Positions 1-64,000 of a stretch of 64,000 nucleotides of DNA are shown here, piece after piece. The number at the start of each line of letters is the position of its first letter. Positions within the stretch are counted from its first letter, which is position 1. The DNA is from Providencia rettgeri (lineage in GTDB: Bacteria > Pseudomonadota > Gammaproteobacteria > Enterobacterales > Enterobacteriaceae): positions 1,302,001 through 1,366,000 of the forward strand of contig NZ_CP059348.1 of the NCBI RefSeq assembly GCF_013702265.1, written 5' to 3'. The translations under genes were made by a program, and so were the position numbers. The notes below the pieces were generated by a model. The model did not search any database and had not been told where the DNA came from. It was given only the letters and a program-made list of their open reading frames with translations.

Positions 1-1366
1 TGATGAAGTGGAGCGATTATCGTTGTTCGACCCGTTAACCGGAGCTATTCAACATCGCGTACCACGTTTTACCGTCTACCCAAAAACTCACTACGTGACG
101 CCAAGAGAACGGATCCTTGAGGCGATGGAAAATATCAAAGTCGAGTTAGCCGATAGGCGAAAAGTGTTGTTAGAGAATCATAAGCTACTGGAAGAGCAGC
201 GGATCACTCAGCGCACCCAATTTGATTTGGAAATGATGAATGAGCTGGGCTACTGCTCAGGGATTGAAAACTATTCACGTTATCTTTCGGGTCGCGCACC
301 GGGCGAGCCACCGCCAACCTTATTTGATTATTTGCCCGCTGATGGATTGCTGGTTGTGGATGAGTCTCACGTCACCATCCCTCAAATTGGTGCGATGTAT
401 AAAGGTGACCGTTCTCGTAAAGAGACTCTCGTCGAGTATGGTTTCCGGCTGCCTTCTGCCCTCGATAACCGCCCAATGCGGTTTGAAGAATTTGAAGCTT
501 TAGCGCCTCAAACTATCTATGTCTCTGCGACACCGGGTAATTACGAGTTGGATAAATCAGGGCAGGAAGTGATTGAGCAGGTAGTTAGACCTACTGGGCT
601 GCTTGATCCACTGATTGAGGTACGTCCGGTGGCAACGCAGGTGGATGATTTGCTATCCGAAATTCGTATTCGCGTCCAGAAGCAGGAGCGTGTGCTGGTC
701 ACCACCTTAACCAAACGCATGGCGGAAGATCTCACCGAATATTTAGAAGAGCATGGGGAGCGTGTGCGTTATTTGCACTCGGATATTGATACGGTTGAGC
801 GTGTCGAAATTATTCGTGATTTACGCCTCGGCGAGTTTGATGTACTGGTTGGGATCAACTTATTGCGAGAAGGTTTGGATATGCCAGAGGTTTCGCTGGT
901 GGCTATCCTTGATGCTGATAAAGAAGGTTTCTTACGTTCAGAACGTTCACTGATCCAAACCATCGGTCGTGCAGCGCGTAACTTGAACGGTAAAGCCATT
1001 TTGTATGGGGATAGGATCACTAACTCCATGGAAAAAGCCATTGCTGAGACAGAACGACGTCGTGCCAAACAGATGGCGTTTAACGAAGCCCATGGCATCA
1101 CGCCTAAAGGCTTGAACAAGAAAGTGGGGGATATCCTCCAGATTGGTCACAAAGTGGGTGGCAAAGGGAAAGGGCGCAGCAAAGAGAGCATCAAAGATGA
1201 ATCTCTGCTTAATGTTCAATCCATGTCAACGAAAGAGCTGGAGCAGCGTATTTCTCAATTGGAAGCACAGATGTACAAACATGCTCAAGATCTGGAATTT
1301 GAAGCCGCTGCTCGAGTACGTGACGAATTACAAACATTACGAAACCAATTTATCGCCAATTCGTAA
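1..1366 (+). CDS. uvrB: UvrABC excinuclease subunit B, 3' part
   Basis: DNA-damage recognition and helicase-like subunit of nucleotide excision repair. The reading frame is open from base 2 and enters from the left edge, so the ATP-binding N-terminus and beta-hairpin region lie outside. The visible part carries the DESH Walker B box (bases about 355-370), the superfamily 2 C-terminal motifs including [14 protein letters not shown] and QTIGRAARN, and the C-terminal UVR motif ([13 protein letters not shown]...[11 protein letters not shown]) that contacts UvrC. About 455 of the usual 670 residues are present. The GTG at base 8 is an internal valine codon, not a start. A hairpin terminator follows the stop. 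Confidence 0.97.
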
Positions 1367-1400
1367 TTCACGATAATCGTTAAAAACGTAGTAATTTATT

Positions 1401-1447
1401 AAGCGCCTCTTAGCACTGCAATATGCAGGTTAAGGGGCTTTTTTTAT
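1401..1447 (+). terminator. Rho-independent terminator after uvrB
   Basis: An imperfect stem pairs AAGCGCCTCTTA with TAAGGGGCTT, with a perfect inner hairpin CTGCA/TGCAG, followed by a T-run. Confidence 0.75.
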
Positions 1448-1567
1448 GAATGAAATAAGTAAATAATTCGATTAAAAGCAAAGAGTTAACCTGTCAAGGA
1501 ATTATCGTAAATTAGGACTAACTTTTTCTCACTCTCCCAAAAATATTGGTTAGTATCTCGTCATCTT

Positions 1568-2572
1568 ATGAACCAAGACGAGACCGAGATGGTGACCCAA
1601 TCAATTGTAGCTCCTCATGATTCAACCTTTAAAGGCTTTATGAGCAAAGTGGATAATGCGCGGGATTTTTTTGAAGTCCATCTTCCTAATCGCATTAAGC
1701 ACCTCTGCAATTTTGATACCTTGAAGTTAGCCAGTGCTTCATTTGTGGATAAAACATTGCGCTCTCGTTTCTCGGACATGCTCTATTCCGTTCAAACACT
1801 CAAGGGTAAGGGGTATTTTTATTTCTTGGTGGAGCACCAGTCTTCCCCCGATAAGCTTATGGGCTGGCGGCTGATGCATTACGCATTTTGCGCGATGAAT
1901 CAGCATTTGCAGCAAGGGCATCAAACTTTGCCGCTGGTGGTTCCCATCCTGTTTTATCATGGAAATCAATCCCCTTATCCTTATTCCCAATCATGGACGG
2001 ATTGCTTTGAGTGGTCTGATTTAGCTCATAGTTTGTATTGTAATCCACTGCCGTTAGTGGATGTCACGGTGGCAAGTGACGATGAACTGGTGAATCACCG
2101 AAAAGTCGCGGCGATGGAGTTAGTTCTCAAACATGCTTCTGTGAAAGATGACCTTATGGTGCTGTCAAAGCGCTTAGCGCAGGTGATCCATGAGAATGAA
2201 AACCACCGTGATGACGTTATTTTAATCATCAACTATCTGTTTAGTGTGATGGATACGCCGACATACAAGAAGATAGTCAAAACATTAATAGAAAAAACCG
2301 AAGGATATCAGGAGACCGTTATGACCATTGCCGATCGTTTAAGAATTGAAGGGTTAAAAAAAGGGTTTAGGCAAGGAAGAAGAGAGGGCAGAGAAGAAGG
2401 AAGAGAAGAAGGCAGAGAAGAAGGTCGTGAAGAGGCTAGACAAGAGGAGCAGGAGAAGGCCAAACAACGTATTTATGCCCAAGTTTTGACCAGCTTAAGT
2501 TTAGGTTTAAACATTGAGGTCATTAGTCAAATTACAGGCTTATCCCCGACAGAAATCGAAGCAATTCATTGA
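1568..2572 (+). CDS. Rpn family recombination-promoting nuclease / putative transposase
   Basis: 334 residues of the YhgA/RpnA family (PD-(D/E)XK nuclease fold, formerly Transposase_31). Visible family features are the N-terminal HDSTFKGFM block, the SFVDKTLRSRFSDMLYSV and YFYFLVEHQSSPDKLMGWRLM blocks that form the nuclease core (D, E and Q residues), and a charged C-terminal tail of GREE repeats at residues about 275-300. Family members are DNA endonucleases that promote RecA-independent recombination; I infer the same here. ATG 1568 is used; ATG 1589 is an alternative, and neither has a strong Shine-Dalgarno. The gene sits alone between uvrB and pgtP, a place where E. coli has no gene, so it was probably acquired. 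It ends at its own terminator. Confidence 0.85.
   Translation: MNQDETEMVTQSIVAPHDSTFKGFMSKVDNARDFFEVHLPNRIKHLCNFDTLKLASASFVDKTLRSRFSDMLYSVQTLKGKGYFYFLVEHQSSPDKLMGWRLMHYAFCAMNQHLQQGHQTLPLVVPILFYHGNQSPYPYSQSWTDCFEWSDLAHSLYCNPLPLVDVTVASDDELVNHRKVAAMELVLKHASVKDDLMVLSKRLAQVIHENENHRDDVILIINYLFSVMDTPTYKKIVKTLIEKTEGYQETVMTIADRLRIEGLKKGFRQGRREGREEGREEGREEGREEARQEEQEKAKQRIYAQVLTSLSLGLNIEVISQITGLSPTEIEAIH
2377..2445 (+). repeat. 12-bp tandem repeats coding for Glu-Gly-Arg-Glu
   Basis: Successive units close to AGAGAAGAAGGC encode GREE/EGRE repeats in the Rpn protein tail. The unit length is a multiple of three, so copy-number change would alter length without breaking the frame. Confidence 0.8.
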
Positions 2573-2596
2573 TACATCATTCATTGAGACATAAAG

Positions 2597-2638
2597 AAGG
2601 CGGAGTTCAGTGAGAAGCCGAACTCCGCCATATTTTTA
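2597..2638. terminator. Bidirectional terminator between rpn and pgtP
   Basis: Perfect 10-bp stem GGCGGAGTTC / GAACTCCGCC with an 11-nt loop between convergent genes, with a T-rich tail on the plus strand. Confidence 0.8.
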
Positions 2639-2657
2639 GTCAAATTTTTTAGCGTGA

Positions 2658-4037
2658 TTACGCGTTCGCTAATTGACCTTTTGCTATTACCGATTGACGG
2701 TTACGCTCAAGTTCTAATGCGCCTAAGTGAGACAGCACACAGAAGATAATGCAGCAAACAATTCCCCCTAAGAGCAGATAGAAACCGGCATGCCAGCCCA
2801 TACGGTCAACCACGAAACCAAATAAGCTAGTACCTAAAGTTGCGCCAAGGATATAGCTCATAAAACCACGTAGGCCGACGGCTGAACCAACTGCGAAGCT
2901 TGGCACGATTTCCATTGTTTGTACTGACGCTAAGAACTGAGGCACATAGATTAAGCAACCAACTACTGCAGCAAAGAAGGTGACGACAGCTAATGATTGG
3001 CTTTGCCAGTAACCGATGAGGCAGAAGAAAATCAGTGTCATACAGACAATAGCTAACGGCATTCTACGACCTTTAAACAGTTTGTCTGTTAACCAACCCG
3101 CTAATAAAGTGGATGGAATCGCTGCCCATTCGAAGAATAAAAATGCCACGCTCATTTGATCTTTAGAGAAGTTTTTCTCTGTCAGTAGGTAGATTGGTAG
3201 CCAGCTGATCACACCGAAACGCACCATATACACAAAGACATCAACAAAAGAGATATACCACGCATTTTTGTTTTTCAGTACATAGGTACAGAAAATCTGG
3301 AAGGCGCTCATGTTCTCTGGTGATTGCTCTTTTTGCGCCGAAGTCAGGATCACTTTTTCTTCTGGCATCATTTGGTCAAGTGCAGGTAAACCTTCTTGTT
3401 TTGGGGAACCTTTACCTAATACCAACACAACCCCTGCAAATAAAATCGCAATACAAGCGGGAACCATGTAACTCGCACTTTGCCAGTGCTCAGTGCCTAA
3501 TACAGCGAAAGCAGCACCGACGATTGGGGCAACAATACCACCGCCCACGTTATGAGAAATATTCCAAAATGCACCGATACGACCACGTTCACGACGCGGG
3601 AACCAGTTTGCAATGGTGATAAATGACGGACCCACACCCATGCCTTGGAACATACCATTAAGCACTACAAAACCAACGAATAACCAGAATGCGTTACTAA
3701 ACCCCATTCCGAAGTTGACGATGGCACAGAGGATCAAACCAAATGCCATAAATGCTTTTGGGCTAGCTTTATCGGCAAGGCTACTCATCACGCCTTTGCT
3801 GATCCCGTAAGCAATCAGCATACAGCTGGTTAATAGACCAATTTGAGTCGTACTTAAATCTAAGTTTTCTTTCAAATATGGGGTAGAGAGCGTGAAGTTG
3901 TTACGAACAATATAGTAAGCCAAATAGCCTAAGAAAACGCTGAGCAGTGCTTGAACACGATAGCGTTTATAGGCGGCAGGAACTTTTTCTGGTGCAATTT
4001 GTTTTTTTGCCGTGGCTGGCGTTAAAAATGACAGCAT
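2658..4037 (-). CDS. pgtP: Phosphoglycerate transporter PgtP (MFS, organophosphate:phosphate antiporter family)
   Basis: Inner-membrane major facilitator that takes up 2- and 3-phosphoglycerate and phosphoenolpyruvate in exchange for phosphate. About 12 hydrophobic segments are visible, and the family block FLGYLAYYIVRNNFTL near the N-terminus is strongly PgtP/UhpT/GlpT-like. The frame is open back to 4136, but ATG 4037 has a good Shine-Dalgarno (AGGTGA, 6 nt spacing) and gives 459 residues, close to Salmonella PgtP; the upstream 33 residues are probably untranslated. It is divergent from pgtCBA, as in Salmonella, and shares a control region with palindromes at 4147-4195. Transport substrate is assigned by family and by the adjacent regulators. 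Confidence 0.93.
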   Translation of the reverse strand: MLSFLTPATAKKQIAPEKVPAAYKRYRVQALLSVFLGYLAYYIVRNNFTLSTPYLKENLDLSTTQIGLLTSCMLIAYGISKGVMSSLADKASPKAFMAFGLILCAIVNFGMGFSNAFWLFVGFVVLNGMFQGMGVGPSFITIANWFPRRERGRIGAFWNISHNVGGGIVAPIVGAAFAVLGTEHWQSASYMVPACIAILFAGVVLVLGKGSPKQEGLPALDQMMPEEKVILTSAQKEQSPENMSAFQIFCTYVLKNKNAWYISFVDVFVYMVRFGVISWLPIYLLTEKNFSKDQMSVAFLFFEWAAIPSTLLAGWLTDKLFKGRRMPLAIVCMTLIFFCLIGYWQSQSLAVVTFFAAVVGCLIYVPQFLASVQTMEIVPSFAVGSAVGLRGFMSYILGATLGTSLFGFVVDRMGWHAGFYLLLGGIVCCIIFCVLSHLGALELERNRQSVIAKGQLANA

Positions 4038-4126
4038 AGGTTCACCTGTGAAATAGAGTAAAAAGAAATTCCCTGATGTTTTTTGTCGTTTTATTTCTGA
4101 CAGGCTCATCATGTTCTTGTTGAAAA

Positions 4127-4195
4127 AATATCGCAATATGAAGGGTTTGGGTCAAAATTGACCCAATTTTGTATAGTGACGAGTCAAATTGACCC
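4127..4195 (-). promoter_or_regulatory. pgtP control region: two palindromes and a sigma-70-like promoter
   Basis: TTGGGTCAA-AA-TTGACCCAA (4147-4166) is a perfect 9-bp inverted repeat. A second, weaker copy GAGTCAA-A-TTGACCC lies at 4181-4195, about three helical turns away. On the minus strand TTGACC (4155-4150) and GATATT (4132-4127) are 17 bp apart and could be the -35 and -10 of pgtP, so the first palindrome overlaps the -35. I infer binding by PgtA or another regulator. Confidence 0.5.
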
Positions 4196-4364
4196 ATTCA
4201 TAAATTAACGGGAATGGATTTCAAAAAATGAACAACTAAGGGTTGATTTAATCGCGTAACAATGAGAATAAAGCGGGTAAGTTTTGTCGTATGCCCATAA
4301 ATCCGAAAAGGGTAAAATTTGTCTCAAATGCACTTTTTGACAAACTCACACTATTGTTACTTTC

Positions 4365-4380
4365 TTTGATATGAATCACA
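4365..4380 (+). promoter_or_regulatory. CRP-like site upstream of pgtC
   Basis: TTTGA-TATGAA-TCACA matches the TGTGA-N6-TCACA consensus with one mismatch. It lies 13-28 bp before the first pgtC start codon, which is closer than is usual for an activator site. Confidence 0.35.
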
Positions 4381-4392
4381 TCTACCCAGGGG

Positions 4393-5667
4393 ATGACTAC
4401 GCTTATGAGACTAATAACACCAATTCGTCCACTGATAATGCAGCTCTGTTTTTTTATTATCTTTCTAAACAGCGTGGGAATTAGTCATGCGAAAAATGAT
4501 GAGTTGGTGATAGCGACAACATTCTCACCCGAAGCGACACAGGCGATAGTCACGAATTGGAATGCGCGAGAGGATGGGATGCCTATCCGCACGATTAACC
4601 GAACCAGTGCATCATTAGAACGCTTGTTAGATACCGATGCTTTGGAAAATGTTGATTTAATTCTGACCTCCTCGCCGATGCTGATGCACCATCTGCAGCA
4701 GCATAATCGGTTGAGTGCATTGCCGGATATTCCTGAGTATTCCCAGCGCTTAATTCCTGAATCTTTAAAAGGTTCCATTGCTGCGGTGGCATTTTCTGGA
4801 TATGGCATTTTGACTAACCGAAAATGGATGGAACAAAACAAATTACCCATTCCAAAGACATGGGATGACCTGACAAATAGCCAATATCAAGGCTCGTTAC
4901 TGATAAGCAGTCCATCTCGCTCTGATACCTATCATTTAATGATTGAGTCGCTATTACAGCAGCGAGGATGGGAAGATGGATGGCGTATTTTACTGGGAAT
5001 GTCGGGGAATTTAGCGACTGTTTCATCCCGCAGTTTTGGGGTTGCCGATAAAATCAAAGTGGGGTTAGGTGGGGCTGCACCGATTATTGATAACTATGCA
5101 AATGTGCTATTAACCGACCCTGAACTCGAGTTTCACTATCTGCCGGATTCAGCCACATCTCCAACATTTATTGCGATCACTCGCCATAGTTTAGCGCCAG
5201 AAAAAGCGCGAAAACTGATTGATTTTTTACTCAGTGAACAAGGGCAACAAGTGTTTGCAGACAGCAGCACAGGAAAATACCCAGTTACCCCTCTTGAGGA
5301 TGATAACCCTCGAAAAGCGCAGCAAAGCCAACTATTAGATTCCCCTAAACCGCTGGATGTCCATTTGGTATTACAGCGTCAACGATTAGTTCAGCAACTG
5401 TTTGATGCGGCTATCACGTTTCGTTTAACGGAATCGAAAGATGCTTGGCGTGCGGTGTATATGGCGGAAGCTAAGTTAAAACATCCTTTACCAGAAGTTC
5501 GAGCACTACTGACGGCGATGCCAGTCAGTGCGAAAGAAAGTGAGGATCCTGCTTACTATTCGCGCTTTGAAGATAATCGCAAAGCGGAAGAGGAATATAT
5601 GCGCTGGCAGCATTTCTTTCAGGAGCAGCAGCGCCAAGCCATCAGTGTATTGGAAGCGATTAAATGA
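4393..5667 (+). CDS. pgtC: Phosphoglycerate transport regulatory protein PgtC
   Basis: Periplasmic component of the phosphoglycerate induction system; in Salmonella PgtB and PgtC relay the external signal that induces pgtP. An N-terminal signal peptide (hydrophobic stretch about residues 12-32, likely cleavage after ISHA) precedes a solute-binding-like domain that begins LVIATTFSPEATQAI and contains NVDLILTSSPMLMHHL. The start is either ATG 4393 (424 residues, AGGGG directly before it) or ATG 4405 (420 residues, same AGGGG at 12 nt); the sequence does not decide. The stop overlaps the pgtB start as ATGA, so the two are translationally coupled. Confidence 0.9.
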   Translation: MTTLMRLITPIRPLIMQLCFFIIFLNSVGISHAKNDELVIATTFSPEATQAIVTNWNAREDGMPIRTINRTSASLERLLDTDALENVDLILTSSPMLMHHLQQHNRLSALPDIPEYSQRLIPESLKGSIAAVAFSGYGILTNRKWMEQNKLPIPKTWDDLTNSQYQGSLLISSPSRSDTYHLMIESLLQQRGWEDGWRILLGMSGNLATVSSRSFGVADKIKVGLGGAAPIIDNYANVLLTDPELEFHYLPDSATSPTFIAITRHSLAPEKARKLIDFLLSEQGQQVFADSSTGKYPVTPLEDDNPRKAQQSQLLDSPKPLDVHLVLQRQRLVQQLFDAAITFRLTESKDAWRAVYMAEAKLKHPLPEVRALLTAMPVSAKESEDPAYYSRFEDNRKAEEEYMRWQHFFQEQQRQAISVLEAIK

Positions 5668-7670
5668 AAACATCGATAGTGAAATTGATGGGGCGCTTTA
5701 GTATTACGGCTATTTTACGTGGAGCATTTATCGCGGGTGCATTGATGACATTGATCGTCAGCTGCGTCAGTTTGTATGCATGGCAAGAGCAAAATAAGCA
5801 GATCCGCTACGCACTTGGGGACTATTTTCCCAAAATGCAGGCTTCATTTTTGATTGAAGGACAGCTAAATACCTTAGTTAATGAGTTGAACGAATTTTTA
5901 AAAGCGCCAAATACAGCAACAAGATTACAACTACGCAACAAGATCACGGCACATTTGGCGCAAATCGCCGCGTTTAACCAACAATTAAATGGGGAGGATC
6001 AACAGCAGATTTCCTTGATTTTGTTGCAAAGTCAGGATCTTTTGCAGCGTCTGGATAAAGCGCTGTATGCCTTGTTTTTAGCACGGGAAAAAATTAATAC
6101 GCTCTCTTCTCGGATCAATTGGCTACATGACGACTTTAGTACGGAGCTCAACTCGTTATCGCAAGATATCAGCCTGCAGCAAGGCTCTTTGCTGGACAAA
6201 ATTGAGCAAGATCCTCGTCAAGCCAAAGGGCTACAAAGTCGGTTACGTAACGTCCAAGGGGAGTTGCAGTTAATTTATACACTGGCGCGTTTGGAAGAGC
6301 AGATCACCAATATTTTGACGGGACGCTTGAAGGATATTCAAGGGGATAATGCTTTTGATGATCCCATCGATGTTGGCGGTTATGCCCGCTATTTAGGGTA
6401 TTTAAAAACGAATTTGGCAGCCAATGAAGAGGCGTTGAATTTATACCCAAGTTCAGTAACGCTGCGTCAAACCATCGATGAGTTATTAGATATTGGCCTT
6501 TCTGATAACCAAATGCTTGAAGTCCTACAAAATTATCAAACAGCAAAAAGAGCCTTGAATGAAGCGACAACCGAAAAGGAGCGAATTTTGGCTGATTTTC
6601 GCTCTCAGCTTGATTTGCAACTTGGGAGTAGCCACTTTCAGCTACAAACACTAAACCAGCGTTTAGCGAACATTATGTCGTGGAGTGGCACAATTATTAT
6701 TATTACCGCAGGGTTGGCGTTACTGTTGGTATTACTGTTCAATATGCTGTTTATTCGCCCTCGCTTGGTCAAGCGCTTTACCGCATTAAATCAAGCAGTG
6801 GCTCGGATCAGTATTGGGGATTTGACGACCCATATTCCTGTCGAAGGTCGCGATGAGTTAGGACGAATTGGCACACTGTTACAGCGCAGTATTGCTCAAA
6901 TTAATCAACAGAAAACTCAGTTAGAACAAGAAATTGCAGAGCGTAAGGCAATAGAAGAAAACTTAAGAACCACGCAAAATGAGCTGATCCAAACGGCAAA
7001 ACTCGCCGTCGTGGGGCAGACGATGACCACCTTAGCTCACGAAATTAACCAACCGCTAAATGCGCTCTCGATGCACCTGTTTATGGCGAAAAAAGGGTTG
7101 CCAGAGCAAGATAATGACACCTCGTTGATGGCGATAAATAAGTCAGAGCAACTTGTGGCTCGAATGGATGGCATTGTGCGTTCACTTCGCCAATTCGCTC
7201 GCAAACGTGATGATAATGAGCAATTACAACCTGTGAATTTACGCCAATCAATTCAAAGCGCTTGGGATGTTCTGAAGCTTCAACATAAAACCCGCAAAGT
7301 GATATTAAGTTATCCAGATATATTGCCTAAGGTGCTGGGGGATGAAATTGGTATTCAGCAGGTGTTGGTTAACTTGCTCTCTAACGCGCTTGATGCCAGC
7401 CCCACAGAGGCAGAAATCACCGTTGATTACAGCGAAACCGCGGATAAGTTGTTGTTGACCTTGTGCGATAACGGAACGGGTTGGCCACTGCATTTGGCGG
7501 ATACATTAATGAAACCCTTTACGACAAGTAAAGAGATTGGGCTGGGTGTTGGGTTATCCATTAGCCAATCGATTATGCAGCAAATTGGTGGTGAGTTAAG
7601 AATCGCTTCTACACTGCGTGGAAATGGGTGTGTAATTTTAGAATTTAAAAAGGTACTTGAAGATGCTTGA
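5664..7670 (+). CDS. pgtB: Sensor histidine kinase PgtB
   Basis: Membrane histidine kinase for phosphoglycerate-induced expression of pgtP. Order: first membrane helix about residues 15-38, a long helical periplasmic region to about 340, second membrane helix about 341-362, a HAMP linker (ARISIGDLTTHIPVEGRDEL, about 380-400), the dimerisation and phosphoacceptor helix with His in LAHEINQPLNALSM (about 455), and an HATPase domain with the N box NLLSNALDAS and the G boxes DNGTGWP and GLGVGLSIS. The architecture is of the DctB/NtrB type. It overlaps pgtC by 4 bp and pgtA by 8 bp. Length 668 agrees with the Salmonella protein. Confidence 0.94.
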   Translation: MKTSIVKLMGRFSITAILRGAFIAGALMTLIVSCVSLYAWQEQNKQIRYALGDYFPKMQASFLIEGQLNTLVNELNEFLKAPNTATRLQLRNKITAHLAQIAAFNQQLNGEDQQQISLILLQSQDLLQRLDKALYALFLAREKINTLSSRINWLHDDFSTELNSLSQDISLQQGSLLDKIEQDPRQAKGLQSRLRNVQGELQLIYTLARLEEQITNILTGRLKDIQGDNAFDDPIDVGGYARYLGYLKTNLAANEEALNLYPSSVTLRQTIDELLDIGLSDNQMLEVLQNYQTAKRALNEATTEKERILADFRSQLDLQLGSSHFQLQTLNQRLANIMSWSGTIIIITAGLALLLVLLFNMLFIRPRLVKRFTALNQAVARISIGDLTTHIPVEGRDELGRIGTLLQRSIAQINQQKTQLEQEIAERKAIEENLRTTQNELIQTAKLAVVGQTMTTLAHEINQPLNALSMHLFMAKKGLPEQDNDTSLMAINKSEQLVARMDGIVRSLRQFARKRDDNEQLQPVNLRQSIQSAWDVLKLQHKTRKVILSYPDILPKVLGDEIGIQQVLVNLLSNALDASPTEAEITVDYSETADKLLLTLCDNGTGWPLHLADTLMKPFTTSKEIGLGVGLSISQSIMQQIGGELRIASTLRGNGCVILEFKKVLEDA

Positions 7671-8910
7671 TGACAACCATGACATATTGCTGATTGATGA
7701 TGATAAAGATGTATTGGAAGCGTATTGTCTATTACTCGAACAAGCGGGATACCGAGTTCATGCGTGTGATAACCCATTGACAGCAAAAGAGTTAGTCCAC
7801 CGCGATTGGTGTGGTATTGTTCTTAGTGATGTGTGTATGCCGGAATGTTCGGGCATTGAGCTAATGACACTCTTTCTCGCCAAAGACAAACATCTCCCTG
7901 TGGTATTGATCACTGGGCATGGGGATGTGCCAATGGCGGTGGAAGCGGTCAAAATGGGGGCATGGGATTTTCTACAAAAACCCATTAACCCAGAATATCT
8001 CTTAGAGCAAGTCGCTAAAGCGTTGGCAGCGCGTAAACAGCGTGTATTGCAGCGCCGGTGGGGTAAAAACCAATTGATGCTCAATTTTGTGGGGAGCAGT
8101 GAATGGTCACAGCAAGTTCGCGGGCAGCTTCAAGGGTTATCGGAAACTCTTGCCGCCGTGTTTTTACAAGGAGAGTTAGGTAGCGGCCGCACTTATTTAG
8201 CTCGCTATCTACATCAAATTAGCACACCGCAGCACGCGCCATTGGTGATCAAAACATTATTAAATGAGCAAGAAGTGCCTGTTGAAACATGGGTCTCAGA
8301 GGCTCACTCAGGCACATTGGTGATTAAGAATATTGAGTTACTCCCTGTGAACCAACAGCGTTATTTGGTTCAGCATTTACAACAAGACCAACGGGGATTT
8401 CGCTTGATTGGGATTTCGGATCAGCCGCTGCTTACTTTGACTAAACAGCAGCAAATCATTGCGGAACTCTATTATTATTTCTCATTAACCCAAGTGAATT
8501 GCTTGCCACTATCTCAGCGTAAGGCGGATATTCCGGTTTTGTTCCAGTATTATTTAGAGCTGGCTTGTACTCGATTGAATCAGAAACTACCTGAACTGGA
8601 TGAGTCTTTTGTCAAAAAATTGAGTCGGCGTCATTGGCCTGGAAATGTAACGGAGCTAGCCAACGCAGCGGAGCTATATGCGGTTGGCATTATGCCGATG
8701 GGGGAAACGGCGAATCCGTTATTAACGTCGGTAGCGCCAACGGCATTAGATCAACAAATTGAAAATTATGAACGGCAGATTATTACTGAAGCGCTGAATA
8801 TTCATCAAGGGCGAATTAACGATGTGTCGGAATATCTGCAAATGCCGCGGAAAAAACTCTATTTGCGCATGAAAAAGTATGGATTAGATAAGCACCATTA
8901 TCGGACATAA
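7663..8910 (+). CDS. pgtA: Response regulator PgtA (NtrC-like, degenerate AAA+ domain)
   Basis: Cytoplasmic response regulator that activates pgtP. Residues about 5-120 are a receiver domain with DDD acidic pocket, phosphoacceptor Asp in VLSDVCMP, and the conserved Thr and Lys (LITGHGD, FLQKPI). The central region resembles an NtrC AAA+ domain, but Walker A reads GELGSGRTY with Lys replaced by Arg, Walker B reads LVIKNIE, and no GAFTGA loop for sigma-54 is visible. The C-terminus has a Fis-type helix-turn-helix (IITEALNIHQGRINDVSEYL...RKKLYLRMKKYGL). Start ATG 7663 gives 415 residues, as in Salmonella; a TTG start at 7657 is less likely. Confidence 0.93.
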   Translation: MLDDNHDILLIDDDKDVLEAYCLLLEQAGYRVHACDNPLTAKELVHRDWCGIVLSDVCMPECSGIELMTLFLAKDKHLPVVLITGHGDVPMAVEAVKMGAWDFLQKPINPEYLLEQVAKALAARKQRVLQRRWGKNQLMLNFVGSSEWSQQVRGQLQGLSETLAAVFLQGELGSGRTYLARYLHQISTPQHAPLVIKTLLNEQEVPVETWVSEAHSGTLVIKNIELLPVNQQRYLVQHLQQDQRGFRLIGISDQPLLTLTKQQQIIAELYYYFSLTQVNCLPLSQRKADIPVLFQYYLELACTRLNQKLPELDESFVKKLSRRHWPGNVTELANAAELYAVGIMPMGETANPLLTSVAPTALDQQIENYERQIITEALNIHQGRINDVSEYLQMPRKKLYLRMKKYGLDKHHYRT

Positions 8911-8973
8911 ATTATTGGAGATAAATAGAGAGAAAGTTGCAGGGATTGACCTGCAACTTGAAATTTCAGGGAA

Positions 8974-9882
8974 TTACAGAAGAGGAATGGTCTCTTCGAT
9001 GGCTTTTAACAGTAAGTTTCTATCATGGCGATAAGGAATATCATCCGCCTCTAATACTCGCTGAGTCACTTTGCGTTCTTGGCGGATTGTTGTGACATCG
9101 GTACGCGGTCCAACAATCACCGCATCGATTTTTTTGCGGCCAATATAACGCTCCATCATCACTAATTTTTCAGGAAGTGTAAGGCTGGCAGCGGAGGTGC
9201 TGATTTCTTTGCCTAAATTACCGATATACACCATCGGCGCTTGGCTCTCTTTCAGGGCGCAGGCGATATCATCGAGTAATAACAGGGGCATTAAGCTGGT
9301 AAAAAAACTACCAGGGCCGATTAAAATCAAATCAGCTCGATGGATAGCATCAAGGGCTTCAGTGGTCGCTTTAACGGGCGGGTATAAACGCAGTTCTTGC
9401 GGTAACTCCTGTAAAGCATCCACATTGACTTCACCGTAGACTTCATTACCCATATCATCGATCGCCATCAGGTCTACCGGCGATTCAGACATCGGGATTA
9501 ATTGCGCATCCACTTTCAGCATATTGCGGATTAAATTGATAGCTTCAAGTGGGCGAACACTTAAATGATCAAGGGATTTCAGCATTAGGTTACCGAGATT
9601 ATGCCCTGATAATTCCCCTGTACCTGCAAATCGGTATTCAAACATCTTAGAGGCAATGGATGGCTCAGTAATCAACTGATTCAAGCAATTACGCATATCA
9701 CCCCAAGCAATCCCTCCTTCAGAACGACGAATTCGTCCTGTAGAGCCACCATTATCCGTGGTGGTGACAATGCCAGTTAGACGGGAGCCTAAAGATGAGA
9801 GAGAAGACATCACTCGACCAAGTCCATGTCCACCCCCAAGGGCGACGACGTGATTAAGATTTGTCAAACTACGGTTTGGCAT
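8974..9882 (-). CDS. ybhK: YvcK/CofD-like gluconeogenesis-factor family protein YbhK
   Basis: 302 residues, the same length as E. coli YbhK. The N-terminus has the nucleotide-binding signature [16 protein letters not shown], and [20 protein letters not shown] and [12 protein letters not shown] are family blocks. Relatives bind UDP-sugars (YvcK) or make the F420 precursor (CofD); the role in enterobacteria is unclear. Start ATG 9882 has a good Shine-Dalgarno (AGGAA, 5 nt). In E. coli it lies directly next to uvrB; here rpn and pgt genes separate them. Its leader contains four 17-bp tandem repeats. Confidence 0.92.
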
Positions 9883-9885
9883 AGT

Positions 9886-9953
9886 GTTCCTATTTAAACA
9901 ATCAATCTATTTAAACTGTCAATCTAGCTAAATTATCAATCTAGAATCAGTGC
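9886..9953. repeat. Four imperfect 17-bp tandem repeats in the ybhK leader
   Basis: CAATCTATTTAAACTGT (9903), CAATCTAGCTAAATTAT (9920) and CAATCTAGAATCAGTGC (9937) are spaced exactly 17 bp. A partial copy with CTATTTAAACAAT ends at 9902 and overlaps the Shine-Dalgarno of ybhK. Confidence 0.8.
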
Positions 9954-10234
9954 TAAAACAAAATTGGCGCTAATCTATCATAAAACACGATTCGAAGTTT
10001 ACTTGCTGTGATAAAAAACAATAAAAGAGAATATTCTCGATCGGTATCACAAATTTCTTGATTATGTTCTGAATAAAAGTACGAGATAAAACTGATCTAC
10101 AACAAACAATGTGCACAGAGTTAACCTCATTTTGACGAGATTTTGACAGATAGGCGTTTGTCATCACATGGAAATAGCAAAAAATTATCCATAATAATAA
10201 GGACTTCTGAATCTAGCGGCTATTTTCTGTAAGT
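9954..10234. other. ybhK-moaA intergenic region, no gene seen
   Basis: AT-rich spacer without convincing coding sequence. A 65-codon minus-strand ORF crosses it but has no coding character or Shine-Dalgarno. Promoters for ybhK and moaA should lie here and just to the right. Confidence 0.6.
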
Positions 10235-10258
10235 CGTTGTATATTAAGTTATATATCG
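10235..10258. promoter_or_regulatory. ModE-like palindrome upstream of moaA
   Basis: CGTTGTATA, six bases, then TATATATCG: near-symmetric arms resembling the ModE operator, which in E. coli lies upstream of moaA and activates it with molybdate. A TAAAAT at 10291-10296 could be the -10. The assignment rests on pattern memory only. Confidence 0.4.
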
Positions 10259-10373
10259 TTTTTGGATTCGCTTTTTCATCTGCAATGGGCTAAAATCCTT
10301 ACAGAAAATAAGTGAACCCAGTGATGATCGTCTTAACTCTCTAGGCTTAATCAACTCACAGGGTTCCAGATAA

Positions 10374-10486
10374 AACTCCTAGCCTTTGTGTCTAAGTTCT
10401 CCTGAATATGATGCTCTGGCCGTGACCTTGAGTCACCAGGGTGCAAGATAGAAATGTCTGCATCTCCCGTATTTGGAAAGGTGTGA
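10374..10486 (+). ncRNA. Moco riboswitch of the moaA leader
   Basis: The segment from ACTCCTAGCC (10375) through GCTCTGGCCGTGACC and CACCAGGG to CTCCCGTATTTGGAAAGGTG (10463-10482) closely follows the E. coli moaA leader, the type example of the molybdenum-cofactor riboswitch. The GAAAGG near the end also serves as the Shine-Dalgarno of moaA at 10489, so ligand binding can block translation. Exact ends are approximate. Confidence 0.88.
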
Positions 10487-10488
10487 AT

Positions 10489-11469
10489 ATGCAGCAACTT
10501 GTCGATCAATTTGACCGAAAATTTTACTATCTTCGTTTATCTATCACTGATGTTTGCAACTTCCGTTGCACATATTGCCTGCCTGATGGTTACAAACCGA
10601 GTGGCCGCCATGAATTTCTGACACTTGATGAAATCCGTCGAGTGAGCCGCGCTTTTGCTGAGTTAGGGACTGAAAAAGTCCGTATCACTGGCGGCGAGCC
10701 AACGATGCGTAAAGATTTCACCGATATCATCGCCGCTATCAAAGAAAATAATTCCATCAAAAAAATTGCCGTAACAACCAATGGTTATCGTATGGCGCGT
10801 GATGTACAAGCATGGCGAGATGCAGGTTTGAATGCCGTGAACGTGAGTGTGGATAGCCTTGATCCTCGACAATTTGCCGCGATCACAGGGCAAGATAAAT
10901 TTTTCCAAGTCATGAAAGGGATCGATGCGGCATTTGATGCAGGCTTCGAAAAAGTCAAAGTCAACGCGGTCTTGATGAAAAACGTCAATGATATCGCTCT
11001 TAAATCTTTCCTCAATTGGATCAAACACCGTCCAATTCAACTGCGTTTTATTGAACTGATGGAAACAGGGGAAGGCAGCAACCTATTCCAACGTTACCAT
11101 GTGTCTGGTGAAACCGTTCGTGATCGCCTCATCGCAGAAGGCTGGTATATGCAGTCACGTTCTCGTAGCGATGGACCAGCTCAAGTCTTTAGTCACCCTG
11201 ATTACCAAGGGGAAATTGGGCTGATCATGCCGTACGAAAAGGACTTTTGCCAAAGCTGTAACCGTCTCAGGGTCTCTTCTTTAGGCAATCTGCATTTGTG
11301 TTTATTTGGTGAAAATGGCATTCCACTGCGTGATTTACTGGGTGATGAAAACCAGAATGAAGCCCTAAAAGCACGTATCCAAAGTGGGTTAATGTCTAAG
11401 CGAGAAACCCATTTCCTTCACCAAGGCGACAGCGGGATCACCCCGAATCTTTCCGTTATCGGCGGTTAA
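10489..11469 (+). CDS. moaA: GTP 3',8-cyclase MoaA
   Basis: Radical SAM enzyme that makes 3',8-cyclo-7,8-dihydro-GTP, the first step of molybdopterin synthesis. The N-terminal cluster motif CNFRCTYC (Cx3Cx2C), the SAM-binding ITGGEP block, the C-terminal cluster [11 protein letters not shown]...HLC (Cx2Cx13C) and the C-terminal GG are all present. ATG 10489 follows AAAGGTG and gives 326 residues, near the usual 329; an in-frame GTG at 10441 lies inside the riboswitch and is rejected. First gene of moaACDE; expected to be controlled by the riboswitch. Confidence 0.97.
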
Positions 11470-11495
11470 TAACTTTTTGATTTTCAGGAGTAATT

Positions 11496-11975
11496 ATGTC
11501 CCAACTGACCCACCTCAATGCGTCGGGCGAGGCGCACATGGTTGATGTATCAGCCAAAGCAGAAACTGTCCGTGAAGCACGCGCAGAAGCGTTTGTGACG
11601 ATGAACCCAGAAACTTTAGCCATGATTGTAGATGGCAGTCACCATAAAGGGGATGTTTTTGCGACGGCACGTATCGCGGGGATCCAAGCGGCAAAAAATA
11701 CGTGGCAGTTGATCCCGCTGTGCCATCCTTTACTACTGACCAAAGTGGAAGTCATTCTTGAAGCTGAGCAAGCCCATAACCGTGTGCGCATCGAAACTTG
11801 TTGCCGATTGACAGGGAAAACGGGCGTCGAAATGGAAGCGTTAACGGCGGCTTCTGTCGCGGCATTAACTATCTACGACATGTGCAAAGCGGTACAAAAA
11901 GATATGGTTATTGGTCCTGTGCGTTTATTAGAAAAAACGGGCGGAAAGTCCGGTCATTTTAAGGTGGAAGCATGA
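11496..11975 (+). CDS. moaC: Cyclic pyranopterin monophosphate synthase MoaC
   Basis: Converts the MoaA product to cyclic pyranopterin monophosphate. 159 residues with the family blocks [18 protein letters not shown], the IPLCHPL active-site segment, and [23 protein letters not shown]. The ATG follows CAGGAG with good spacing, 26 nt after moaA. moaB, which lies between moaA and moaC in E. coli, is absent. The stop overlaps the moaD start as ATGA. Confidence 0.97.
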
Positions 11976-12217
11976 TCACTGTCCTCTTTTTTGCTCAAGT
12001 TCGTGAGTTAGTTGGCATTGAGCGCTTAGAGTTAGTGGCACAGTACCCAACAGTAGAATCTTTGCGCCAAGCATTGGCACAAAAAGGGGATCGTTGGGCG
12101 CTGGCCTTGGAAGATGGCAAATTATTAGCTGCTGTTAATCAATCGTTTGTTTCAGCTGACCATCCCCTGAATGCGGGTGATGAAGTGGCTTTCTTCCCAC
12201 CAGTTACCGGGGGATGA
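11972..12217 (+). CDS. moaD: Molybdopterin synthase sulfur carrier subunit MoaD
   Basis: Ubiquitin-like small subunit of molybdopterin synthase, 81 residues. It ends in the essential Gly-Gly, which is adenylated by MoeB (encoded at 31975) and then thiocarboxylated. The start overlaps moaC by 4 bp and the end lies directly before moaE. Confidence 0.96.
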
Positions 12218-12219
12218 TT

Positions 12220-12672
12220 ATGGACAATACCCATATTGCGGTACAAACCGAGAATTTCAGTGTCGGCGAGCAGTATACGTGGCTCGCTGAATGTGACAGT
12301 GATGGCGCCGTAGTGACATTCACAGGTAAAGTTCGTAATCATAATTTAGGGGACAGCGTAGCGGCGCTGACTCTTGAACACTATCCCGGAATGACAGAAA
12401 AAGCCTTAGCGGACATTGTGATGCAATCTCGCGAACGCTGGCCGCTGCAACGCGTGAGTGTGATCCACCGTATCGGTACTTTACAACCCGGTGAAGAGAT
12501 TGTATTCGTGGGTGTGACCAGCGCACATCGTAATGCCGCATTCCAATCCGCTGAATTTATAATGGATTACCTGAAAACCAAAGCACCATTCTGGAAAAAA
12601 GAGTCTCTTCCTGATAATGAGCGTTGGGTGGAAGCCAAAGAGAGTGATGAAGCCTCTGCAAACCGTTGGTAG
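12220..12672 (+). CDS. moaE: Molybdopterin synthase catalytic subunit MoaE
   Basis: Large subunit that transfers sulfur from MoaD to the precursor to form molybdopterin. Conserved GAVVTFTGKVRNHNLGDSV, TLEHYPGM, HRIGTLQPGE, and the catalytic Lys in LKTKAPFWKKE are visible. ATG 12220 has GGGGG at 6 nt and gives 150 residues as in E. coli; ATG 12214 overlaps the moaD stop but leaves no room for a ribosome-binding site. Confidence 0.96.
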   Translation: MDNTHIAVQTENFSVGEQYTWLAECDSDGAVVTFTGKVRNHNLGDSVAALTLEHYPGMTEKALADIVMQSRERWPLQRVSVIHRIGTLQPGEEIVFVGVTSAHRNAAFQSAEFIMDYLKTKAPFWKKESLPDNERWVEAKESDEASANRW

Positions 12673-12825
12673 TCTTAAATTGTTACGCGGAAAATGCGAA
12701 TAAGCCGAATGGTAATGTCAAAATATTGTGATAAACTTTGGAACAAATTTGTCCGATCACAGTAAGGATTACTCTGTTGGTGGTTTTGCTGGGTCGATTT
12801 TTCTTAAAATGGAAGGGTAACCATC

Positions 12826-13533
12826 ATGGGTCAATTTGATCAACGTAATGATTCTCTTGTCCAGAATGCCAGTACTGGTGTTCAGGCATTTATGTCGCAA
12901 GTCTACGGTTGGATGACCGTCGGGTTATTACTGACAGCTTTTGTTGCTTGGTATTCCTTAAGCAGCGGTCTGTTTTTCACTATCGCAACGAACAAAGTTC
13001 TGTTCTTTGGAATGATCATCGCTGAACTCGGTTTAGTGATGGGCCTGTCTTTCTTACTGCCTAAAATGAGCGGCGCGATTGCAACTGGGATGTTTATGCT
13101 ATACGCATTACTGACTGGTTTAACTATCTCCGTTATTTTAGCGGTTTATACGGGTGAGTCTGTTGTTGGAACGTTCATCATTACCGCAGTTATGTTTGGT
13201 GCGTTAAGCTTCTACGGCTACACCACTAAGCGTAGCTTAACAGGAATGGGTAACTTCCTGTTTATGGCGCTGATTGGTCTGGTTGTGGCTTCTCTAGTTA
13301 ACATCTGGCTGCAAAGCTCCATGATGTACTGGGTGATTACTTACGGTGGTGTGTTACTGTTTGCTGCATTAACTGCCTATGACACTCAAAAACTGAAAGA
13401 AATGGGTGAGCAAATCAACCAAGATGACAGAGAAAATATGCGTAAATACTCCATTATGGGCGCGTTATCTCTGTACTTAGACTTCATCAACCTGTTCCTG
13501 ATGTTACTGCGTATTTTCGGTGATCGCCGTTAA
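12826..13533 (+). CDS. ybhL: Bax inhibitor-1 family inner-membrane protein YbhL
   Basis: 235 residues with seven hydrophobic segments and the C-terminal TAYDTQKLK...GALSLYLDFINLFLMLLRIFG block typical of the BI-1/YccA family. E. coli YbhL is of unknown exact role; relatives modulate FtsH or act as calcium-leak channels. ATG 12826 follows GGAAGGG. The order moaE-ybhL is the same as in E. coli. Ends at a strong terminator. Confidence 0.94.
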   Translation: MGQFDQRNDSLVQNASTGVQAFMSQVYGWMTVGLLLTAFVAWYSLSSGLFFTIATNKVLFFGMIIAELGLVMGLSFLLPKMSGAIATGMFMLYALLTGLTISVILAVYTGESVVGTFIITAVMFGALSFYGYTTKRSLTGMGNFLFMALIGLVVASLVNIWLQSSMMYWVITYGGVLLFAALTAYDTQKLKEMGEQINQDDRENMRKYSIMGALSLYLDFINLFLMLLRIFGDRR

Positions 13534-13560
13534 TTGCTAATCAAGCAGATTGAAAATATG

Positions 13561-13596
13561 AAACCCCGCAATCAGTTAATGGTTGCGGGGTTTTTT
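13561..13596. terminator. Terminator between ybhL and ybhR
   Basis: AACCCCGCAA / TTGCGGGGTT, 10-bp perfect stem followed by a T-run on the plus strand, between convergent genes. Confidence 0.9.
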
Positions 13597-13614
13597 ATGA
13601 TATCAATCTGATTG

Positions 13615-14721
13615 CTAGGCTATCTTTTTGCGAAATAAGTAATAAGCCAGAGAGCTGGTTATCAGGAAGATAATCAGAAGAGGCCATAAGCTATGAAATA
13701 CCACGGAAAAATCGGCATCTTTGAGGTAAATCTGCTTAGTGATATCTGTGAAGTGGCGGATGGGATTTACCCACGTAATATCCTGTAGCCAAACGGGCAT
13801 ATTCTCGACGGGGGAGATATAACCGGATAGTAACACCGCGGGCATCATAAACACGAACACACCAATAAACGCTTGCTGCTGGGTTGAGCACAATGCGGAG
13901 ATAAGTAAACCAAATCCCACGAGTGATAAACCATAAAAAATCATCGTGCCATAGAACAGTAATAGTGAACCCGCGAACGGAATTTTGTAGCAAAAAATCC
14001 CAATCACTAACACCAATGTGGCTTGTGCAGTGGCAACGACTAAGGCAGGAATCGCTTTTCCAATAAAGATTTGCCATGTGGTGAGTGGCGAAACTAACAG
14101 TTGGTCGAGTGTCCCTTGCTCACGTTCCCTTGCAATAGACAACGAGGTGACGATAAGTACCCCAATCGTTGTAATCAATGCGACTAATGACGGCACAATA
14201 AACCATTTATAATCTAAATTTGGGTTGTACCAGTTGCGGACAATCAACTCACTGTTATTGGGCTGCGCTTGGGTTTGAGTGAGTTCCTGCTGATACTGCA
14301 TGACAATTTGTTCGATATAGTTAGCCGCTATTTGGGAGCTATTCGAGTTTCGCCCATCCAGCAGCAACATCATATTCGCCGTATGATGGCTAGCGATATC
14401 GGCACTGAAATTTTGATTAAAGCGGACGACTAACAAGGCGTTACGGTTATCTAATGTCTCTCGAATCTCAGGTTCATTTTTCAGTAACAGCACATGGGAA
14501 AATGCGCTGGCTTTCGCTAAGCGTTGAGTGAGTTCAATGGAATGCTCACCATTATCTTGGTCAAAAATGGCAATGGTGGTGTTAGTGACTTCTAAAGTCG
14601 CCGCCAGTGGGAAGAGGATCATTTGGAAAATGACGGGCATGATCAAAATAATTCGCGTCTGTTTTTCCTGCAATAGTGATTGCAACTCTTTCATAATTAA
14701 GGTGTAAAGACGATAAAACAT
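13615..14721 (-). CDS. ybhR: ABC exporter permease YbhR
   Basis: ABC-2 type inner-membrane permease, 368 residues as in E. coli. One N-terminal membrane helix, a large periplasmic loop, then five C-terminal helices including the [22 protein letters not shown] coupling region. With YbhS it forms the channel for the YbhF ATPase; in E. coli the YbhFSR pump affects tolerance to cefoperazone and chloramphenicol and exports Na+/Li+. Last gene of cecR-ybhGFSR, 8 nt after ybhS. Confidence 0.95.
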
Positions 14722-14729
14722 ATTTCACC

Positions 14730-15869
14730 TCAATCCAAACGGCGACGCGTTTTCAGCGCCGTTAAGCCAATGAATAATACCGCTGAAGCAATCAGCAATA
14801 AGAAATCGGTGAGTAACACCAAATAGATATCTCCCGCTAAAAATAAGGTTTGTAAGCTGCTGACAAAGTAGCGAGCGGGAATGAAGTAAGTCACAACTTG
14901 AATAAATACTGGCATGCTATCAATTTCAAAAATAAACCCAGAAAGCATAATAGCAGGCAAAAAGGCTGCATTTAGCGCCACCATCGCCGCATTGAACTGA
15001 TTGCGGGTAATGGTTGAAATCAGTAATCCCATCCCTAATGCGGTGGCTAAATAGAGGCTGGTTATCACAAATAAAATCAATAAAGAGCCTCGATAAGGAA
15101 TATCGAGCACGAATGTCGTCACCAACATACACAGCACCATGACGAACGACCCAAGAATTTGATAGGGCAATAATTTGGAAAGCAGTAATTCAGTACGAGT
15201 TATTTGGGTGGAAAGTAGAGCTTCCATGGTGCCTCGTTCCCATTCTCGGGCTATCACCAGCGAGGTCAAAATCGCGCCCACAACGGTCATAATGATGCTA
15301 ATGGCGCCGGGAATAATAAAATGTTGGCTGAGTGCCGCTTCGTTAAACCAATAGCGCATATTGAGTTCGATAAGCGGGTCGGTGGGATAACCTTGGTTTT
15401 CACCTTGTTGGATAAGCCATGTATGCCAAACTCCTTTGGTGTAGGCTTGCACAAAATTGGCGGTATTGGGTTCACTTCCATCGGTGATCACTTGGATCGC
15501 CGCATGTCCATCAGGGCGAGAAAGTTGCTCAGCAAAATTGACGGGGATCACCACAATGCCGCGAATTTCTCCCGCTTGCATTTTATTAATCAATAAATTG
15601 CGATTATCGCTAATGGTGGCATTAATAAAGGGGGAACCGGTAAACGTATCGACCAATTCACGAGCTGGTTGGCTTTGTTGATCCATTAGGATGCCGACCC
15701 GTAATTTACTGGAGTCCAGATTGATCCCATAACCGAAAATAAACAGCAGCATCAGAGGAATAACAATGGCAATTAAGGCGCTGCTAGGGTCGCGAATTAT
15801 TTGCTTACTTTCTTTCCAGCAGAGGGCTTTAAGTCTGCGCCATGAAAAACCAGAGGCGGTTGTCTTCAT
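14730..15869 (-). CDS. ybhS: ABC exporter permease YbhS
   Basis: Paralog and partner of YbhR, 379 residues, with the same ABC-2 layout: one N-terminal helix ([17 protein letters not shown]), a periplasmic domain, and five C-terminal helices with [15 protein letters not shown] before the second. The start overlaps ybhF by 4 bp, implying coupled translation. Confidence 0.95.
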
Positions 15870-17623
15870 TGTGCCTCCCGCTGTTTATCGTAGTTGAAAA
15901 TTAATTCAATAAAGGCATCTTCCATCGATGGGTTTGGATTTTCTGTGCTGGAGACCTGTTTTTTAAGCTCATCTGGAGTGCCTGCAGCAATAATTTTTCC
16001 GTGGTAAACCAACCCGATACGATCGCAATATTCAGCTTCATCCATAAAGTGGGTAGTAACCATAACGGTGACCCCCTTGTCTACCATGCCATTAATATGT
16101 AGCCAAAATTCTCGCCGAGTTAGTGGGTCAACCCCTGAAGTGGGTTCATCCAAAAACAGGATATCCGGTTCATGCATCAGTGAGCAGGCGAGGGCAAGGC
16201 GCTGCTTATAACCCAGCGGGAGTGAGTCAGTAATCTGGCTGATAATGGGCGTAAAATTAAACGCGTTAATCATCTCCTGCATTTTGGTAGCTTGCTGTTT
16301 ATGATGCAAACCGTATACGCCGGAGAAAAATTTTAAGTTTTGCCCAACTTTGAGGTTGCCATAGAGGGAAAATTTTTGTGCCATATACCCAAGGTGCTGG
16401 CGGGCTTTGTTTGAACTGGTTTTTAAATCCATACCAAGCACCAGAGCTTGTCCATCCGTGGGTTTCATTAATCCACACATCATTTTAAAGGTAGTGGATT
16501 TGCCTGCACCGTTAGGCCCTAATAATCCAAAAATTTCCCCCCGTTTTACTTGAAAGTTGACGGTATCCGTCGCAGCAAAATCCCCAAATTTTTTGGTCAG
16601 ATTGCGGGCTTCAATGACGGTTTCATTGGGAGCGGGGGGAATTTGTGGCACGATAGCGGCGAGTTCAGAACGATGGGATGGTCCACCACCTAAAAGGTCA
16701 ATAAACGCATCTTCAAAGCGCGGCTGGGCTTCAATCAGCGTTTGGTTTCCCATATTTAAGGCATTAAGTAAATTCTCTTGGGATGCGTGAGGCTTTAAAA
16801 TTAAGCGAATATAGCGACCTTGGATCACGCCATCAGTGGTTTCAGGTAACACTAAGGCATTTTGCAGAATGGTACGTTTTTGCGTTGCGGGAACATCGAG
16901 TAAAAATGAGCGTCCCACCATCTTTTCGGTGAGCAGCTCGGGTTTGCCGCTGTACAGTAACTTGCCTTCATTGAGTAGCAGCACCTCTTTGCACTGCTCA
17001 GCCTCATCCAGATACGATGTGCTCCAGAGGATCAACATGCCATCGTCAGCAAGGGTGTGTACCATTTGCCATAGTTCTCGTCTGGCAATAGGATCCACGC
17101 CGACACCCGGCTCATCCAGCAGTAAAACTTTCGGTTTACCTAATAGGGTGCAGGCGAGCCCCAATTTCTGTTTCATTCCCCCAGAAAGCTTACCGGCAAG
17201 GCGAGCGGTAAAGGGGGCTAGGCTAGTAAAGGCGAGTAATTGTTTATAGGTTTGTTGGCGCTCTTCGCCAATAACGCCGCGCAGATCGGCATATAAATCA
17301 AGGTTTTCTTGAACCGTTAAATCTTCATATAGGCCGAATTTTTGCGGCATATAACCGAGGTTTGCCCGCACTTCGATACTGTCTTTAATTGGGTCTAATC
17401 CCATTAAGCAGATTTGCCCTGAATCGGGTTTGAGTAGCCCAGCCAGCATGCGCATCAGCGTCGTTTTCCCTGCACCATCGGGACCGACTAGCCCCGTCAC
17501 GGAGCCGCCGTGAATTTCGGTAGTTAGGCTTTCAACCGCAGGGTTATCCAGTCCAATAAAGCGTTTTTCGACGCTGTTTAACGAAATAACGCTGTTTAAT
17601 GCGTGAGTATCTTGCTGAGCCAT
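15866..17623 (-). CDS. ybhF: ABC exporter ATPase YbhF, duplicated
   Basis: 585 residues with two fused nucleotide-binding domains. Domain 1: Walker [10 protein letters not shown], signature LSGGMKQK, Walker B VLLLDEP. Domain 2 (from about residue 345): Walker [10 protein letters not shown], signature LPLGYKQR in place of LSGG, Walker B ILFLDEP. The altered second signature is also my memory of the E. coli protein. Powers the YbhSR permeases. It starts 8 nt after ybhG. Confidence 0.96.
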
Positions 17624-17631
17624 AATGCACC

Positions 17632-18624
17632 CTATTGCTGAGGTGCCGCAAACTGAACGGTGACGGGCATTCCTTGACGCAGCTTATCATTAGGATCATC
17701 GACAATAATTCGTAATCGATAGACTAAGTCGGTGCGTAAATCCGGTGTTTGTACACTTTTAGGGGTAAATTCGGCAGTGGGGGAGACAAAACCAATCGTG
17801 CCATGATAAGGGGTATTGGGCTGGCTATCCGTAAAGAGTAAGACTTTACTTCCGGGAACTGCATCACCTAAGTGAGCCTCACTCACATAGGCACGTACCC
17901 AAACAGGGTGAGTTAATGTCACACTAAAAACGGTATTGCCCGCACCAATGATGGTGCCAGGTTCGATGGCGCGAGTCAGGATTGTGCCGTCAGATGGGGC
18001 GATAAGCTGTGTGTCTGAGAGGTCAAGCTTCGCTTGAGCAACGGCGGCTTCTGCTTGTAGCCATTCCCCTCGGGCTGCTGCTATCTCTTCTTGGCGAAAT
18101 CCGCTCTGATATTGATTTAGTTTATCTTGGGACGCTTTTAGCGCCGCAAGAGTTTGATTGCGATTGTTTTTGGCATTATCTAAATCATTGGCAGAAATCA
18201 GTTTTTGAGCGGCTAAGCCTTGCTGACGTTTATAAAAGTTATCTGCATATTGCCAAGCAGCTTGGCGCTGAGCCACTTCAGATTCGACTTGCGCAATTTC
18301 TTGTGTTCGGTAGCCTTTTTCTTTGAGGGCTAACTGGGCTTTGGCGCTATCACGCAATCCTTTGGCTTTATTTAATGCGTTGATGTAAGGCGCATCATCC
18401 AATTTCCCGAGTAATTGTCCCGCAGTGACTTTCGCCCCTTCATCAACATCTAAAGAGGCGAGTTTACCATTGACTCGAAAACTAAGGTTAACGGTGCGCA
18501 CATCCACATTCCCGTATAAGGCGAATGTTTTATCTTTAAGTGACTGATAATAGTAGCCCCCTGCAATGGCGGCAATCAGCATGATAATCAGTAAAATAAC
18601 CAGTGCACGGCGTTTTGTGTTCAT
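17632..18624 (-). CDS. ybhG: Membrane-fusion protein YbhG (HlyD family)
   Basis: Periplasmic adaptor of the YbhFSR exporter, 330 residues. One N-terminal membrane anchor (residues about 8-27), a split biotinyl-lipoyl domain ([31 protein letters not shown] and the later [19 protein letters not shown]), a long coiled-coil hairpin between them (about 85-200), and a beta-barrel. It should link the pump to an outer-membrane channel such as TolC. It follows cecR by 66 nt. Confidence 0.95.
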
Positions 18625-18690
18625 AGCTAACCTTAGTGACGGATAAAAACATTACTCAGGATTATGATTCAATTTTATCCATATATCATA

Positions 18691-19383
18691 TCACTTTTCT
18701 GCTAGTTGGCGATGACGTAACCCCAATAATAAAATGTCGATATGCTCAATAAGAACCTGATTAATAATTTTAAATTCGTTTTCGTTGATGTGTTTCCAAC
18801 CGGTTTGTCTGAGTAATGTTTCTCGCGCAATGCGGAAAGAGAGGGTTTCCCCCAAAATGGCATGCGTGTGGATCAAGGTCGCTAGATTATTGGGATCCGC
18901 GCCAATATAGATGGAAATTAAGCGATTAAGCCGTGAGTGAATAGGTCCTAACGCTTGTTCGTGGATCAATCCGTATGCTTCAGTTGGGTTCAGTTGTTCG
19001 CGAGCTAGAATGCGTGAAAAGCTTAAGTTTTCTTTTTTAAGTTGAAAAAAATTGTACGAAATAATGGTTTCTTTGAATAATTCGAGCGCTTCTTCAGAAT
19101 TTTGTAACTCTGCAGGTTGATTAATAAAGTTATCTATTTGAGTGATACTCTCAGCGAAACTCTCTTTGATATTGTTAGCAATTTGCTGAGCAACGGCGAG
19201 ATATAAACCTTCTTTAGATCCAAAATAATAAGAAATTGCTGCGATGTTTTGCCCTGAGGCTTGGGCAATTTGGCGGGTGGTAGCCCCGTCGATGCCTTGT
19301 TCTCCATAAACATCGGCAGCGGCGAGAAGAAGTTGGAGTTTGGCGCTCTCTCCGCGTAATGTTGGCGACGAATTTGTGTTCAT
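18691..19383 (-). CDS. cecR: TetR-family regulator CecR
   Basis: 230 residues with an N-terminal TetR helix-turn-helix (AADVYGEQGIDGATTRQIAQASGQNIAAISYYFGSK region) and a DUF1956-type ligand domain. In E. coli CecR (YbiH) represses its own ybhGFSR operon and rhlE, affecting sensitivity to cefoperazone and chloramphenicol. The same order holds here, with rhlE divergent. ATG 19383 is preferred over ATG 19389 because AAAGGA lies 6 nt upstream of it and touches the other. Confidence 0.93.
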   Translation of the reverse strand: MNTNSSPTLRGESAKLQLLLAAADVYGEQGIDGATTRQIAQASGQNIAAISYYFGSKEGLYLAVAQQIANNIKESFAESITQIDNFINQPAELQNSEEALELFKETIISYNFFQLKKENLSFSRILAREQLNPTEAYGLIHEQALGPIHSRLNRLISIYIGADPNNLATLIHTHAILGETLSFRIARETLLRQTGWKHINENEFKIINQVLIEHIDILLLGLRHRQLAEK

Positions 19384-19678
19384 AAACATTCCTTTTTATT
19401 CAGAATTAAATAATTTTTAGCATGCTCTTAGTTGGCATTTATTCATTGTGCAGGATGAAAACGGATGTATCTTTAGTTTTGTGTACGTATATATACTATA
19501 TAAAGCAGATTTTGTATTAGTTTATTCATCAATCTAAATTAATATATTTATCACGGTCAAATGATGGTAGAATTTTTGCGTATCGCATGGCAGTTTGCGC
19601 TTTTCTTCTATTGAATATCGAATCTTCCCCCCTAGAGCTGCCCAGTAAATTGAAGCGGTGGAGCCCGGAGTAATTAAT

Positions 19679-21082
19679 TTGACTAGTTTTTCTGACCTCG
19701 CGTTAAACGAGGAAATCTTGCGTGCCATTAATGAATTAGGCTATGAAAGCCCTACGCCTATTCAACAACAAGCTATTCCTGCTGTTTTAGCGGGCAAAGA
19801 CCTATTAGCCAGCGCTCAAACAGGTACGGGTAAAACTGCTGGTTTTACTTTACCTATTTTACAAAAGCTGGTGGACAATCCACGCGGTAATAACCGTCGC
19901 CCTATTCGCGCATTGATTTTAACCCCGACCCGTGAACTTGCGGCTCAAGTGGCTGAAAATGTAAAAGAATATAGCCGTCATTTGAGAATTCGTTCATTTG
20001 TTGTGTTTGGTGGTGTCAGTATTAACCCGCAGATGATGAAATTGCGCGGCGGTGTAGATGTGTTGATCGCAACACCCGGTCGTTTACTGGACTTGGAACA
20101 TCAAAACGCGGTGGATTTATCGCAGGTTGAAGTTTTCGTCTTGGATGAAGCTGACCGAATGTTAGATATGGGCTTTATTCACGATATTCGCCGTGTAATC
20201 ACGAAATTACCTAAAAAGCGCCAAAATCTTCTGTTCTCAGCGACGTTCTCTGATGAGATCAAACAGTTGGCGAGCAAGTTATTGAACAATCCAGTTTCCA
20301 TTGAAGTGGCTCCGCGTAACTCAGCTTCTGAGCAAGTGACGCAATATGTTCATTTAGTGGATAAAAAACGTAAAGCCGAATTACTGTCGTTTATGATTGG
20401 GCGTGAAAACTGGCAGCAAGTACTGGTGTTTACGCGTACCAAACATGGCGCTAACCGCTTAGCTGAGCATTTAAACAAAGATGGTGTTAAAGCGGCGGCG
20501 ATTCATGGTAATAAGAGCCAAGGTGCGCGTACCCGTGCTTTAGCTGATTTTAAATCCGGGGATATCCGTGTATTAGTGGCGACAGATATTGCGGCTCGTG
20601 GCTTAGATATCGAACAGCTTCCTTATGTCGTTAACTTTGAGCTACCGAATGTGGCGGAAGATTACGTTCACCGTATTGGTCGTACTGGACGTGCGGAAGC
20701 CACGGGTATGGCGGTATCTTTAGTGTGTATCGATGAAGCTAAACTGCTTAAAGATATCGAGAAATTATTGAAAAAATCCATCCCACAGATGGAGATTGAA
20801 GGCTACGAGCCAGACCCATCAATCAAAGCTGAGCCGATTCAAAAGCCTTCTCAGCGTAATGATCGTCGTGGTTCTGATAGCCGCCGTGGGTCTGATAACC
20901 GTCGTGGTTCGGATAATCGCCGTAGCTCTGAGGATAGCCGCGGTGAGCGCAGCAGCAATAAAGGTCCAAGCCGTCCTCGTCGCCAAAATGCAAATTCCGA
21001 GAAAGGTCAATCTGAATCGACTTCAGGTTCACCATGGAAAAATGCACAGAAGCGCGTTAGACAAGGGCGTAATGATAGCTAA
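19679..21082 (+). CDS. rhlE: DEAD-box RNA helicase RhlE
   Basis: ATP-dependent RNA helicase linked to ribosome maturation and RNA decay. Q motif ([11 protein letters not shown]), motif I (AQTGTGKT), PTRELA, DEAD, SAT, and the motif [10 protein letters not shown] are intact; the tail (about residues 385-467) is basic with Arg-Gly-Ser repeats. The best start is TTG 19679, with GGAG 8 nt upstream, giving the expected short N-terminus; a GTG at 19658 would add seven unlike residues. The TAA stop overlaps the dusC ATG by one base. Divergent from cecR, whose product likely regulates it. Confidence 0.94.
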
Positions 21083-22041
21083 TGCGTGTACTACTCGCCC
21101 CAATGGAGGGCGTACTCGATTCTCTGGTTCGCCGTTTATTGAGTGAGGTGAACGACTACGACTTGTGCATTACTGAGTTTGTGCGAGTTGTCGATACCCT
21201 GTTGCCAGCAAAAACGTTTTATCGGTTATGTCCGGAGTTGCAACAGGGTAGTCGAACACCATCGGGAACACTGGTTCGAGTACAGCTCTTAGGGCAGCAT
21301 CCTGAGTGGTTGGCTGAAAATGCCAACCGCGCGGTTGAATTAGGCTCTTGGGGTGTCGATCTCAACTGCGGTTGTCCATCAAAAACGGTAAATGGCAGCG
21401 GTGGCGGCGCAACGCTATTGAAGCAGCCAGAGCTTATTTATCATGCTGCTAAAGCAATGCGAGCGGCGGTACCGAAAGATTTACCCGTTTCTGTGAAAGT
21501 CCGTTTGGGTTGGGATAGCAGCCAGTTTGCTCACGAAATTGCGGATGCTGTACAGCAAGCGGGAGCAACCGAATTGACCGTTCACGGGCGCACAAAGGAA
21601 GATGGCTATAAAGCGGAATGTATTAACTGGCAGGCGATTGGTGAGCTTCGTCAGAAACTGTCGATTCCCGTGATTGCCAATGGCGAAATCTGGGATTATG
21701 AAAGTGCTAAACGCTGTATGGAAATCACTGGGTGCGATTCGATTATGATCGGTCGAGGTGCTTTAAATACGCCGAATTTGAGCCGTGTGATCAAACATAA
21801 TGTCGCGAAGATGCCTTGGGAACAGGTCGGGAAAATACTCTTTAAATATACGGAGCTAGAAAAACTGGGCGATACAGGGCATTACCATGCGGCTCGTATC
21901 AAACAGTGGCTGAGTTATTTACGTAAAGAGTACCAGCAGGCGGATGAACTGTTTTCTCAAGTGAGAGCGTTGAAAACAGCGGAACAAATCGCCGATGTTA
22001 TTGCACTGCATGTGGAGCAGCTTTCTGTCGCATCACCTTAA
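21082..22041 (+). CDS. dusC: tRNA-dihydrouridine(16) synthase DusC
   Basis: FMN-dependent reduction of uridine 16 in tRNA. 319 residues with the N-terminal [13 protein letters not shown], the active-site Cys segment [30 protein letters not shown], and the [10 protein letters not shown] phosphate-binding block. The DusC subgroup is indicated by the start [10 protein letters not shown] and length. Overlaps rhlE by one base (TAATG), so likely co-translated with it. Confidence 0.94.
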
Positions 22042-22080
22042 CATGATGAAATTTGGCAAAATTTGAGATTAGGTCTTTAA

Positions 22081-22131
22081 TTACAATGTACGGTGGTGAT
22101 TAATTCAAAATACTGTCATCACCGTATGTAA
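22081..22131. repeat. Long inverted repeat between dusC and the YeaQ-like gene
   Basis: TACGGTGGTGA (22089-22099) pairs with TCATCACCGTA (22116-22126) with one G-T, and the flanks TTACA and TGTAA extend it. No T-run follows, so it is not a classic terminator. Confidence 0.6.
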
Positions 22132-22208
22132 TGATTAAAGAGTCTATATCGTGTAACAAAGTTATCGTGCTAGGAAATTTAGAGCAACAGAGATATTGGA
22201 GGCCTCAA

Positions 22209-22457
22209 ATGGGCGTTATCGCTTGGATTATCTTTGGTTTAATCGCAGGTGTTTTAGCTAAATGGTTAATGCCTGGAACCTATCAAATGGGTTTTATCAT
22301 GACGACCGTATTGGGGATCGTCGGGGCGGTTGTCGGGGGATACATCAGCACATTCTTTGGTAAAGGCAAGGTGGATGGCTTTAACTTCGGTAGTTTTGTT
22401 GTTGCCGTGATCGGCGCCATTGTCGTGTTATTCCTTGCGGGAATGTTTATTAAGTAG
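22209..22457 (+). CDS. GlsB/YeaQ/YmgE family membrane protein
   Basis: 82 residues with three hydrophobic segments and Gly-rich turns (GLIAGVLAKWLMPG, GIVGAVVGGYIS), typical of the transglycosylase-associated/YeaQ family. Members are inner-membrane proteins often induced by general stress; the function is not known. ATG 22209 follows GGAGG; the frame is open upstream to 22131 but without a better start. Confidence 0.88.
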   Translation: MGVIAWIIFGLIAGVLAKWLMPGTYQMGFIMTTVLGIVGAVVGGYISTFFGKGKVDGFNFGSFVVAVIGAIVVLFLAGMFIK

Positions 22458-22517
22458 TGTTTTTCAAATAGCTACTTTGCGGAAAAAAAGACTTTTAACC
22501 GCACAATCAAATATTTA

Positions 22518-22568
22518 TTAAAGCCACCTATTATGATGTTCGCTAAATAATGAGTGGCTTTAACTTTT
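22518..22568. terminator. Bidirectional terminator
   Basis: TTAAAGCCAC / GTGGCTTTAA, 10-bp perfect stem with a 26-nt loop and T-rich tail, between convergent genes. Confidence 0.7.
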
Positions 22569-22936
22569 TAGTTTTCACATGATTCCATGAAGTTATGTAT
22601 TGATGATTTATCAAATGCAGTAATTTCAAATAGCTGAGTTAATAGTCTATCATCATGAAATGTATTCCAAGTGATGCAGTTATTTTCAATTAATGTAAGA
22701 GAAAATTTCACTACAGAATTATGTGTCTCAGTGTAATGATTAAAATCAATAGTACGATATGAGTATAAGTAGAAAGCCATGTTATCTAAGTTTGTTGTAT
22801 TATAACATCCGAGAATGCAAAAATTTGGAGACTGGTTAATGGCTGGATGGATATCTTTTGTTTGCTCCCATTCTATTTGGCGCTTTAGGCTTTTTAAAAA
22901 TACGTTAGATATGACTTTGCGTTCTGTTGGACTCAT
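22568..22936 (-). CDS. Orphan protein, 122 residues
   Basis: I do not recognise this protein. ATG 22936 follows GAGG at 8 nt and gives a start MSPTERKVISNVFLKSL; the frame is open further to 22984 without a better start. No signal peptide or membrane helix; aromatic residues and a NFCILGCYNTTN segment stand out. It lies 10 nt after the 154-residue gene and should be in one operon with it. AT-rich and unlike its neighbours, so probably horizontally acquired. Confidence 0.6.
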   Translation of the reverse strand: MSPTERKVISNVFLKSLKRQIEWEQTKDIHPAINQSPNFCILGCYNTTNLDNMAFYLYSYRTIDFNHYTETHNSVVKFSLTLIENNCITWNTFHDDRLLTQLFEITAFDKSSIHNFMESCEN

Positions 22937-22946
22937 TAGTTTTTCC

Positions 22947-23411
22947 TCATATTTTTCTAGCTGAAATATCAATGATATTATCAAGATAATTAAGTAGAAG
23001 ATTTACTTCATCTAACATATCAAAACATAGGTTAATATCTAAATCATGATGATCTTTTATTGATGTTATTTTTGTGGTTTTTCTTTTATATTGTTTTATT
23101 GATGATATTAGTTTTTTATCTTTAGAGTCAATGAATAGAATATAATGGTGTAATGATTGTATTCTACTATGTAACTTCCTTCTATGCATTTCTTCATGAA
23201 AGGTGTTTTTATTATGAACTTCTGATAAGTGTTTATAATAATCATTAAGTAGCTTAGATAGCTTTTCTTTATGAAAATAAATAGATGCCTTTCGATTAAA
23301 TTTAATCGTTAATCTTGATGTTTGTAATAGAACCCATAATGTTGCTGCGGTACCTAAAAAGGTAGATAAAGTTCCTAGGTTTATTACCCAGAGTTCCCAT
23401 GATGTATTCAT
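22947..23411 (-). CDS. Orphan protein, 154 residues, N-terminal membrane helix
   Basis: Not recognised. Residues about 5-30 form one hydrophobic helix (LWVINLGTLSTFLGTAATLWVLL), the rest is charged and probably helical, rich in Lys, His and Leu; this suggests a membrane-anchored cytoplasmic domain. ATG 23411 has GGAG 11 nt upstream. First gene of a two-gene AT-rich operon placed between dusC and sseA. A 20-bp perfect palindrome lies 65 bp upstream and may be its operator. Confidence 0.6.
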   Translation of the reverse strand: MNTSWELWVINLGTLSTFLGTAATLWVLLQTSRLTIKFNRKASIYFHKEKLSKLLNDYYKHLSEVHNKNTFHEEMHRRKLHSRIQSLHHYILFIDSKDKKLISSIKQYKRKTTKITSIKDHHDLDINLCFDMLDEVNLLLNYLDNIIDISARKI

Positions 23412-23475
23412 TATTTATTAGCTCCATAAAAATAGAGTAATAGAAATTCTAATTAGTTTAATTAACTTTTTATAA

Positions 23476-23495
23476 TATTCTATTTAAATAGAATA
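23476..23495. promoter_or_regulatory. 20-bp perfect palindrome
   Basis: TATTCTATTTAAATAGAATA is its own reverse complement. It lies upstream of the orphan operon starting at 23411 and just beyond the sseA terminator. Confidence 0.5.
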
Positions 23496-23499
23496 AATA

Positions 23500-23534
23500 A
23501 ATCCCCTCATAATTAACGTTTATTTATGAGGGAA
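23500..23534 (-). terminator. Terminator after sseA
   Basis: On the minus strand TCCCTCATAA pairs with TTATGAGGGG, followed by ATTTATTTATT. Confidence 0.6.
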
Positions 23535-23544
23535 TAAAAAATGA

Positions 23545-24384
23545 TTAAGGTTCGATTGGTAACCCGTTGTCTTGCCCCCATTGCGCCCATGAACCATCAT
23601 AGAGGCGCACATGTGGATTACCTAATAATACCAATGCCATTAAAACAACGGCAGCCGTCATGCCGGAACCACAGGTTGTGACTGTTGGTGCGAGAATATC
23701 GACACCTTGCGCTGTAAAAATAGCTTTGAGCTGTTCGGGGGATTTATATTCCCCATTATCGACTAATAAATCCCAAGGCACATTTTTACTGCCGGGAATA
23801 TGGCCCATTCTTAAACCCGGACGAGGTTCAGGGGCTTGAGCCAGAAAACGGGCAGCTGCACGCGCATCAATAATTTGAATTTTACCTTCAGTGGCAACCT
23901 CTAACATTTGCTGTTGATTCAGCGCATTAGCATCTTGTCTATCTGCAATAAAGGTTTGAGCCTCGGGTGGGGTGACTTTGCCAGATTGGGTTGCGAAACC
24001 CGTTGCTTTCCAGGCGTTAATTCCGCCTGCTAAAATTTTAACCTGTTTACAGCCTAAAGTACGGAAAGTCCACCATGCACGCGGGGATGAAAATAAGTTA
24101 TTTTGTGCGTAAATAATGACTTGGGTTTGATTATTAATCCCCATCGCTCCAACAGCTTGACTGAATGTGGCGGCGTCAGGGAGCATATGAGGTAAGTCGC
24201 AGCTCTTATCGGCGACTTCATCTTGATTAAAAAATTGAGCTTGGGGAATATGCTCATCAAGGTAGCTTTGGTAGCAATCATAAGGGGCGGTAGGTGGTGG
24301 CGTAGAGACATCAAGCACAATAATATTACTGTCTGAAAGGTGTGAATTTAACCACTCTGGTGTTACAAAATAATCGTTGTACAT
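23545..24384 (-). CDS. sseA: 3-mercaptopyruvate sulfurtransferase SseA
   Basis: Two rhodanese domains, 279 residues. The C-terminal active loop CGSGMTAAV carries the catalytic Cys and the CGSG signature of mercaptopyruvate sulfurtransferases; the N-terminal domain ends with SSPRAWWTFRTLG and lacks a catalytic Cys. It moves sulfur from 3-mercaptopyruvate to cyanide or thiol acceptors. Two ATGs are adjacent; 24384 is preferred because GGTGAG lies 5 nt upstream, against 2 nt for 24387. Confidence 0.92.
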   Translation of the reverse strand: MYNDYFVTPEWLNSHLSDSNIIVLDVSTPPPTAPYDCYQSYLDEHIPQAQFFNQDEVADKSCDLPHMLPDAATFSQAVGAMGINNQTQVIIYAQNNLFSSPRAWWTFRTLGCKQVKILAGGINAWKATGFATQSGKVTPPEAQTFIADRQDANALNQQQMLEVATEGKIQIIDARAAARFLAQAPEPRPGLRMGHIPGSKNVPWDLLVDNGEYKSPEQLKAIFTAQGVDILAPTVTTCGSGMTAAVVLMALVLLGNPHVRLYDGSWAQWGQDNGLPIEP

Positions 24385-24420
24385 CATAACTCACCGTCCC
24401 GTTTGATTAATAATGGATGA

Positions 24421-24582
24421 TTACTGGATCTGATTAGGTGCAGGTAATATCGATGGCGATTGAGCCTGATTTTGCTCTATAGGTGTCGTGGAGCGGGTGT
24501 AAATATTCATCCCAGCAAGCACAATACCCCCAATAGAACTCAATGCGCATAATGCGCACAGTGCGATGACGACTTTTTTCAT
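24421..24582 (-). CDS. Small membrane or exported protein, 53 residues
   Basis: ATG 24582 opens MKKVVIALCALCALSSIGGI, a typical signal or single membrane helix, followed by a short polar, Pro/Gln-rich tail. I do not recognise it. The Shine-Dalgarno is weak (CAGG at about 11 nt), so expression is uncertain. It lies upstream of sseA on the same strand and may share its transcript. Confidence 0.5.
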   Translation of the reverse strand: MKKVVIALCALCALSSIGGIVLAGMNIYTRSTTPIEQNQAQSPSILPAPNQIQ

Positions 24583-24705
24583 TTTTATTAGCCTGATTTG
24601 ACACGAAGATGCCAAAGTATAACTGGATGGTGATAGCAAACAAGTTTTACGGGGTATTTTCTTGGCTCGATTTGGTGTTTTGCGAAAGGCTTTCCAGAAT
24701 TTGTG

Positions 24706-24727
24706 TATAATGGAAATTAATACAGTA
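24706..24727 (+). promoter_or_regulatory. dinG promoter with LexA-like box
   Basis: TAATGGAAATTAATACAGTA (24708-24727) matches the LexA consensus at 15 of 20 positions and shares the TNNTGG...ATACAGTA pattern that I recall for the E. coli dinG box. It overlaps a perfect -10 TATAAT (24706-24711). Confidence 0.6.
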
Positions 24728-24728
24728 G

Positions 24729-24750
24729 TTTTGCGAAGGGTTTCGCAAAA
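24729..24750 (+). other. Hairpin in the dinG leader
   Basis: TTTTGCGAA-GGGT-TTCGCAAAA, perfect 9-bp stem just after the LexA-like box. The arm TTTTGCGAA also occurs at 24678. Confidence 0.7.
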
Positions 24751-24757
24751 GAGAAAT

Positions 24758-24780
24758 AGGGGCTTTCCAGCCTCTTTTTT
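24758..24780 (+). terminator. Intrinsic terminator inside the dinG leader
   Basis: AGGGGCT-TTCC-AGCCTCT (one G-T pair) followed directly by a run of six T. It lies between the promoter (24706) and the dinG start (24823), so it would either end a short RNA or attenuate dinG. Confidence 0.6.
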
Positions 24781-24822
24781 GATTGATTATCATCTCCTTT
24801 TTACTTGGTCTTCTGCGTATCT

Positions 24823-26934
24823 ATGTCTCTGTCAAATAAAATCAAAGAACAAATAACTCAATGGTATAAGGGGTTATCTAATCAAATCGAGGGGTTCGTC
24901 TCTCGGGCACCTCAGCGGCAGATGATTGCTGAAGTGGCGAAAAATTTGTCGGATGCGCAGGGGCGTCATTTAGTTATTGAAGCACCCACAGGGGTGGGAA
25001 AAACCTTATCCTATTTGATACCAGGCATTGCGGTTGGGCGCGAAGAAGGCAAAACCTTGGTCGTGAGTACCGCCAACGTCGCCCTACAGGATCAAATATT
25101 TAGTAAGGATTTGCCATTACTGAGCAAAATTATTCCTGACTTAAAATATACAGGCGCATTTGGGCGAGCGCGTTATGTGTGCCCCCGAAATTTAGAAGCT
25201 ATCTGCGCTGCGGAAGGGGAACAAATAGATTTAATGCTGTTGGTGGAAGACAAAACTGAAATTGCCAACAGCGAAGAGAGAGCGCAATGCCAGCAATTAC
25301 GCAATGATTTTCATAGCTTTGCTTGGGATGGCTTGCGTGACCACCATAAAAAAGCATTTAGCGATAGTCTATGGCGTAAAGTTAGCACCGATAAGATGAA
25401 CTGTCTTGGGCGTAATTGTCAGTTTTATCAACGATGTCCCTTTTTTATTGCCCGTCGTGAAATTGAAGATGCAGATGTGGTTGTTGCTAACCACGCTTTA
25501 GTGATGGCGGCAATGGAAACAGAATCGGTATTGCCGGATCCCAAAAAATTATTGTTAGTTCTTGATGAAGGGCATCACGTTCCCGATGTGGCGAGAGATG
25601 CCTTAGAAGTGGAGGGGGAAATTACGCTAGTTCAGCTTACCGCACAGGTGGATAATTTTATTCACCATGTGGGGCAGTATGTAGCGCAGTTCCACCCTGC
25701 AAAGCCACCTAAGTTAACTAATCCCGATAAGCTACAGCAACACGCCGAAAAATTGCGAGAATGTTTCCGTGATTTTTCATTGTTAGCGAACGGGCTATTA
25801 CCGGAAACATCCAAAGAGTCAGAATATTTGTTCCCAATGGGGATCTTGCCCGAGGTCATGCAGCAATGTTGCCAAGAGCTATTTAAGCTCACAGATGCAT
25901 TGCGCAGGCTATCAGAGGCGATTCTTAGTGACTTAACGGAACAAACGGCAAAGCAAGATATTGTGCGTTTACACCGTTCAATTTTAGTGACAAGCCGAGC
26001 TATGGGTTATTTTGAAAATATGACCAAATTGTGGCGCTTAGCCTCACTTGATCAAAGCTCGGGTGCACCTGTTTCGAAATGGCTTAGCCGCCGTTATGAA
26101 AAAAATCAGTCCCGGATTTTTATGCATTGCGCAGGGATCCGCGTGAGTGAGCAGCTACAACATTTATTATGGAAAAATGTGCCTCATATTGTGGTGACAT
26201 CGGCAACGCTTCGCTCTTTGAACAGCTATTCACGTTTTATGGAATTAACGGGGTTATCCGAAAAGAGTGATGACCGTTTTGTGACGCTCACCTCGCCATT
26301 TAATCATGTTGAGCAGGGTAAATTGGTGATCCCAAAAATGCAGCATGAGCCAACCATGGCAACTGAAGCTGAGCATTTAAAAGAGATGGCAACTTATTTT
26401 CGCCATCAATTTACCGAAAGTGACCATCGTGGGGTATTGATCTTATTTAGTAGCCAGCGAGCGATGGACGGGTTTCTTGAGCATGTGAAGGATTTGCGCC
26501 TTCAACTCTTAGTGCAGGGGGATCAGCCACGCTACCGGTTAGTGGAGACGCACTGTGAACGTATTAAACAAGGGCAAAAAAGTGCGTTAATCGGCTTACA
26601 ATCATTTGCGGAAGGGTTGGATTTAAAAGGGGAATTTTTAACCCAGGTGCATATTCACAAGATTGCATTTCCACCTGTGACAAACCCGGTGATTATTACT
26701 GAAGGGGACTGGCTGAAGTCCTTAAAGCGTTATCCATTTGAGGTACAAAGTTTACCTAGCGCTTCATTTAATTTGATCCAGCAAGCAGGGCGTTTGATTC
26801 GTAGTCATGAATGTTATGGTGAAATTATCATTTATGATAAACGTTTATTAACCAAAAACTATGGTAAACGTTTATTAAATTCGTTACCCATTTTCCCTAT
26901 TGAACAACCTGAAATGCCAACATCAGAGAAGTAG
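24823..26934 (+). CDS. dinG: ATP-dependent DNA helicase DinG
   Basis: Superfamily 2, XPD-like 5'-3' helicase with an iron-sulfur cluster, part of the SOS response and able to resolve R-loops and forked DNA. Walker A APTGVGKTL, the four cluster cysteines (VCPRN, then CLGRNCQFYQRC with Cx4Cx5C spacing), Walker B LLVLDEGHH, SAT in VVTSATLRS, and the C-terminal QAGRLIRS motif are visible. 703 residues. ATG 24823 matches the family N-terminus, though no Shine-Dalgarno is evident. Preceded by a LexA-like box and a leader terminator. Confidence 0.95.
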   Translation: MSLSNKIKEQITQWYKGLSNQIEGFVSRAPQRQMIAEVAKNLSDAQGRHLVIEAPTGVGKTLSYLIPGIAVGREEGKTLVVSTANVALQDQIFSKDLPLLSKIIPDLKYTGAFGRARYVCPRNLEAICAAEGEQIDLMLLVEDKTEIANSEERAQCQQLRNDFHSFAWDGLRDHHKKAFSDSLWRKVSTDKMNCLGRNCQFYQRCPFFIARREIEDADVVVANHALVMAAMETESVLPDPKKLLLVLDEGHHVPDVARDALEVEGEITLVQLTAQVDNFIHHVGQYVAQFHPAKPPKLTNPDKLQQHAEKLRECFRDFSLLANGLLPETSKESEYLFPMGILPEVMQQCCQELFKLTDALRRLSEAILSDLTEQTAKQDIVRLHRSILVTSRAMGYFENMTKLWRLASLDQSSGAPVSKWLSRRYEKNQSRIFMHCAGIRVSEQLQHLLWKNVPHIVVTSATLRSLNSYSRFMELTGLSEKSDDRFVTLTSPFNHVEQGKLVIPKMQHEPTMATEAEHLKEMATYFRHQFTESDHRGVLILFSSQRAMDGFLEHVKDLRLQLLVQGDQPRYRLVETHCERIKQGQKSALIGLQSFAEGLDLKGEFLTQVHIHKIAFPPVTNPVIITEGDWLKSLKRYPFEVQSLPSASFNLIQQAGRLIRSHECYGEIIIYDKRLLTKNYGKRLLNSLPIFPIEQPEMPTSEK

Positions 26935-26948
26935 GATGATAAATAAAT

Positions 26949-26985
26949 TGAGACCACCGAAGTGGTCTCATGGTCAATATATTGA
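26949..26985 (-). terminator. Terminator after dps
   Basis: On the minus strand TGAGACCAC-TTCG-GTGGTCTCA, a 9-bp stem with a UUCG tetraloop, followed by ATTTATTTAT. It can also serve dinG from the other side. Confidence 0.75.
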
Positions 26986-27000
26986 CTCTATTTTACGACA

Positions 27001-27504
27001 CTACTCAATATTGGCTTCTAATAACCACAGGAATTTATCCAGATCGCGAGAGGCGGCGGTAAACATATCTGCGGTATTTTCATCTTCAACTTCGTCGATG
27101 GCTTTACGAATATCATTCGCAACAACGGCATATCGTTCTGCCAACGCTTTTAAATGGTCTTGTACAGAATGAATATCCAAAGGATAAGCTTCTAACGACG
27201 TGAATTTATTGACTTGCTGTGATGTTCCTGTGGCGACGCCACCCAACTGAACCGCACGCTCAGCGAATTCATCCAAGTGCCCGACGATACTATCTCTAAA
27301 GCCATCTAACATCTCATGTACCGCGATAAAGTTACGACCGCGCATATTCCAATGGGCTTGTTTAGTGATTAAAGAGAGATCGGTGAAATGGATAACCATC
27401 ATGTTTAAGATACCAATGGTTTCTAATTTAACGCTATCTTCAATATCATTACGGGTATATAAAAGTTCAGTTGAAGAGGTTTTAAATAATTTTGCAGTAT
27501 TCAT
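27001..27504 (-). CDS. dps: DNA-protecting ferritin-like protein Dps
   Basis: Dodecameric protein that binds DNA and oxidises iron with hydrogen peroxide. The ferroxidase residues are present ([28 protein letters not shown]). ATG 27504 follows AGAGGAAA and gives 167 residues as in E. coli; the frame is open 11 codons further but those are not family-like. In E. coli dps is followed by rhtA, as here (both on the minus strand, separate promoters likely). Confidence 0.96.
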
Positions 27505-27734
27505 AGAATTTCCTCTCTTAAATATAAATTGATTCAATTATCTTGTCTGCGTATAAATATAGAGTGTAAAGCTAGGAATGTCATAAAGTAATAATCTATT
27601 ACTTTAATAGGCAAGGTGATGATATTTTTTTTTAGATATTTGTTTATTTAGGTTTTACCAATTGAATCTATCGGTATGACATTTCAAATAAATGAATATT
27701 ACCTTACAAGATAATGAAATAAAGAAATGAGTAA

Positions 27735-27772
27735 AAAAGCAAAAAGGCTAATAGAAATACCTATTAGCCTTT
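27735..27772 (-). terminator. Terminator after rhtA
   Basis: AAAGGCTAATAG / CTATTAGCCTTT, 12-bp perfect stem with a 6-nt loop, followed on the minus strand by TTGCTTTTTT. Confidence 0.88.
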
Positions 27773-27797
27773 GATAAAAGTGAATATCACTAATTAT

Positions 27798-28685
27798 TTA
27801 CGATACTTTTTCAATCTTTGATTTGGGTACCGAAGTTGATGTTGAACCAATCGACGCGCATACAATACACAGCAGTGCTAACCACTGGGTCATAGTTAAA
27901 TGCTCTTGCAGGAAGACAATACCTAAAAACGCCCCCATACAAGGCTCTAGGCTCATTAGGGTACCGAAGGTTTTCGCTGGCAGCTTGGTTAACGCTATCA
28001 TCTCCAACGTATATGGAAATGCGGTGGATAAAATGGCTACACCTAACGCGATAGGGAGAATGGCAGGATCAAACATCGCCTCAACCCCAGTTTGCATTAA
28101 CCCAATAGGGAAGAAAATGAGTGCCGAAATCAATGAACCCACTGCAACGGTAGCGGCACCGTAACCCGCACCAGCGCGTTGCCCAAAGATAATATAAATC
28201 GCCCAGCAGACACCGGCACCTAAGGCATAAGCGGCACCAACCAGGTCGAGAGAGTCAATGTTATTGCCGATAGGCAGTAAGAACAGGAGCCCAGCAATCA
28301 CGAGCCCAATCCATAAAAAATCGATAGGGCGGCGAGAAGAAAACATCGCAACGGCTAATGGGCCCGTAAACTCAAGTGCGACCGCAATCCCTAAAGGGAT
28401 ACGCTCAAGCGCTAAATAAAACAGGTAGTTCATGGTTCCGAGAGATAAACCATAAGCAAGCAGTGGCCCCAGTGAGCTTTTTCTGAAATTTAAACGCCAT
28501 GGTTTAAAGATCACGCACAAAATAATCGTGGCAAGCAACAAACGTAAACCGGTAACACCTGGTGCGCCGATAAGTGGGAACAATGTTTTAGCTAAAGAGG
28601 CCCCGCTTTGGATTGACATCATTGCCAGTAATAGCAAGCCTATCGGTAATAGCGGAAAAGCACTCTTTTTAGTATCGGCAGACAT
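27798..28685 (-). CDS. rhtA: Threonine/homoserine exporter RhtA
   Basis: EamA/DMT-family inner-membrane transporter with ten predicted helices, 295 residues. It exports threonine, homoserine and other amino acids in E. coli. Family marks include the internal duplication, GVTGLRLLLATIIL, ALERIPLGIAVALEFTGPL and MSLEPCMGAFLG. The dps-rhtA neighbourhood supports the name. Confidence 0.92.
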   Translation of the reverse strand: MSADTKKSAFPLLPIGLLLLAMMSIQSGASLAKTLFPLIGAPGVTGLRLLLATIILCVIFKPWRLNFRKSSLGPLLAYGLSLGTMNYLFYLALERIPLGIAVALEFTGPLAVAMFSSRRPIDFLWIGLVIAGLLFLLPIGNNIDSLDLVGAAYALGAGVCWAIYIIFGQRAGAGYGAATVAVGSLISALIFFPIGLMQTGVEAMFDPAILPIALGVAILSTAFPYTLEMIALTKLPAKTFGTLMSLEPCMGAFLGIVFLQEHLTMTQWLALLCIVCASIGSTSTSVPKSKIEKVS

Positions 28686-28986
28686 GAATAAAAAACCTCA
28701 GAAAAACGTTGGGAACGTCGATAAAACCCGCACTGTATATACAGATAAAATGGGTGAATCTAAATAATAATGGTGGTTTATTGGGATATTTACCCTAAGC
28801 CAGCAAATTGACGTGAATTATCTCACAGAATTCATGCAGATTATATTGCTTTGTTTAGAGTGGAAAATTCATCATATTATTTAATATTGGATAACGAATA
28901 AAAATAAAATAATGTGAGTTGAGCTTCTTTGTGGGTGCCGTATAATTTTGTGCTTACAAGAATGATAATAGGAATGAAAATAGAAC
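28686..28986. other. rhtA/LOG divergent intergenic region
   Basis: AT-rich spacer between divergent genes; promoters are expected. I saw no convincing operator or small gene. Confidence 0.5.
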
Positions 28987-29565
28987 ATGAAAAAAATTAA
29001 AAGTGTTGCGGTTTATTGTGGTTCTAGCCTAGGTGTTAACGAGATTTATCAAAAACAAGCTATTGAGTTTGCAAAAGAGCTGGTAAAACGTGATATCGCT
29101 TTAGTCTACGGTGGTGCGAGTGTTGGGTTGATGGGAACGGTTGCCGATACGGTATTATCTTTAGGTGGTAAGGCTATTGGTGTGATCCCATCCCTGCTTG
29201 AAGAGCGTGAAATCTCCCATAAAAATCTGACTGAACTGTACAAAGTTGACACCATGCATCAGCGCAAAAGCAAAATGATTGAATTAGCTGACGGTTTTGT
29301 CGCCATGCCGGGCGGTTATGGGACTTTAGAAGAATACAGTGAAGTGTTTACTTGGAGCCAAATTGGCTTACATACAAAGCCTTGCGCTCTGTTCAATATT
29401 AATAATTACTGGCAGCCTCTGATTGATATGACCAATAAAATGGCGGATGAGGGATTTTTACATGAAAAATATCGTCATATGGCGATTGTGGAATCATCCC
29501 CAGCCAGTTTATTAGACCAGTTTGAAACCTATGTAGCGCCGCCAGTGAAAACCTACGAAAAATAA
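28987..29565 (+). CDS. LOG-family nucleotide 5'-monophosphate phosphoribohydrolase
   Basis: 192 residues of the short TIGR00730/LOG type. The Rossmann start VAVYCGSSLGVNEIYQKQA, LVYGGASVGLMG, and the signature PGGYGTLEEYSEVFTWSQIG with the catalytic Glu are clear. Family enzymes cleave the N-glycosidic bond of (cytokinin) nucleoside monophosphates; in bacteria without cytokinins the natural substrate is uncertain. It stands alone between rhtA and ybiT. Confidence 0.88.
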   Translation: MKKIKSVAVYCGSSLGVNEIYQKQAIEFAKELVKRDIALVYGGASVGLMGTVADTVLSLGGKAIGVIPSLLEEREISHKNLTELYKVDTMHQRKSKMIELADGFVAMPGGYGTLEEYSEVFTWSQIGLHTKPCALFNINNYWQPLIDMTNKMADEGFLHEKYRHMAIVESSPASLLDQFETYVAPPVKTYEK

Positions 29566-29745
29566 ATAATCATCCATTTACCCCTTTTTTCTAAATAGCT
29601 GCGTGCCAAAATCAGCACAAGATCTAAACGCGGGATTATGGCATAATGCGCGGCTATTTATACTTATCAGACTTCAAGTCGGCGAGATAAGGGCACTTAA
29701 GCCAATCTCGGGGCGACTCTACAAAGATCAATTTAAGGCATCGCA

Positions 29746-31344
29746 GTGTTAACAACCAACAATATCACTATGCAGTTTGGCAGTAAGCCGCTGTTTGAAA
29801 ACATCTCAGTTAAATTCGGTACCGGTAACCGCTATGGTCTGATCGGTGCGAATGGTGCGGGTAAATCCACATTTATGAAAATTCTGGGTGGGGATTTAAC
29901 GCCAACCGCAGGGAATGTGAGCACCACGGATCCTAACGAGCGTTTAGGGAAATTACGCCAAGACCAGTTTGCATTCGAAGAGTTCACCGTTCTAGATACC
30001 GTTATCATGGGACATGCTGAGCTTTGGGATGTAAAGCAAGAACGTGACAGAATTTATGCGATGCCAGAAATGAGCGAAGAAGATGGCTATCGCGTTGCGG
30101 ATCTCGAGGTGGCTTACGGTGAGATGGATGGCTATAGCGCGGAAGCGCGTGCGGGTGAGCTATTATTAGGCGTCGGTATTCCGGTTGAGCAACATTATGG
30201 CCCAATGAGCGAAGTGGCGCCGGGTTGGAAACTGCGTGTGCTATTGGCTCAGGCATTGTTTGCAGACCCAGATATTCTGTTACTTGATGAACCGACGAAC
30301 AACTTGGATATCGATACCATCCGTTGGTTAGAGCAAGTGCTGAATGACCGTAACTGCACCATGGTCATCATTTCCCATGATAGACACTTCTTAAATACCG
30401 TTTGTACGCACATGGCGGACTTAGACTACGGTGAGCTGCGTTTATTCCCGGGCAACTACGATGAATACATGATCGCAGCAACTCAAGCAAGAGAGCGTCT
30501 GTTATCTGATAACGCCAAGAAGAAAGCGCAAATTGCTGAATTACAATCGTTCGTCAGCCGTTTCAGTGCGAACGCATCAAAATCAAAACAAGCAACGTCT
30601 CGTGCTCGTCAAATTGATAAAATTCAATTGGATGAAGTTAAAGCGTCTAGCCGTCAAAACCCATTCATTCGTTTTGAACAAGAGAAAAAACTGTTCCGTA
30701 ACGCTTTAGAATTAGAAGCGGTCACCAACGGTTATGATCAAGGTCCTCTGTTTAAAAATGTGAACCTGTTAATGGAAGTGGGTGAAAAGATGGCCGTTAT
30801 CGGTGCTAATGGTATCGGTAAAACCACATTCTTAAAAACCTTAGTCGGTGAGCAACCTGCGACAAGCGGGATCGTCAAATGGTCTGAAAACCATAACATT
30901 GGTTATTATGCGCAAGACCACGCAGAAGACTTTGATACTGACCTGAACGTATTTGACTGGATGAGCCAGTGGAAAAGTGAAGGGGATGACGAGCAGGCGG
31001 TTCGTAGTATTTTAGGTCGTTTACTGTTCTCTCAAGACGATATCAAGAAAAAAGTGTCGGTCTTATCCGGTGGTGAGCAGGGTCGTATGTTATTTGGTAA
31101 GCTGATGATGCAACAGCCAAATATCTTGATTATGGATGAACCGACCAACCACTTAGATATGGAATCCATTGAATCATTGAACTTAGCGTTAGAAATGTAT
31201 CAAGGAACGCTGATTTTCGTTTCTCATGACCGTGAGTTTGTGAGTTCACTGGCCACCCGTATTCTTGAAATTAAAGAAGATAAGGTTATTGATTTTAAAG
31301 GTACTTATGATGAGTACCTGAAAAGCCAAGGCGTTGTTATCTAA
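29746..31344 (+). CDS. ybiT: ABC-F ATPase YbiT
   Basis: Ribosome-associated ABC-F protein with two ATPase domains and no membrane part, 532 residues. Walker [10 protein letters not shown] and GANGIGKTT, the Walker B segments [12 protein letters not shown] and [12 protein letters not shown], and the linker with [19 protein letters not shown] are visible. The start is GTG 29746 with AAGG 8 nt upstream. ABC-F members act on the ribosomal E site to relieve translation stalls; the exact trigger for YbiT is unsettled. Confidence 0.95.
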
Positions 31345-31358
31345 TCTTGCTTGAATCA

Positions 31359-31400
31359 AAAAATAGCCCCGCCGGAGTGATACCCGCGGGGCTATTTTTA
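31359..31400 (+). terminator. Terminator after ybiT
   Basis: AAAATAGCCCCGC / GCGGGGCTATTTT, 13-bp perfect stem with a T-run. Confidence 0.92.
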
Positions 31401-31434
31401 TTTAGCCGTTCAAAATGGCTGAACAGCCTCAAAA

Positions 31435-31770
31435 TTAGTTTTTCTTCACAAACTCAGATTTCAGTTTCATTTGACCAAAACCATCGATTTTGCAATCGAT
31501 ATTGTGGTCGCCTTCCACTAAACGGATACCTTTAACGCGGGTTCCGATTTTCAGCATTGAAGAACTACCTTTTACTTTAAGATCTTTGATTACGGTAACA
31601 GTATCGCCATCAGCTAATAAGTTGCCGTTAGCATCTTTTACGATGAGTTCATCAATGTCAGCAACTGGCTCAGCATCATTCCATTCGTGCGCGCACTCAG
31701 GGCAGATGTACATATCGTTGTCAGTATAGGTGTATTCAGACTGACATTTTGGGCAAGGAGGTAATGACAT
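31435..31770 (-). CDS. yjdM: Zinc-ribbon protein YjdM (PhnA family)
   Basis: 111 residues, the E. coli length. N-terminal zinc ribbon CPKC...CPEC followed by a KOW/SH3-like C-terminal half ([25 protein letters not shown]). Once named PhnA but not a phosphonate hydrolase; its role is unknown. ATG 31770 matches the family start MSLPxCPKC; the longer ORF to 31821 is rejected. Confidence 0.93.
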
Positions 31771-31939
31771 ATTTATATTCTCAGTGATGACTAACTTCTC
31801 AGTGACGATGAATGTAGTCATAGTTCAAATCAGTAGGGATAACGAGGTTCCCCGAAAGGGGGATAGTATAAGACCAAAGACAAGATAAATGAATTTTTAG
31901 GAATATTCCTAATTTTGTATCTTAAAAAATGGTGAGATA

Positions 31940-31966
31940 GAAAAATGGCGAGACTTAGCTCGCCAT
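31940..31966 (-). terminator. Terminator after moeB
   Basis: On the minus strand ATGGCGAG-CTAAGT-CTCGCCAT followed by TTTTTC. Confidence 0.85.
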
Positions 31967-31974
31967 GGATAATC

Positions 31975-32733
31975 TTAAGAGCAAACCTCACAGTGGGGGT
32001 CTTTATTGAGTTTAAATTGGCGAAAATCCAGCGTCATCGCATCAAATAGCAGCACTTTTCCGACATTGACTTTGCCGTATTGCGCCAGCAACTTGATGGT
32101 TTCCATCGCTTCTAATGTGCCAATTGTCCCCACCAGTGGCGCCATGACGCCAGCTTCTACACATGTCAGGCTATTTTCTCCAAACAGTCGACTTAGGCAG
32201 TGATAGCAGGGCATTCCTTCTTCGTAGGTAAATACGGAAAGTTGCCCTTCCATACGAATTGCAGCACCCGAAACGAAGGGAGTTTTATGCTTAAAGCAGA
32301 GGCGATTAAGCTGCTCACGAATGGCAACATTATCCGTGCAATCTAAGATCACATGATGCTGTTGAACTAATTGCTCTAGCTCAGGATCATCCAATTGCGC
32401 ATTAACCGTATCAATCTGGATATGGGGATTGATGGCCGCTAGCTGCGCTTTGGCTGAATCTACTTTAGGCTCACCGATAGTGGCATCGCGGTGCAGGGTT
32501 TGCCGCTGTAAGTTCGATAGGGAAACGGTATCAAAATCTACGAGGGTTAAATGCCCAACACCCGCTGCAGCAAGGTATTGCGTTGCAGCACAGCCAAGTC
32601 CTCCAAGCCCAACGACCAAGACTTTACCTGCCTTCAGCTTTTCCTGCCCGTCAAAATCGAAGCCGCGTAAGATAATTTGGCGGTTATAACGCAGCATTTC
32701 CTGATCAGTCAGCTCTTGCACAGTCTTACTCAC
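31975..32733 (-). CDS. moeB: Molybdopterin-synthase adenylyltransferase MoeB
   Basis: E1-like enzyme that adenylates the C-terminal Gly of MoaD. ATP-binding [19 protein letters not shown], the DCTDN block, and two zinc-binding pairs (CYHC near residue 178 and CEVC at the end) are present. 252 residues. The start overlaps moeA by 8 bp; the moeA-moeB operon matches E. coli. Confidence 0.96.
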
Positions 32734-33967
32734 TTTTTAATAAGTAATTGAACATTTCCACATCAACCATTTCGCCTGCCGCGATTTTCCCACGCTCGCG
32801 TTCTAATACGATAAAGCAGTTTGCCTGGCTAAAAGAACTGAAAACATGTGAGCCTTGGTGCCCAGTAGTCGCCACTTGTAGTTGGCCTTGTTCATCGACG
32901 CTTAAAATACCTCGTTGGAAATCAAGGCGTCCCGGAGATTTTTTCAGCGGTGTAGTGACAGGTACTTTGAAGCGGACAGGGGCTTTCCATTGGCTATGAC
33001 CACAGAGACGAGCAATTAATGGCTGAACTAACTGATAGAAAGTCAGTGCGGCAGAGACAGGATTACCTGGTAAGCCACAGAACCATGCTGAACTTAGCTT
33101 GCCGAATGCAAAAGGTTTACCTGGCTTGATGGCTAATTTCCAAAAGCCAATCTCTCCCAGTTCATCCAAAATTTGTTTGGTGTAATCCGCTTCACCGACA
33201 GAGACGCCGCCGCTGCTGATAACTAAATCAGCACATTGGTTAGCTTCAATAAAGGTTTGCTTGAGTTTTTCGGGTGAATCGGGGATCACGCCGAAATCCA
33301 GCACTTCACAATTGAGTTTTTCTAACATTAAGCGAACGGCAAAACGGTTGGTGTCATAAATTTGACCTTCAGCCAGAGGTTCGCCTACCGCTTGAAGTTC
33401 ATCGCCGGTTGAGAACACGGCAACTTTCAAACGGCGCTGGACAGTAACATTCGCAATTCCTAGAGACGCTATCAATGGAAGCTGTGCGGTGGACAATAAG
33501 GTTCCCGCTGGAAATACCACGCTACCTTGGGCAATATCTTCGCCAGCTTTACGGATATTGTTTCCTTGCTTGAAGCTTTCCGTAAAAATAATTCCTTGGT
33601 CAGTTTGCTCTGTTGCTTCTTGCATGACAACGGTATCAACGCCTTCTGGGATAGGCGCTCCCGTCATTATACGTACGCAACTACCTGCGGGTAACTTCCC
33701 TTCCATTGGGTTGCCGGCAAAGGACTTTCCAGCGACGGGCATCGGGGTTTTTCCATCCCAATCAGCAAAGCGAAAACCATAACCATCCATCGCGGAGTTA
33801 TCGAACGGCGGGACATTTATAGGAGATATGAGGTCTTCGGCAATAATACGTTGGGCAGACTCAGTTAATGGGATGATTTCAGTGCTAGTGACCGTTGTGG
33901 TGTTTGAAAGTAATTTTTCTAATGCAAGCTCTAGTGAAATCAAACCGTTAGTATGACACTGGTCCAT
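32726..33967 (-). CDS. moeA: Molybdopterin molybdenumtransferase MoeA
   Basis: Inserts molybdate into adenylated molybdopterin made by Mog. 413 residues. Visible blocks: [31 protein letters not shown], the MPT-binding domain segments STGDEL and [23 protein letters not shown] and GLPGNPVSA. Upstream gene of moeB, overlapping it. Confidence 0.96.
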
Positions 33968-34393
33968 AAATCGTTACCCCTTAATCTTGTTATTGGCCTT
34001 CGAGGCTTAAAATAAATTGTTGGCGGTATTATGTCAGATATAGCGCATTGGGTGAATGAATAGAAATTGATTACTGATAGCTTTTGAGTGGATAGTTTGT
34101 GTCATTTGAGTCACGTATTGCGTTGTTTTAATAAACTCACTATTAAATAACACGATTTTTGCTAAAACAGGTCTATTAAAAAGGATAAAATAAAGCATGT
34201 TATTAATCGCATTTAAATAATGAAATAGTTATTTAAATTGCCAGGAGTATTCTGGATCGAGTCGCGCGATAACCTGCAAATATTTCATGCTGTTGATAGA
34301 TGTATTACTGGATTATCTGCACTTGCTGCTTTAGAGTACCGCGCACACCTGCATTTTTATAAAAATAGCGTTATACCATCTGTGGAGGATCCT
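33968..34393. other. moeA/folE divergent intergenic region
   Basis: A 426-bp AT-rich spacer. It holds an inverted repeat at 34212-34239. The folE frame stays open back to 34238, but that stretch has no Shine-Dalgarno and no family similarity. No other gene seen. Confidence 0.6.
34212..34239. repeat. AT-only inverted repeat upstream of folE
   Basis: ATTTAAATAA-TGAAATAG-TTATTTAAAT, perfect 10-bp arms, about 155 bp before the folE start. Confidence 0.6.
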
Positions 34394-35053
34394 ATGTCAT
34401 CTCTGAGTAAAGAGGCCGAATTAGTTCATGCTGCTTTGGAAGCCAGAGGGCTTGAAACCCCGTTACGTATCCAGCCAAAATCCGGAGAGGATCGTAAGCA
34501 ACTGATTGAAGGGCATATGACCGAAATTATGAAGTTGCTGAACTTAGATTTAACCGATGATAGCTTGGCTGATACCCCGCGCCGTATCGCAAAAATGTAT
34601 GTGGATGAGATTTTTTCAGGTCTTGACTACGCAAACTTCCCAAAAATCACATTAATTGAAAATAAAATGAATGTGGATGAAATGGTCACTGTGCGTGATA
34701 TTACTCTGACCAGTACGTGTGAGCATCACTTTGTGACGATCGACGGTAAAGCGATTGTGGCATATATCCCTAAAGACAAAGTGATTGGTTTATCGAAAAT
34801 CAACCGTATTGTGCAGTTTTTCTCACAGCGACCACAAGTTCAAGAACGTTTAACTCAGCAAATTTTAGTGGCTTTGCAAACGTTGCTAGGCACCATGAAT
34901 GTTGCGGTTTCTATTGATGCAGTTCACTACTGTGTGAAAGCCCGTGGTATACGTGATGCGACGAGTGCAACGACGACTACATCATTAGGTGGGCTGTTCA
35001 AGTCTAGCCAAAACACACGTCAAGAATTCTTACGTGCGGTTCGCCATCTCTAA
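34394..35053 (+). CDS. folE: GTP cyclohydrolase I FolE
   Basis: First enzyme of tetrahydrofolate synthesis, GTP to dihydroneopterin triphosphate. Zinc ligands in STCEHHF and HYCVKARG, and the block [23 protein letters not shown], are present. ATG 34394 follows GGAGG and gives 219 residues, near the usual 222. Followed by yeiB after 3 nt, as in E. coli. Confidence 0.96.
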
Positions 35054-35056
35054 TTT

Positions 35057-36963
<1,907 letters not shown>

Positions 36964-37141
36964 CTATAATAATTAATGGTAACAATTAATAGGCTACTTG
37001 ACTTAATTTCGTGACGCAAGTCGCGTAACGTAAAATCGTGTCAATATGGCTCATAATGTTTCGGTTGACGATATCGTCTAAGACAATATCGTATAAGGTA
37101 ATGGTATCGAATTGAAAAACAATAAGATGCCGTATATTGGT

Positions 37142-39175
37142 TTATTCGTTTGGTGTTCCACCAAAACAGAGTAATGGGCTAATAGTATTCCTATCGACGG
37201 ATTTTTGTTTATCAACCACATAAAATGATTTTGGATAAGTCACCACCCAAGCGTTCTCCGTTTCAGCGATCCCTTGAATATAGTCACTGTTTGTTGGGAT
37301 CGGCAGAACATTATGGATATTCAATGTTTTGAGGCTGGTGGTGACCAGCGGAACTTGGGCCTCACTAGGATATTGTGGCAAATAGTAAGCTTGGGTTAAT
37401 GCCGTATTGATGCCATATCGACCATACTGTATATCGCTATTATTTCCACACCAATGATATTCCGTGATAGGTGAGGTTGGTGCTGTGACATGAGCGAAAA
37501 CAAAGCGAGTATCTGTCACCATCCAGATGGATTGGCTATCTGGTGTGAAATAAAACTCTCTAACAGAGTCATAATAATTCTCTACCGTAAACCACGGTTT
37601 TGCACTAAACGTAAGTGTTTGAGTATCTAACAGATAGGCAGCTTGGGTGACATTATCATACAGCGCTAAATGTTTTTCATCGGGGGAAAGCGCGGCGGGC
37701 ATTTGAATGCCGAAAGCGCCTTGATACTCTTGGCTATCAGGGAAGGTGAGTTTTTTCTCGACAGTATTATTGGCAAGGTTAATCACTGCAATACTGTTTT
37801 CTACGCCGCTTGTGACAAATGCGCGAGGGCTATTTTTCATCACATAAATTTGGCGTGGGAAAAAGTTGGTTTCAATATTGGCTTCTACTTTTTGCGTGTC
37901 GATATCAATCACACTCACACTATTTGGTTGAAGTGAAGCAACATACAGTTTCTTTCCATCGGTGCTGAGCGAAGCCCCATAGGCACCCATTCCACGGCAG
38001 CGATTAGAGCTGCAACCCGTTTCATTTTTAGGTAATGGAAGCTGGATAGTAAATAGTAGTTTCCAATCACCATTAGTAGAAGAGTAAGCACTAACCAGGT
38101 TGGCTTCTTCATCCGTGATAAAGACTCGCTGGTGGGCATCATCACTGAGAATAAAGCTTGGTTCAATTAATTGAGGGGCTTGAACTTGAATACCAGCAAC
38201 TTGCTCTTCAGATTGTGCTGCGGGAAGTGATGCAAGCTCCTTTTCGGCAGTTTTTTCCATCACTCGCTTAGCTTGCTCTGCTTTGGCTGAGTTAAGCTCT
38301 TTATTCAGTTCTTGGTAGATAAATTCACGCTCAGCAACAAGACCTTCATCGGTCGAAAATGATTGCTGGTGGATAACGAGCGCTAAAATACCCCCCATGA
38401 TTAACACGACGAGTAAATCTAACACGTACTTTTTGGCAGGAATGAGAACGAAAGCAAAGCCGATTACGGCACCTGCAAGCGCGCCACCAATATGAGCAGC
38501 ATTATCCACCCCCGATTGCATCCCGTTAATTAAGGTTAATGCAATCATGGCAATAATATTATAGAGCGGGCGTTTAAGGGTATCGCGAGCGTCTTTAGTG
38601 AGGTCAGGGTTATTGAGCTGTTTTAAGAGTTCAATCACCGATGCAGCAGCGAGACCCATAATCGCGCCAGACGCACCCAAGCTGACAGTAATATAGACGG
38701 TATTATCATTCTGTAGCAGGCTACTCCATGACATCATGTCAAAGCGGCGCATTGCACTGTTTAAGGCTTCTTGATATTGCCAAGCTGAACTGACAAACGA
38801 CCCTACAATCCCTGCAAATAGGTAGATGGCAAGGTAACGGAATTTACCAAAAGCGCGCTCACATTCAATACCAATAACCAGTAAGGCAAGGGTATTTAAT
38901 CCTAAATGTAGCCATCCAGAATGTAGCACTATGCTAATAGGATAACGCCACCAATCACCTGTGAGAGAGAGTTGATAGACGCTCGCTCCGAAGAGCAACA
39001 AATTGTATTCCTGAGATTCAAGTGGGGCTGCAAAGTTAAGTTGATAAAAATAGACACCAATATTAAGAATCGCAATAAACAGTGTGAGTGCTATCGCCCA
39101 TAGGGAAAATTTTCGAGTGTTTTTTTTCGGCGCAGATTCAGGCGGTGTTGATTCAGGTATGGTTGGCTCTGACAT
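37142..39175 (-). CDS. Rhomboid intramembrane serine protease fused to a periplasmic beta-propeller
   Basis: 677 residues. Residues about 24-280 hold seven hydrophobic helices. Rhomboid marks are complete: the WR motif (DWWRYP), HSGWLHLGLN before the active site, the GASG motif with nucleophilic Ser (about residue 170), and the catalytic His in NAAHIGG. The seventh helix (YVLDLLVVLIMGGILALVIH) would place the C-terminal half in the periplasm. That half begins with a Lys/Glu-rich helix (about 305-340), then a YncE-like propeller (KKLYVASLQPNSVSVIDIDTQKVEANI, RAFVTSGVENSIAVINLANNTVEKKL) with four cysteines. A role in binding substrates is my inference. It is not GlpG or AarA. Confidence 0.85.
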   Translation of the reverse strand: MSEPTIPESTPPESAPKKNTRKFSLWAIALTLFIAILNIGVYFYQLNFAAPLESQEYNLLLFGASVYQLSLTGDWWRYPISIVLHSGWLHLGLNTLALLVIGIECERAFGKFRYLAIYLFAGIVGSFVSSAWQYQEALNSAMRRFDMMSWSSLLQNDNTVYITVSLGASGAIMGLAAASVIELLKQLNNPDLTKDARDTLKRPLYNIIAMIALTLINGMQSGVDNAAHIGGALAGAVIGFAFVLIPAKKYVLDLLVVLIMGGILALVIHQQSFSTDEGLVAEREFIYQELNKELNSAKAEQAKRVMEKTAEKELASLPAAQSEEQVAGIQVQAPQLIEPSFILSDDAHQRVFITDEEANLVSAYSSTNGDWKLLFTIQLPLPKNETGCSSNRCRGMGAYGASLSTDGKKLYVASLQPNSVSVIDIDTQKVEANIETNFFPRQIYVMKNSPRAFVTSGVENSIAVINLANNTVEKKLTFPDSQEYQGAFGIQMPAALSPDEKHLALYDNVTQAAYLLDTQTLTFSAKPWFTVENYYDSVREFYFTPDSQSIWMVTDTRFVFAHVTAPTSPITEYHWCGNNSDIQYGRYGINTALTQAYYLPQYPSEAQVPLVTTSLKTLNIHNVLPIPTNSDYIQGIAETENAWVVTYPKSFYVVDKQKSVDRNTISPLLCFGGTPNE

Positions 39176-39295
39176 GAGCGAGTCCTAAGTAAACAGGTTA
39201 TGTTTGCATCTTAAATAACTCTGGCGGCTATCTCAATCGCAAGTTATAGAAACGGGATACTTTCAGACAATGTTGAAATACAGAAAACAGAGAAA

Positions 39296-39323
39296 ATAAA
39301 AAAAGAGCACCGAAGTGCTCTTT
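39296..39323 (-). terminator. Terminator after maeA
   Basis: On the minus strand AAAGAGCAC-TTCG-GTGCTCTTT with a UUCG loop, followed by a run of T. Confidence 0.92.
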
Positions 39324-39343
39324 AATTTATTAAAAACAATTAA

Positions 39344-41041
39344 TTAGAATGAGGTGCGTTTATAGACACGATATTCTGGTTTCCAGAAATTGTGCTCAAT
39401 CGCTTCATCTAATGCGCTATCTGATGTCATGGTCGCCACGCCTTGAACTTGCGCTTCTTTAGCCACTTGTTTTGCTATTACGCGGGAGACTTCTTGGATC
39501 TCAGATAACAGTGGTAATAGAGGACCTTCACCCTTTTGTGCCAGTGGTGAGCAGCTTGCTAATGCACGGCTTGCCGCCATCAACATGCCATCAGTCACAC
39601 GTTTCGCTCCGGATGCAATCACGCCTAAACCAATACCAGGGAAGATATAGGAGTTGTTGCATTGTGCGATAGCAAAGACTTTGTCTTTATAAGCCACTGG
39701 TGGGAATGGGCTACCTGTTGCCACTAATGCCTGGCCTTCAGTCCAGTTGATAATATCTTCTGGGCGCGCTTCAACACGAGATGTCGGGTTAGATAATGGC
39801 ATCACGATTGGGCGAGGGCAGTGCTTGTGCATCTCTTTAATGATCTCTTCGGTGAATAGACCCGCTTGACCAGAAACACCAATCAGTACTGTTGGTTTCG
39901 CATTGCGCACAACATCTAACAGTGAAATAGAGTCACTGTTGACATCCCAATCTTGCAAGTTAGCGCTGTTTTGCGTCAATTTGCTTTGGAAATCCAGCAA
40001 GTTTGGCAGTTTGTCTGTCAGTAATCCGAAACGGTCAACCATGTAGATGCGTGCACGCGCTTCTTCATCGCTTAAACCTTCTGATTTCATCTGAGCAATA
40101 ATTTGTTCTGCGATACCACAGCCTGCCGAACCTGCGCCTAAGAATGTGACGCGTTGGTCGCTCAGTTTGCTGCCTGCTGCATGGCTAGCGGCAATTAAGC
40201 TACCCAGAGTCACGGAAGCGGTACCTTGAATATCATCGTTAAAGCAGCAAAGTTCATCGCGATAGCGATTTAATAATGGCATCGCATTCTTTTGTGCAAA
40301 GTCTTCAAATTGCAGCAGCACATTTGGCCAGCGGCGTTTTACGGCTTGGATAAATTCTTCAAGGAATTCATCGTATTCTTCGCCCGTAATACGTGGATGA
40401 CGCCAACCCATGTACAGAGGGTCATTCAGGCGTTGTGGGTTGTTGGTACCCACATCAATAACAACTGGTAAAGTATACGCAGGGCTAATACCACCACAGG
40501 CGGTGTACAGGGATAGTTTACCGATTGGAATACCCATACCACCGATACCTTGGTCACCTAAACCAAGAATACGTTCGCCATCTGTCACAACGATAACTTT
40601 TACGTTTTGTTTAGTGGCGTTTTGCAGCATGTCATCGATGTATTCACGGTTTGGATAAGAGATAAACAAACCACGCGCACGGCGATAGATATCAGAGAAA
40701 TGTTCGCAAGCTTCACCCACAGTTGGCGTGTAAATGAGCGGCATCACTTCGGTTAAGTGTGCATCAATCAGGCGATAAAATAGGGTTTCGTTGGTGTCTT
40801 GAATATTACGCAGGTAGATATGCTTATCAATATCTGTTTTAAAATCAATTAATTGGCGATAAGCACGTTCAACTTGTTCTTCAATAGTTTCAACTTGTTC
40901 AGGCAGTAAACCATACAGGTTGAAATTAGCGCGTTCTTCTTCTGTAAAAGCGCTTCCTTTATTCAGTAAAGGAAATTCGAGTAAGATTGGACCAGCGTAA
41001 GGAATGTATAGGGGACGTTTTGTTTCGTGTTCATGTTCCAT
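39344..41041 (-). CDS. maeA: NAD-dependent malic enzyme MaeA
   Basis: Oxidative decarboxylation of malate to pyruvate. 565 residues, exactly the E. coli length. Malate-binding [16 protein letters not shown], the metal site [31 protein letters not shown] region, and the NAD fold [12 protein letters not shown] are clear. Its neighbours are unrelated, so it is probably transcribed alone. Confidence 0.96.
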
Positions 41042-41470
41042 GAAATATCACTCTTCGGACGATTAGTAAGCAACAGTCAGGTTAGATCCTAAGCTAAACA
41101 AAAAATATGTACAGTAAATAATGCTACAAAACAGTTAAATTTTTTACTGAATATTATGGTTTATATGATAAGGAAATTATTCACCGAAGGGAATTTTAGG
41201 CGGGATTTGTTTTACCATTACAACGAGTGGATCACGCTTATTTAAGTTCGCCGATGCTTTTATCAGGATATCAATCTTTTCAACGTAGTATGTCATTTTG
41301 TTATAGATTAAATTTATTTAACTGTTAGGTGGGGGATTAATGCTAATGGCGTGGTTGGCCGCTAGATGCTTATCCTGCTAAATATATTTTTATATATCAT
41401 ATATTGCCGCATGTTTTTAATTCATTTAGGTTTTGTTTCTTACCTAAATAATTAATCAGTGGTGGTGTTT
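41042..41470. other. maeA/orphan divergent intergenic region
   Basis: A 429-bp AT-rich spacer leading into the AT-rich orphan genes. No gene, strong repeat or terminator seen. Confidence 0.5.
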
Positions 41471-42067
41471 ATGAAAAAATATCTTGTATTTATATTTTTA
41501 ATTTTCTCCTTTCAAGCTCAAAGTATAGAGCCTAAAGATAATAATCAAAGCATGTTTAAATTAATTGTTCATGAATATATGAGAGTGACTATGGAAGAAT
41601 ATAATCAGCCATTATCACAAGAAAAACGAGAGAAATATAAATACGAATTGTCTTTAGCATATGCAAATTTTTTGAAAAATTGGTTCGAATTAAACGGAAA
41701 TAATAATCCTAGAACGGAAGATATTAAATTCCATGAAGCTGTTGTTATTCATGAAAATGGGCATGAAGCATCAGGAATACCCTATGATGCTTGGTTTTTT
41801 GCTGATATCTATGATGTTTTAAATGAGGTGGATAGAGATAAGCTTTGGGGTGAAGTGTTAGATTTAATGTCTGGAAACCAAGGAAAGCAAGAGGCGAAAG
41901 TGTTTATTAATCTATGGCTAAAAATGAAATCAGAAGCACAAAGCAAAAATGCGGAAAAGCGTGAAAAAAGCCAACGATGGTTAAATAGAATGAGAAAAGT
42001 CCCTTTAGTTATTGAGATAGAAAAAACGCTAAAAAAGGTAGATGAAGGTTTTTATCATAAAAAATAA
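41471..42067 (+). CDS. Orphan exported protein, 198 residues
   Basis: Not recognised. ATG 41471 opens a signal peptide (MKKYLVFIFLIFSFQAQS); the mature part is charged and helical with AVVIHENGHEASGIPYDAWFFADIYDVLNEVDRDKLW in the middle. The HENGH resembles HExxH only superficially; no protease family is suggested. GTGGTGG precedes the start. AT-rich, unlike its neighbours. It lies 27 nt before a second exported protein, probably one operon, between maeA and cdd where E. coli has nothing similar. Confidence 0.65.
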   Translation: MKKYLVFIFLIFSFQAQSIEPKDNNQSMFKLIVHEYMRVTMEEYNQPLSQEKREKYKYELSLAYANFLKNWFELNGNNNPRTEDIKFHEAVVIHENGHEASGIPYDAWFFADIYDVLNEVDRDKLWGEVLDLMSGNQGKQEAKVFINLWLKMKSEAQSKNAEKREKSQRWLNRMRKVPLVIEIEKTLKKVDEGFYHKK

Positions 42068-42094
42068 ATATCCAGTCTAAATTGGGATTTAAAT

Positions 42095-42787
42095 ATGAAA
42101 ATAAAATTTATTTTTTCTATATTTATCTTGTTAATCTCAACTCTATCAATGGCAGATAATCGCCCCGGTTTTGTTTGTGGGAGGTTTAATGGGAATATTG
42201 TTGAAGTAACTAGGAATTATGTTGATTTTATCGCTGAATATGAGGGGTACAGTTATTTTGACCGTAGATCAGTCAAAAATAAAAAAGGGTGTGATGCTAA
42301 TTTTACAATATTACCTTTACGTATGACATGGCCGGAAATGCACCCCGTCGATAGAATGAAATCAGATCAAAATGAAAAGGAGATACGCATATCGGTGACA
42401 CCAATGACGGATAATACAGCGTCAATGAACATGTTTAGAGATAATTCAATTAATGAAGATTTTTTTGGTAAAAGAAGTGGTGTTTATTATGATGATGAGC
42501 TTGATTTATATTTCGTTGAACAGGAAGATAAGATTTTAATGAAGGATGAAATTGAGCCTTATATAAAAAAAAGGAGGGTTTATTGGTCCGAAAATAAAAA
42601 TGAAGTAACGAGTATTATTCGTTGTAGTTGGGTTCAAATAAAAAGTGAATATTACTTTTGTGATATTAATTCACGCATTCCGGAAATTGATGCTTCTATT
42701 CAAGTAAATATAAAGTGGAATCAAATGCATCAGTGGAGGAAAATCTTATTAAAATCAAAAGGTTTTGTAATAATTCATCTTAAATAG
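42095..42787 (+). CDS. Orphan exported protein, 230 residues
   Basis: Not recognised. Signal peptide MKIKFIFSIFILLISTLSMA, then a mature domain with four cysteines (FVCGRF, KGCDAN, IIRCSW, YFCDIN), suggesting two disulfides in the periplasm. AT-rich. Second gene of the orphan group; a frameshifted short gene follows 13 nt later. A role as an immunity or toxin-linked protein is possible but only a guess from context. Confidence 0.65.
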   Translation: MKIKFIFSIFILLISTLSMADNRPGFVCGRFNGNIVEVTRNYVDFIAEYEGYSYFDRRSVKNKKGCDANFTILPLRMTWPEMHPVDRMKSDQNEKEIRISVTPMTDNTASMNMFRDNSINEDFFGKRSGVYYDDELDLYFVEQEDKILMKDEIEPYIKKRRVYWSENKNEVTSIIRCSWVQIKSEYYFCDINSRIPEIDASIQVNIKWNQMHQWRKILLKSKGFVIIHLK

Positions 42788-42800
42788 AAAAGGATTTTTA

Positions 42801-42981
42801 ATGTCAAATAATACAAGATACAGTGCAAGTAGAGTGTTTACAAAAAAATGATCTTATTACGATTAAAAAACTATTAAGGGAAGATAAAAGCCCAAAGGAG
42901 ATGTATCAGTATCTAGCGAGCAGAGGTAATAGCGATGTACCGCTATCAAATAATTTTCTCAAAAAATCTTCTAGTATATGA
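42801..42981 (+). pseudogene. Frameshifted short ORF
   Basis: ATG 42801 has a good Shine-Dalgarno (AAAGGA), yet the frame stops after 16 codons at 42851. The +1 frame is open from 42802 to TGA 42981 and encodes a coherent peptide (CLQKNDLITIKKLLREDK, MYQYLASRGNSDVPLSNN). One indel near 42812 would join MSNN to it. It may be the broken start of a longer protein whose remainder has been lost. Confidence 0.55.
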
Positions 42982-42997
42982 ACATTATCTGAATAAA

Positions 42998-43048
42998 AAA
43001 CGGCGGTTATTGAAGTTAATAAACTCACAATAACCGCCGTCTTAATTT
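42998..43048. terminator. Terminator after cdd
   Basis: ACGGCGGTTATTG / CAATAACCGCCGT, 13-bp perfect stem with a 15-nt loop. On the minus strand TTTTTTATTC follows. Confidence 0.85.
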
Positions 43049-43095
43049 TGAATATTTAATTTTTTCAATTAAAAATGGTTTAAATGAAATAGTAT

Positions 43096-43992
43096 TTAAA
43101 TGGATTCATCCAAATAAACACGTTCCACTTTTTGGCAACCTAATGCGTGCAAGGTATTTTCCGTAGTACACCACTGCTGCACCGTTGCATTTTGTTTTTC
43201 TACTAATACCGCTTGTTCGATGGTGTGAATATCTTTACCCGCTAAATTCACCATAATTAGCGCCGCTTGTAATGGCGGTAAGCTCGGGTTAAACGCAGCG
43301 TTTTCCGCGTAACGGCCTGTAAACAATGAGCCATCTTTTAACTGCACGGCAATACCAGAATGAGATTCACTGTAGGGTGCATGAGATTGGTTTGCCGCTT
43401 CAACCGCAGCAGATAGCAGTCTATCGCGGCTTTGATTTTGATAACCATGATCCACGCTATCAAGCAGTAATGTGGTGATATTCAGGTCTGATGGACCAAA
43501 TGAATCGGGTAAATATTCATGAAGCGTAGCTGCTTGGCGTTTTGGTAAATGCACCATAATCTTACCGCCTTCACGCAGCTCATTCATAAATTGTCGGCAG
43601 TGACCGCAAGGCGTGTAGTTGACGGTAATGGAGGTTAATTGCTTTTCGCCTTTTAACCACGCATGGGTAATGGCACATTGTTCAGCATGGATAGTTTGAC
43701 CAATCGAAACATGGTTAAATTCCATATTTGCGCCGAAATAGAGATTACCATTGATACCGCAAGCGATTGCGCCTACATTAAAGCGAGAAATTGGTGTGAC
43801 AGCGTAAGCCGCTGCGAAAGGTAATAATGAAAAAGCGAGTTCGCTGTCCGTGCATCCACTCTCAGCTTTAATTTGCTTTACTTGCTCAGCGGTTAACATG
43901 GCTGAGAAATCAGGTTTGTCCATAATAGGCTTTAGGACAGACTGTAACTTTCCTGGAAGTTCGGCCCAAGCGGCCTTGAATCTTGAATGCAT
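43096..43992 (-). CDS. cdd: Cytidine deaminase Cdd
   Basis: Deaminates cytidine and deoxycytidine for pyrimidine salvage. Long dimeric type with an active N-terminal domain (FGANMEF, zinc ligand and catalytic Glu in HAEQ, and PCGHC) and a degenerate C-terminal repeat (YAENAAFNPSLPPLQAALI). 298 residues, against 294 in E. coli. GGGAGGG precedes the ATG. The upstream region carries CRP- and CytR-like sites, as in E. coli. Confidence 0.95.
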   Translation of the reverse strand: MHSRFKAAWAELPGKLQSVLKPIMDKPDFSAMLTAEQVKQIKAESGCTDSELAFSLLPFAAAYAVTPISRFNVGAIACGINGNLYFGANMEFNHVSIGQTIHAEQCAITHAWLKGEKQLTSITVNYTPCGHCRQFMNELREGGKIMVHLPKRQAATLHEYLPDSFGPSDLNITTLLLDSVDHGYQNQSRDRLLSAAVEAANQSHAPYSESHSGIAVQLKDGSLFTGRYAENAAFNPSLPPLQAALIMVNLAGKDIHTIEQAVLVEKQNATVQQWCTTENTLHALGCQKVERVYLDESI

Positions 43993-44020
43993 AAGTAACC
44001 CTCCCTATTTAATTGTTTTC

Positions 44021-44114
44021 ATTCTATTCAATTAATAGGGGGCTTGGATGTGATCACGATCACTTCATGAATGCAATCAATGAAACAAATTCATTAAATG
44101 AGAGATGTATCTCA
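44021..44114 (-). promoter_or_regulatory. cdd promoter with two CRP-like sites and CytR-like sites
   Basis: Site 1 is TGTGA-TCACGA-TCACT (44049-44064); site 2 is TGAGA-GATGTA-TCTCA (44099-44114), 50 bp away. Between them the minus strand has ATTGCATT and GTTTCATT, near the CytR octamer GTTGCATT. A -10 TAGAAT lies at 44026-44021, placing site 1 about 42 bp before the predicted start. This is the known layout of CytR-CRP promoters. Confidence 0.6.
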
Positions 44115-44171
44115 AGTTTTTACACTGAAATTTGCATAAGAGAGATACATGACCTCTCTTATTGATTCAGT

Positions 44172-44870
44172 TTAGCTAAATAAGTGAAGAATGACAGGGA
44201 AGATAAAAGGTGCAATCAACGAAGTGATTACCCCGCAGGTCATTAATGCTAATGAACTGTAAGCCCCTTCAATATAGTTAACTTCCGCGCAACGCGCTGT
44301 TCCCAAGGCGTGAGAAGCGGTACCCATCGCCAAACCTCGCGATGCGTGGGTGCGAATACGTAAAACATCAAATAGGCTATGACCGAACATCGCCCCTAAA
44401 ATCCCGACAAAAAGGACGCAAGCTGCACTAATTGCTGGGATGCCTCCGACTGAATCGGCAACTGCCATGGCTATCGGTGTTGTCACTGATTTAGGTAATA
44501 TTGAACCTGCAATATCCGGTGTTGCCCCTAGCCACAGTGCAATAGTCGCGCCCGTAAACATCGCCACAATACTGCCAGCAAAACAGATACTAAATAGGGA
44601 TTTCCATTGCGCTCTAATCTGGTGCATTTGCTCGTAGAGCGGAAAGGCGAGGGCGACGACGGCCGGCTGCAATAAATCATTGAGTATTTTACTGCCCGCA
44701 AAATAGTGCTCATAAGAGGTGTTCGTCAGGATCAGTAGCGGAATAATGATCGCGATAGTGAGCAATAATGGGTTCAGAATGGGCAATTTGCACTTGATCG
44801 ACAGCGCTCTTGCCAAATAGAAAACAACGATAGTTAATGGCAGTGACCACCAAATATGTTCTAACATCAC
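44172..44870 (-). CDS. yohK: LrgB/CidB-family inner-membrane protein YohK
   Basis: 232 residues, about seven hydrophobic segments, with ILPKSVTTPIAMAVADSVGGIPAISAACVLFVGILGAMFG, the LrgB/CidB signature region. With YohJ it forms a holin-antiholin-like pair; relatives transport pyruvate or affect murein hydrolase activity. Overlaps yohJ by 4 bp (ATGA). Confidence 0.93.
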   Translation of the reverse strand: MMLEHIWWSLPLTIVVFYLARALSIKCKLPILNPLLLTIAIIIPLLILTNTSYEHYFAGSKILNDLLQPAVVALAFPLYEQMHQIRAQWKSLFSICFAGSIVAMFTGATIALWLGATPDIAGSILPKSVTTPIAMAVADSVGGIPAISAACVLFVGILGAMFGHSLFDVLRIRTHASRGLAMGTASHALGTARCAEVNYIEGAYSSLALMTCGVITSLIAPFIFPVILHLFS

Positions 44871-45334
44871 TCTTTCCCCTTGGTTTTATCATTATTGATG
44901 GTTGAAGAAATGGGGTCTTCAGGAGGAAGAGGAACTTCATCAGGCTTTACACCTACGATAGGGCGTTCTTTATGGATATAGTTTGAGCTGACTGCGACAA
45001 CAATCATGACGATTAATGTACTGGCAATGCAGGAGACGACAATCGGGATCATCTGTTGGCTGAGTAAATCATAATAATTCATAATCCCCACACCGATGGG
45101 AACGAATAAAATCGTCATGTTTTTCAGCAGGATACTACATCCAGGTTTTGCCCAGTGAGCAGGGACTATTTGCAATGCTAGCAAGACAAACAACAGCAAC
45201 ATACCGACAATACTGCCGGGAATGGAAAAAGGAAGCAGTTTGGAAATCACATTTCCGATGATCAGGCAGAGGTAAAGTATTGCGAAGGCTCGCAAATATT
45301 GCCATCCGGTATTCAATACTTGTTTTAATGACAT
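44867..45334 (-). CDS. yohJ: LrgA/CidA-family inner-membrane protein YohJ
   Basis: 155 residues with four hydrophobic segments and the LrgA block IPGSIVGMLLLFVLLALQIVPAHW...LFVPIGVGIM. ATG 45334 is preferred over the ORF start at 45373 by family N-terminus and AGGA at 9 nt. It is about 20 residues longer than E. coli YohJ, with a polar tail (EVPLPPEDPISSTINNDK). Confidence 0.92.
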   Translation of the reverse strand: MSLKQVLNTGWQYLRAFAILYLCLIIGNVISKLLPFSIPGSIVGMLLLFVLLALQIVPAHWAKPGCSILLKNMTILFVPIGVGIMNYYDLLSQQMIPIVVSCIASTLIVMIVVAVSSNYIHKERPIVGVKPDEVPLPPEDPISSTINNDKTKGKE

Positions 45335-45411
45335 GGGACTTGTCCTATTACTCGACAGGCATTCATCATACAATTAACTTGGAAATTGTGCCAGAGATCA
45401 CAAATAAAAAC

Positions 45412-45449
45412 CCATAAAAAAACGGAGCTCACTAAAATGGCTCCGTTTC
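45412..45449 (-). terminator. Terminator after metG
   Basis: On the minus strand AAACGGAGC / GCTCCGTTT with an 11-nt loop, followed by seven T. Confidence 0.9.
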
Positions 45450-45502
45450 GTACTGATATGGCCTAAGTTTGTTGCTCAATTTTTCGAGCGACAATCAATG
45501 AC

Positions 45503-47530
45503 TTATTTAACTTGCATACCCGGCTGTGCACCATTATCTGGGCTCAGTAGGTAAATATCTTTACCACCAGGGCCTGCTGCCATCACCATACCTTCAGAGA
45601 TACCAAAGCGCATTTTACGTGGGGCAAGGTTTGCCACCATCACGGTTAAACGACCTTCCAAGACTTTTGGATCTGGGTAGGCACTACGGATGCCAGAGAA
45701 TACTTGGCGAGTCTCACCACCGATATCTAACTGTAATTTCAGTAGCTTATCTGAACCTTCAACAAATTCTGCTTGTTTGATCAGCGCAATGCGCATATCA
45801 ATTTTCGCGAAATCATCGAATGTGATGGTCTCTTGAATCGGATCATCCGCCAGAGGGCCGGTCAGTTGTTTAACTGGCTGAGCACTTTGCTTTGACGCTT
45901 CGACCATTGCTTCCGCTTTTGCTAATTCAATACGGTTGAATAGCGCTTTAAATGGTGCTACGTCGTGGTTCAGTAATGGCGTATTGATGGAATCCCACGT
46001 TAATTCAACTTTCAGGAACTCTTCCACGCGCTTAGTTAAGCTTGGCAGAATTGGTTTCAAGTAAGTCATTAATATGCGGAATAAGTTGATGCCCATCGAG
46101 CAGATATCTTGCAGCTCTTGGTCTTTACCTTCTTGTTTCGCAACGACCCAAGGCGCTTTCTCATCCACATAGCGGTTTGCAATATCCGCTAATGCCATAA
46201 TTTCACGCACAGCTTTGCCGTATTCACGGTTAGTAAAATCGTCACCGATCACTTTTGCCGCATCAACAAATTGTTGGTATAGCTCTGGCTCGGCTAAGTT
46301 TGCGGATAATTTTCCTGCAAAACGTTTAGCAATAAAGCCTGCGTTACGTGATGCTAAGTTCACCACTTTGTTTACGATATCGCTGTTCACACGCTGTACG
46401 AAATCTTCTAAATTCAAGTCGATATCGTCGATGCGTGAAGAGAGTTTCGCTGCATAGTAATAACGTAGGCAGTCAGCATCGAAATGGTCTAAGTAAGCGC
46501 GAGCGGTAATAAATGTGCCGCGAGACTTAGACATTTTAGCACCATTAACGGTGACATAACCGTGAACAAACAGGTTGGTTGGTTTACGGTAGTTGCTGCC
46601 TTCTAACATGGCTGGCCAGAATAGGCTGTGGAAATAGACGATATCTTTGCCAATAAAGTGGTAAAGATCCGCTTTAGAATCTTTATTCCAGAATTCATCA
46701 AAGTTTAAATCGCTGCGTTTGTCACACAGGTTTTTAAACGAGCCCATATAGCCGATTGGCGCATCCAGCCAAACGTAGAAATATTTACCCGGTGCATCTG
46801 GAATTTCAAAGCCGAAATACGGGGAATCACGGGTGATATCCCACTGCTGTAAGCCAGATTCAAACCATTCTTGCATTTTGTTAGCCACTTGCTCTTGCAG
46901 TGCGCCAGAGCGAGTCCATGCTTGCAGCATGTCGCTAAATGCAGGTAAATCAAAGAAAAAGTGTTCAGTTTCACGGATAACTGGCGTTGCACCTGAAACC
47001 ACTGAGCGTGGGTTAATCAGGTCAGTTGGGCTATAGGTTGCGCTACAAACTTCACAGTTATCGCCGTATTGGTCTTCCGCTTTACATTTCGGGCAAGTAC
47101 CTTTGACGAAACGGTCTGGCAGGAACATGCCTTTTTCTGGGTCGTAAAGCTGTGAAATGGTTTTGTTTTTAATAAAACCATTGCTTTTTAATTTGCCGTA
47201 AATCAGTTCAGATAACTGTTTGTTCTCTTCGCTATGGGTTGAGTGGTAGTTATCGTAGCTAATCTGGAAGCCTGCAAAATCGTCCTGATGCTCTTGGTTC
47301 ATTGCAGCGATCATTTCTTCAGGCGTGATGCATAATTGCTGAGCTTTTAGCATGATCGGTGTTCCGTGCGCGTCGTCAGCACAGATGAAATGAACCTCTT
47401 TGCCGCGCATTCGCTGATAACGGACCCAAATATCAGCCTGAATGTGCTCCAGAATATGACCGAGATGGATTGAACCGTTAGCATATGGTAACGCACAGGT
47501 TACCAGTAATTTATTCGCGACTTGAGACAT
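45503..47530 (-). CDS. metG: Methionyl-tRNA synthetase MetG
   Basis: 675 residues. Class I signatures HLGH (in [11 protein letters not shown]) and KMSKS ([10 protein letters not shown]), the zinc knuckle CPKC...CEVC, and a C-terminal EMAP-type tRNA-binding domain ([27 protein letters not shown]) used for dimerisation. Divergent from mrp, as in E. coli. Confidence 0.97.
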
Positions 47531-47768
47531 AGTAACTTTCTTACTTCCATTATTAATAAAGGGTCTTTGATGTTAACCGATCAATAAAAATGTCGCTAGG
47601 GCAATAAAATATTAATCGGCAATTATTAGGAAAAAACGCTAGGTGGAAACAAATTTTTACTGTTTGTGGTTTTTCATTCGCTAGGCGGTCACTATTTTTT
47701 TCGTTCTCTGCTATCATGCAACGTAGTCAAAAATGTGTAGTTACAAAAAAGAAAATAAAGGAGCCGGG

Positions 47769-48881
47769 ATGAACGATAAATCCCCCGAGCAGAACAAACC
47801 AGAACTGCTGACTGAACAAGTCTCCACTGTTTTGGCTTCATTTACACACCCAACTCTCAAGCGCAATCTGATTTCAATCAAAGCATTGCATCGTTGTGCG
47901 CTGTTGGACAATGTGTTGCATGTCGAATTAGTTATGCCATTTGTCTGGAAAGGCCCATTCCAAACGCTGATCAGCGAAAAAACAGCTGAGTTAAAGCAAT
48001 TGACGGGTGCTCACGCCGTAGAATGGAAATTACGCCACGATATTACCACTCTGAAGCGTGCCAATGATTTACCAGGCATCAACGGTGTACGTAATATTCT
48101 TGCGGTGAGTTCAGGTAAAGGTGGTGTGGGTAAATCCAGTACTTCCGTGAACTTAGCGTTAGCGTTAGCGCAAGAAGGCGCAAAAGTCGGTATCCTCGAC
48201 GCGGATATCTACGGTCCTTCAATTCCGAATATGCTGGGAACGACACTGGAGCGCCCAACGTCTCCAGATGGTCAGCACATGGCACCGATTATGGCGTATG
48301 GCTTAGCTACTAACTCCATTGGTTACTTAGTCACTGACGACAACGCGATGGTATGGCGTGGTCCAATGGCGAGTAAAGCTTTGATGCAGATGCTGCAAGA
48401 TACGCTATGGCCAGATCTGGACTATCTCGTTATCGATATGCCACCGGGAACGGGTGATATCCAACTGACTCTGTCACAAAATATTCCAGTGACAGGTGCA
48501 GTGGTTGTGACCACCCCGCAAGATATTGCCTTAGTAGATGCGATGAAAGGGATTGTCATGTTCAAAAAAGTGAACGTGCCAGTGCTGGGTGTTGTTGAAA
48601 ACATGAGCGCACATATTTGTAGTAATTGTGGTCATGTGGAGCCTATTTTCGGTACCGGAGGTGCAGAAAAATTGGCTGAGAAATACAACACTAAACTGCT
48701 AGGTCAGGTTCCGCTGCATATTTCATTACGTGAAGACTTAGACCGTGGTCAGCCAACCGTAATGCGCGACCCTGAAGGCGAGTTCGCTGATATCTATCGC
48801 GAAATTGCGTCTAATATCTCTGCATTGATGTATTGGGAAGGGGATAAGATCCCGACGGAAATCTCTTTCCGCGCCGTGTAA
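47769..48881 (+). CDS. mrp: Iron-sulfur cluster carrier Mrp/ApbC
   Basis: P-loop ATPase that carries Fe-S clusters to target proteins. DUF59-like N-terminal region (HPTLKRNLISIKALH), deviant Walker A SSGKGGVGKSS, IDMPPGTGD, and the cluster-binding CSNC. ATG 47769 follows AAGGAG and gives 370 residues, near the E. coli 369; the upstream 12 codons are rejected. Confidence 0.95.
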   Translation: MNDKSPEQNKPELLTEQVSTVLASFTHPTLKRNLISIKALHRCALLDNVLHVELVMPFVWKGPFQTLISEKTAELKQLTGAHAVEWKLRHDITTLKRANDLPGINGVRNILAVSSGKGGVGKSSTSVNLALALAQEGAKVGILDADIYGPSIPNMLGTTLERPTSPDGQHMAPIMAYGLATNSIGYLVTDDNAMVWRGPMASKALMQMLQDTLWPDLDYLVIDMPPGTGDIQLTLSQNIPVTGAVVVTTPQDIALVDAMKGIVMFKKVNVPVLGVVENMSAHICSNCGHVEPIFGTGGAEKLAEKYNTKLLGQVPLHISLREDLDRGQPTVMRDPEGEFADIYREIASNISALMYWEGDKIPTEISFRAV

Positions 48882-48896
48882 TTAAATGGCATCGAT

Positions 48897-48936
48897 AAAG
48901 GCTATTTGGTCAGTAATGACTAAGTAGCCTTTTTTA
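48897..48936 (+). terminator. Terminator after mrp
   Basis: AAAGGCTA / TAGCCTTT, extended inside by TTGGTCA / TGACTAA, with a six-T tail. Confidence 0.88.
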
Positions 48937-49099
48937 TTGCCATAAAATCCGATTCTTTGATTGTTCTGATTTATTCTCAAACTGTTCCTTTATTGTTGTA
49001 GGCTGCGTAGAATGACGCATAAGTGAATTTCCTAGCCTGAAAATTAACGATATAGAAAATTCAGTCTTTATTCCGTTGGCGAATGCCTAAAAGGTGATT

Positions 49100-49660
49100 A
49101 TGAAATTTTTAATTTTTATTGTCGTATTGGTGCTGATTGTTATTTATTTTTATAACCGCATCGTTGCATTACGTGAAGCAGTCGTTTCTAGCGAAACTGA
49201 GATCTCTGTTCAATTAGATCGCCGCGGTAAAGTTTTTGATAGCTTACTGGCGACGGTCAAAAAATATTTAAGCCATGAAACAGAAGTCTTCACTAAAATT
49301 ACAGAGCTCAGAAGCCAAGCACAAAATGCGACGGGGGATAAAGCTCGTGAGGCGGAAGATGCGCTGTCCAAAATGGTTAGTAGCGGTGCCATCAATGTGG
49401 CAGTTGAAGCGTATCCAGAGCTAAAATCTGATGCGATCATGGCAAATTTACAAGAAGAGATCGTCTCTTCTGAAAATAAACTCTCTTTTGCTAAACGTGG
49501 TTATAACCGTTCATTAGAAACTTATAATGCGTATATCGCTTCTATGCCTGCTGCATTAATTGTTGGCATTATTCCTAGCTTGAAAATTAATAAAGAATAT
49601 TGGCGTTTAGACGAAGCAGACATCAAAACTGAAGAGTCTCGCCGTATTAATTTCGATTAA
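49100..49660 (+). CDS. LemA family protein
   Basis: 186 residues. One N-terminal membrane helix (MKFLIFIVVLVLIVIYF) followed by a long helical bundle with FNRRGKVFDSLLATVKKY-like and SFAKRGYNRSLETYNAY blocks typical of LemA. ATG 49100 follows AAGG at 6 nt; the upstream GTG is rejected. It is paired with an M48 protease 29 nt downstream; LemA proteins are often found with such proteases. Function unknown. Confidence 0.88.
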   Translation: MKFLIFIVVLVLIVIYFYNRIVALREAVVSSETEISVQLDRRGKVFDSLLATVKKYLSHETEVFTKITELRSQAQNATGDKAREAEDALSKMVSSGAINVAVEAYPELKSDAIMANLQEEIVSSENKLSFAKRGYNRSLETYNAYIASMPAALIVGIIPSLKINKEYWRLDEADIKTEESRRINFD

Positions 49661-49689
49661 ATGGATGTTGCCATTGGCAGGGTTTTATT

Positions 49690-50646
49690 ATGGATTTTAG
49701 AAACGTTATACGTAAAAACAATATCCGTACTCGGTTAGTTGTGTTGAGTTATATTGTGTTGATGCTAGTGATAGGTTTGCTTGCGGATACCGCAACCCAT
49801 CCAGATGAGAGAATGGATTTTACCTCGAACCTGATAGCATTTGCGACATTACAACAACTGCCTGTGGCAACCTTTATTATTCTTGGTCTGACATTTCTAG
49901 GTTTACTTTATATTCATTTCTTTGGACATAAATTGATGCTTGCAGGAATGAATGCGAAGGAAATCACCCAAGAAGGGGCTTCAACCCCGGAAGAAAGACA
50001 GCTATTCAATATTTTGGAAGAGCTGAGCTTAAGTGCGACATTAGGTTATGTACCGCGCCTGTATATTTTAGATACTGACGAACCTAATGCATTTGCGGCT
50101 GGCTGGAATTCTCGTAATGCTTTAGTCGGCGTCACGCGTGGTTTATTACAAACGCTAAATCGCCAAGAAGTTCAAGCGGTAATGGCCCATGAAGTGGGGC
50201 ATATTATCCATGGTGATTCAAAATTAACGCTGTATGTGGGGATTTTAGCGAATGTTATTTTGACGGTAACGAACGTTTTTGCTCAAGTGTTTATTCGCTC
50301 AGCAGGACGCAGCCGCAATAATTCAGCGAATAAAGCACAAACCATTTTATTATTGATGAATATCGTGTTGCCAATCATTACCAAAGTACTCTATTTTTAT
50401 TTATCGCGTACCCGTGAATATATGGCGGATGCGGCAGCGGTGGATTTAACTTCTGATAACCAAGCAATGATAAGTGCCTTGAAGAAAATTTCAGGGGATC
50501 ATCAAAAGCATGATTATGATGATGAAAGCACCGGACAGGCATACAGACAGGCGGCATATATTTTTAACAAGGGTGATTCTGTATTTTCAACGCATCCTTC
50601 CATAGAGAACCGAATTGCGGCTTTGGAAGGGCGTAAACAGTTTTAA
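49690..50646 (+). CDS. M48 family metalloprotease (HtpX-like)
   Basis: 318 residues. Two N-terminal membrane helices (about 15-35 and 60-80), the zinc motif HEVGH (in VMAHEVGHIIHGDSKL), further helices, and the third-ligand region SRTREYMADAAAVDL. HtpX-type proteases degrade misfolded membrane proteins; this protein is separate from chromosomal htpX and probably works with the LemA protein encoded just upstream. Confidence 0.88.
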   Translation: MDFRNVIRKNNIRTRLVVLSYIVLMLVIGLLADTATHPDERMDFTSNLIAFATLQQLPVATFIILGLTFLGLLYIHFFGHKLMLAGMNAKEITQEGASTPEERQLFNILEELSLSATLGYVPRLYILDTDEPNAFAAGWNSRNALVGVTRGLLQTLNRQEVQAVMAHEVGHIIHGDSKLTLYVGILANVILTVTNVFAQVFIRSAGRSRNNSANKAQTILLLMNIVLPIITKVLYFYLSRTREYMADAAAVDLTSDNQAMISALKKISGDHQKHDYDDESTGQAYRQAAYIFNKGDSVFSTHPSIENRIAALEGRKQF

Positions 50647-50817
50647 ACTTAGCGCGAAGCTTGCGCTTTGAAGAATAAAAAATTGGGTGCGTTTTTTTAT
50701 CAGTCTTTGACGAGATAGACTGGTACAGCGCACCATTACACCCTATAATTCCCGCCAACCATAACACTATGATGTTATGCACTTCATTTCTAAAATTTTT
50801 AACCAGGTTACCATTTT

Positions 50818-51462
50818 ATGACTGACACATCGCATCACTGTACCATTGTAGGTATATCGGGCGCTTCTGCATCTGGCAAAAGCCTAATTGCAAGCACCTT
50901 ATATCGGGAGTTAAGAGAAAAGGTTGGTGATCATAATATCGGTGTTATTCCAGAAGACTGTTACTATAAAGATCAAACAGATATTCCAATGGAAGAACGA
51001 CTCAAAGTGAATTACGACCATCCAAATTCAATGGATCACAGTTTACTTTATGAACATCTCAAAGCACTGAAAAGTGGTCAAGCCGTCGAAATTCCTCAGT
51101 ATGACTATGTCGCTCATACTCGCAAACAGCAAACCGTCAGTTTTAAACCCAAAAAGGTCATTATTATTGAAGGTATCCTATTATTAACAGATAAGCGTTT
51201 ACGCGAAGAGATGGATTTCTCTATTTTTGTTGATACACCGCTGGATATCTGCTTAATGCGCCGTATCAAACGTGATGTTAATGAAAGAGGAAGAACATTA
51301 GACTCGGTTATTGAGCAGTACAATAAAACGGTTCGTCCAATGTTCTTACAATTTATTGAACCATCGAAGCAATATGCCGATATTATCGTACCTCGTGGCG
51401 GTAAAAACCGTGTGGCGATTGATATTTTGAAAGCGAAAATTGGTGAATTTTGTCAGGACTGA
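50818..51462 (+). CDS. udk: Uridine/cytidine kinase Udk
   Basis: Phosphorylates uridine and cytidine for salvage. 214 residues; P-loop [33 protein letters not shown], and [13 protein letters not shown] are conserved. The udk-dcd-asmA order is that of E. coli. Confidence 0.96.
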
Positions 51463-51528
51463 TAGCATCAAATATCACCAGCGATAAGCTGCCATGAATA
51501 TATAAAATAATGAAGGGGGAAAGTGATC

Positions 51529-52110
51529 ATGCGTCTTTGTGACCGCGATATAATTCAGTGGATGGATGAAGGTCGACTTGTTATTAGCCCACGTCCACCG
51601 ATTGAACGGATCAACGGAGCGACTGCGGATGTTCGTCTTGGGAACCAATTTCGTGTTTTTCGTGGACATACTGCAGCATTTATTGATCTCAGTGGACCAA
51701 AAGATGAAGTCAATGCGGCATTAGACCGTGTGATGAGCGATGAAATTGTTCTTAAAGATGACGAGCCTTTCTTCCTTCACCCTGGTGAATTGGCTCTGGC
51801 GGTTACGCTAGAATCCGTCACACTACCCGATAATTTAGTTGGTTGGTTAGATGGGCGTTCTTCACTGGCAAGGCTTGGACTAATGGTTCATGTCACAGCC
51901 CACCGGATTGATCCAGGCTGGCGTGGTCAAATTGTGTTAGAGTTTTATAACTCAGGTAAGTTACCTTTAGCATTACGTCCAGGCATGGTGATTGGTGCAC
52001 TGAGCTTTGAACCGCTATCAGGCAGTGCAGACAGACCTTATAACAGCCGACAAGATGCAAAGTATAAAAACCAACAAGGTGCTGTTGGTAGCCGTATTAG
52101 TCAAGACTAA
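51529..52110 (+). CDS. dcd: dCTP deaminase Dcd
   Basis: Converts dCTP to dUTP for dTMP synthesis. 193 residues as in E. coli. The block [27 protein letters not shown] holds the active-site Ser, Arg and catalytic Glu comes later in [12 protein letters not shown] 51529 follows GGGGGAAAG; the upstream GTG at 51523 is rejected. Confidence 0.96.
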
Positions 52111-52120
52111 TACAGCAAGA

Positions 52121-52167
52121 TAGCGAACGGCCTCTTCTATGGAGTTTGAAGAGGTCTGCAATCGCTA
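52121..52167. repeat. Nested inverted repeat between dcd and asmA
   Basis: TAGCGA / TCGCTA encloses GGCCTCTTC / GAAGAGGTC (one G-T). No T-run follows, so a terminator is unlikely. Confidence 0.6.
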
Positions 52168-52222
52168 GCGTCAAGGAATGACAGGCGAAAGATGTGACAA
52201 ATAAAGTAAAAGAGAGGGATGC

Positions 52223-54085
52223 ATGAAACGGTTTTTAACGACGCTGATTATTTTACTTGTGGTGGTAGTAGCGGGGCTAACAGCTTTAGTGATGTTAGTG
52301 AATCCGAATGATTTTAGAGGCTACCTCGTTCAACAAGTTGAGAAAAAAAGTGGTTACCAACTTGATTTCAAAGGTGATATGCGTTGGCATGTATGGCCAA
52401 CACTGAGCATCATTACTGGCCCAGTCTCAGTCACAGCACCTAACGCCAGCCAGCCTGTTTTAAGTGCTGAAAATATGCGCTTAGATGTGGATTTATGGCC
52501 GTTAATCTCCCATCGATTATCTGTTGAACAAATTGTCATTGATGGCGCAGTCATTCGCAAAACACCTGAAAGTGAACCCATTGCGACGGTTAACACCCCA
52601 GTTGCCCCCGGCGGCAGCCAAGTACCTACAGACACAACAGATAAAAGCCAATGGTTACTCGATATCAGTAAAATTGATATCACGAATAGCTTAGTTATCT
52701 GGCAAACATCAAAAGATGAATACAACCTACGCAATATTAATCTGTCACTGAAAAAAAGTGATGATAAACAAGTTGCGATGAAATTCAGCGGTAATTTAAA
52801 TAAAAACCAACAAGAATTTAATTTTGATATTAAATCAGATATCGATTTATCTAAATTATCTCAGCAGGTAAGTGGAAAAATTACGCAATTTGATTACCAA
52901 CTCAGTGGTGTTGATTTACCAGAAAATGGTATTAGTGGAAAAATCACCTCAGATTTCCTGTATACAAAAGCTAACTCAGGGGAGATTAGTCTTGAAAATC
53001 TCGCCATTCAGGCAAATGACAGCCAATTATCAGGCACCATCAGTATCAATTTAACCGATATTCCTGATGTAACGGTGAATTTATCCTCGCCTACTTTGAA
53101 TCTCGATACGTTAATTGGGCAAGCTCCCGCTCCTGGCAAATCAAATACAGTCAGTGCAGCTTCAGAAAATACCGTCAGCAATAATGAGCGTGTAGGAGTC
53201 AAACCAGTGATTTCTGGTTCCAACATGCAGAAGTATGATTTAACGGGGCTGAACGGGTTTACCGCCCAATTTAATGTCTCAATGGATACGCTGATTTACC
53301 GCGGTATGTCGATGACCGGGGTAAAAATTAAGGGTGATAACCAAACACCACGTTTAACCATTTCTCAGTTAGAGGGGAATGCGTTCGGTGGGCAATTCTC
53401 ACTGCCTGTCACCATTAACTACAGCGCTATTCCTGCGCAGGTTTCGGCAAAACCTGTATTTAATAATATTAATCTTACTCCGGTATTAAAGGCATTTAGT
53501 ATGCCTGAAAAACTGAGCGGGATTATCTCATTAAATGCCGCATTATCTGGTATTGGCTACGATGATTATGCGGTTAAAAATCAGTGGCAAGGGCCGGTTA
53601 ATTTTGAACTACGCAGCGCTAAGTTGGCGGATTTAAATATTCCGCAATTGATCCAACAATCGGTGTCCCGTTTCACTAATAAAATCAATATGCCAACAGA
53701 TACCAACAGCTTTACCGAAGTGGATTTATTCACCGTGTCGGGATATCTCAATAAAGGCAATATGAATATTTCCTCCCTTAAAGCAACGTCTTCACTGCTG
53801 AATATTACAGGGCAAGGGCGCGTGAATATTCCAAAAGAAACCATCGATGTTAATTTAGGCGTAAATATTCTCGGCGGATGGGCTGGTGACTCTCGTTTAG
53901 TTCAGCAGTTGCGTAGTATGAATATTCCACTGCGTATTTACGGTGGTTGGAATAACTTACAGTATCAATTGGATGTGGAAAAATTACTGCGTAATGAGCT
54001 ACGAACTCAAGCTAAAGAAGCTATTGGTAGCTTTTTGAAAAAAGAAGAAAATAAAGGACTAAATGATTTATTGAATGCGCTTTAG
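52223..54085 (+). CDS. asmA: AsmA, outer-membrane assembly-linked protein
   Basis: 620 residues, near the E. coli 617. N-terminal membrane helix (about 4-25), then the AsmA start (NPNDFRGYLVQQVEKKSGYQL) and a long beta-rich region ending with the second AsmA domain (LTGLNGFTAQFNVSMDTLIYRGM, GGWNNLQYQLDVEKLL). AsmA-like proteins are thought to form grooves that carry phospholipids across the periplasm. Confidence 0.95.
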   Translation: MKRFLTTLIILLVVVVAGLTALVMLVNPNDFRGYLVQQVEKKSGYQLDFKGDMRWHVWPTLSIITGPVSVTAPNASQPVLSAENMRLDVDLWPLISHRLSVEQIVIDGAVIRKTPESEPIATVNTPVAPGGSQVPTDTTDKSQWLLDISKIDITNSLVIWQTSKDEYNLRNINLSLKKSDDKQVAMKFSGNLNKNQQEFNFDIKSDIDLSKLSQQVSGKITQFDYQLSGVDLPENGISGKITSDFLYTKANSGEISLENLAIQANDSQLSGTISINLTDIPDVTVNLSSPTLNLDTLIGQAPAPGKSNTVSAASENTVSNNERVGVKPVISGSNMQKYDLTGLNGFTAQFNVSMDTLIYRGMSMTGVKIKGDNQTPRLTISQLEGNAFGGQFSLPVTINYSAIPAQVSAKPVFNNINLTPVLKAFSMPEKLSGIISLNAALSGIGYDDYAVKNQWQGPVNFELRSAKLADLNIPQLIQQSVSRFTNKINMPTDTNSFTEVDLFTVSGYLNKGNMNISSLKATSSLLNITGQGRVNIPKETIDVNLGVNILGGWAGDSRLVQQLRSMNIPLRIYGGWNNLQYQLDVEKLLRNELRTQAKEAIGSFLKKEENKGLNDLLNAL

Positions 54086-54093
54086 TCATCATT

Positions 54094-54138
54094 AAAGAGC
54101 CGCCCATAGATGGATATAAACATGTGGGCGGTCTTTTA
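54094..54138 (+). terminator. Terminator after asmA
   Basis: CCGCCCA / TGGGCGG extended by AAAGA / TCTTT with one bulged G, ending in T. Confidence 0.8.
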
Positions 54139-54155
54139 ATCACTAATGGCGATAA

Positions 54156-54782
54156 TTAGGTATAACCGTTCTCTATTCTGTCCTTCAGTGCTTGGTTTTT
54201 TTCTGTTATTTTCTCAAGATTACTTTTCACACCTTGTGTAGAGTTGGCGTCTTCCATCTTCTTATTGATGTATCCCAGTTTTCCTTCAGCTTTAACAATA
54301 CTCGGTGCAGTCGCATTAATTTTGTTATTCAGTTCATTAATTGAAACTTGCTTAGATTTATGATGGTTGTAACTGGAAATATTTAACTTATCTTGATATT
54401 CAGTGACTTTATCTTGTAATTTGTAGAATTGAGAGCTTAGGTCACAGGGTGAGTTCCAGCGAGCGCTATTCGACATAATCGCCTTAATATTGGCACGGAT
54501 CTCTTGTATGCCTGAATTGATCTCTTTCTTTAGGCTAGTGATATCTTTCAAATGAACGGTTTTTTGATCCGTGGTGATGATTCTTACATGTTTAGCCTTT
54601 TTAGGGGAAGAGGTATCACTGGTCGAGTTCGCCGTCTTCAAAATAGATTTAGGCATAGGGGTAGAGTCATTATTGACGCTTTTAGCCGAACGTGAAAATT
54701 CAGTGACATTGCCTTTAGGGTCGGTCGTACTCATACGGCGAAGTTGAACCGCCGGAGTATGATTAGTTGTGATCGCCTTCAT
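54156..54782 (-). CDS. Orphan polar protein with a SILK-like motif, 208 residues
   Basis: Not recognised as a family. ATG 54782 opens MKAITTNHTPAVQLRRMSTT; no signal peptide or membrane helix. Residues about 15-75 are Ser/Thr/Lys/Pro-rich and probably disordered, with PKSILKT and, 15 residues later, KHVRI; the rest (about 80-208) is helical with coiled-coil character (LSSQFYKLQDKVTEYQDKL, LNNKINATAPSIVKAEGKL). This layout is seen in secreted effectors, but no secretion locus is nearby. It stands alone between asmA and yegH, convergent with asmA. Confidence 0.6.
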   Translation of the reverse strand: MKAITTNHTPAVQLRRMSTTDPKGNVTEFSRSAKSVNNDSTPMPKSILKTANSTSDTSSPKKAKHVRIITTDQKTVHLKDITSLKKEINSGIQEIRANIKAIMSNSARWNSPCDLSSQFYKLQDKVTEYQDKLNISSYNHHKSKQVSINELNNKINATAPSIVKAEGKLGYINKKMEDANSTQGVKSNLEKITEKNQALKDRIENGYT

Positions 54783-54902
54783 GATGGATGCTCTCATTAA
54801 AAGTTAATTATTAAACTATTTAAATTATTCAATGAGCGAATGATTTTTTCTTTAAAAAAACGCGGTTACATTTGAGTAAGATTGCATTTCCCTCATTACG
54901 GG

Positions 54903-54945
54903 CAAAAAAATACCGGCTCAATATTAAGATAAAGGCCGGTATTTA
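54903..54945 (-). terminator. Terminator after yegH
   Basis: On the minus strand AAATACCGGC / GCCGGTATTT followed by TTTTGCCC; the T-run is seven long. Confidence 0.88.
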
Positions 54946-54963
54946 GATTGTATTAATCGCGAC

Positions 54964-55021
54964 TTGTCTTAGTCACGCATTGTTTTAGTCACACACTGTC
55001 TTAATCACACATTGTCTTAAG
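54964..55021. repeat. 16-bp tandem repeats, 3.6 copies
   Basis: TTGTCTTAGTCACGCA (54964), TTGTTTTAGTCACACA (54980), CTGTCTTAATCACACA (54996) and a partial TTGTCTTAAG (55012). They lie between the yegH stop and its terminator. Confidence 0.85.
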
Positions 55022-55026
55022 CTAGA

Positions 55027-56610
55027 TTAGTCATCCACATAATCGTAGCCATCACCCACAGGTGCAGGTGGTGTAATCAAGACTTTATTAACGCGATGGC
55101 TATTCACCTCAAGAGGTTGGAAAATACAGCCATTGATTTCGACTTGCTCACCTACTTCAGGAACGCGTTGTAAATGTTCCATTAAAAGACCGGCAATAGT
55201 TTCATACTCACGCTTATCATCCAGCTCCATTGGGATATACATAATTAAATCTTCCAGTGGCATAAAGCCATTGGCAATCCATGTACCATCGTCCAATTTT
55301 TGAATGTCATGGCGGGAGTCATTTTCTTCGTCGCCAACCGGTAAATTACCTGCGATAGTTTCCATCACGTCGGTTAATGTCACGATACCTTCGACTGAAC
55401 CAAATTCGTCCACAACGAAAGCAAAGTGTGTATGAGCTTTTCGGAACTGTTCTAACGCTTTTAACAGTGATAAACCTTCTGGGAAAATAAGTGGCTGAGT
55501 AACCAGCGCACGTAAATTCAGTTGTTCACCACTAAGTTGCTGTTTGACGAGATCTAAGACATACACCACACCGATTGGGTCATCGCCGATACTTTCATCA
55601 ACCACAACAAAACGAGAATGTGGATTTTTCTCCATCAACTCAATCAATTCAGATGAGGATTTATTAATATCCAGATAATCTACGTCATGGCGGGACGTCA
55701 TAATACTTTCGACGTTGCGTTGCGCCATACCCAATACACGAGCAATCATTAAGCGCTCTTGTGGGTCAAATACAGATTGATTATCGGAGATTAAATCAGA
55801 GGTTCTTGCGTCTAATTCACCACGCTCAGTTTTGCCACTTAAAATACGTAAGACAGCCTCTGCGGTACGTTCACGTAGAGGACGGCTACCTTTTAAGAAT
55901 TTACGGCGGTTAAACTGCGCAAACTGGTTGAGCATCTCTATCATGATAGAGAAACCAATTGCCGCATACAGATAACCTTTTGGAATGGCGTAACCAAAAC
56001 CTTCAGCCACAAGGCTGAAACCAATCATCAGCAAGAAGCTTAAACATAAAATGACGATGGTTGGGTGCGCATTAACGAAGCTAGTCAGTGGTTTACTTGC
56101 CCAGATCATTAACATCATGGCGATAGTCACCGCTGCAACCATAACGCCGATATGGTCAACCATACCGACCGCAGTGATCACGGAGTCCAATGAGAACACC
56201 GCATCTAATACGATAATTTGCGCGACAACCGCCCAGAAATTGGAGGTTTTACGTTGATTGTTGGTATGCTCGTCCTTTCCTTCTAACCGCTCATTTAGCT
56301 CCATAGTGGCTTTAAACAAGAGGAATATCCCCCCGATAAGCATTATCAGGTCTCTGGCGCTAAATGGATGCTCAAATAGAGTTAGGATAGGTTGGGTCAG
56401 CGTGATCAACCATGAAAGGCTGAATAATAGAATGATACGCATTACCAGGGCACACGTTAACCCTGTGATACGAGCTCTATCACGCAGTTTAGCTGGGAGT
56501 TTATCGGCCAGAATGGCGATAAAAACGAGGTTATCAATACCAAGAACGATTTCAAGAACGATTAGGGTAGCTAAACCCGCCCAAATCGAAGGATCTGCGA
56601 TCCATTCCAT
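55027..56610 (-). CDS. yegH: TerC/CBS/CorC-domain membrane protein YegH
   Basis: 527 residues, the E. coli length. N-terminal TerC-type membrane domain with seven helices ([39 protein letters not shown]), two CBS domains (about 300-420) and a C-terminal CorC/HlyC domain. Related proteins move metal ions; the substrate of YegH is not established. Divergent from gnd. Confidence 0.94.
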
Positions 56611-56852
56611 ACAGTTTGTTTTACCTTCTGATATGACGGCTTATACCGACTGGTGAATAATGAGGTTTGTTGACCTAAATATCAATAAAAATTCATTCAA
56701 GTAGCGTGATATTTGGCAAAAAATGATTCGATTAGTTTATCGATTGCATCAATAACTACCATGGAGCAGCATCCTGAGTTAACATGTGATCCCGTTAACA
56801 GAATGTCAGCACAATCGAGGCTGACTTGGTCCTAATCAGACAGGAGTTTTTC

Positions 56853-58259
56853 ATGTCAAAGCAGCAGATTGGTGTTGTCGGAATGGCGGTCATGGGTCGC
56901 AACTTAGCCCTGAACATCGAAAGTCGCGGTTATTCAGTCTCTATTTTTAACCGTTCAAAAGATAAAACTGATGAAGTCATTGCCGAAAATCCAGGGAAAA
57001 AATTAGTTCCCAACTACACGATTGAAGAGTTTGTCGACTCTCTGGAAAAACCACGCCGCATCCTGTTGATGGTTAAAGCGGGTGAAGCAACGGACAAAAC
57101 CATTGCTGCATTAACGCCACATTTAGACAAGGGCGACATTTTAATCGACGGTGGTAATACCCTGTATAAAGACACAATCCGTCGTAATCGCGAACTGTCA
57201 GAACAAGGATTCAACTTCATCGGTACAGGTGTTTCCGGTGGTGAAGAAGGCGCACTGAAAGGCCCTTCAATCATGCCTGGTGGACAAAAAGAAGCATACG
57301 AATTAGTTGCCCCAATCTTAAAAGAGATTGCAGCGAAAGCGGAAGGCGAACCGTGTGTGACTTACATTGGTCCAGACGGAGCTGGTCATTATGTGAAAAT
57401 GGTTCACAACGGTATCGAATACGGTGACATGCAATTAATCGCTGAAGCTTACTCTTTATTAAAAGGTTCTCTGAACCTGAGCAATGAAGAGCTGGCGGAA
57501 ACGTTCTCTGAGTGGAACCAAGGCGAACTGAGCAGCTACCTGATTGAAATTACAGCGGATATCTTCAAGAAAAAAGATGAAGAAGGTAAATACCTGGTAG
57601 ATGTGATTTTAGATGAAGCGGCTAACAAAGGTACTGGTAAATGGACTAGCCAAAGTGCTTTAGATCTTGGCATCCCACTGACTTTGATCACTGAATCTGT
57701 CTTTGCGCGTTATATCTCTTTCCTGAAAGACCAACGTGTTGCTGCATCTAAAGTTTTAACGGGTCCAGTACTGAAAACCGTTGAAGGTGATAAAAAAGTC
57801 TTTATCGAGAAAGTACGCCGTGCACTTTACTTAGGTAAAATCGTTTCTTACGCTCAAGGCTTCCAACAATTGAAAGCAGCGTCAGATGAATACAACTGGG
57901 ATCTGAACTACGGCGAAATCGCGAAAATCTTCCGTGCTGGCTGTATCATCCGTGCGCAGTTCCTGCAAAAAATCACTGATGCATACAATGATAACGCGCA
58001 GATCGCAAACTTACTGTTAGCACCTTACTTCAAGCAAATCGCAGATGAGTACCAACAAGCTCTGCGTGATGTTGTCTGCTATGGCGTGCAAAACGGTATC
58101 CCAACACCAACATTCTCAGCGGCTATTTCTTACTACGATAGCTACCGCTCAGCGGTACTGCCTGCGAACTTAATTCAAGCGCAGCGTGACTACTTTGGTG
58201 CTCATACTTATAAACGTACTGATAAAGAAGGCGTTTTCCACACTGAGTGGATGGAATAA
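56853..58259 (+). CDS. gnd: 6-phosphogluconate dehydrogenase Gnd
   Basis: Oxidative pentose-phosphate pathway enzyme, 468 residues. NADP fold [50 protein letters not shown], and [14 protein letters not shown] are conserved. ATG 56853 follows AGGAG; the ORF start at 56826 is rejected. In Enterobacteriaceae gnd borders the O-antigen cluster; here it does not. Confidence 0.97.
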
Positions 58260-58289
58260 AGATAAACCGTTAGGTTATCTTCCATAAGT

Positions 58290-58322
58290 GAAAAAAGGTG
58301 CTCAATTGAGCGCCTTTTTTAT
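58290..58322 (+). terminator. Terminator after gnd
   Basis: AAAAAGGTGCTC / GAGCGCCTTTTT with AATT in the centre and one G-T pair. Confidence 0.92.
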
Positions 58323-58432
58323 TTCTAGCTTTTTATACACTTTCAGACTTCGAGTATTTCTTTCCTCACGCTTTTCCCGTTGAATACTCTGACAAAAAAT
58401 AGACTAAAAAAACAAAGTAGGTATTCCACAGC

Positions 58433-59809
58433 ATGAAAGCCAAAATAATTATTCTTACAGTATTCGGCATTATTTTTATTTTATCTTGTGCATTTATATC
58501 CGGCATCGTGCTTTCTATGAACAAAGAGCCTAGTTCTGAGCTCCGCCATAATGGTGAGAAGCTCGGCTACAGTATTTACACCATTTATAATGATAAAGTG
58601 TATGCGAGTGTTCCAAGTAATGGCGATTATCTGATAGAGAATGCAGACCCTTCTAGCTTTACGTTATTACCTGAAAGTTCGCGTTATGAGCAGCAAGTGG
58701 CATTAGATAAAAATCATGTTTATTGTGGAAATTTAGCAATCCCTGCATTTAATCCTAACAGCGTGATAATCGTGGGGAATGACTATTTTACCGATGGAAA
58801 TCAGACCGTATATTGCTCAATGGGCTCAGTAAGAAATTATGACCTTTCAACAATGGATGAATTATTTCAGTCTTGGTTATATGGTTGGGATTTAGGGAGT
58901 AAACCGCAAACCTATATTTATCCGATGAAGCCACTTCCCGCATCATCGACGCCATATCAAGCATTATTATCACGTTATTTGGCAACTGACGGGCAGCGTG
59001 TTTTTTATAAAGGCGAATATATGCCGGATGCTGATCCTGCGACCTTACAGGATATTGGTACGGTACAAGATGATAACTCTGTACGAGATAGCCTTCATTT
59101 TTATCGTGATAATCGGAACGTCTATTACGACCAATATAAATTGCCAATAAAGAGTCATTCTGGTTTATACAGCTTGATATTGGATGGGTTATTTCAAGAA
59201 GGTTATTTGATTGATCCGCAATCTGGCAATGTGGCGATGAATGATATTTTATTTCCTGAGCAACATGCTCCTTACCAGCTAATAAGCCGTAATGGCCAGC
59301 ATGTGAATCAAGCGTTATTTCTCTCTAAGGATGGCGTATTTTTCTATCATAGAGAAAAAGAAACTATTGTTCGCGCGGGAGCGAATCCCTTTATTGACGG
59401 TGAATTAAAGGAAATAGCGCCTTTAGTGTTCACTCATAATAACCAAACGTATTATCTACAGGATTCCGAGATTTGGGGAACCAATAAAAATCCGGGGTTA
59501 ATTTCACGGAGTACAAAAATTTATCGTTTCAATGAGACGAATAGCGCACCATGGGAAAAGGTGGGTGATTTAGATAATCGCAGATTTGGTCAGGTATGGA
59601 AAAAAGGGGATGAATATTATTATTTTGATAATTTAGGCTCCACTCAATTAATTCGATATACCATTTATCGGATCGATAACCAGCGTACCGTGTACCGTTT
59701 ATTGAACGAAAAGTTATTACCAAGAGATATTCGTGTCTTGATTGATAATGATGATTTACAGCCGATAAGAGGCACCGAAGTGGTTCATGCAATTACCAAG
59801 TATCGATAA
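58433..59809 (+). CDS. DKNYY-repeat membrane-anchored protein
   Basis: 458 residues. N-terminal membrane helix (about 5-27) and a periplasmic region with repeated Asp-x-x-x-Val-Tyr/Phe-Tyr units: DKNHVYC, DGNQTVYC, DGQRVFYKGE, DNRNVYYDQY, KDGVFFYHRE. This matches the DKNYY family, whose function is unknown. The gene follows gnd with its own Shine-Dalgarno-poor start and precedes the exporter gene by 87 nt. Confidence 0.82.
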   Translation: MKAKIIILTVFGIIFILSCAFISGIVLSMNKEPSSELRHNGEKLGYSIYTIYNDKVYASVPSNGDYLIENADPSSFTLLPESSRYEQQVALDKNHVYCGNLAIPAFNPNSVIIVGNDYFTDGNQTVYCSMGSVRNYDLSTMDELFQSWLYGWDLGSKPQTYIYPMKPLPASSTPYQALLSRYLATDGQRVFYKGEYMPDADPATLQDIGTVQDDNSVRDSLHFYRDNRNVYYDQYKLPIKSHSGLYSLILDGLFQEGYLIDPQSGNVAMNDILFPEQHAPYQLISRNGQHVNQALFLSKDGVFFYHREKETIVRAGANPFIDGELKEIAPLVFTHNNQTYYLQDSEIWGTNKNPGLISRSTKIYRFNETNSAPWEKVGDLDNRRFGQVWKKGDEYYYFDNLGSTQLIRYTIYRIDNQRTVYRLLNEKLLPRDIRVLIDNDDLQPIRGTEVVHAITKYR

Positions 59810-59873
59810 GATTCGATATCTATACAGAAATTCTGATATTATCGATAGCCATTTTCGAAATCGCTATCGATAA
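59801..59873. repeat. ATCGATA-type repeats and an 11-bp inverted repeat before the exporter gene
   Basis: TTATCGATAGC (59839-59849) and GCTATCGATAA (59863-59873) form a perfect stem with a 13-nt loop. TATCGATAA (59801) and TTCGATATC (59812) are further related copies. Could be an operator or an RNA hairpin. Confidence 0.6.
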
Positions 59874-59896
59874 CTCACCTGCTCAGAATCGGTCAT

Positions 59897-61090
59897 ATGC
59901 ATAAATTTCTCGCTTTATTATTACTTTTAGTCCTATTAGGGCCTCTTGGGATAGATCTGTATTTACCGACTATTCCAGCTATCGCTAAAGATTTAGGGAG
60001 TAGCGAGTCTATAATCCAATCGACCATCGGATTATTTATTTTAGTCTTAGGGATTGGACAGCTAATTTCTGGACCATTAGTCGATAGATTTGGTCGTAAG
60101 CCTATCGCTATCATTGGGTTAGCTATTTATCTAGTTGGCTCCATTGTGGCCGCATTTTCAACGACGGCAGGGTTATTTATTGCTTCCCGGCTGTTACAAG
60201 GAGTGGCTGTGTGCTGCACCTCTGTAGTGGCATTTAGTTGTGTCCGTGACCGTATGAATGGCACAGAAGCCGCGAGAGCATTTGGTTTTTTAAACGGAAC
60301 ACTTAATATTGTGCCCGCCTTGGCGCCTTTATTAGGGGGATTGCTGGCGGAAGCATGGGGATGGCGAGCGCCATTTTGGTTCTTGGCGATTTACGCTGTG
60401 GCAATTTTCTTGCTGATTCTATTTTTCCTACCAGAAACGCGCCCAGTCAGTTTACTGCAGGTTAAAAAGCTTCAATTTAAGAGCTATTTTCGAATTTTAA
60501 CCAGCGAGCATTTTTTGATTTTTGCATTGGTAAATGCCGGCGCAATGGGCATGGCACTGACGTATGTCTCTCTAGCCCCTAGCGTATTAATGGGGGATGC
60601 TAAGCTATCGCCTCTCGCATTTTCGATTGTCTTTGGTGTTAATGGTTTCTGGATCATGCTGGCGAGTTATATCGCGAATTACTGCATTCGAAAAATGGGG
60701 CGTCCAGCGTGTTTATCAATCGGTAGTGTCATGATGGCACTTGGTTGCATCGGCTTATTATTCGGTTTGATGGTACTTTCACCTGAAATGCAAACCCATT
60801 GGTTAGTGTATATGTTGCCGGTTGCCTGCGCGTGTACAGGGCTTGCCTTTATGATGGGCACGGCGACAAGCTATGCGTTAGAGCCATTTGGCAATGAAGC
60901 TGGGGCGGCATCAGCCCTCGTGGGGTTTGTGCAAATGGCGGGTGGTGCTGTATTAGGGTTATGTGCAATTGCGTTACCGATAGCACCGAAATTGTCCCTT
61001 GCTCTAGTGATGCTAGCGGGATGTATTTTCGGATTAATTGCAAGAAAAACCAGTATAAAACGCGCAGCCATAATAGAGAAAATAGAGTAA
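59897..61090 (+). CDS. Bcr/CflA family drug exporter (MFS)
   Basis: 397 residues with 12 hydrophobic helices. The N-terminus LGPLGIDLYLPTIPAIAKDLG, LVDRFGRKPIAIIG (motif A), RLLQGVAVCC and LGGLLAEAWGWRAPFWFL are typical of the Bcr/CflA group, which includes the chloramphenicol exporters CmlA and FloR. The substrate here is not shown by sequence. A palindrome cluster lies upstream; a CatB-like gene lies downstream, with a possible attenuator between them. Confidence 0.85.
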   Translation: MHKFLALLLLLVLLGPLGIDLYLPTIPAIAKDLGSSESIIQSTIGLFILVLGIGQLISGPLVDRFGRKPIAIIGLAIYLVGSIVAAFSTTAGLFIASRLLQGVAVCCTSVVAFSCVRDRMNGTEAARAFGFLNGTLNIVPALAPLLGGLLAEAWGWRAPFWFLAIYAVAIFLLILFFLPETRPVSLLQVKKLQFKSYFRILTSEHFLIFALVNAGAMGMALTYVSLAPSVLMGDAKLSPLAFSIVFGVNGFWIMLASYIANYCIRKMGRPACLSIGSVMMALGCIGLLFGLMVLSPEMQTHWLVYMLPVACACTGLAFMMGTATSYALEPFGNEAGAASALVGFVQMAGGAVLGLCAIALPIAPKLSLALVMLAGCIFGLIARKTSIKRAAIIEKIE

Positions 61091-61095
61091 TCGTT

Positions 61096-61137
61096 ATGGT
61101 TAATAATCCATTATTAAAGCAGCCGAGGATCGGTTAG
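61096..61137 (+). CDS. Putative 13-residue leader peptide
   Basis: ATG at 61096 to TAG at 61135 encodes MVNNPLLKQPRIG. It begins 5 nt after the exporter stop and ends 1 nt before the first of three overlapping hairpins. GAG lies 9 nt upstream. Too short to judge coding character; support comes from position only. Confidence 0.45.
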   Translation: MVNNPLLKQPRIG

Positions 61138-61138
61138 C

Positions 61139-61220
61139 GGTGATGTAGTGTGAACGCAATTACATCACCATAGAATGCGTTCTATGGTAATTAAATACTG
61201 ATTTAAAGGTTATTTACCAT
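61139..61220 (+). promoter_or_regulatory. Candidate translational attenuator of the CatB-like gene
   Basis: Segment 1 GGTGATGTA (61139-61147) pairs with segment 2 TACATCACC (61161-61169). ACCATAGAA (61167-61175) pairs with TTCTATGGT (61180-61188) around a TGCG loop. ATGGTAA (61184-61190) pairs with TTACCAT (61214-61220), covering the start codon and looping out the AAAGG ribosome-binding site. Neighbouring pairs share bases and so compete. Confidence 0.55.
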
Positions 61221-61854
61221 GAAAAATAAACATTGGTCGAAAACGCAGTTATTACATGAAGTTGTTAAAAATCCCAATATCCATCTTAAAGGACGCCACA
61301 GTTATTATAGTGATTGTTGGGATGGCGGTTTTGAACAGTCTGTCGTGCGTTATTTACAAGGCGATGAACAGAGCCGAGATTGGCAATTAGCTTGGGATAT
61401 CGACCAACTTTATATTGGCAATTATGTGTGTATTGGGGCGGAAGCCGTTATTTTGATGGGGGGAAATCATACCCATCGATTAGATTGGTTCTGTTTGTAC
61501 CCTTTTCTTGAATATATTGAAGAGGCCTATATTGGTAAAGGCGATACCATTATTGGCGATGGCGTTTGGATTGGAATGCGGGCATTTATTATGCCGGGCG
61601 TTCAAATAGGGGAAGGTGCGGTGATTGCGGCAAACAGTGTCGTGGTTAAAGATGTGGCGCCTTACACCATTGTTGGTGGTAACCCTGCAAAGCCAATTAA
61701 TACGCGCTTTTCCCCTGATGTAATCGAGCAATTATTAGCGTTGAAGATCTATGAATGGCATGAAGATAAATTCGAAGCATTGAAAGTGTTTATTTGCAAT
61801 TCGGATTTTCAGGCCTTAAGAGAGGCTAGCGAGCAGTATGACGAAACTCATTAA
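61219..61854 (+). CDS. CatB-like xenobiotic acetyltransferase
   Basis: 211 residues, left-handed beta-helix (hexapeptide) acyltransferase. VVKNPNIHLKGRHSYYS at the start, MGGNHTHRLDW (with the His aligned to the catalytic His of type B chloramphenicol acetyltransferases), IIGDGVWIGMRAFIMPGVQIGEGAVIAANSVV, and VGGNPAKPI are family marks. CatB/Vat enzymes use acetyl-CoA to inactivate chloramphenicol or streptogramins; the true substrate here is not shown. AAAGG lies 9 nt before ATG 61219. Translation may be gated by the leader hairpins. Confidence 0.82.
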   Translation: MKNKHWSKTQLLHEVVKNPNIHLKGRHSYYSDCWDGGFEQSVVRYLQGDEQSRDWQLAWDIDQLYIGNYVCIGAEAVILMGGNHTHRLDWFCLYPFLEYIEEAYIGKGDTIIGDGVWIGMRAFIMPGVQIGEGAVIAANSVVVKDVAPYTIVGGNPAKPINTRFSPDVIEQLLALKIYEWHEDKFEALKVFICNSDFQALREASEQYDETH

Positions 61855-61889
61855 TAGGGAATAGTGCTTAAAATCTTTTTTTTCAATTT

Positions 61890-61918
61890 GAAGGGTTATC
61901 GCTCGATAGCCCTTTTTA
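61890..61918 (+). terminator. Terminator after the CatB-like gene
   Basis: AAGGGTTATC-GCTC-GATAGCCCTT with one G-T pair, followed by TTTTT (overlapping the stem end). Confidence 0.88.
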
Positions 61919-62053
61919 GGATTAATTACCCATCATTTTGTGACTACCTTGGCTTATTTATTACCATAATACGAGTACGTTAATTAGGCAGTAAAGTGTT
62001 AGGTTTGCTCATGCAGTATCAAACTCATGCAGTTTTAATTTGAGTCAACGCCT

Positions 62054-62476
62054 ATGAAAAAATTAACTTGTCGTATTTTTCATTTATTGGCTTCTCATCG
62101 TTGTATTTTGTTGTTTCCCATTATTAGTAGCTGTTTTTCCTCTTTTCTTTATGCTTCCTCGGAAAAAGCGGTCGCATATCCTGCACCGATTAATATTAGT
62201 CAGATTGAAATCAAATATAATGATCAACTGGATTACCCAGAGATAATTGGCAACATCACGAATGTTTCAAATGTTGTTTTATATCAGACCTATATTAGAT
62301 TTGAGCTACTGAAGGATGGCGTGTTTATTGGGGAAACAAACCATAGAGTGACGAGTTCAATTAAACCAAAACAAACGGTAAATTTTATTGTTACTATTCC
62401 AGATTATGATGTTATACCCAATGAGCAGATTGTTGTTGAAACCATCGCTGCCTATTATTTGGATAAACCGCGTTGA
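62054..62476 (+). CDS. Small exported protein, FxLYD-like
   Basis: 140 residues. N-terminal signal peptide (hydrophobic about 17-35, cleavage near LYASS) and a beta-rich mature domain with IIGNITNVSNVVLYQTYIRFELLKDG and KPKQTVNFIV, similar in pattern to FxLYD domains. No exact family is claimed. Stands alone between two terminators. Confidence 0.6.
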   Translation: MKKLTCRIFHLLASHRCILLFPIISSCFSSFLYASSEKAVAYPAPINISQIEIKYNDQLDYPEIIGNITNVSNVVLYQTYIRFELLKDGVFIGETNHRVTSSIKPKQTVNFIVTIPDYDVIPNEQIVVETIAAYYLDKPR

Positions 62477-62483
62477 GTGTCAT

Positions 62484-62514
62484 TTAGGAGCCAGCTGATG
62501 ATGGTGGCTCCTAA
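62484..62514. terminator. Bidirectional hairpin between 62476 and yeaK
   Basis: TTAGGAGCCA / TGGCTCCTAA, 10-bp perfect stem between convergent genes; no strong T-run. Confidence 0.5.
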
Positions 62515-62531
62515 TCAATCAGTGTGATGAG

Positions 62532-63044
62532 TTATTCATCATTTGTGCGAATAAACTCGACTAAAGAGGGTGAAGCGATACGCTGGTAATCTTGGGTATT
62601 GAGAATAATTGAGCGTTCTAGGCTTCCCGCATTAAACGCGAGTTCATCAAAGCGGGTGAACAGGTAGGGATCAGCGATAAGCTTCAACGATGGATGAAAG
62701 CTAAATGGCGGGATAGCGCCGAAAACACAATGGGTGAGTTCATCGACTTCCTTTGGGCTAGCTAATGAGGCTCGAGTACCGCCAATGGCTTTGGCAATCT
62801 TAACTAAATCCGCTTGTTGATCAGCAGGTAAGATGGCTAAAACATGCTGGCGAATGCCATTTCCTTTCACATGACAGACTAATCCTTTGGCGCCTTGACC
62901 TAGCTGTGTGCCGCGGATTTTTGCCACTTCTTCAGATTTCCCCGCCGTTGGATGTTCCATCACGCGATATTTTGCATTTTGGCTATTCAGTAATTGGGTT
63001 AATTGTGTAAAAACGTCATTGTCAGACACAATGAGCTCCTTCAA
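62532..63044 (-). CDS. yeaK: YbaK/ProX-type aminoacyl-tRNA deacylase YeaK
   Basis: 170 residues of the INS/YbaK superfamily. HPTAGKSEEVAKIRGTQLGQGAKGLVCHVKG, LPADQQADL, GGTRASLASPKEVDEL, and VFGAIPPFSFHP are nearly those I recall for E. coli YeaK. It should hydrolyse mischarged aminoacyl-tRNA; exact specificity is not shown. Convergent with the 62054 gene. Confidence 0.9.
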   Translation of the reverse strand: MKELIVSDNDVFTQLTQLLNSQNAKYRVMEHPTAGKSEEVAKIRGTQLGQGAKGLVCHVKGNGIRQHVLAILPADQQADLVKIAKAIGGTRASLASPKEVDELTHCVFGAIPPFSFHPSLKLIADPYLFTRFDELAFNAGSLERSIILNTQDYQRIASPSLVEFIRTNDE

Positions 63045-63107
63045 AAGTCCATATCAAATGAAGGGAATGATAGCAAGTTCAGAGAGAGAAACAATGACGA
63101 GAGAAGA

Positions 63108-63143
63108 AAGTAAGGGCAGCTATCATAAAATAGTTACCCTTAA
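63108..63143 (-). terminator. Likely terminator of the his operon
   Basis: On the minus strand AAGGGTAACTAT pairs with ATAGCTGCCCTT (one wobble, one mismatch), followed by ACTTTCTTCTC. Confidence 0.5.
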
Positions 63144-63148
63144 GCAAG

Positions 63149-63760
63149 TTACTGATGACGCTCTTTCAAACGTTTGATAATAGCAGTTAAATCAAGGTCT
63201 TGATCTTGAAGTAAAACCATTAAGTGGTACATCAAATCGGCGGCTTCGTTGGTTAATTCTTCACGGTCATTAACCGTGGCAGCGAGTGCGGTTTCAACGC
63301 CTTCTTCACCCACTTTTTGTGCAATACGCTTGGTGCCGCTAGCATACAAACGGGCAGTATATGAACTTTCTGGCGAGGCATTTTTACGCTCTTTCAGTAA
63401 GGTTTCTAATTCATATAAAAAACCCCATTCGCTTTGAGCCGGCGCAAAGCAGCTGGTGGTACCGTTATGGCAGGTTGGGCCATCAGGCAGAGCCATGGCA
63501 AGCAGCGTATCGTTATCGCAGTCAGCAACAATATCCACCAAATTCAGAAAATTGTTGGAGGTTTCCCCTTTAGTCCACAAACGTTGTTTGGTGCGAGAGA
63601 AAAAGGTGACTTTACGGCTCTCTAAAGTCACTTTCAGCGCTTCTTGGTTCATATAACCCAACATGAGAACATCACCAGAAATAGCGTGCTGAACGATGAC
63701 GGGCATCAGGTTATCGACTTTTTGCCATGCAAGCTGATTACATTGTTCTGTGGTTAACAT
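63149..63760 (-). CDS. hisI: Phosphoribosyl-AMP cyclohydrolase / phosphoribosyl-ATP pyrophosphatase HisIE
   Basis: Bifunctional enzyme for steps 2 and 3 of histidine synthesis, 203 residues. The N-terminal cyclohydrolase carries [31 protein letters not shown] (metal ligands), and the C-terminal pyrophosphatase carries [13 protein letters not shown] and [16 protein letters not shown]. Overlaps hisF by 7 bp; last gene of the his operon. Confidence 0.96.
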
Positions 63761-64000
63761 ACTCTTATTTGAACTCCATTTTCTGCTAAGTACTGCTTTA
63801 AGTCACCGATGTTAATAATCTGCTTGTGGAACACCGAAGCGGCTAAAGCGCCATCGACGCCAGCGTCAGTAAAGGCGTCTAGGAAGTGGATTTTTTCCCC
63901 TGCGCCGCCGGAGGCGATCAGTGGGACTTGGCACACTTCACGAACTTTTTTCAGTTGTACCAGATCGTAACCTTGGCGTACACCGTCTTGGTTCATCATA
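63754..64000 (-). CDS. hisF: Imidazole glycerol phosphate synthase cyclase subunit HisF, 3' part
   Basis: The last 81 or so codons; the gene enters from the right edge. [35 protein letters not shown], with the phosphate-binding Gly-rich loop of the beta/alpha barrel, identifies it. With HisH it forms the imidazole ring. Overlaps hisI by 7 bp. Confidence 0.96.

What the first reader, a model, noticed from the sequence alone, without database searches (positions are those of the whole stretch)
61096..61221. Candidate leader-peptide translational attenuator controlling a CatB-like acetyltransferase
A 13-codon ORF ends 1 nt before segment 1. Pairs 1:2, 2:3 and 3:4 overlap, so they compete, and pair 3:4 covers the start codon with the ribosome-binding site in its loop. 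A ribosome held near the end of the short ORF would cover segment 1, free segment 2 to pair with 3, and release segment 4. This is the logic of ermC-type leaders, and cmlA is known to use translational attenuation by chloramphenicol. I know of no such leader for a chromosomal catB-type gene. The 2:3 hairpin is strong by itself, so the resting state is uncertain.
Basis: partly seen in the sequence, partly recalled or inferred. Interest (0 to 1): 0.78.

Follow-up and report, generated by a model that had tools for sequence, protein, structure and literature searches.

The report
Conserved leader-peptide switch for CatB-like enzyme
In front of a gene for a drug-acetylating type of enzyme, Providencia and many related bacteria keep a tiny conserved peptide gene and a folding RNA that together probably switch the enzyme on only when an antibiotic stalls ribosomes.

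Summary
The 13-codon ORF (61096-61137) and pairings 1:2, 2:3 and 3:4 are where stated. Of 80 loci found by the CatB-like protein alone, 67 have an upstream short ORF reading PLLKQPR(I/V) or a close variant. The same finder scores 0 of 98 on the reverse complement. Hosts include Providencia, Xenorhabdus, Photorhabdus, Vibrio, Aliivibrio, Shewanella and Ferrimonas. The pairings hold across genera with compensatory changes, though these are mostly clade-level. Masking segment 1 with a stalled ribosome lowers the modelled cost of opening the catB start site by a median 1.6 (long-spacer) or 3.1 (short-spacer) kcal/mol. The plasmid-type leader is on 83 plasmid records; in the tet(X4) plasmid examined an ABC-F gene lies beside it. 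Translational attenuation is the best reading. The inducer is unknown; no Ala, Ser or Thr occurs at the four arrest-region positions, which does not fit the published chloramphenicol context. No bench test.

The parts
59897..61090 (+). Bcr/CflA-family MFS efflux gene, ends 5 bases before the leader ORF; probably the same transcript (inference)
   Evidence: TIGR00710 257.6 bits, cut-off 200.9; found within the fetched flank upstream of the leader in 13 of the 23 Providencia genomes that carry the catB relative; no plus-strand promoter-like match between 60762 and 61219, in a scan that finds fewer matches than its shuffles
61096..61137 (+). leader ORF, 13 codons, MVNNPLLKQPRIG, stop TAG
   Evidence: motif or close variant found in 81 of 98 distinct upstream regions, exact PLLKQPR(I/V) in 50
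61108..61131 (+). conserved codons PLLKQPRI, presumed arrest motif
   Evidence: pN/pS 0.145 over 68 distinct 24-mers; rows were picked by a loose amino-acid pattern, which lowers pN
61139..61147 (+). segment 1, 5' arm of stem 1:2; would lie largely under a ribosome stalled at the Ile codon
   Evidence: the footprint is an assumption
61152..61157 (+). GAACGC in the loop of 1:2, 5' arm of the fourth (pseudoknot-type) pairing
   Evidence: 95.7% of 186 cells paired, 9 double-change cells, 0 of 500 shuffles as high on either
61161..61175 (+). segment 2: TACATCACC pairs with 1; ACCATAGAA pairs with 3
61177..61190 (+). segment 3: GCGTTC (with the loop), TTCTATGGT (with 2), ATGGTAA (with 4)
61205..61209 (+). 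Shine-Dalgarno-like AAAGG of catB, in the loop of 3:4
   Evidence: direct reading
61214..61220 (+). segment 4 TTACCAT, overlaps the catB start codon
   Evidence: 6 of its pairs counted: 96.2% of 184 cells paired, 13 double-change cells
61219..61854 (+). CatB-related O-acetyltransferase, 211 aa
   Evidence: NF000490 176.5 bits (cut-off 350, not reached), Vat NF000311 128.5 (cut-off 300, not reached); His86 aligns with the His of GNQGH/GNQGHR in the three solved chains shown

Best explanation
This is a translational attenuator. Without drug, the RNA folds as stem 1:2, with its loop probably bonded to the start of segment 3, and segments 3:4 close the catB start codon. A ribosome translating the leader peptide is arrested, in the presence of a ribosome-binding antibiotic, around the Arg-Ile/Val codons of PLLKQPR(I/V). 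It then covers segment 1. Segment 2 is freed and takes segment 3 into hairpin 2:3, segment 4 is released, and the acetyltransferase that presumably inactivates the drug is translated. Shown by computation: the conserved ORF, the conserved alternative pairings with compensatory changes, association with catB relatives only in the genomes sampled, and a modelled gain in start-site access in most loci. Inferred: drug-dependent arrest, the arrest codon, the inducer, that the enzyme destroys the inducer, and that the fourth pairing is part of the resting state.
For: Motif peptide in 81 of 98 distinct upstream regions against 0 of 98 reverse complements and 0, 0, 1, 0, 0 of 98 in five base shuffles; in 67 of the 80 protein-found loci; in all 23 Providencia genomes, of 24 searched, that carry a relative of at least 67% identity. 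pN/pS 0.145, against 0.61 and 3.4 in the two offset frames and 0.98 downstream. 1:2 pairs in 259 of 279 cells against a maximum of 242 in 1000 shuffles, 35 double-change cells against a maximum of 27. 2:3: 90.3% paired, 35 double-change cells. 3:4: 96.2%, 13. Loop:3: 95.7%, 9. On these two measures 0 of 500 shuffles are as high, and slid controls are lower, at most 68.5% paired. Stall model from the anchor: long spacer 43 of 57 above the shuffled mean (median +1.62 against +0.05), short spacer 17 of 24 (median +3.07 against +0.45); the window +1.28, with 3 of 30 shuffles as high. Of genomes with the leader-motif DNA pattern, 23 of 23 and 21 of 22 (one genome is in both sets) have it in front of catB. 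No terminator-like match in the leader. In the one tet(X4) plasmid examined, leader and gene lie beside an ABC-F gene.
Against: With the leader ORF left free to pair, the window gives no gain on stalling (-0.51 kcal/mol, 29 of 30 shuffles as high), and 36 of 57 long-spacer loci exceed the shuffled mean. In the from-anchor model the gain is negative in 18 of 81 loci (13 long, 5 short; on the values), for example Xenorhabdus L044 and L045, L073 and L094. The covariation measures least inflated by relatedness do not stand out: pairs with a change on both sides are matched by 28, 232 and 291 of 500 shuffles and further pair types by 500, 267 and 478 of 500 for 2:3, 3:4 and loop:3, and pair types of 1:2 are 14 against a shuffled mean of 12.7 and maximum of 16; the changes are few events shared by clades. 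In 21 of 24 short-spacer and 11 of 57 long-spacer loci no single helix ranks in the top 5 of 100 shuffles. 13 of 80 catB relatives lack the motif even by the loose pattern, two of them near-misses. Residues after Ile/Val and the stop position vary. No expression, toeprint or drug data.
Confidence: 0.85

Rival explanations
1. The peptide arrests the ribosome by itself or with a metabolite (as TnaC does with tryptophan; recalled), and the switch reports something other than an antibiotic, such as slowed translation or release-factor supply.
For: The motif is long (8 residues), and in 57 of 81 leaders a single residue lies between Ile/Val and the stop codon. Its arrest region lacks the residues favoured by chloramphenicol.
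Against: In several Providencia species and in Xenorhabdus the stop lies 6 to 13 codons further on. In the genomes sampled the controlled gene is a relative of antibiotic acetyltransferases, in 13 of 23 Providencia genomes after an efflux gene and in the plasmid examined next to an ABC-F gene.
Confidence: 0.15
2. The inverted repeats are DNA operator sites, or translation is simply coupled to the upstream gene; the short ORF has no sensing role.
For: The long palindrome around 61167-61188 could also bind a dimeric protein. The leader starts 5 bases after the MFS stop.
Against: Amino-acid-level conservation of the ORF. Conserved, mutually exclusive pairings with compensatory changes, one of them with the start codon. 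The leader persists in loci where no such MFS gene was found in the fetched flank.
Confidence: 0.05
3. Transcription attenuation: the alternative hairpins end transcription.
For: Competing hairpins after a leader peptide are also the anatomy of transcription attenuators (recalled).
Against: No run of T after the hairpins of the window and no terminator-like match between 61091 and 61219. 3:4 reaches the start codon in most of the 31 long-spacer rows tested. Rho was not tested.
Confidence: 0.05

Closest known systems
ermC-type translational attenuators (ErmCL and relatives)
   Same: Short ORF, four RNA segments with 1:2, 2:3, 3:4 pairing, start codon closed by 3:4, nascent-peptide motif ahead of the first hairpin (erm details recalled; general scheme in passages of PMC8876359).
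   Different: Different peptide (PLLKQPRI/V), different gene class, Gram-negative hosts, and an extra conserved loop-to-segment-3 pairing.
cat-86/catA and cmlA leaders
   Same: Leader peptide in front of a chloramphenicol-related gene; cmlA has a 9-aa leader with alternative stem-loops (PMC8876359 passages).
   Different: Those leaders have Thr/Ala before the arrest codon (recalled: MVKTDK, MSTSKNADK), matching the chloramphenicol context; here positions -3 to 0 are never Ala, Ser or Thr in 81 leaders, and 63 of 81 have none up to and including the Ile/Val. The gene is of the CatB (hexapeptide) kind, not CatA or an efflux gene.
yheS-cat-zitR segment of tet(X4) plasmids
   Same: Its 'cat' is, by gene order and position in the plasmid examined, the 65% relative with the same type of attenuator (MINNPLLKKPRIARG).
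   Different: In the passages seen the two papers name the genes only (PMC7190383, PMC8627205; 0 hits for 'attenuat' and for 'leader' or 'leader peptide' in the main text). A MarR-family gene precedes it in place of the MFS gene.

Membership tests
translational attenuator of a resistance gene | short leader ORF conserved at the amino-acid level | tested here: met
   that it is translated was not tested
translational attenuator of a resistance gene | mutually exclusive RNA pairings, one closing the start site of the gene | tested here: met
   long-spacer architecture, including the window; not shown for the short-spacer loci
translational attenuator of a resistance gene | ribosome stalled on the leader opens the start site | tested here: inconclusive
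   model only: supported from the anchor, weaker with the leader RNA left free
translational attenuator of a resistance gene | induction by the drug that the gene product resists | not testable with these tools
   needs reporter and enzyme assays
chloramphenicol-type leader (cat-86, cmlA) | Ala, Ser or Thr in the residue before the P-site residue at the arrest codon | tested here: not met
   positions -3 to 0 hold none in 81 of 81 leaders, provided the arrest is at or before Ile/Val, which is inferred; rule from passages of PMC13410324
CatB type B chloramphenicol acetyltransferase (NF000490) | score above the curated cut-off | tested here: not met
   176.5 against 350 bits
CatB / xenobiotic acetyltransferase superfamily | hexapeptide repeats and the conserved His | tested here: met
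   Hexapep repeats; His86 aligned with the His of GNQGH in solved chains 6pu9, 8j40, 3eev; its catalytic role is recalled
Vat streptogramin A acetyltransferase (NF000311) | score above the curated cut-off | tested here: not met
   128.5 against 300 bits
any Rfam RNA family | gathering score reached in the leader | tested here: not met
   no match at the leader in the window or in 6 relatives

The most novel reading that the evidence does not exclude
PLLKQPR(I/V) is a new class of drug-sensing arrest peptide that responds to a ribosome inhibitor other than a phenicol, perhaps a natural product of the peptidyl-transferase/exit-tunnel type. It works through a pseudoknot-latched attenuator that is old in Gammaproteobacteria and has moved onto multidrug-resistance plasmids.
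Probability: 0.4. Interest if true: 0.85.

Novelty: new variant of a known kind. Interest (0 to 1): 0.74.

Why it matters
It adds an apparently undescribed arrest-peptide family (five motif strings from it occur in 0 of 5.39 million held papers) with its own RNA architecture, shared by several families of Gammaproteobacteria and by resistance plasmids. A gene listed on tet(X4) plasmids simply as 'cat' would then be inducible, so its phenotype could be missed in uninduced tests. The inducer would point to the natural substrate of a large CatB-related family whose substrate I found nowhere measured.

Tried and rejected
Leader in front of other genes: sought by DNA pattern in 369 Gammaproteobacteria (3 matched: own genome plus two chance sites), 36 genomes with a catB relative (23 matched, all at catB) and 121 Vibrionaceae (22 matched, 21 at catB, one genome with two chance sites); no other controlled gene found. 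The pattern misses variants such as LLNQPR, so this is a lower bound. Rfam: nothing at the leader. Leader in front of the plasmid ABC-F gene: none seen. ABC-F beside other catB relatives: within the fetched flanks only in the three copies of one Providencia genome. One-helix test: 46 of 57 long-spacer but only 3 of 24 short-spacer loci. Alignment A1 was not a random sample: 30 of the 57 long-spacer loci plus L087. Left out were near-duplicates, three loci with insertions (L008, L011, L098) and eight that do not show the hairpin pattern (L066, L067, L069, L097, L100, L104, L105, L106); the covariation counts hold for the rest. MAFFT sets stem 1 one base out of register in most Vibrio rows, so that stem was counted with a per-row offset, given to the shuffles as well. 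Leaders were found by a loose amino-acid pattern and anchored on a Pro before the last two motif positions, so the invariance of that Pro (81 of 81) and part of the low pN follow from the selection; the control for the finder is. The column-shuffle control (0.168) is close to the real value and says little; the offset frames are the useful control. The SD-like match before the leader ATG is modest: 44 of 81 with 4 or more bases, control rate 0.22. Further paper searches gave listings only and nothing on a catB leader.

Full report
What is there. The window lies in a Providencia genome (genus inferred from named near-relatives of the locus, one of which is identical upstream to a same-genus genome). 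A Bcr/CflA-type efflux gene (59897-61090) is followed after 5 bases by a 13-codon ORF (61096-61137, MVNNPLLKQPRIG). All three pairings check out, and the stretch folds better than shuffles. The leader sequence occurs once in the genome.

The leader ORF is a conserved peptide. A search by protein alone gave 80 loci in named genomes (the best 80 of 113) and, in 24 Providencia genomes, 23 with a relative of at least 67% identity. After removal of duplicates, 98 distinct upstream regions remained, and 81 hold a short ORF with PLLKQPR(I/V) or a close variant, 50 of them exact. The same finder gives 0 of 98 on the reverse complements and at most 1 of 98 in five base shuffles. Of the 80 named loci 67 have it. 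The 13 without include two near-misses (L087, with an in-frame stop inside the motif, and L107, with Trp for Arg). All 23 Providencia genomes with the relative have the leader in at least one copy; in one genome with three copies one leader is out of frame. Typical peptides are MKLIPLLKQPRIH (Vibrio, Shewanella), MKRIPLLNQPRIS (Photorhabdus) and MINPLLKQPRVAKGDVF (other Providencia).

Codons vary at synonymous positions: pS 0.835, pN 0.121, ratio 0.145, against 0.61 and 3.4 in the two other frames and 0.98 in 24 bases downstream. The rows were picked by a loose amino-acid pattern, which lowers pN somewhat. Arg at -1 is in 75 of 81; Ile (64) or Val (17) is at 0. Residues after that are free (25 different endings), which points to arrest at about the Arg-Ile/Val codons (inference).

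The RNA keeps its pairings. In 31 long-spacer leaders (choice explained under Tried and rejected), stem 1:2 changes wholesale but stays paired: GTGATGTATTT/GAATACATCAC, GCGTTGTTTAG/CTAAGCAACGC, ACATTACTC/GAGTAATGT, GCGTAGCTTA/TAAGTTACGC, TTGATGCACT/AGTGCATCGA. 259 of 279 cells pair, maximum 242 in 1000 shuffles. Pairing 2:3 is 90.3% paired with 35 double-change cells. Pairing 3:4 is 96.2% with 13; as segment 3 moves from TGGTAA to TGGCAA or TGACA, segment 4 moves from TTACCA to TTGTCA or TGTCA. On percentage paired and double-change cells 0 of 500 shuffles are as high. On the numbers of pairs with double changes and of pair types, which relatedness inflates least, none of the three structures clearly beats the shuffles (28, 232 and 291 of 500; 500, 267 and 478 of 500). 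So the compensatory changes are few events, each shared by a clade, and the strength lies in four pairings kept at once by sequences that differ, not in a count of independent events.

A fourth pairing. The loop of 1:2 carries GAACGC, complementary to GCGTTC at the head of segment 3. It is 95.7% paired with 9 double-change cells, 0 of 500 shuffles as high on either, and falls to at most 43.5% when slid. Photorhabdus has GAATGC or GAATGT-like loops with GCATTC, and the plasmid type GGAATGT with ACATTCC. The geometry (11-12 bp stem, 1-3 nt, 5-7 bp stem, about 8 nt linker) is that of an H-type pseudoknot; that comparison is recalled. In that form segment 3 is held away from segment 2 and its tail is free to close the start codon, which would set the resting state. 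That last step is inference.

Does stalling open the start site? With RNA from the anchor (just after the Ile/Val codon) and the first 14 bases masked, the cost of opening the start site falls by a median of 1.62 kcal/mol in 57 long-spacer loci (shuffled 0.05; 43 above the shuffled mean; Wilcoxon p 6e-7) and 3.07 in 24 short-spacer loci (shuffled 0.45; 17 above; p 0.002); the window gives 1.28, with 3 of 30 shuffles as high. The gain is negative in 13 of 57 and 5 of 24. The rows are related, so the p-values are optimistic. With the leader RNA left free the effect in long-spacer loci is smaller (medians 0.38 long and 2.58 short, shuffled 0.06 and 0.79; 36 of 57 and 20 of 24 above the shuffled mean), and the window itself shows none (-0.51), because the start of the leader can pair with the catB start (seen). 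For the window from segment 1 on, the closed state is favoured by about 3 kcal/mol with stem 1:2 and the open state by about 5 without it. The folding program ignores the pseudoknot.

Short-spacer loci (24 of 81) keep the peptide but not hairpins 1 to 4 as aligned here. Masking often helps to open their start site, but a single significant helix is seen in only 3 of 24. In nine loci from another group of vibrios the motif lies 187-197 bases upstream of catB, with GTG or TTG as the likely start. So the peptide is the constant part and the RNA is remodelled.

Specific to catB in the genomes sampled. The motif pattern occurs once in each of 23 of 36 genomes that carry a relative, always at catB, and at catB in 21 of the 22 matching genomes among 121 Vibrionaceae, one genome being in both sets. 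The three 48% CatB copies (L025, L027, L028), which by their upstream sequence look like integron cassettes (my reading), lack it. On a tree of the enzymes the spacer classes are clustered (0 of 500 shuffles as low) but need 14 and 9 changes, so they are not single clades; the bootstrap had not settled.

Mobile copies. 91 plasmid records hold a relative, 62 of them Escherichia, and 83 hold the leader of the plasmid type at 99% or more. Three regions were opened: in pNT1W22-tetX4 the order is MarR gene, leader, acetyltransferase, ABC-F gene (339.8 bits to the ribosomal-protection-like family, below its cut-off of 380), ISVsa3, tet(X4), with floR nearby; a 4.7-kb E. coli plasmid record lists only the MarR gene and the acetyltransferase; a Vibrio fortis plasmid carries the Vibrio type with MQLIPLLKQPRIH. 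Two papers, read in passages, describe a tet(X4) context yheS-cat-zitR and have no hit for attenuation or for a leader (peptide) in the main text. 49 E. coli records (46 of 5426 genomes) match the gene but not the window's leader.

Which drug? Published rule, from passages of PMC13410324: chloramphenicol stalls prefer Ala, less so Ser or Thr, in the E-site position. Positions -3 to 0 of the motif hold none of these in 81 leaders; 63 of 81 leaders have none up to the Ile/Val and 42 none at all, the window's among them. If arrest came later, some leaders (Ala, Ser or Thr after Ile/Val) would fit and others (His, Gln, Gly) would not. The enzyme falls below the curated cut-offs of both CatB and Vat. 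A Norwegian Vibrio study, read in passages, assigns chloramphenicol acetylation to a catB-related gene, but florfenicol was the only amphenicol tested. So the phenicol guess is possible but not favoured; a drug at the peptidyl-transferase centre or tunnel is the best general guess.

Literature. No paper in the held library holds any of five motif strings. catB with leader peptide, translational attenuation and chloramphenicol gives one paper, a review of integrons; the 12 of 15 passages seen describe a leader for cmlA and mention ermC and cat genes, not catB. Pseudoknot with leader peptide, translation attenuation, antibiotic and ribosome stalling gives two, one seen as a listing and one (PMC13410324) in passages on other words. 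Subscription journals are mostly not held, so a printed description cannot be excluded.

Noticed in passing
window 10364-10499: Molybdenum cofactor riboswitch (RF01055, 100.9 bits, gathering score 36) on the + strand.
   Followed up: no
G000:C1:72173-72751 (L027): A second, 48%-identical CatB gene in the same genome with no such leader; its upstream sequence looks like an integron cassette boundary (my reading).
   Followed up: partly
window 59840-59873: Inverted repeat TTATCGATAGC/GCTATCGATAA just upstream of the efflux gene; possible operator or terminator (read by eye).
   Followed up: no
L159 (plasmid pNT1W22-tetX4): The acetyltransferase with this attenuator lies between an ABC-F gene and a MarR gene, in what other work on tet(X4) plasmids seems to call yheS-cat-zitR.
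   Followed up: partly
L024, L026, L029: One Providencia genome carries three copies of the plasmid-type acetyltransferase with the ABC-F gene; one of the three leaders is out of frame.
   Followed up: partly
L146, L149, L150, L152-L157: In one group of vibrios the leader motif sits 187-197 bases from catB and seems to start with GTG or TTG.
   Followed up: partly
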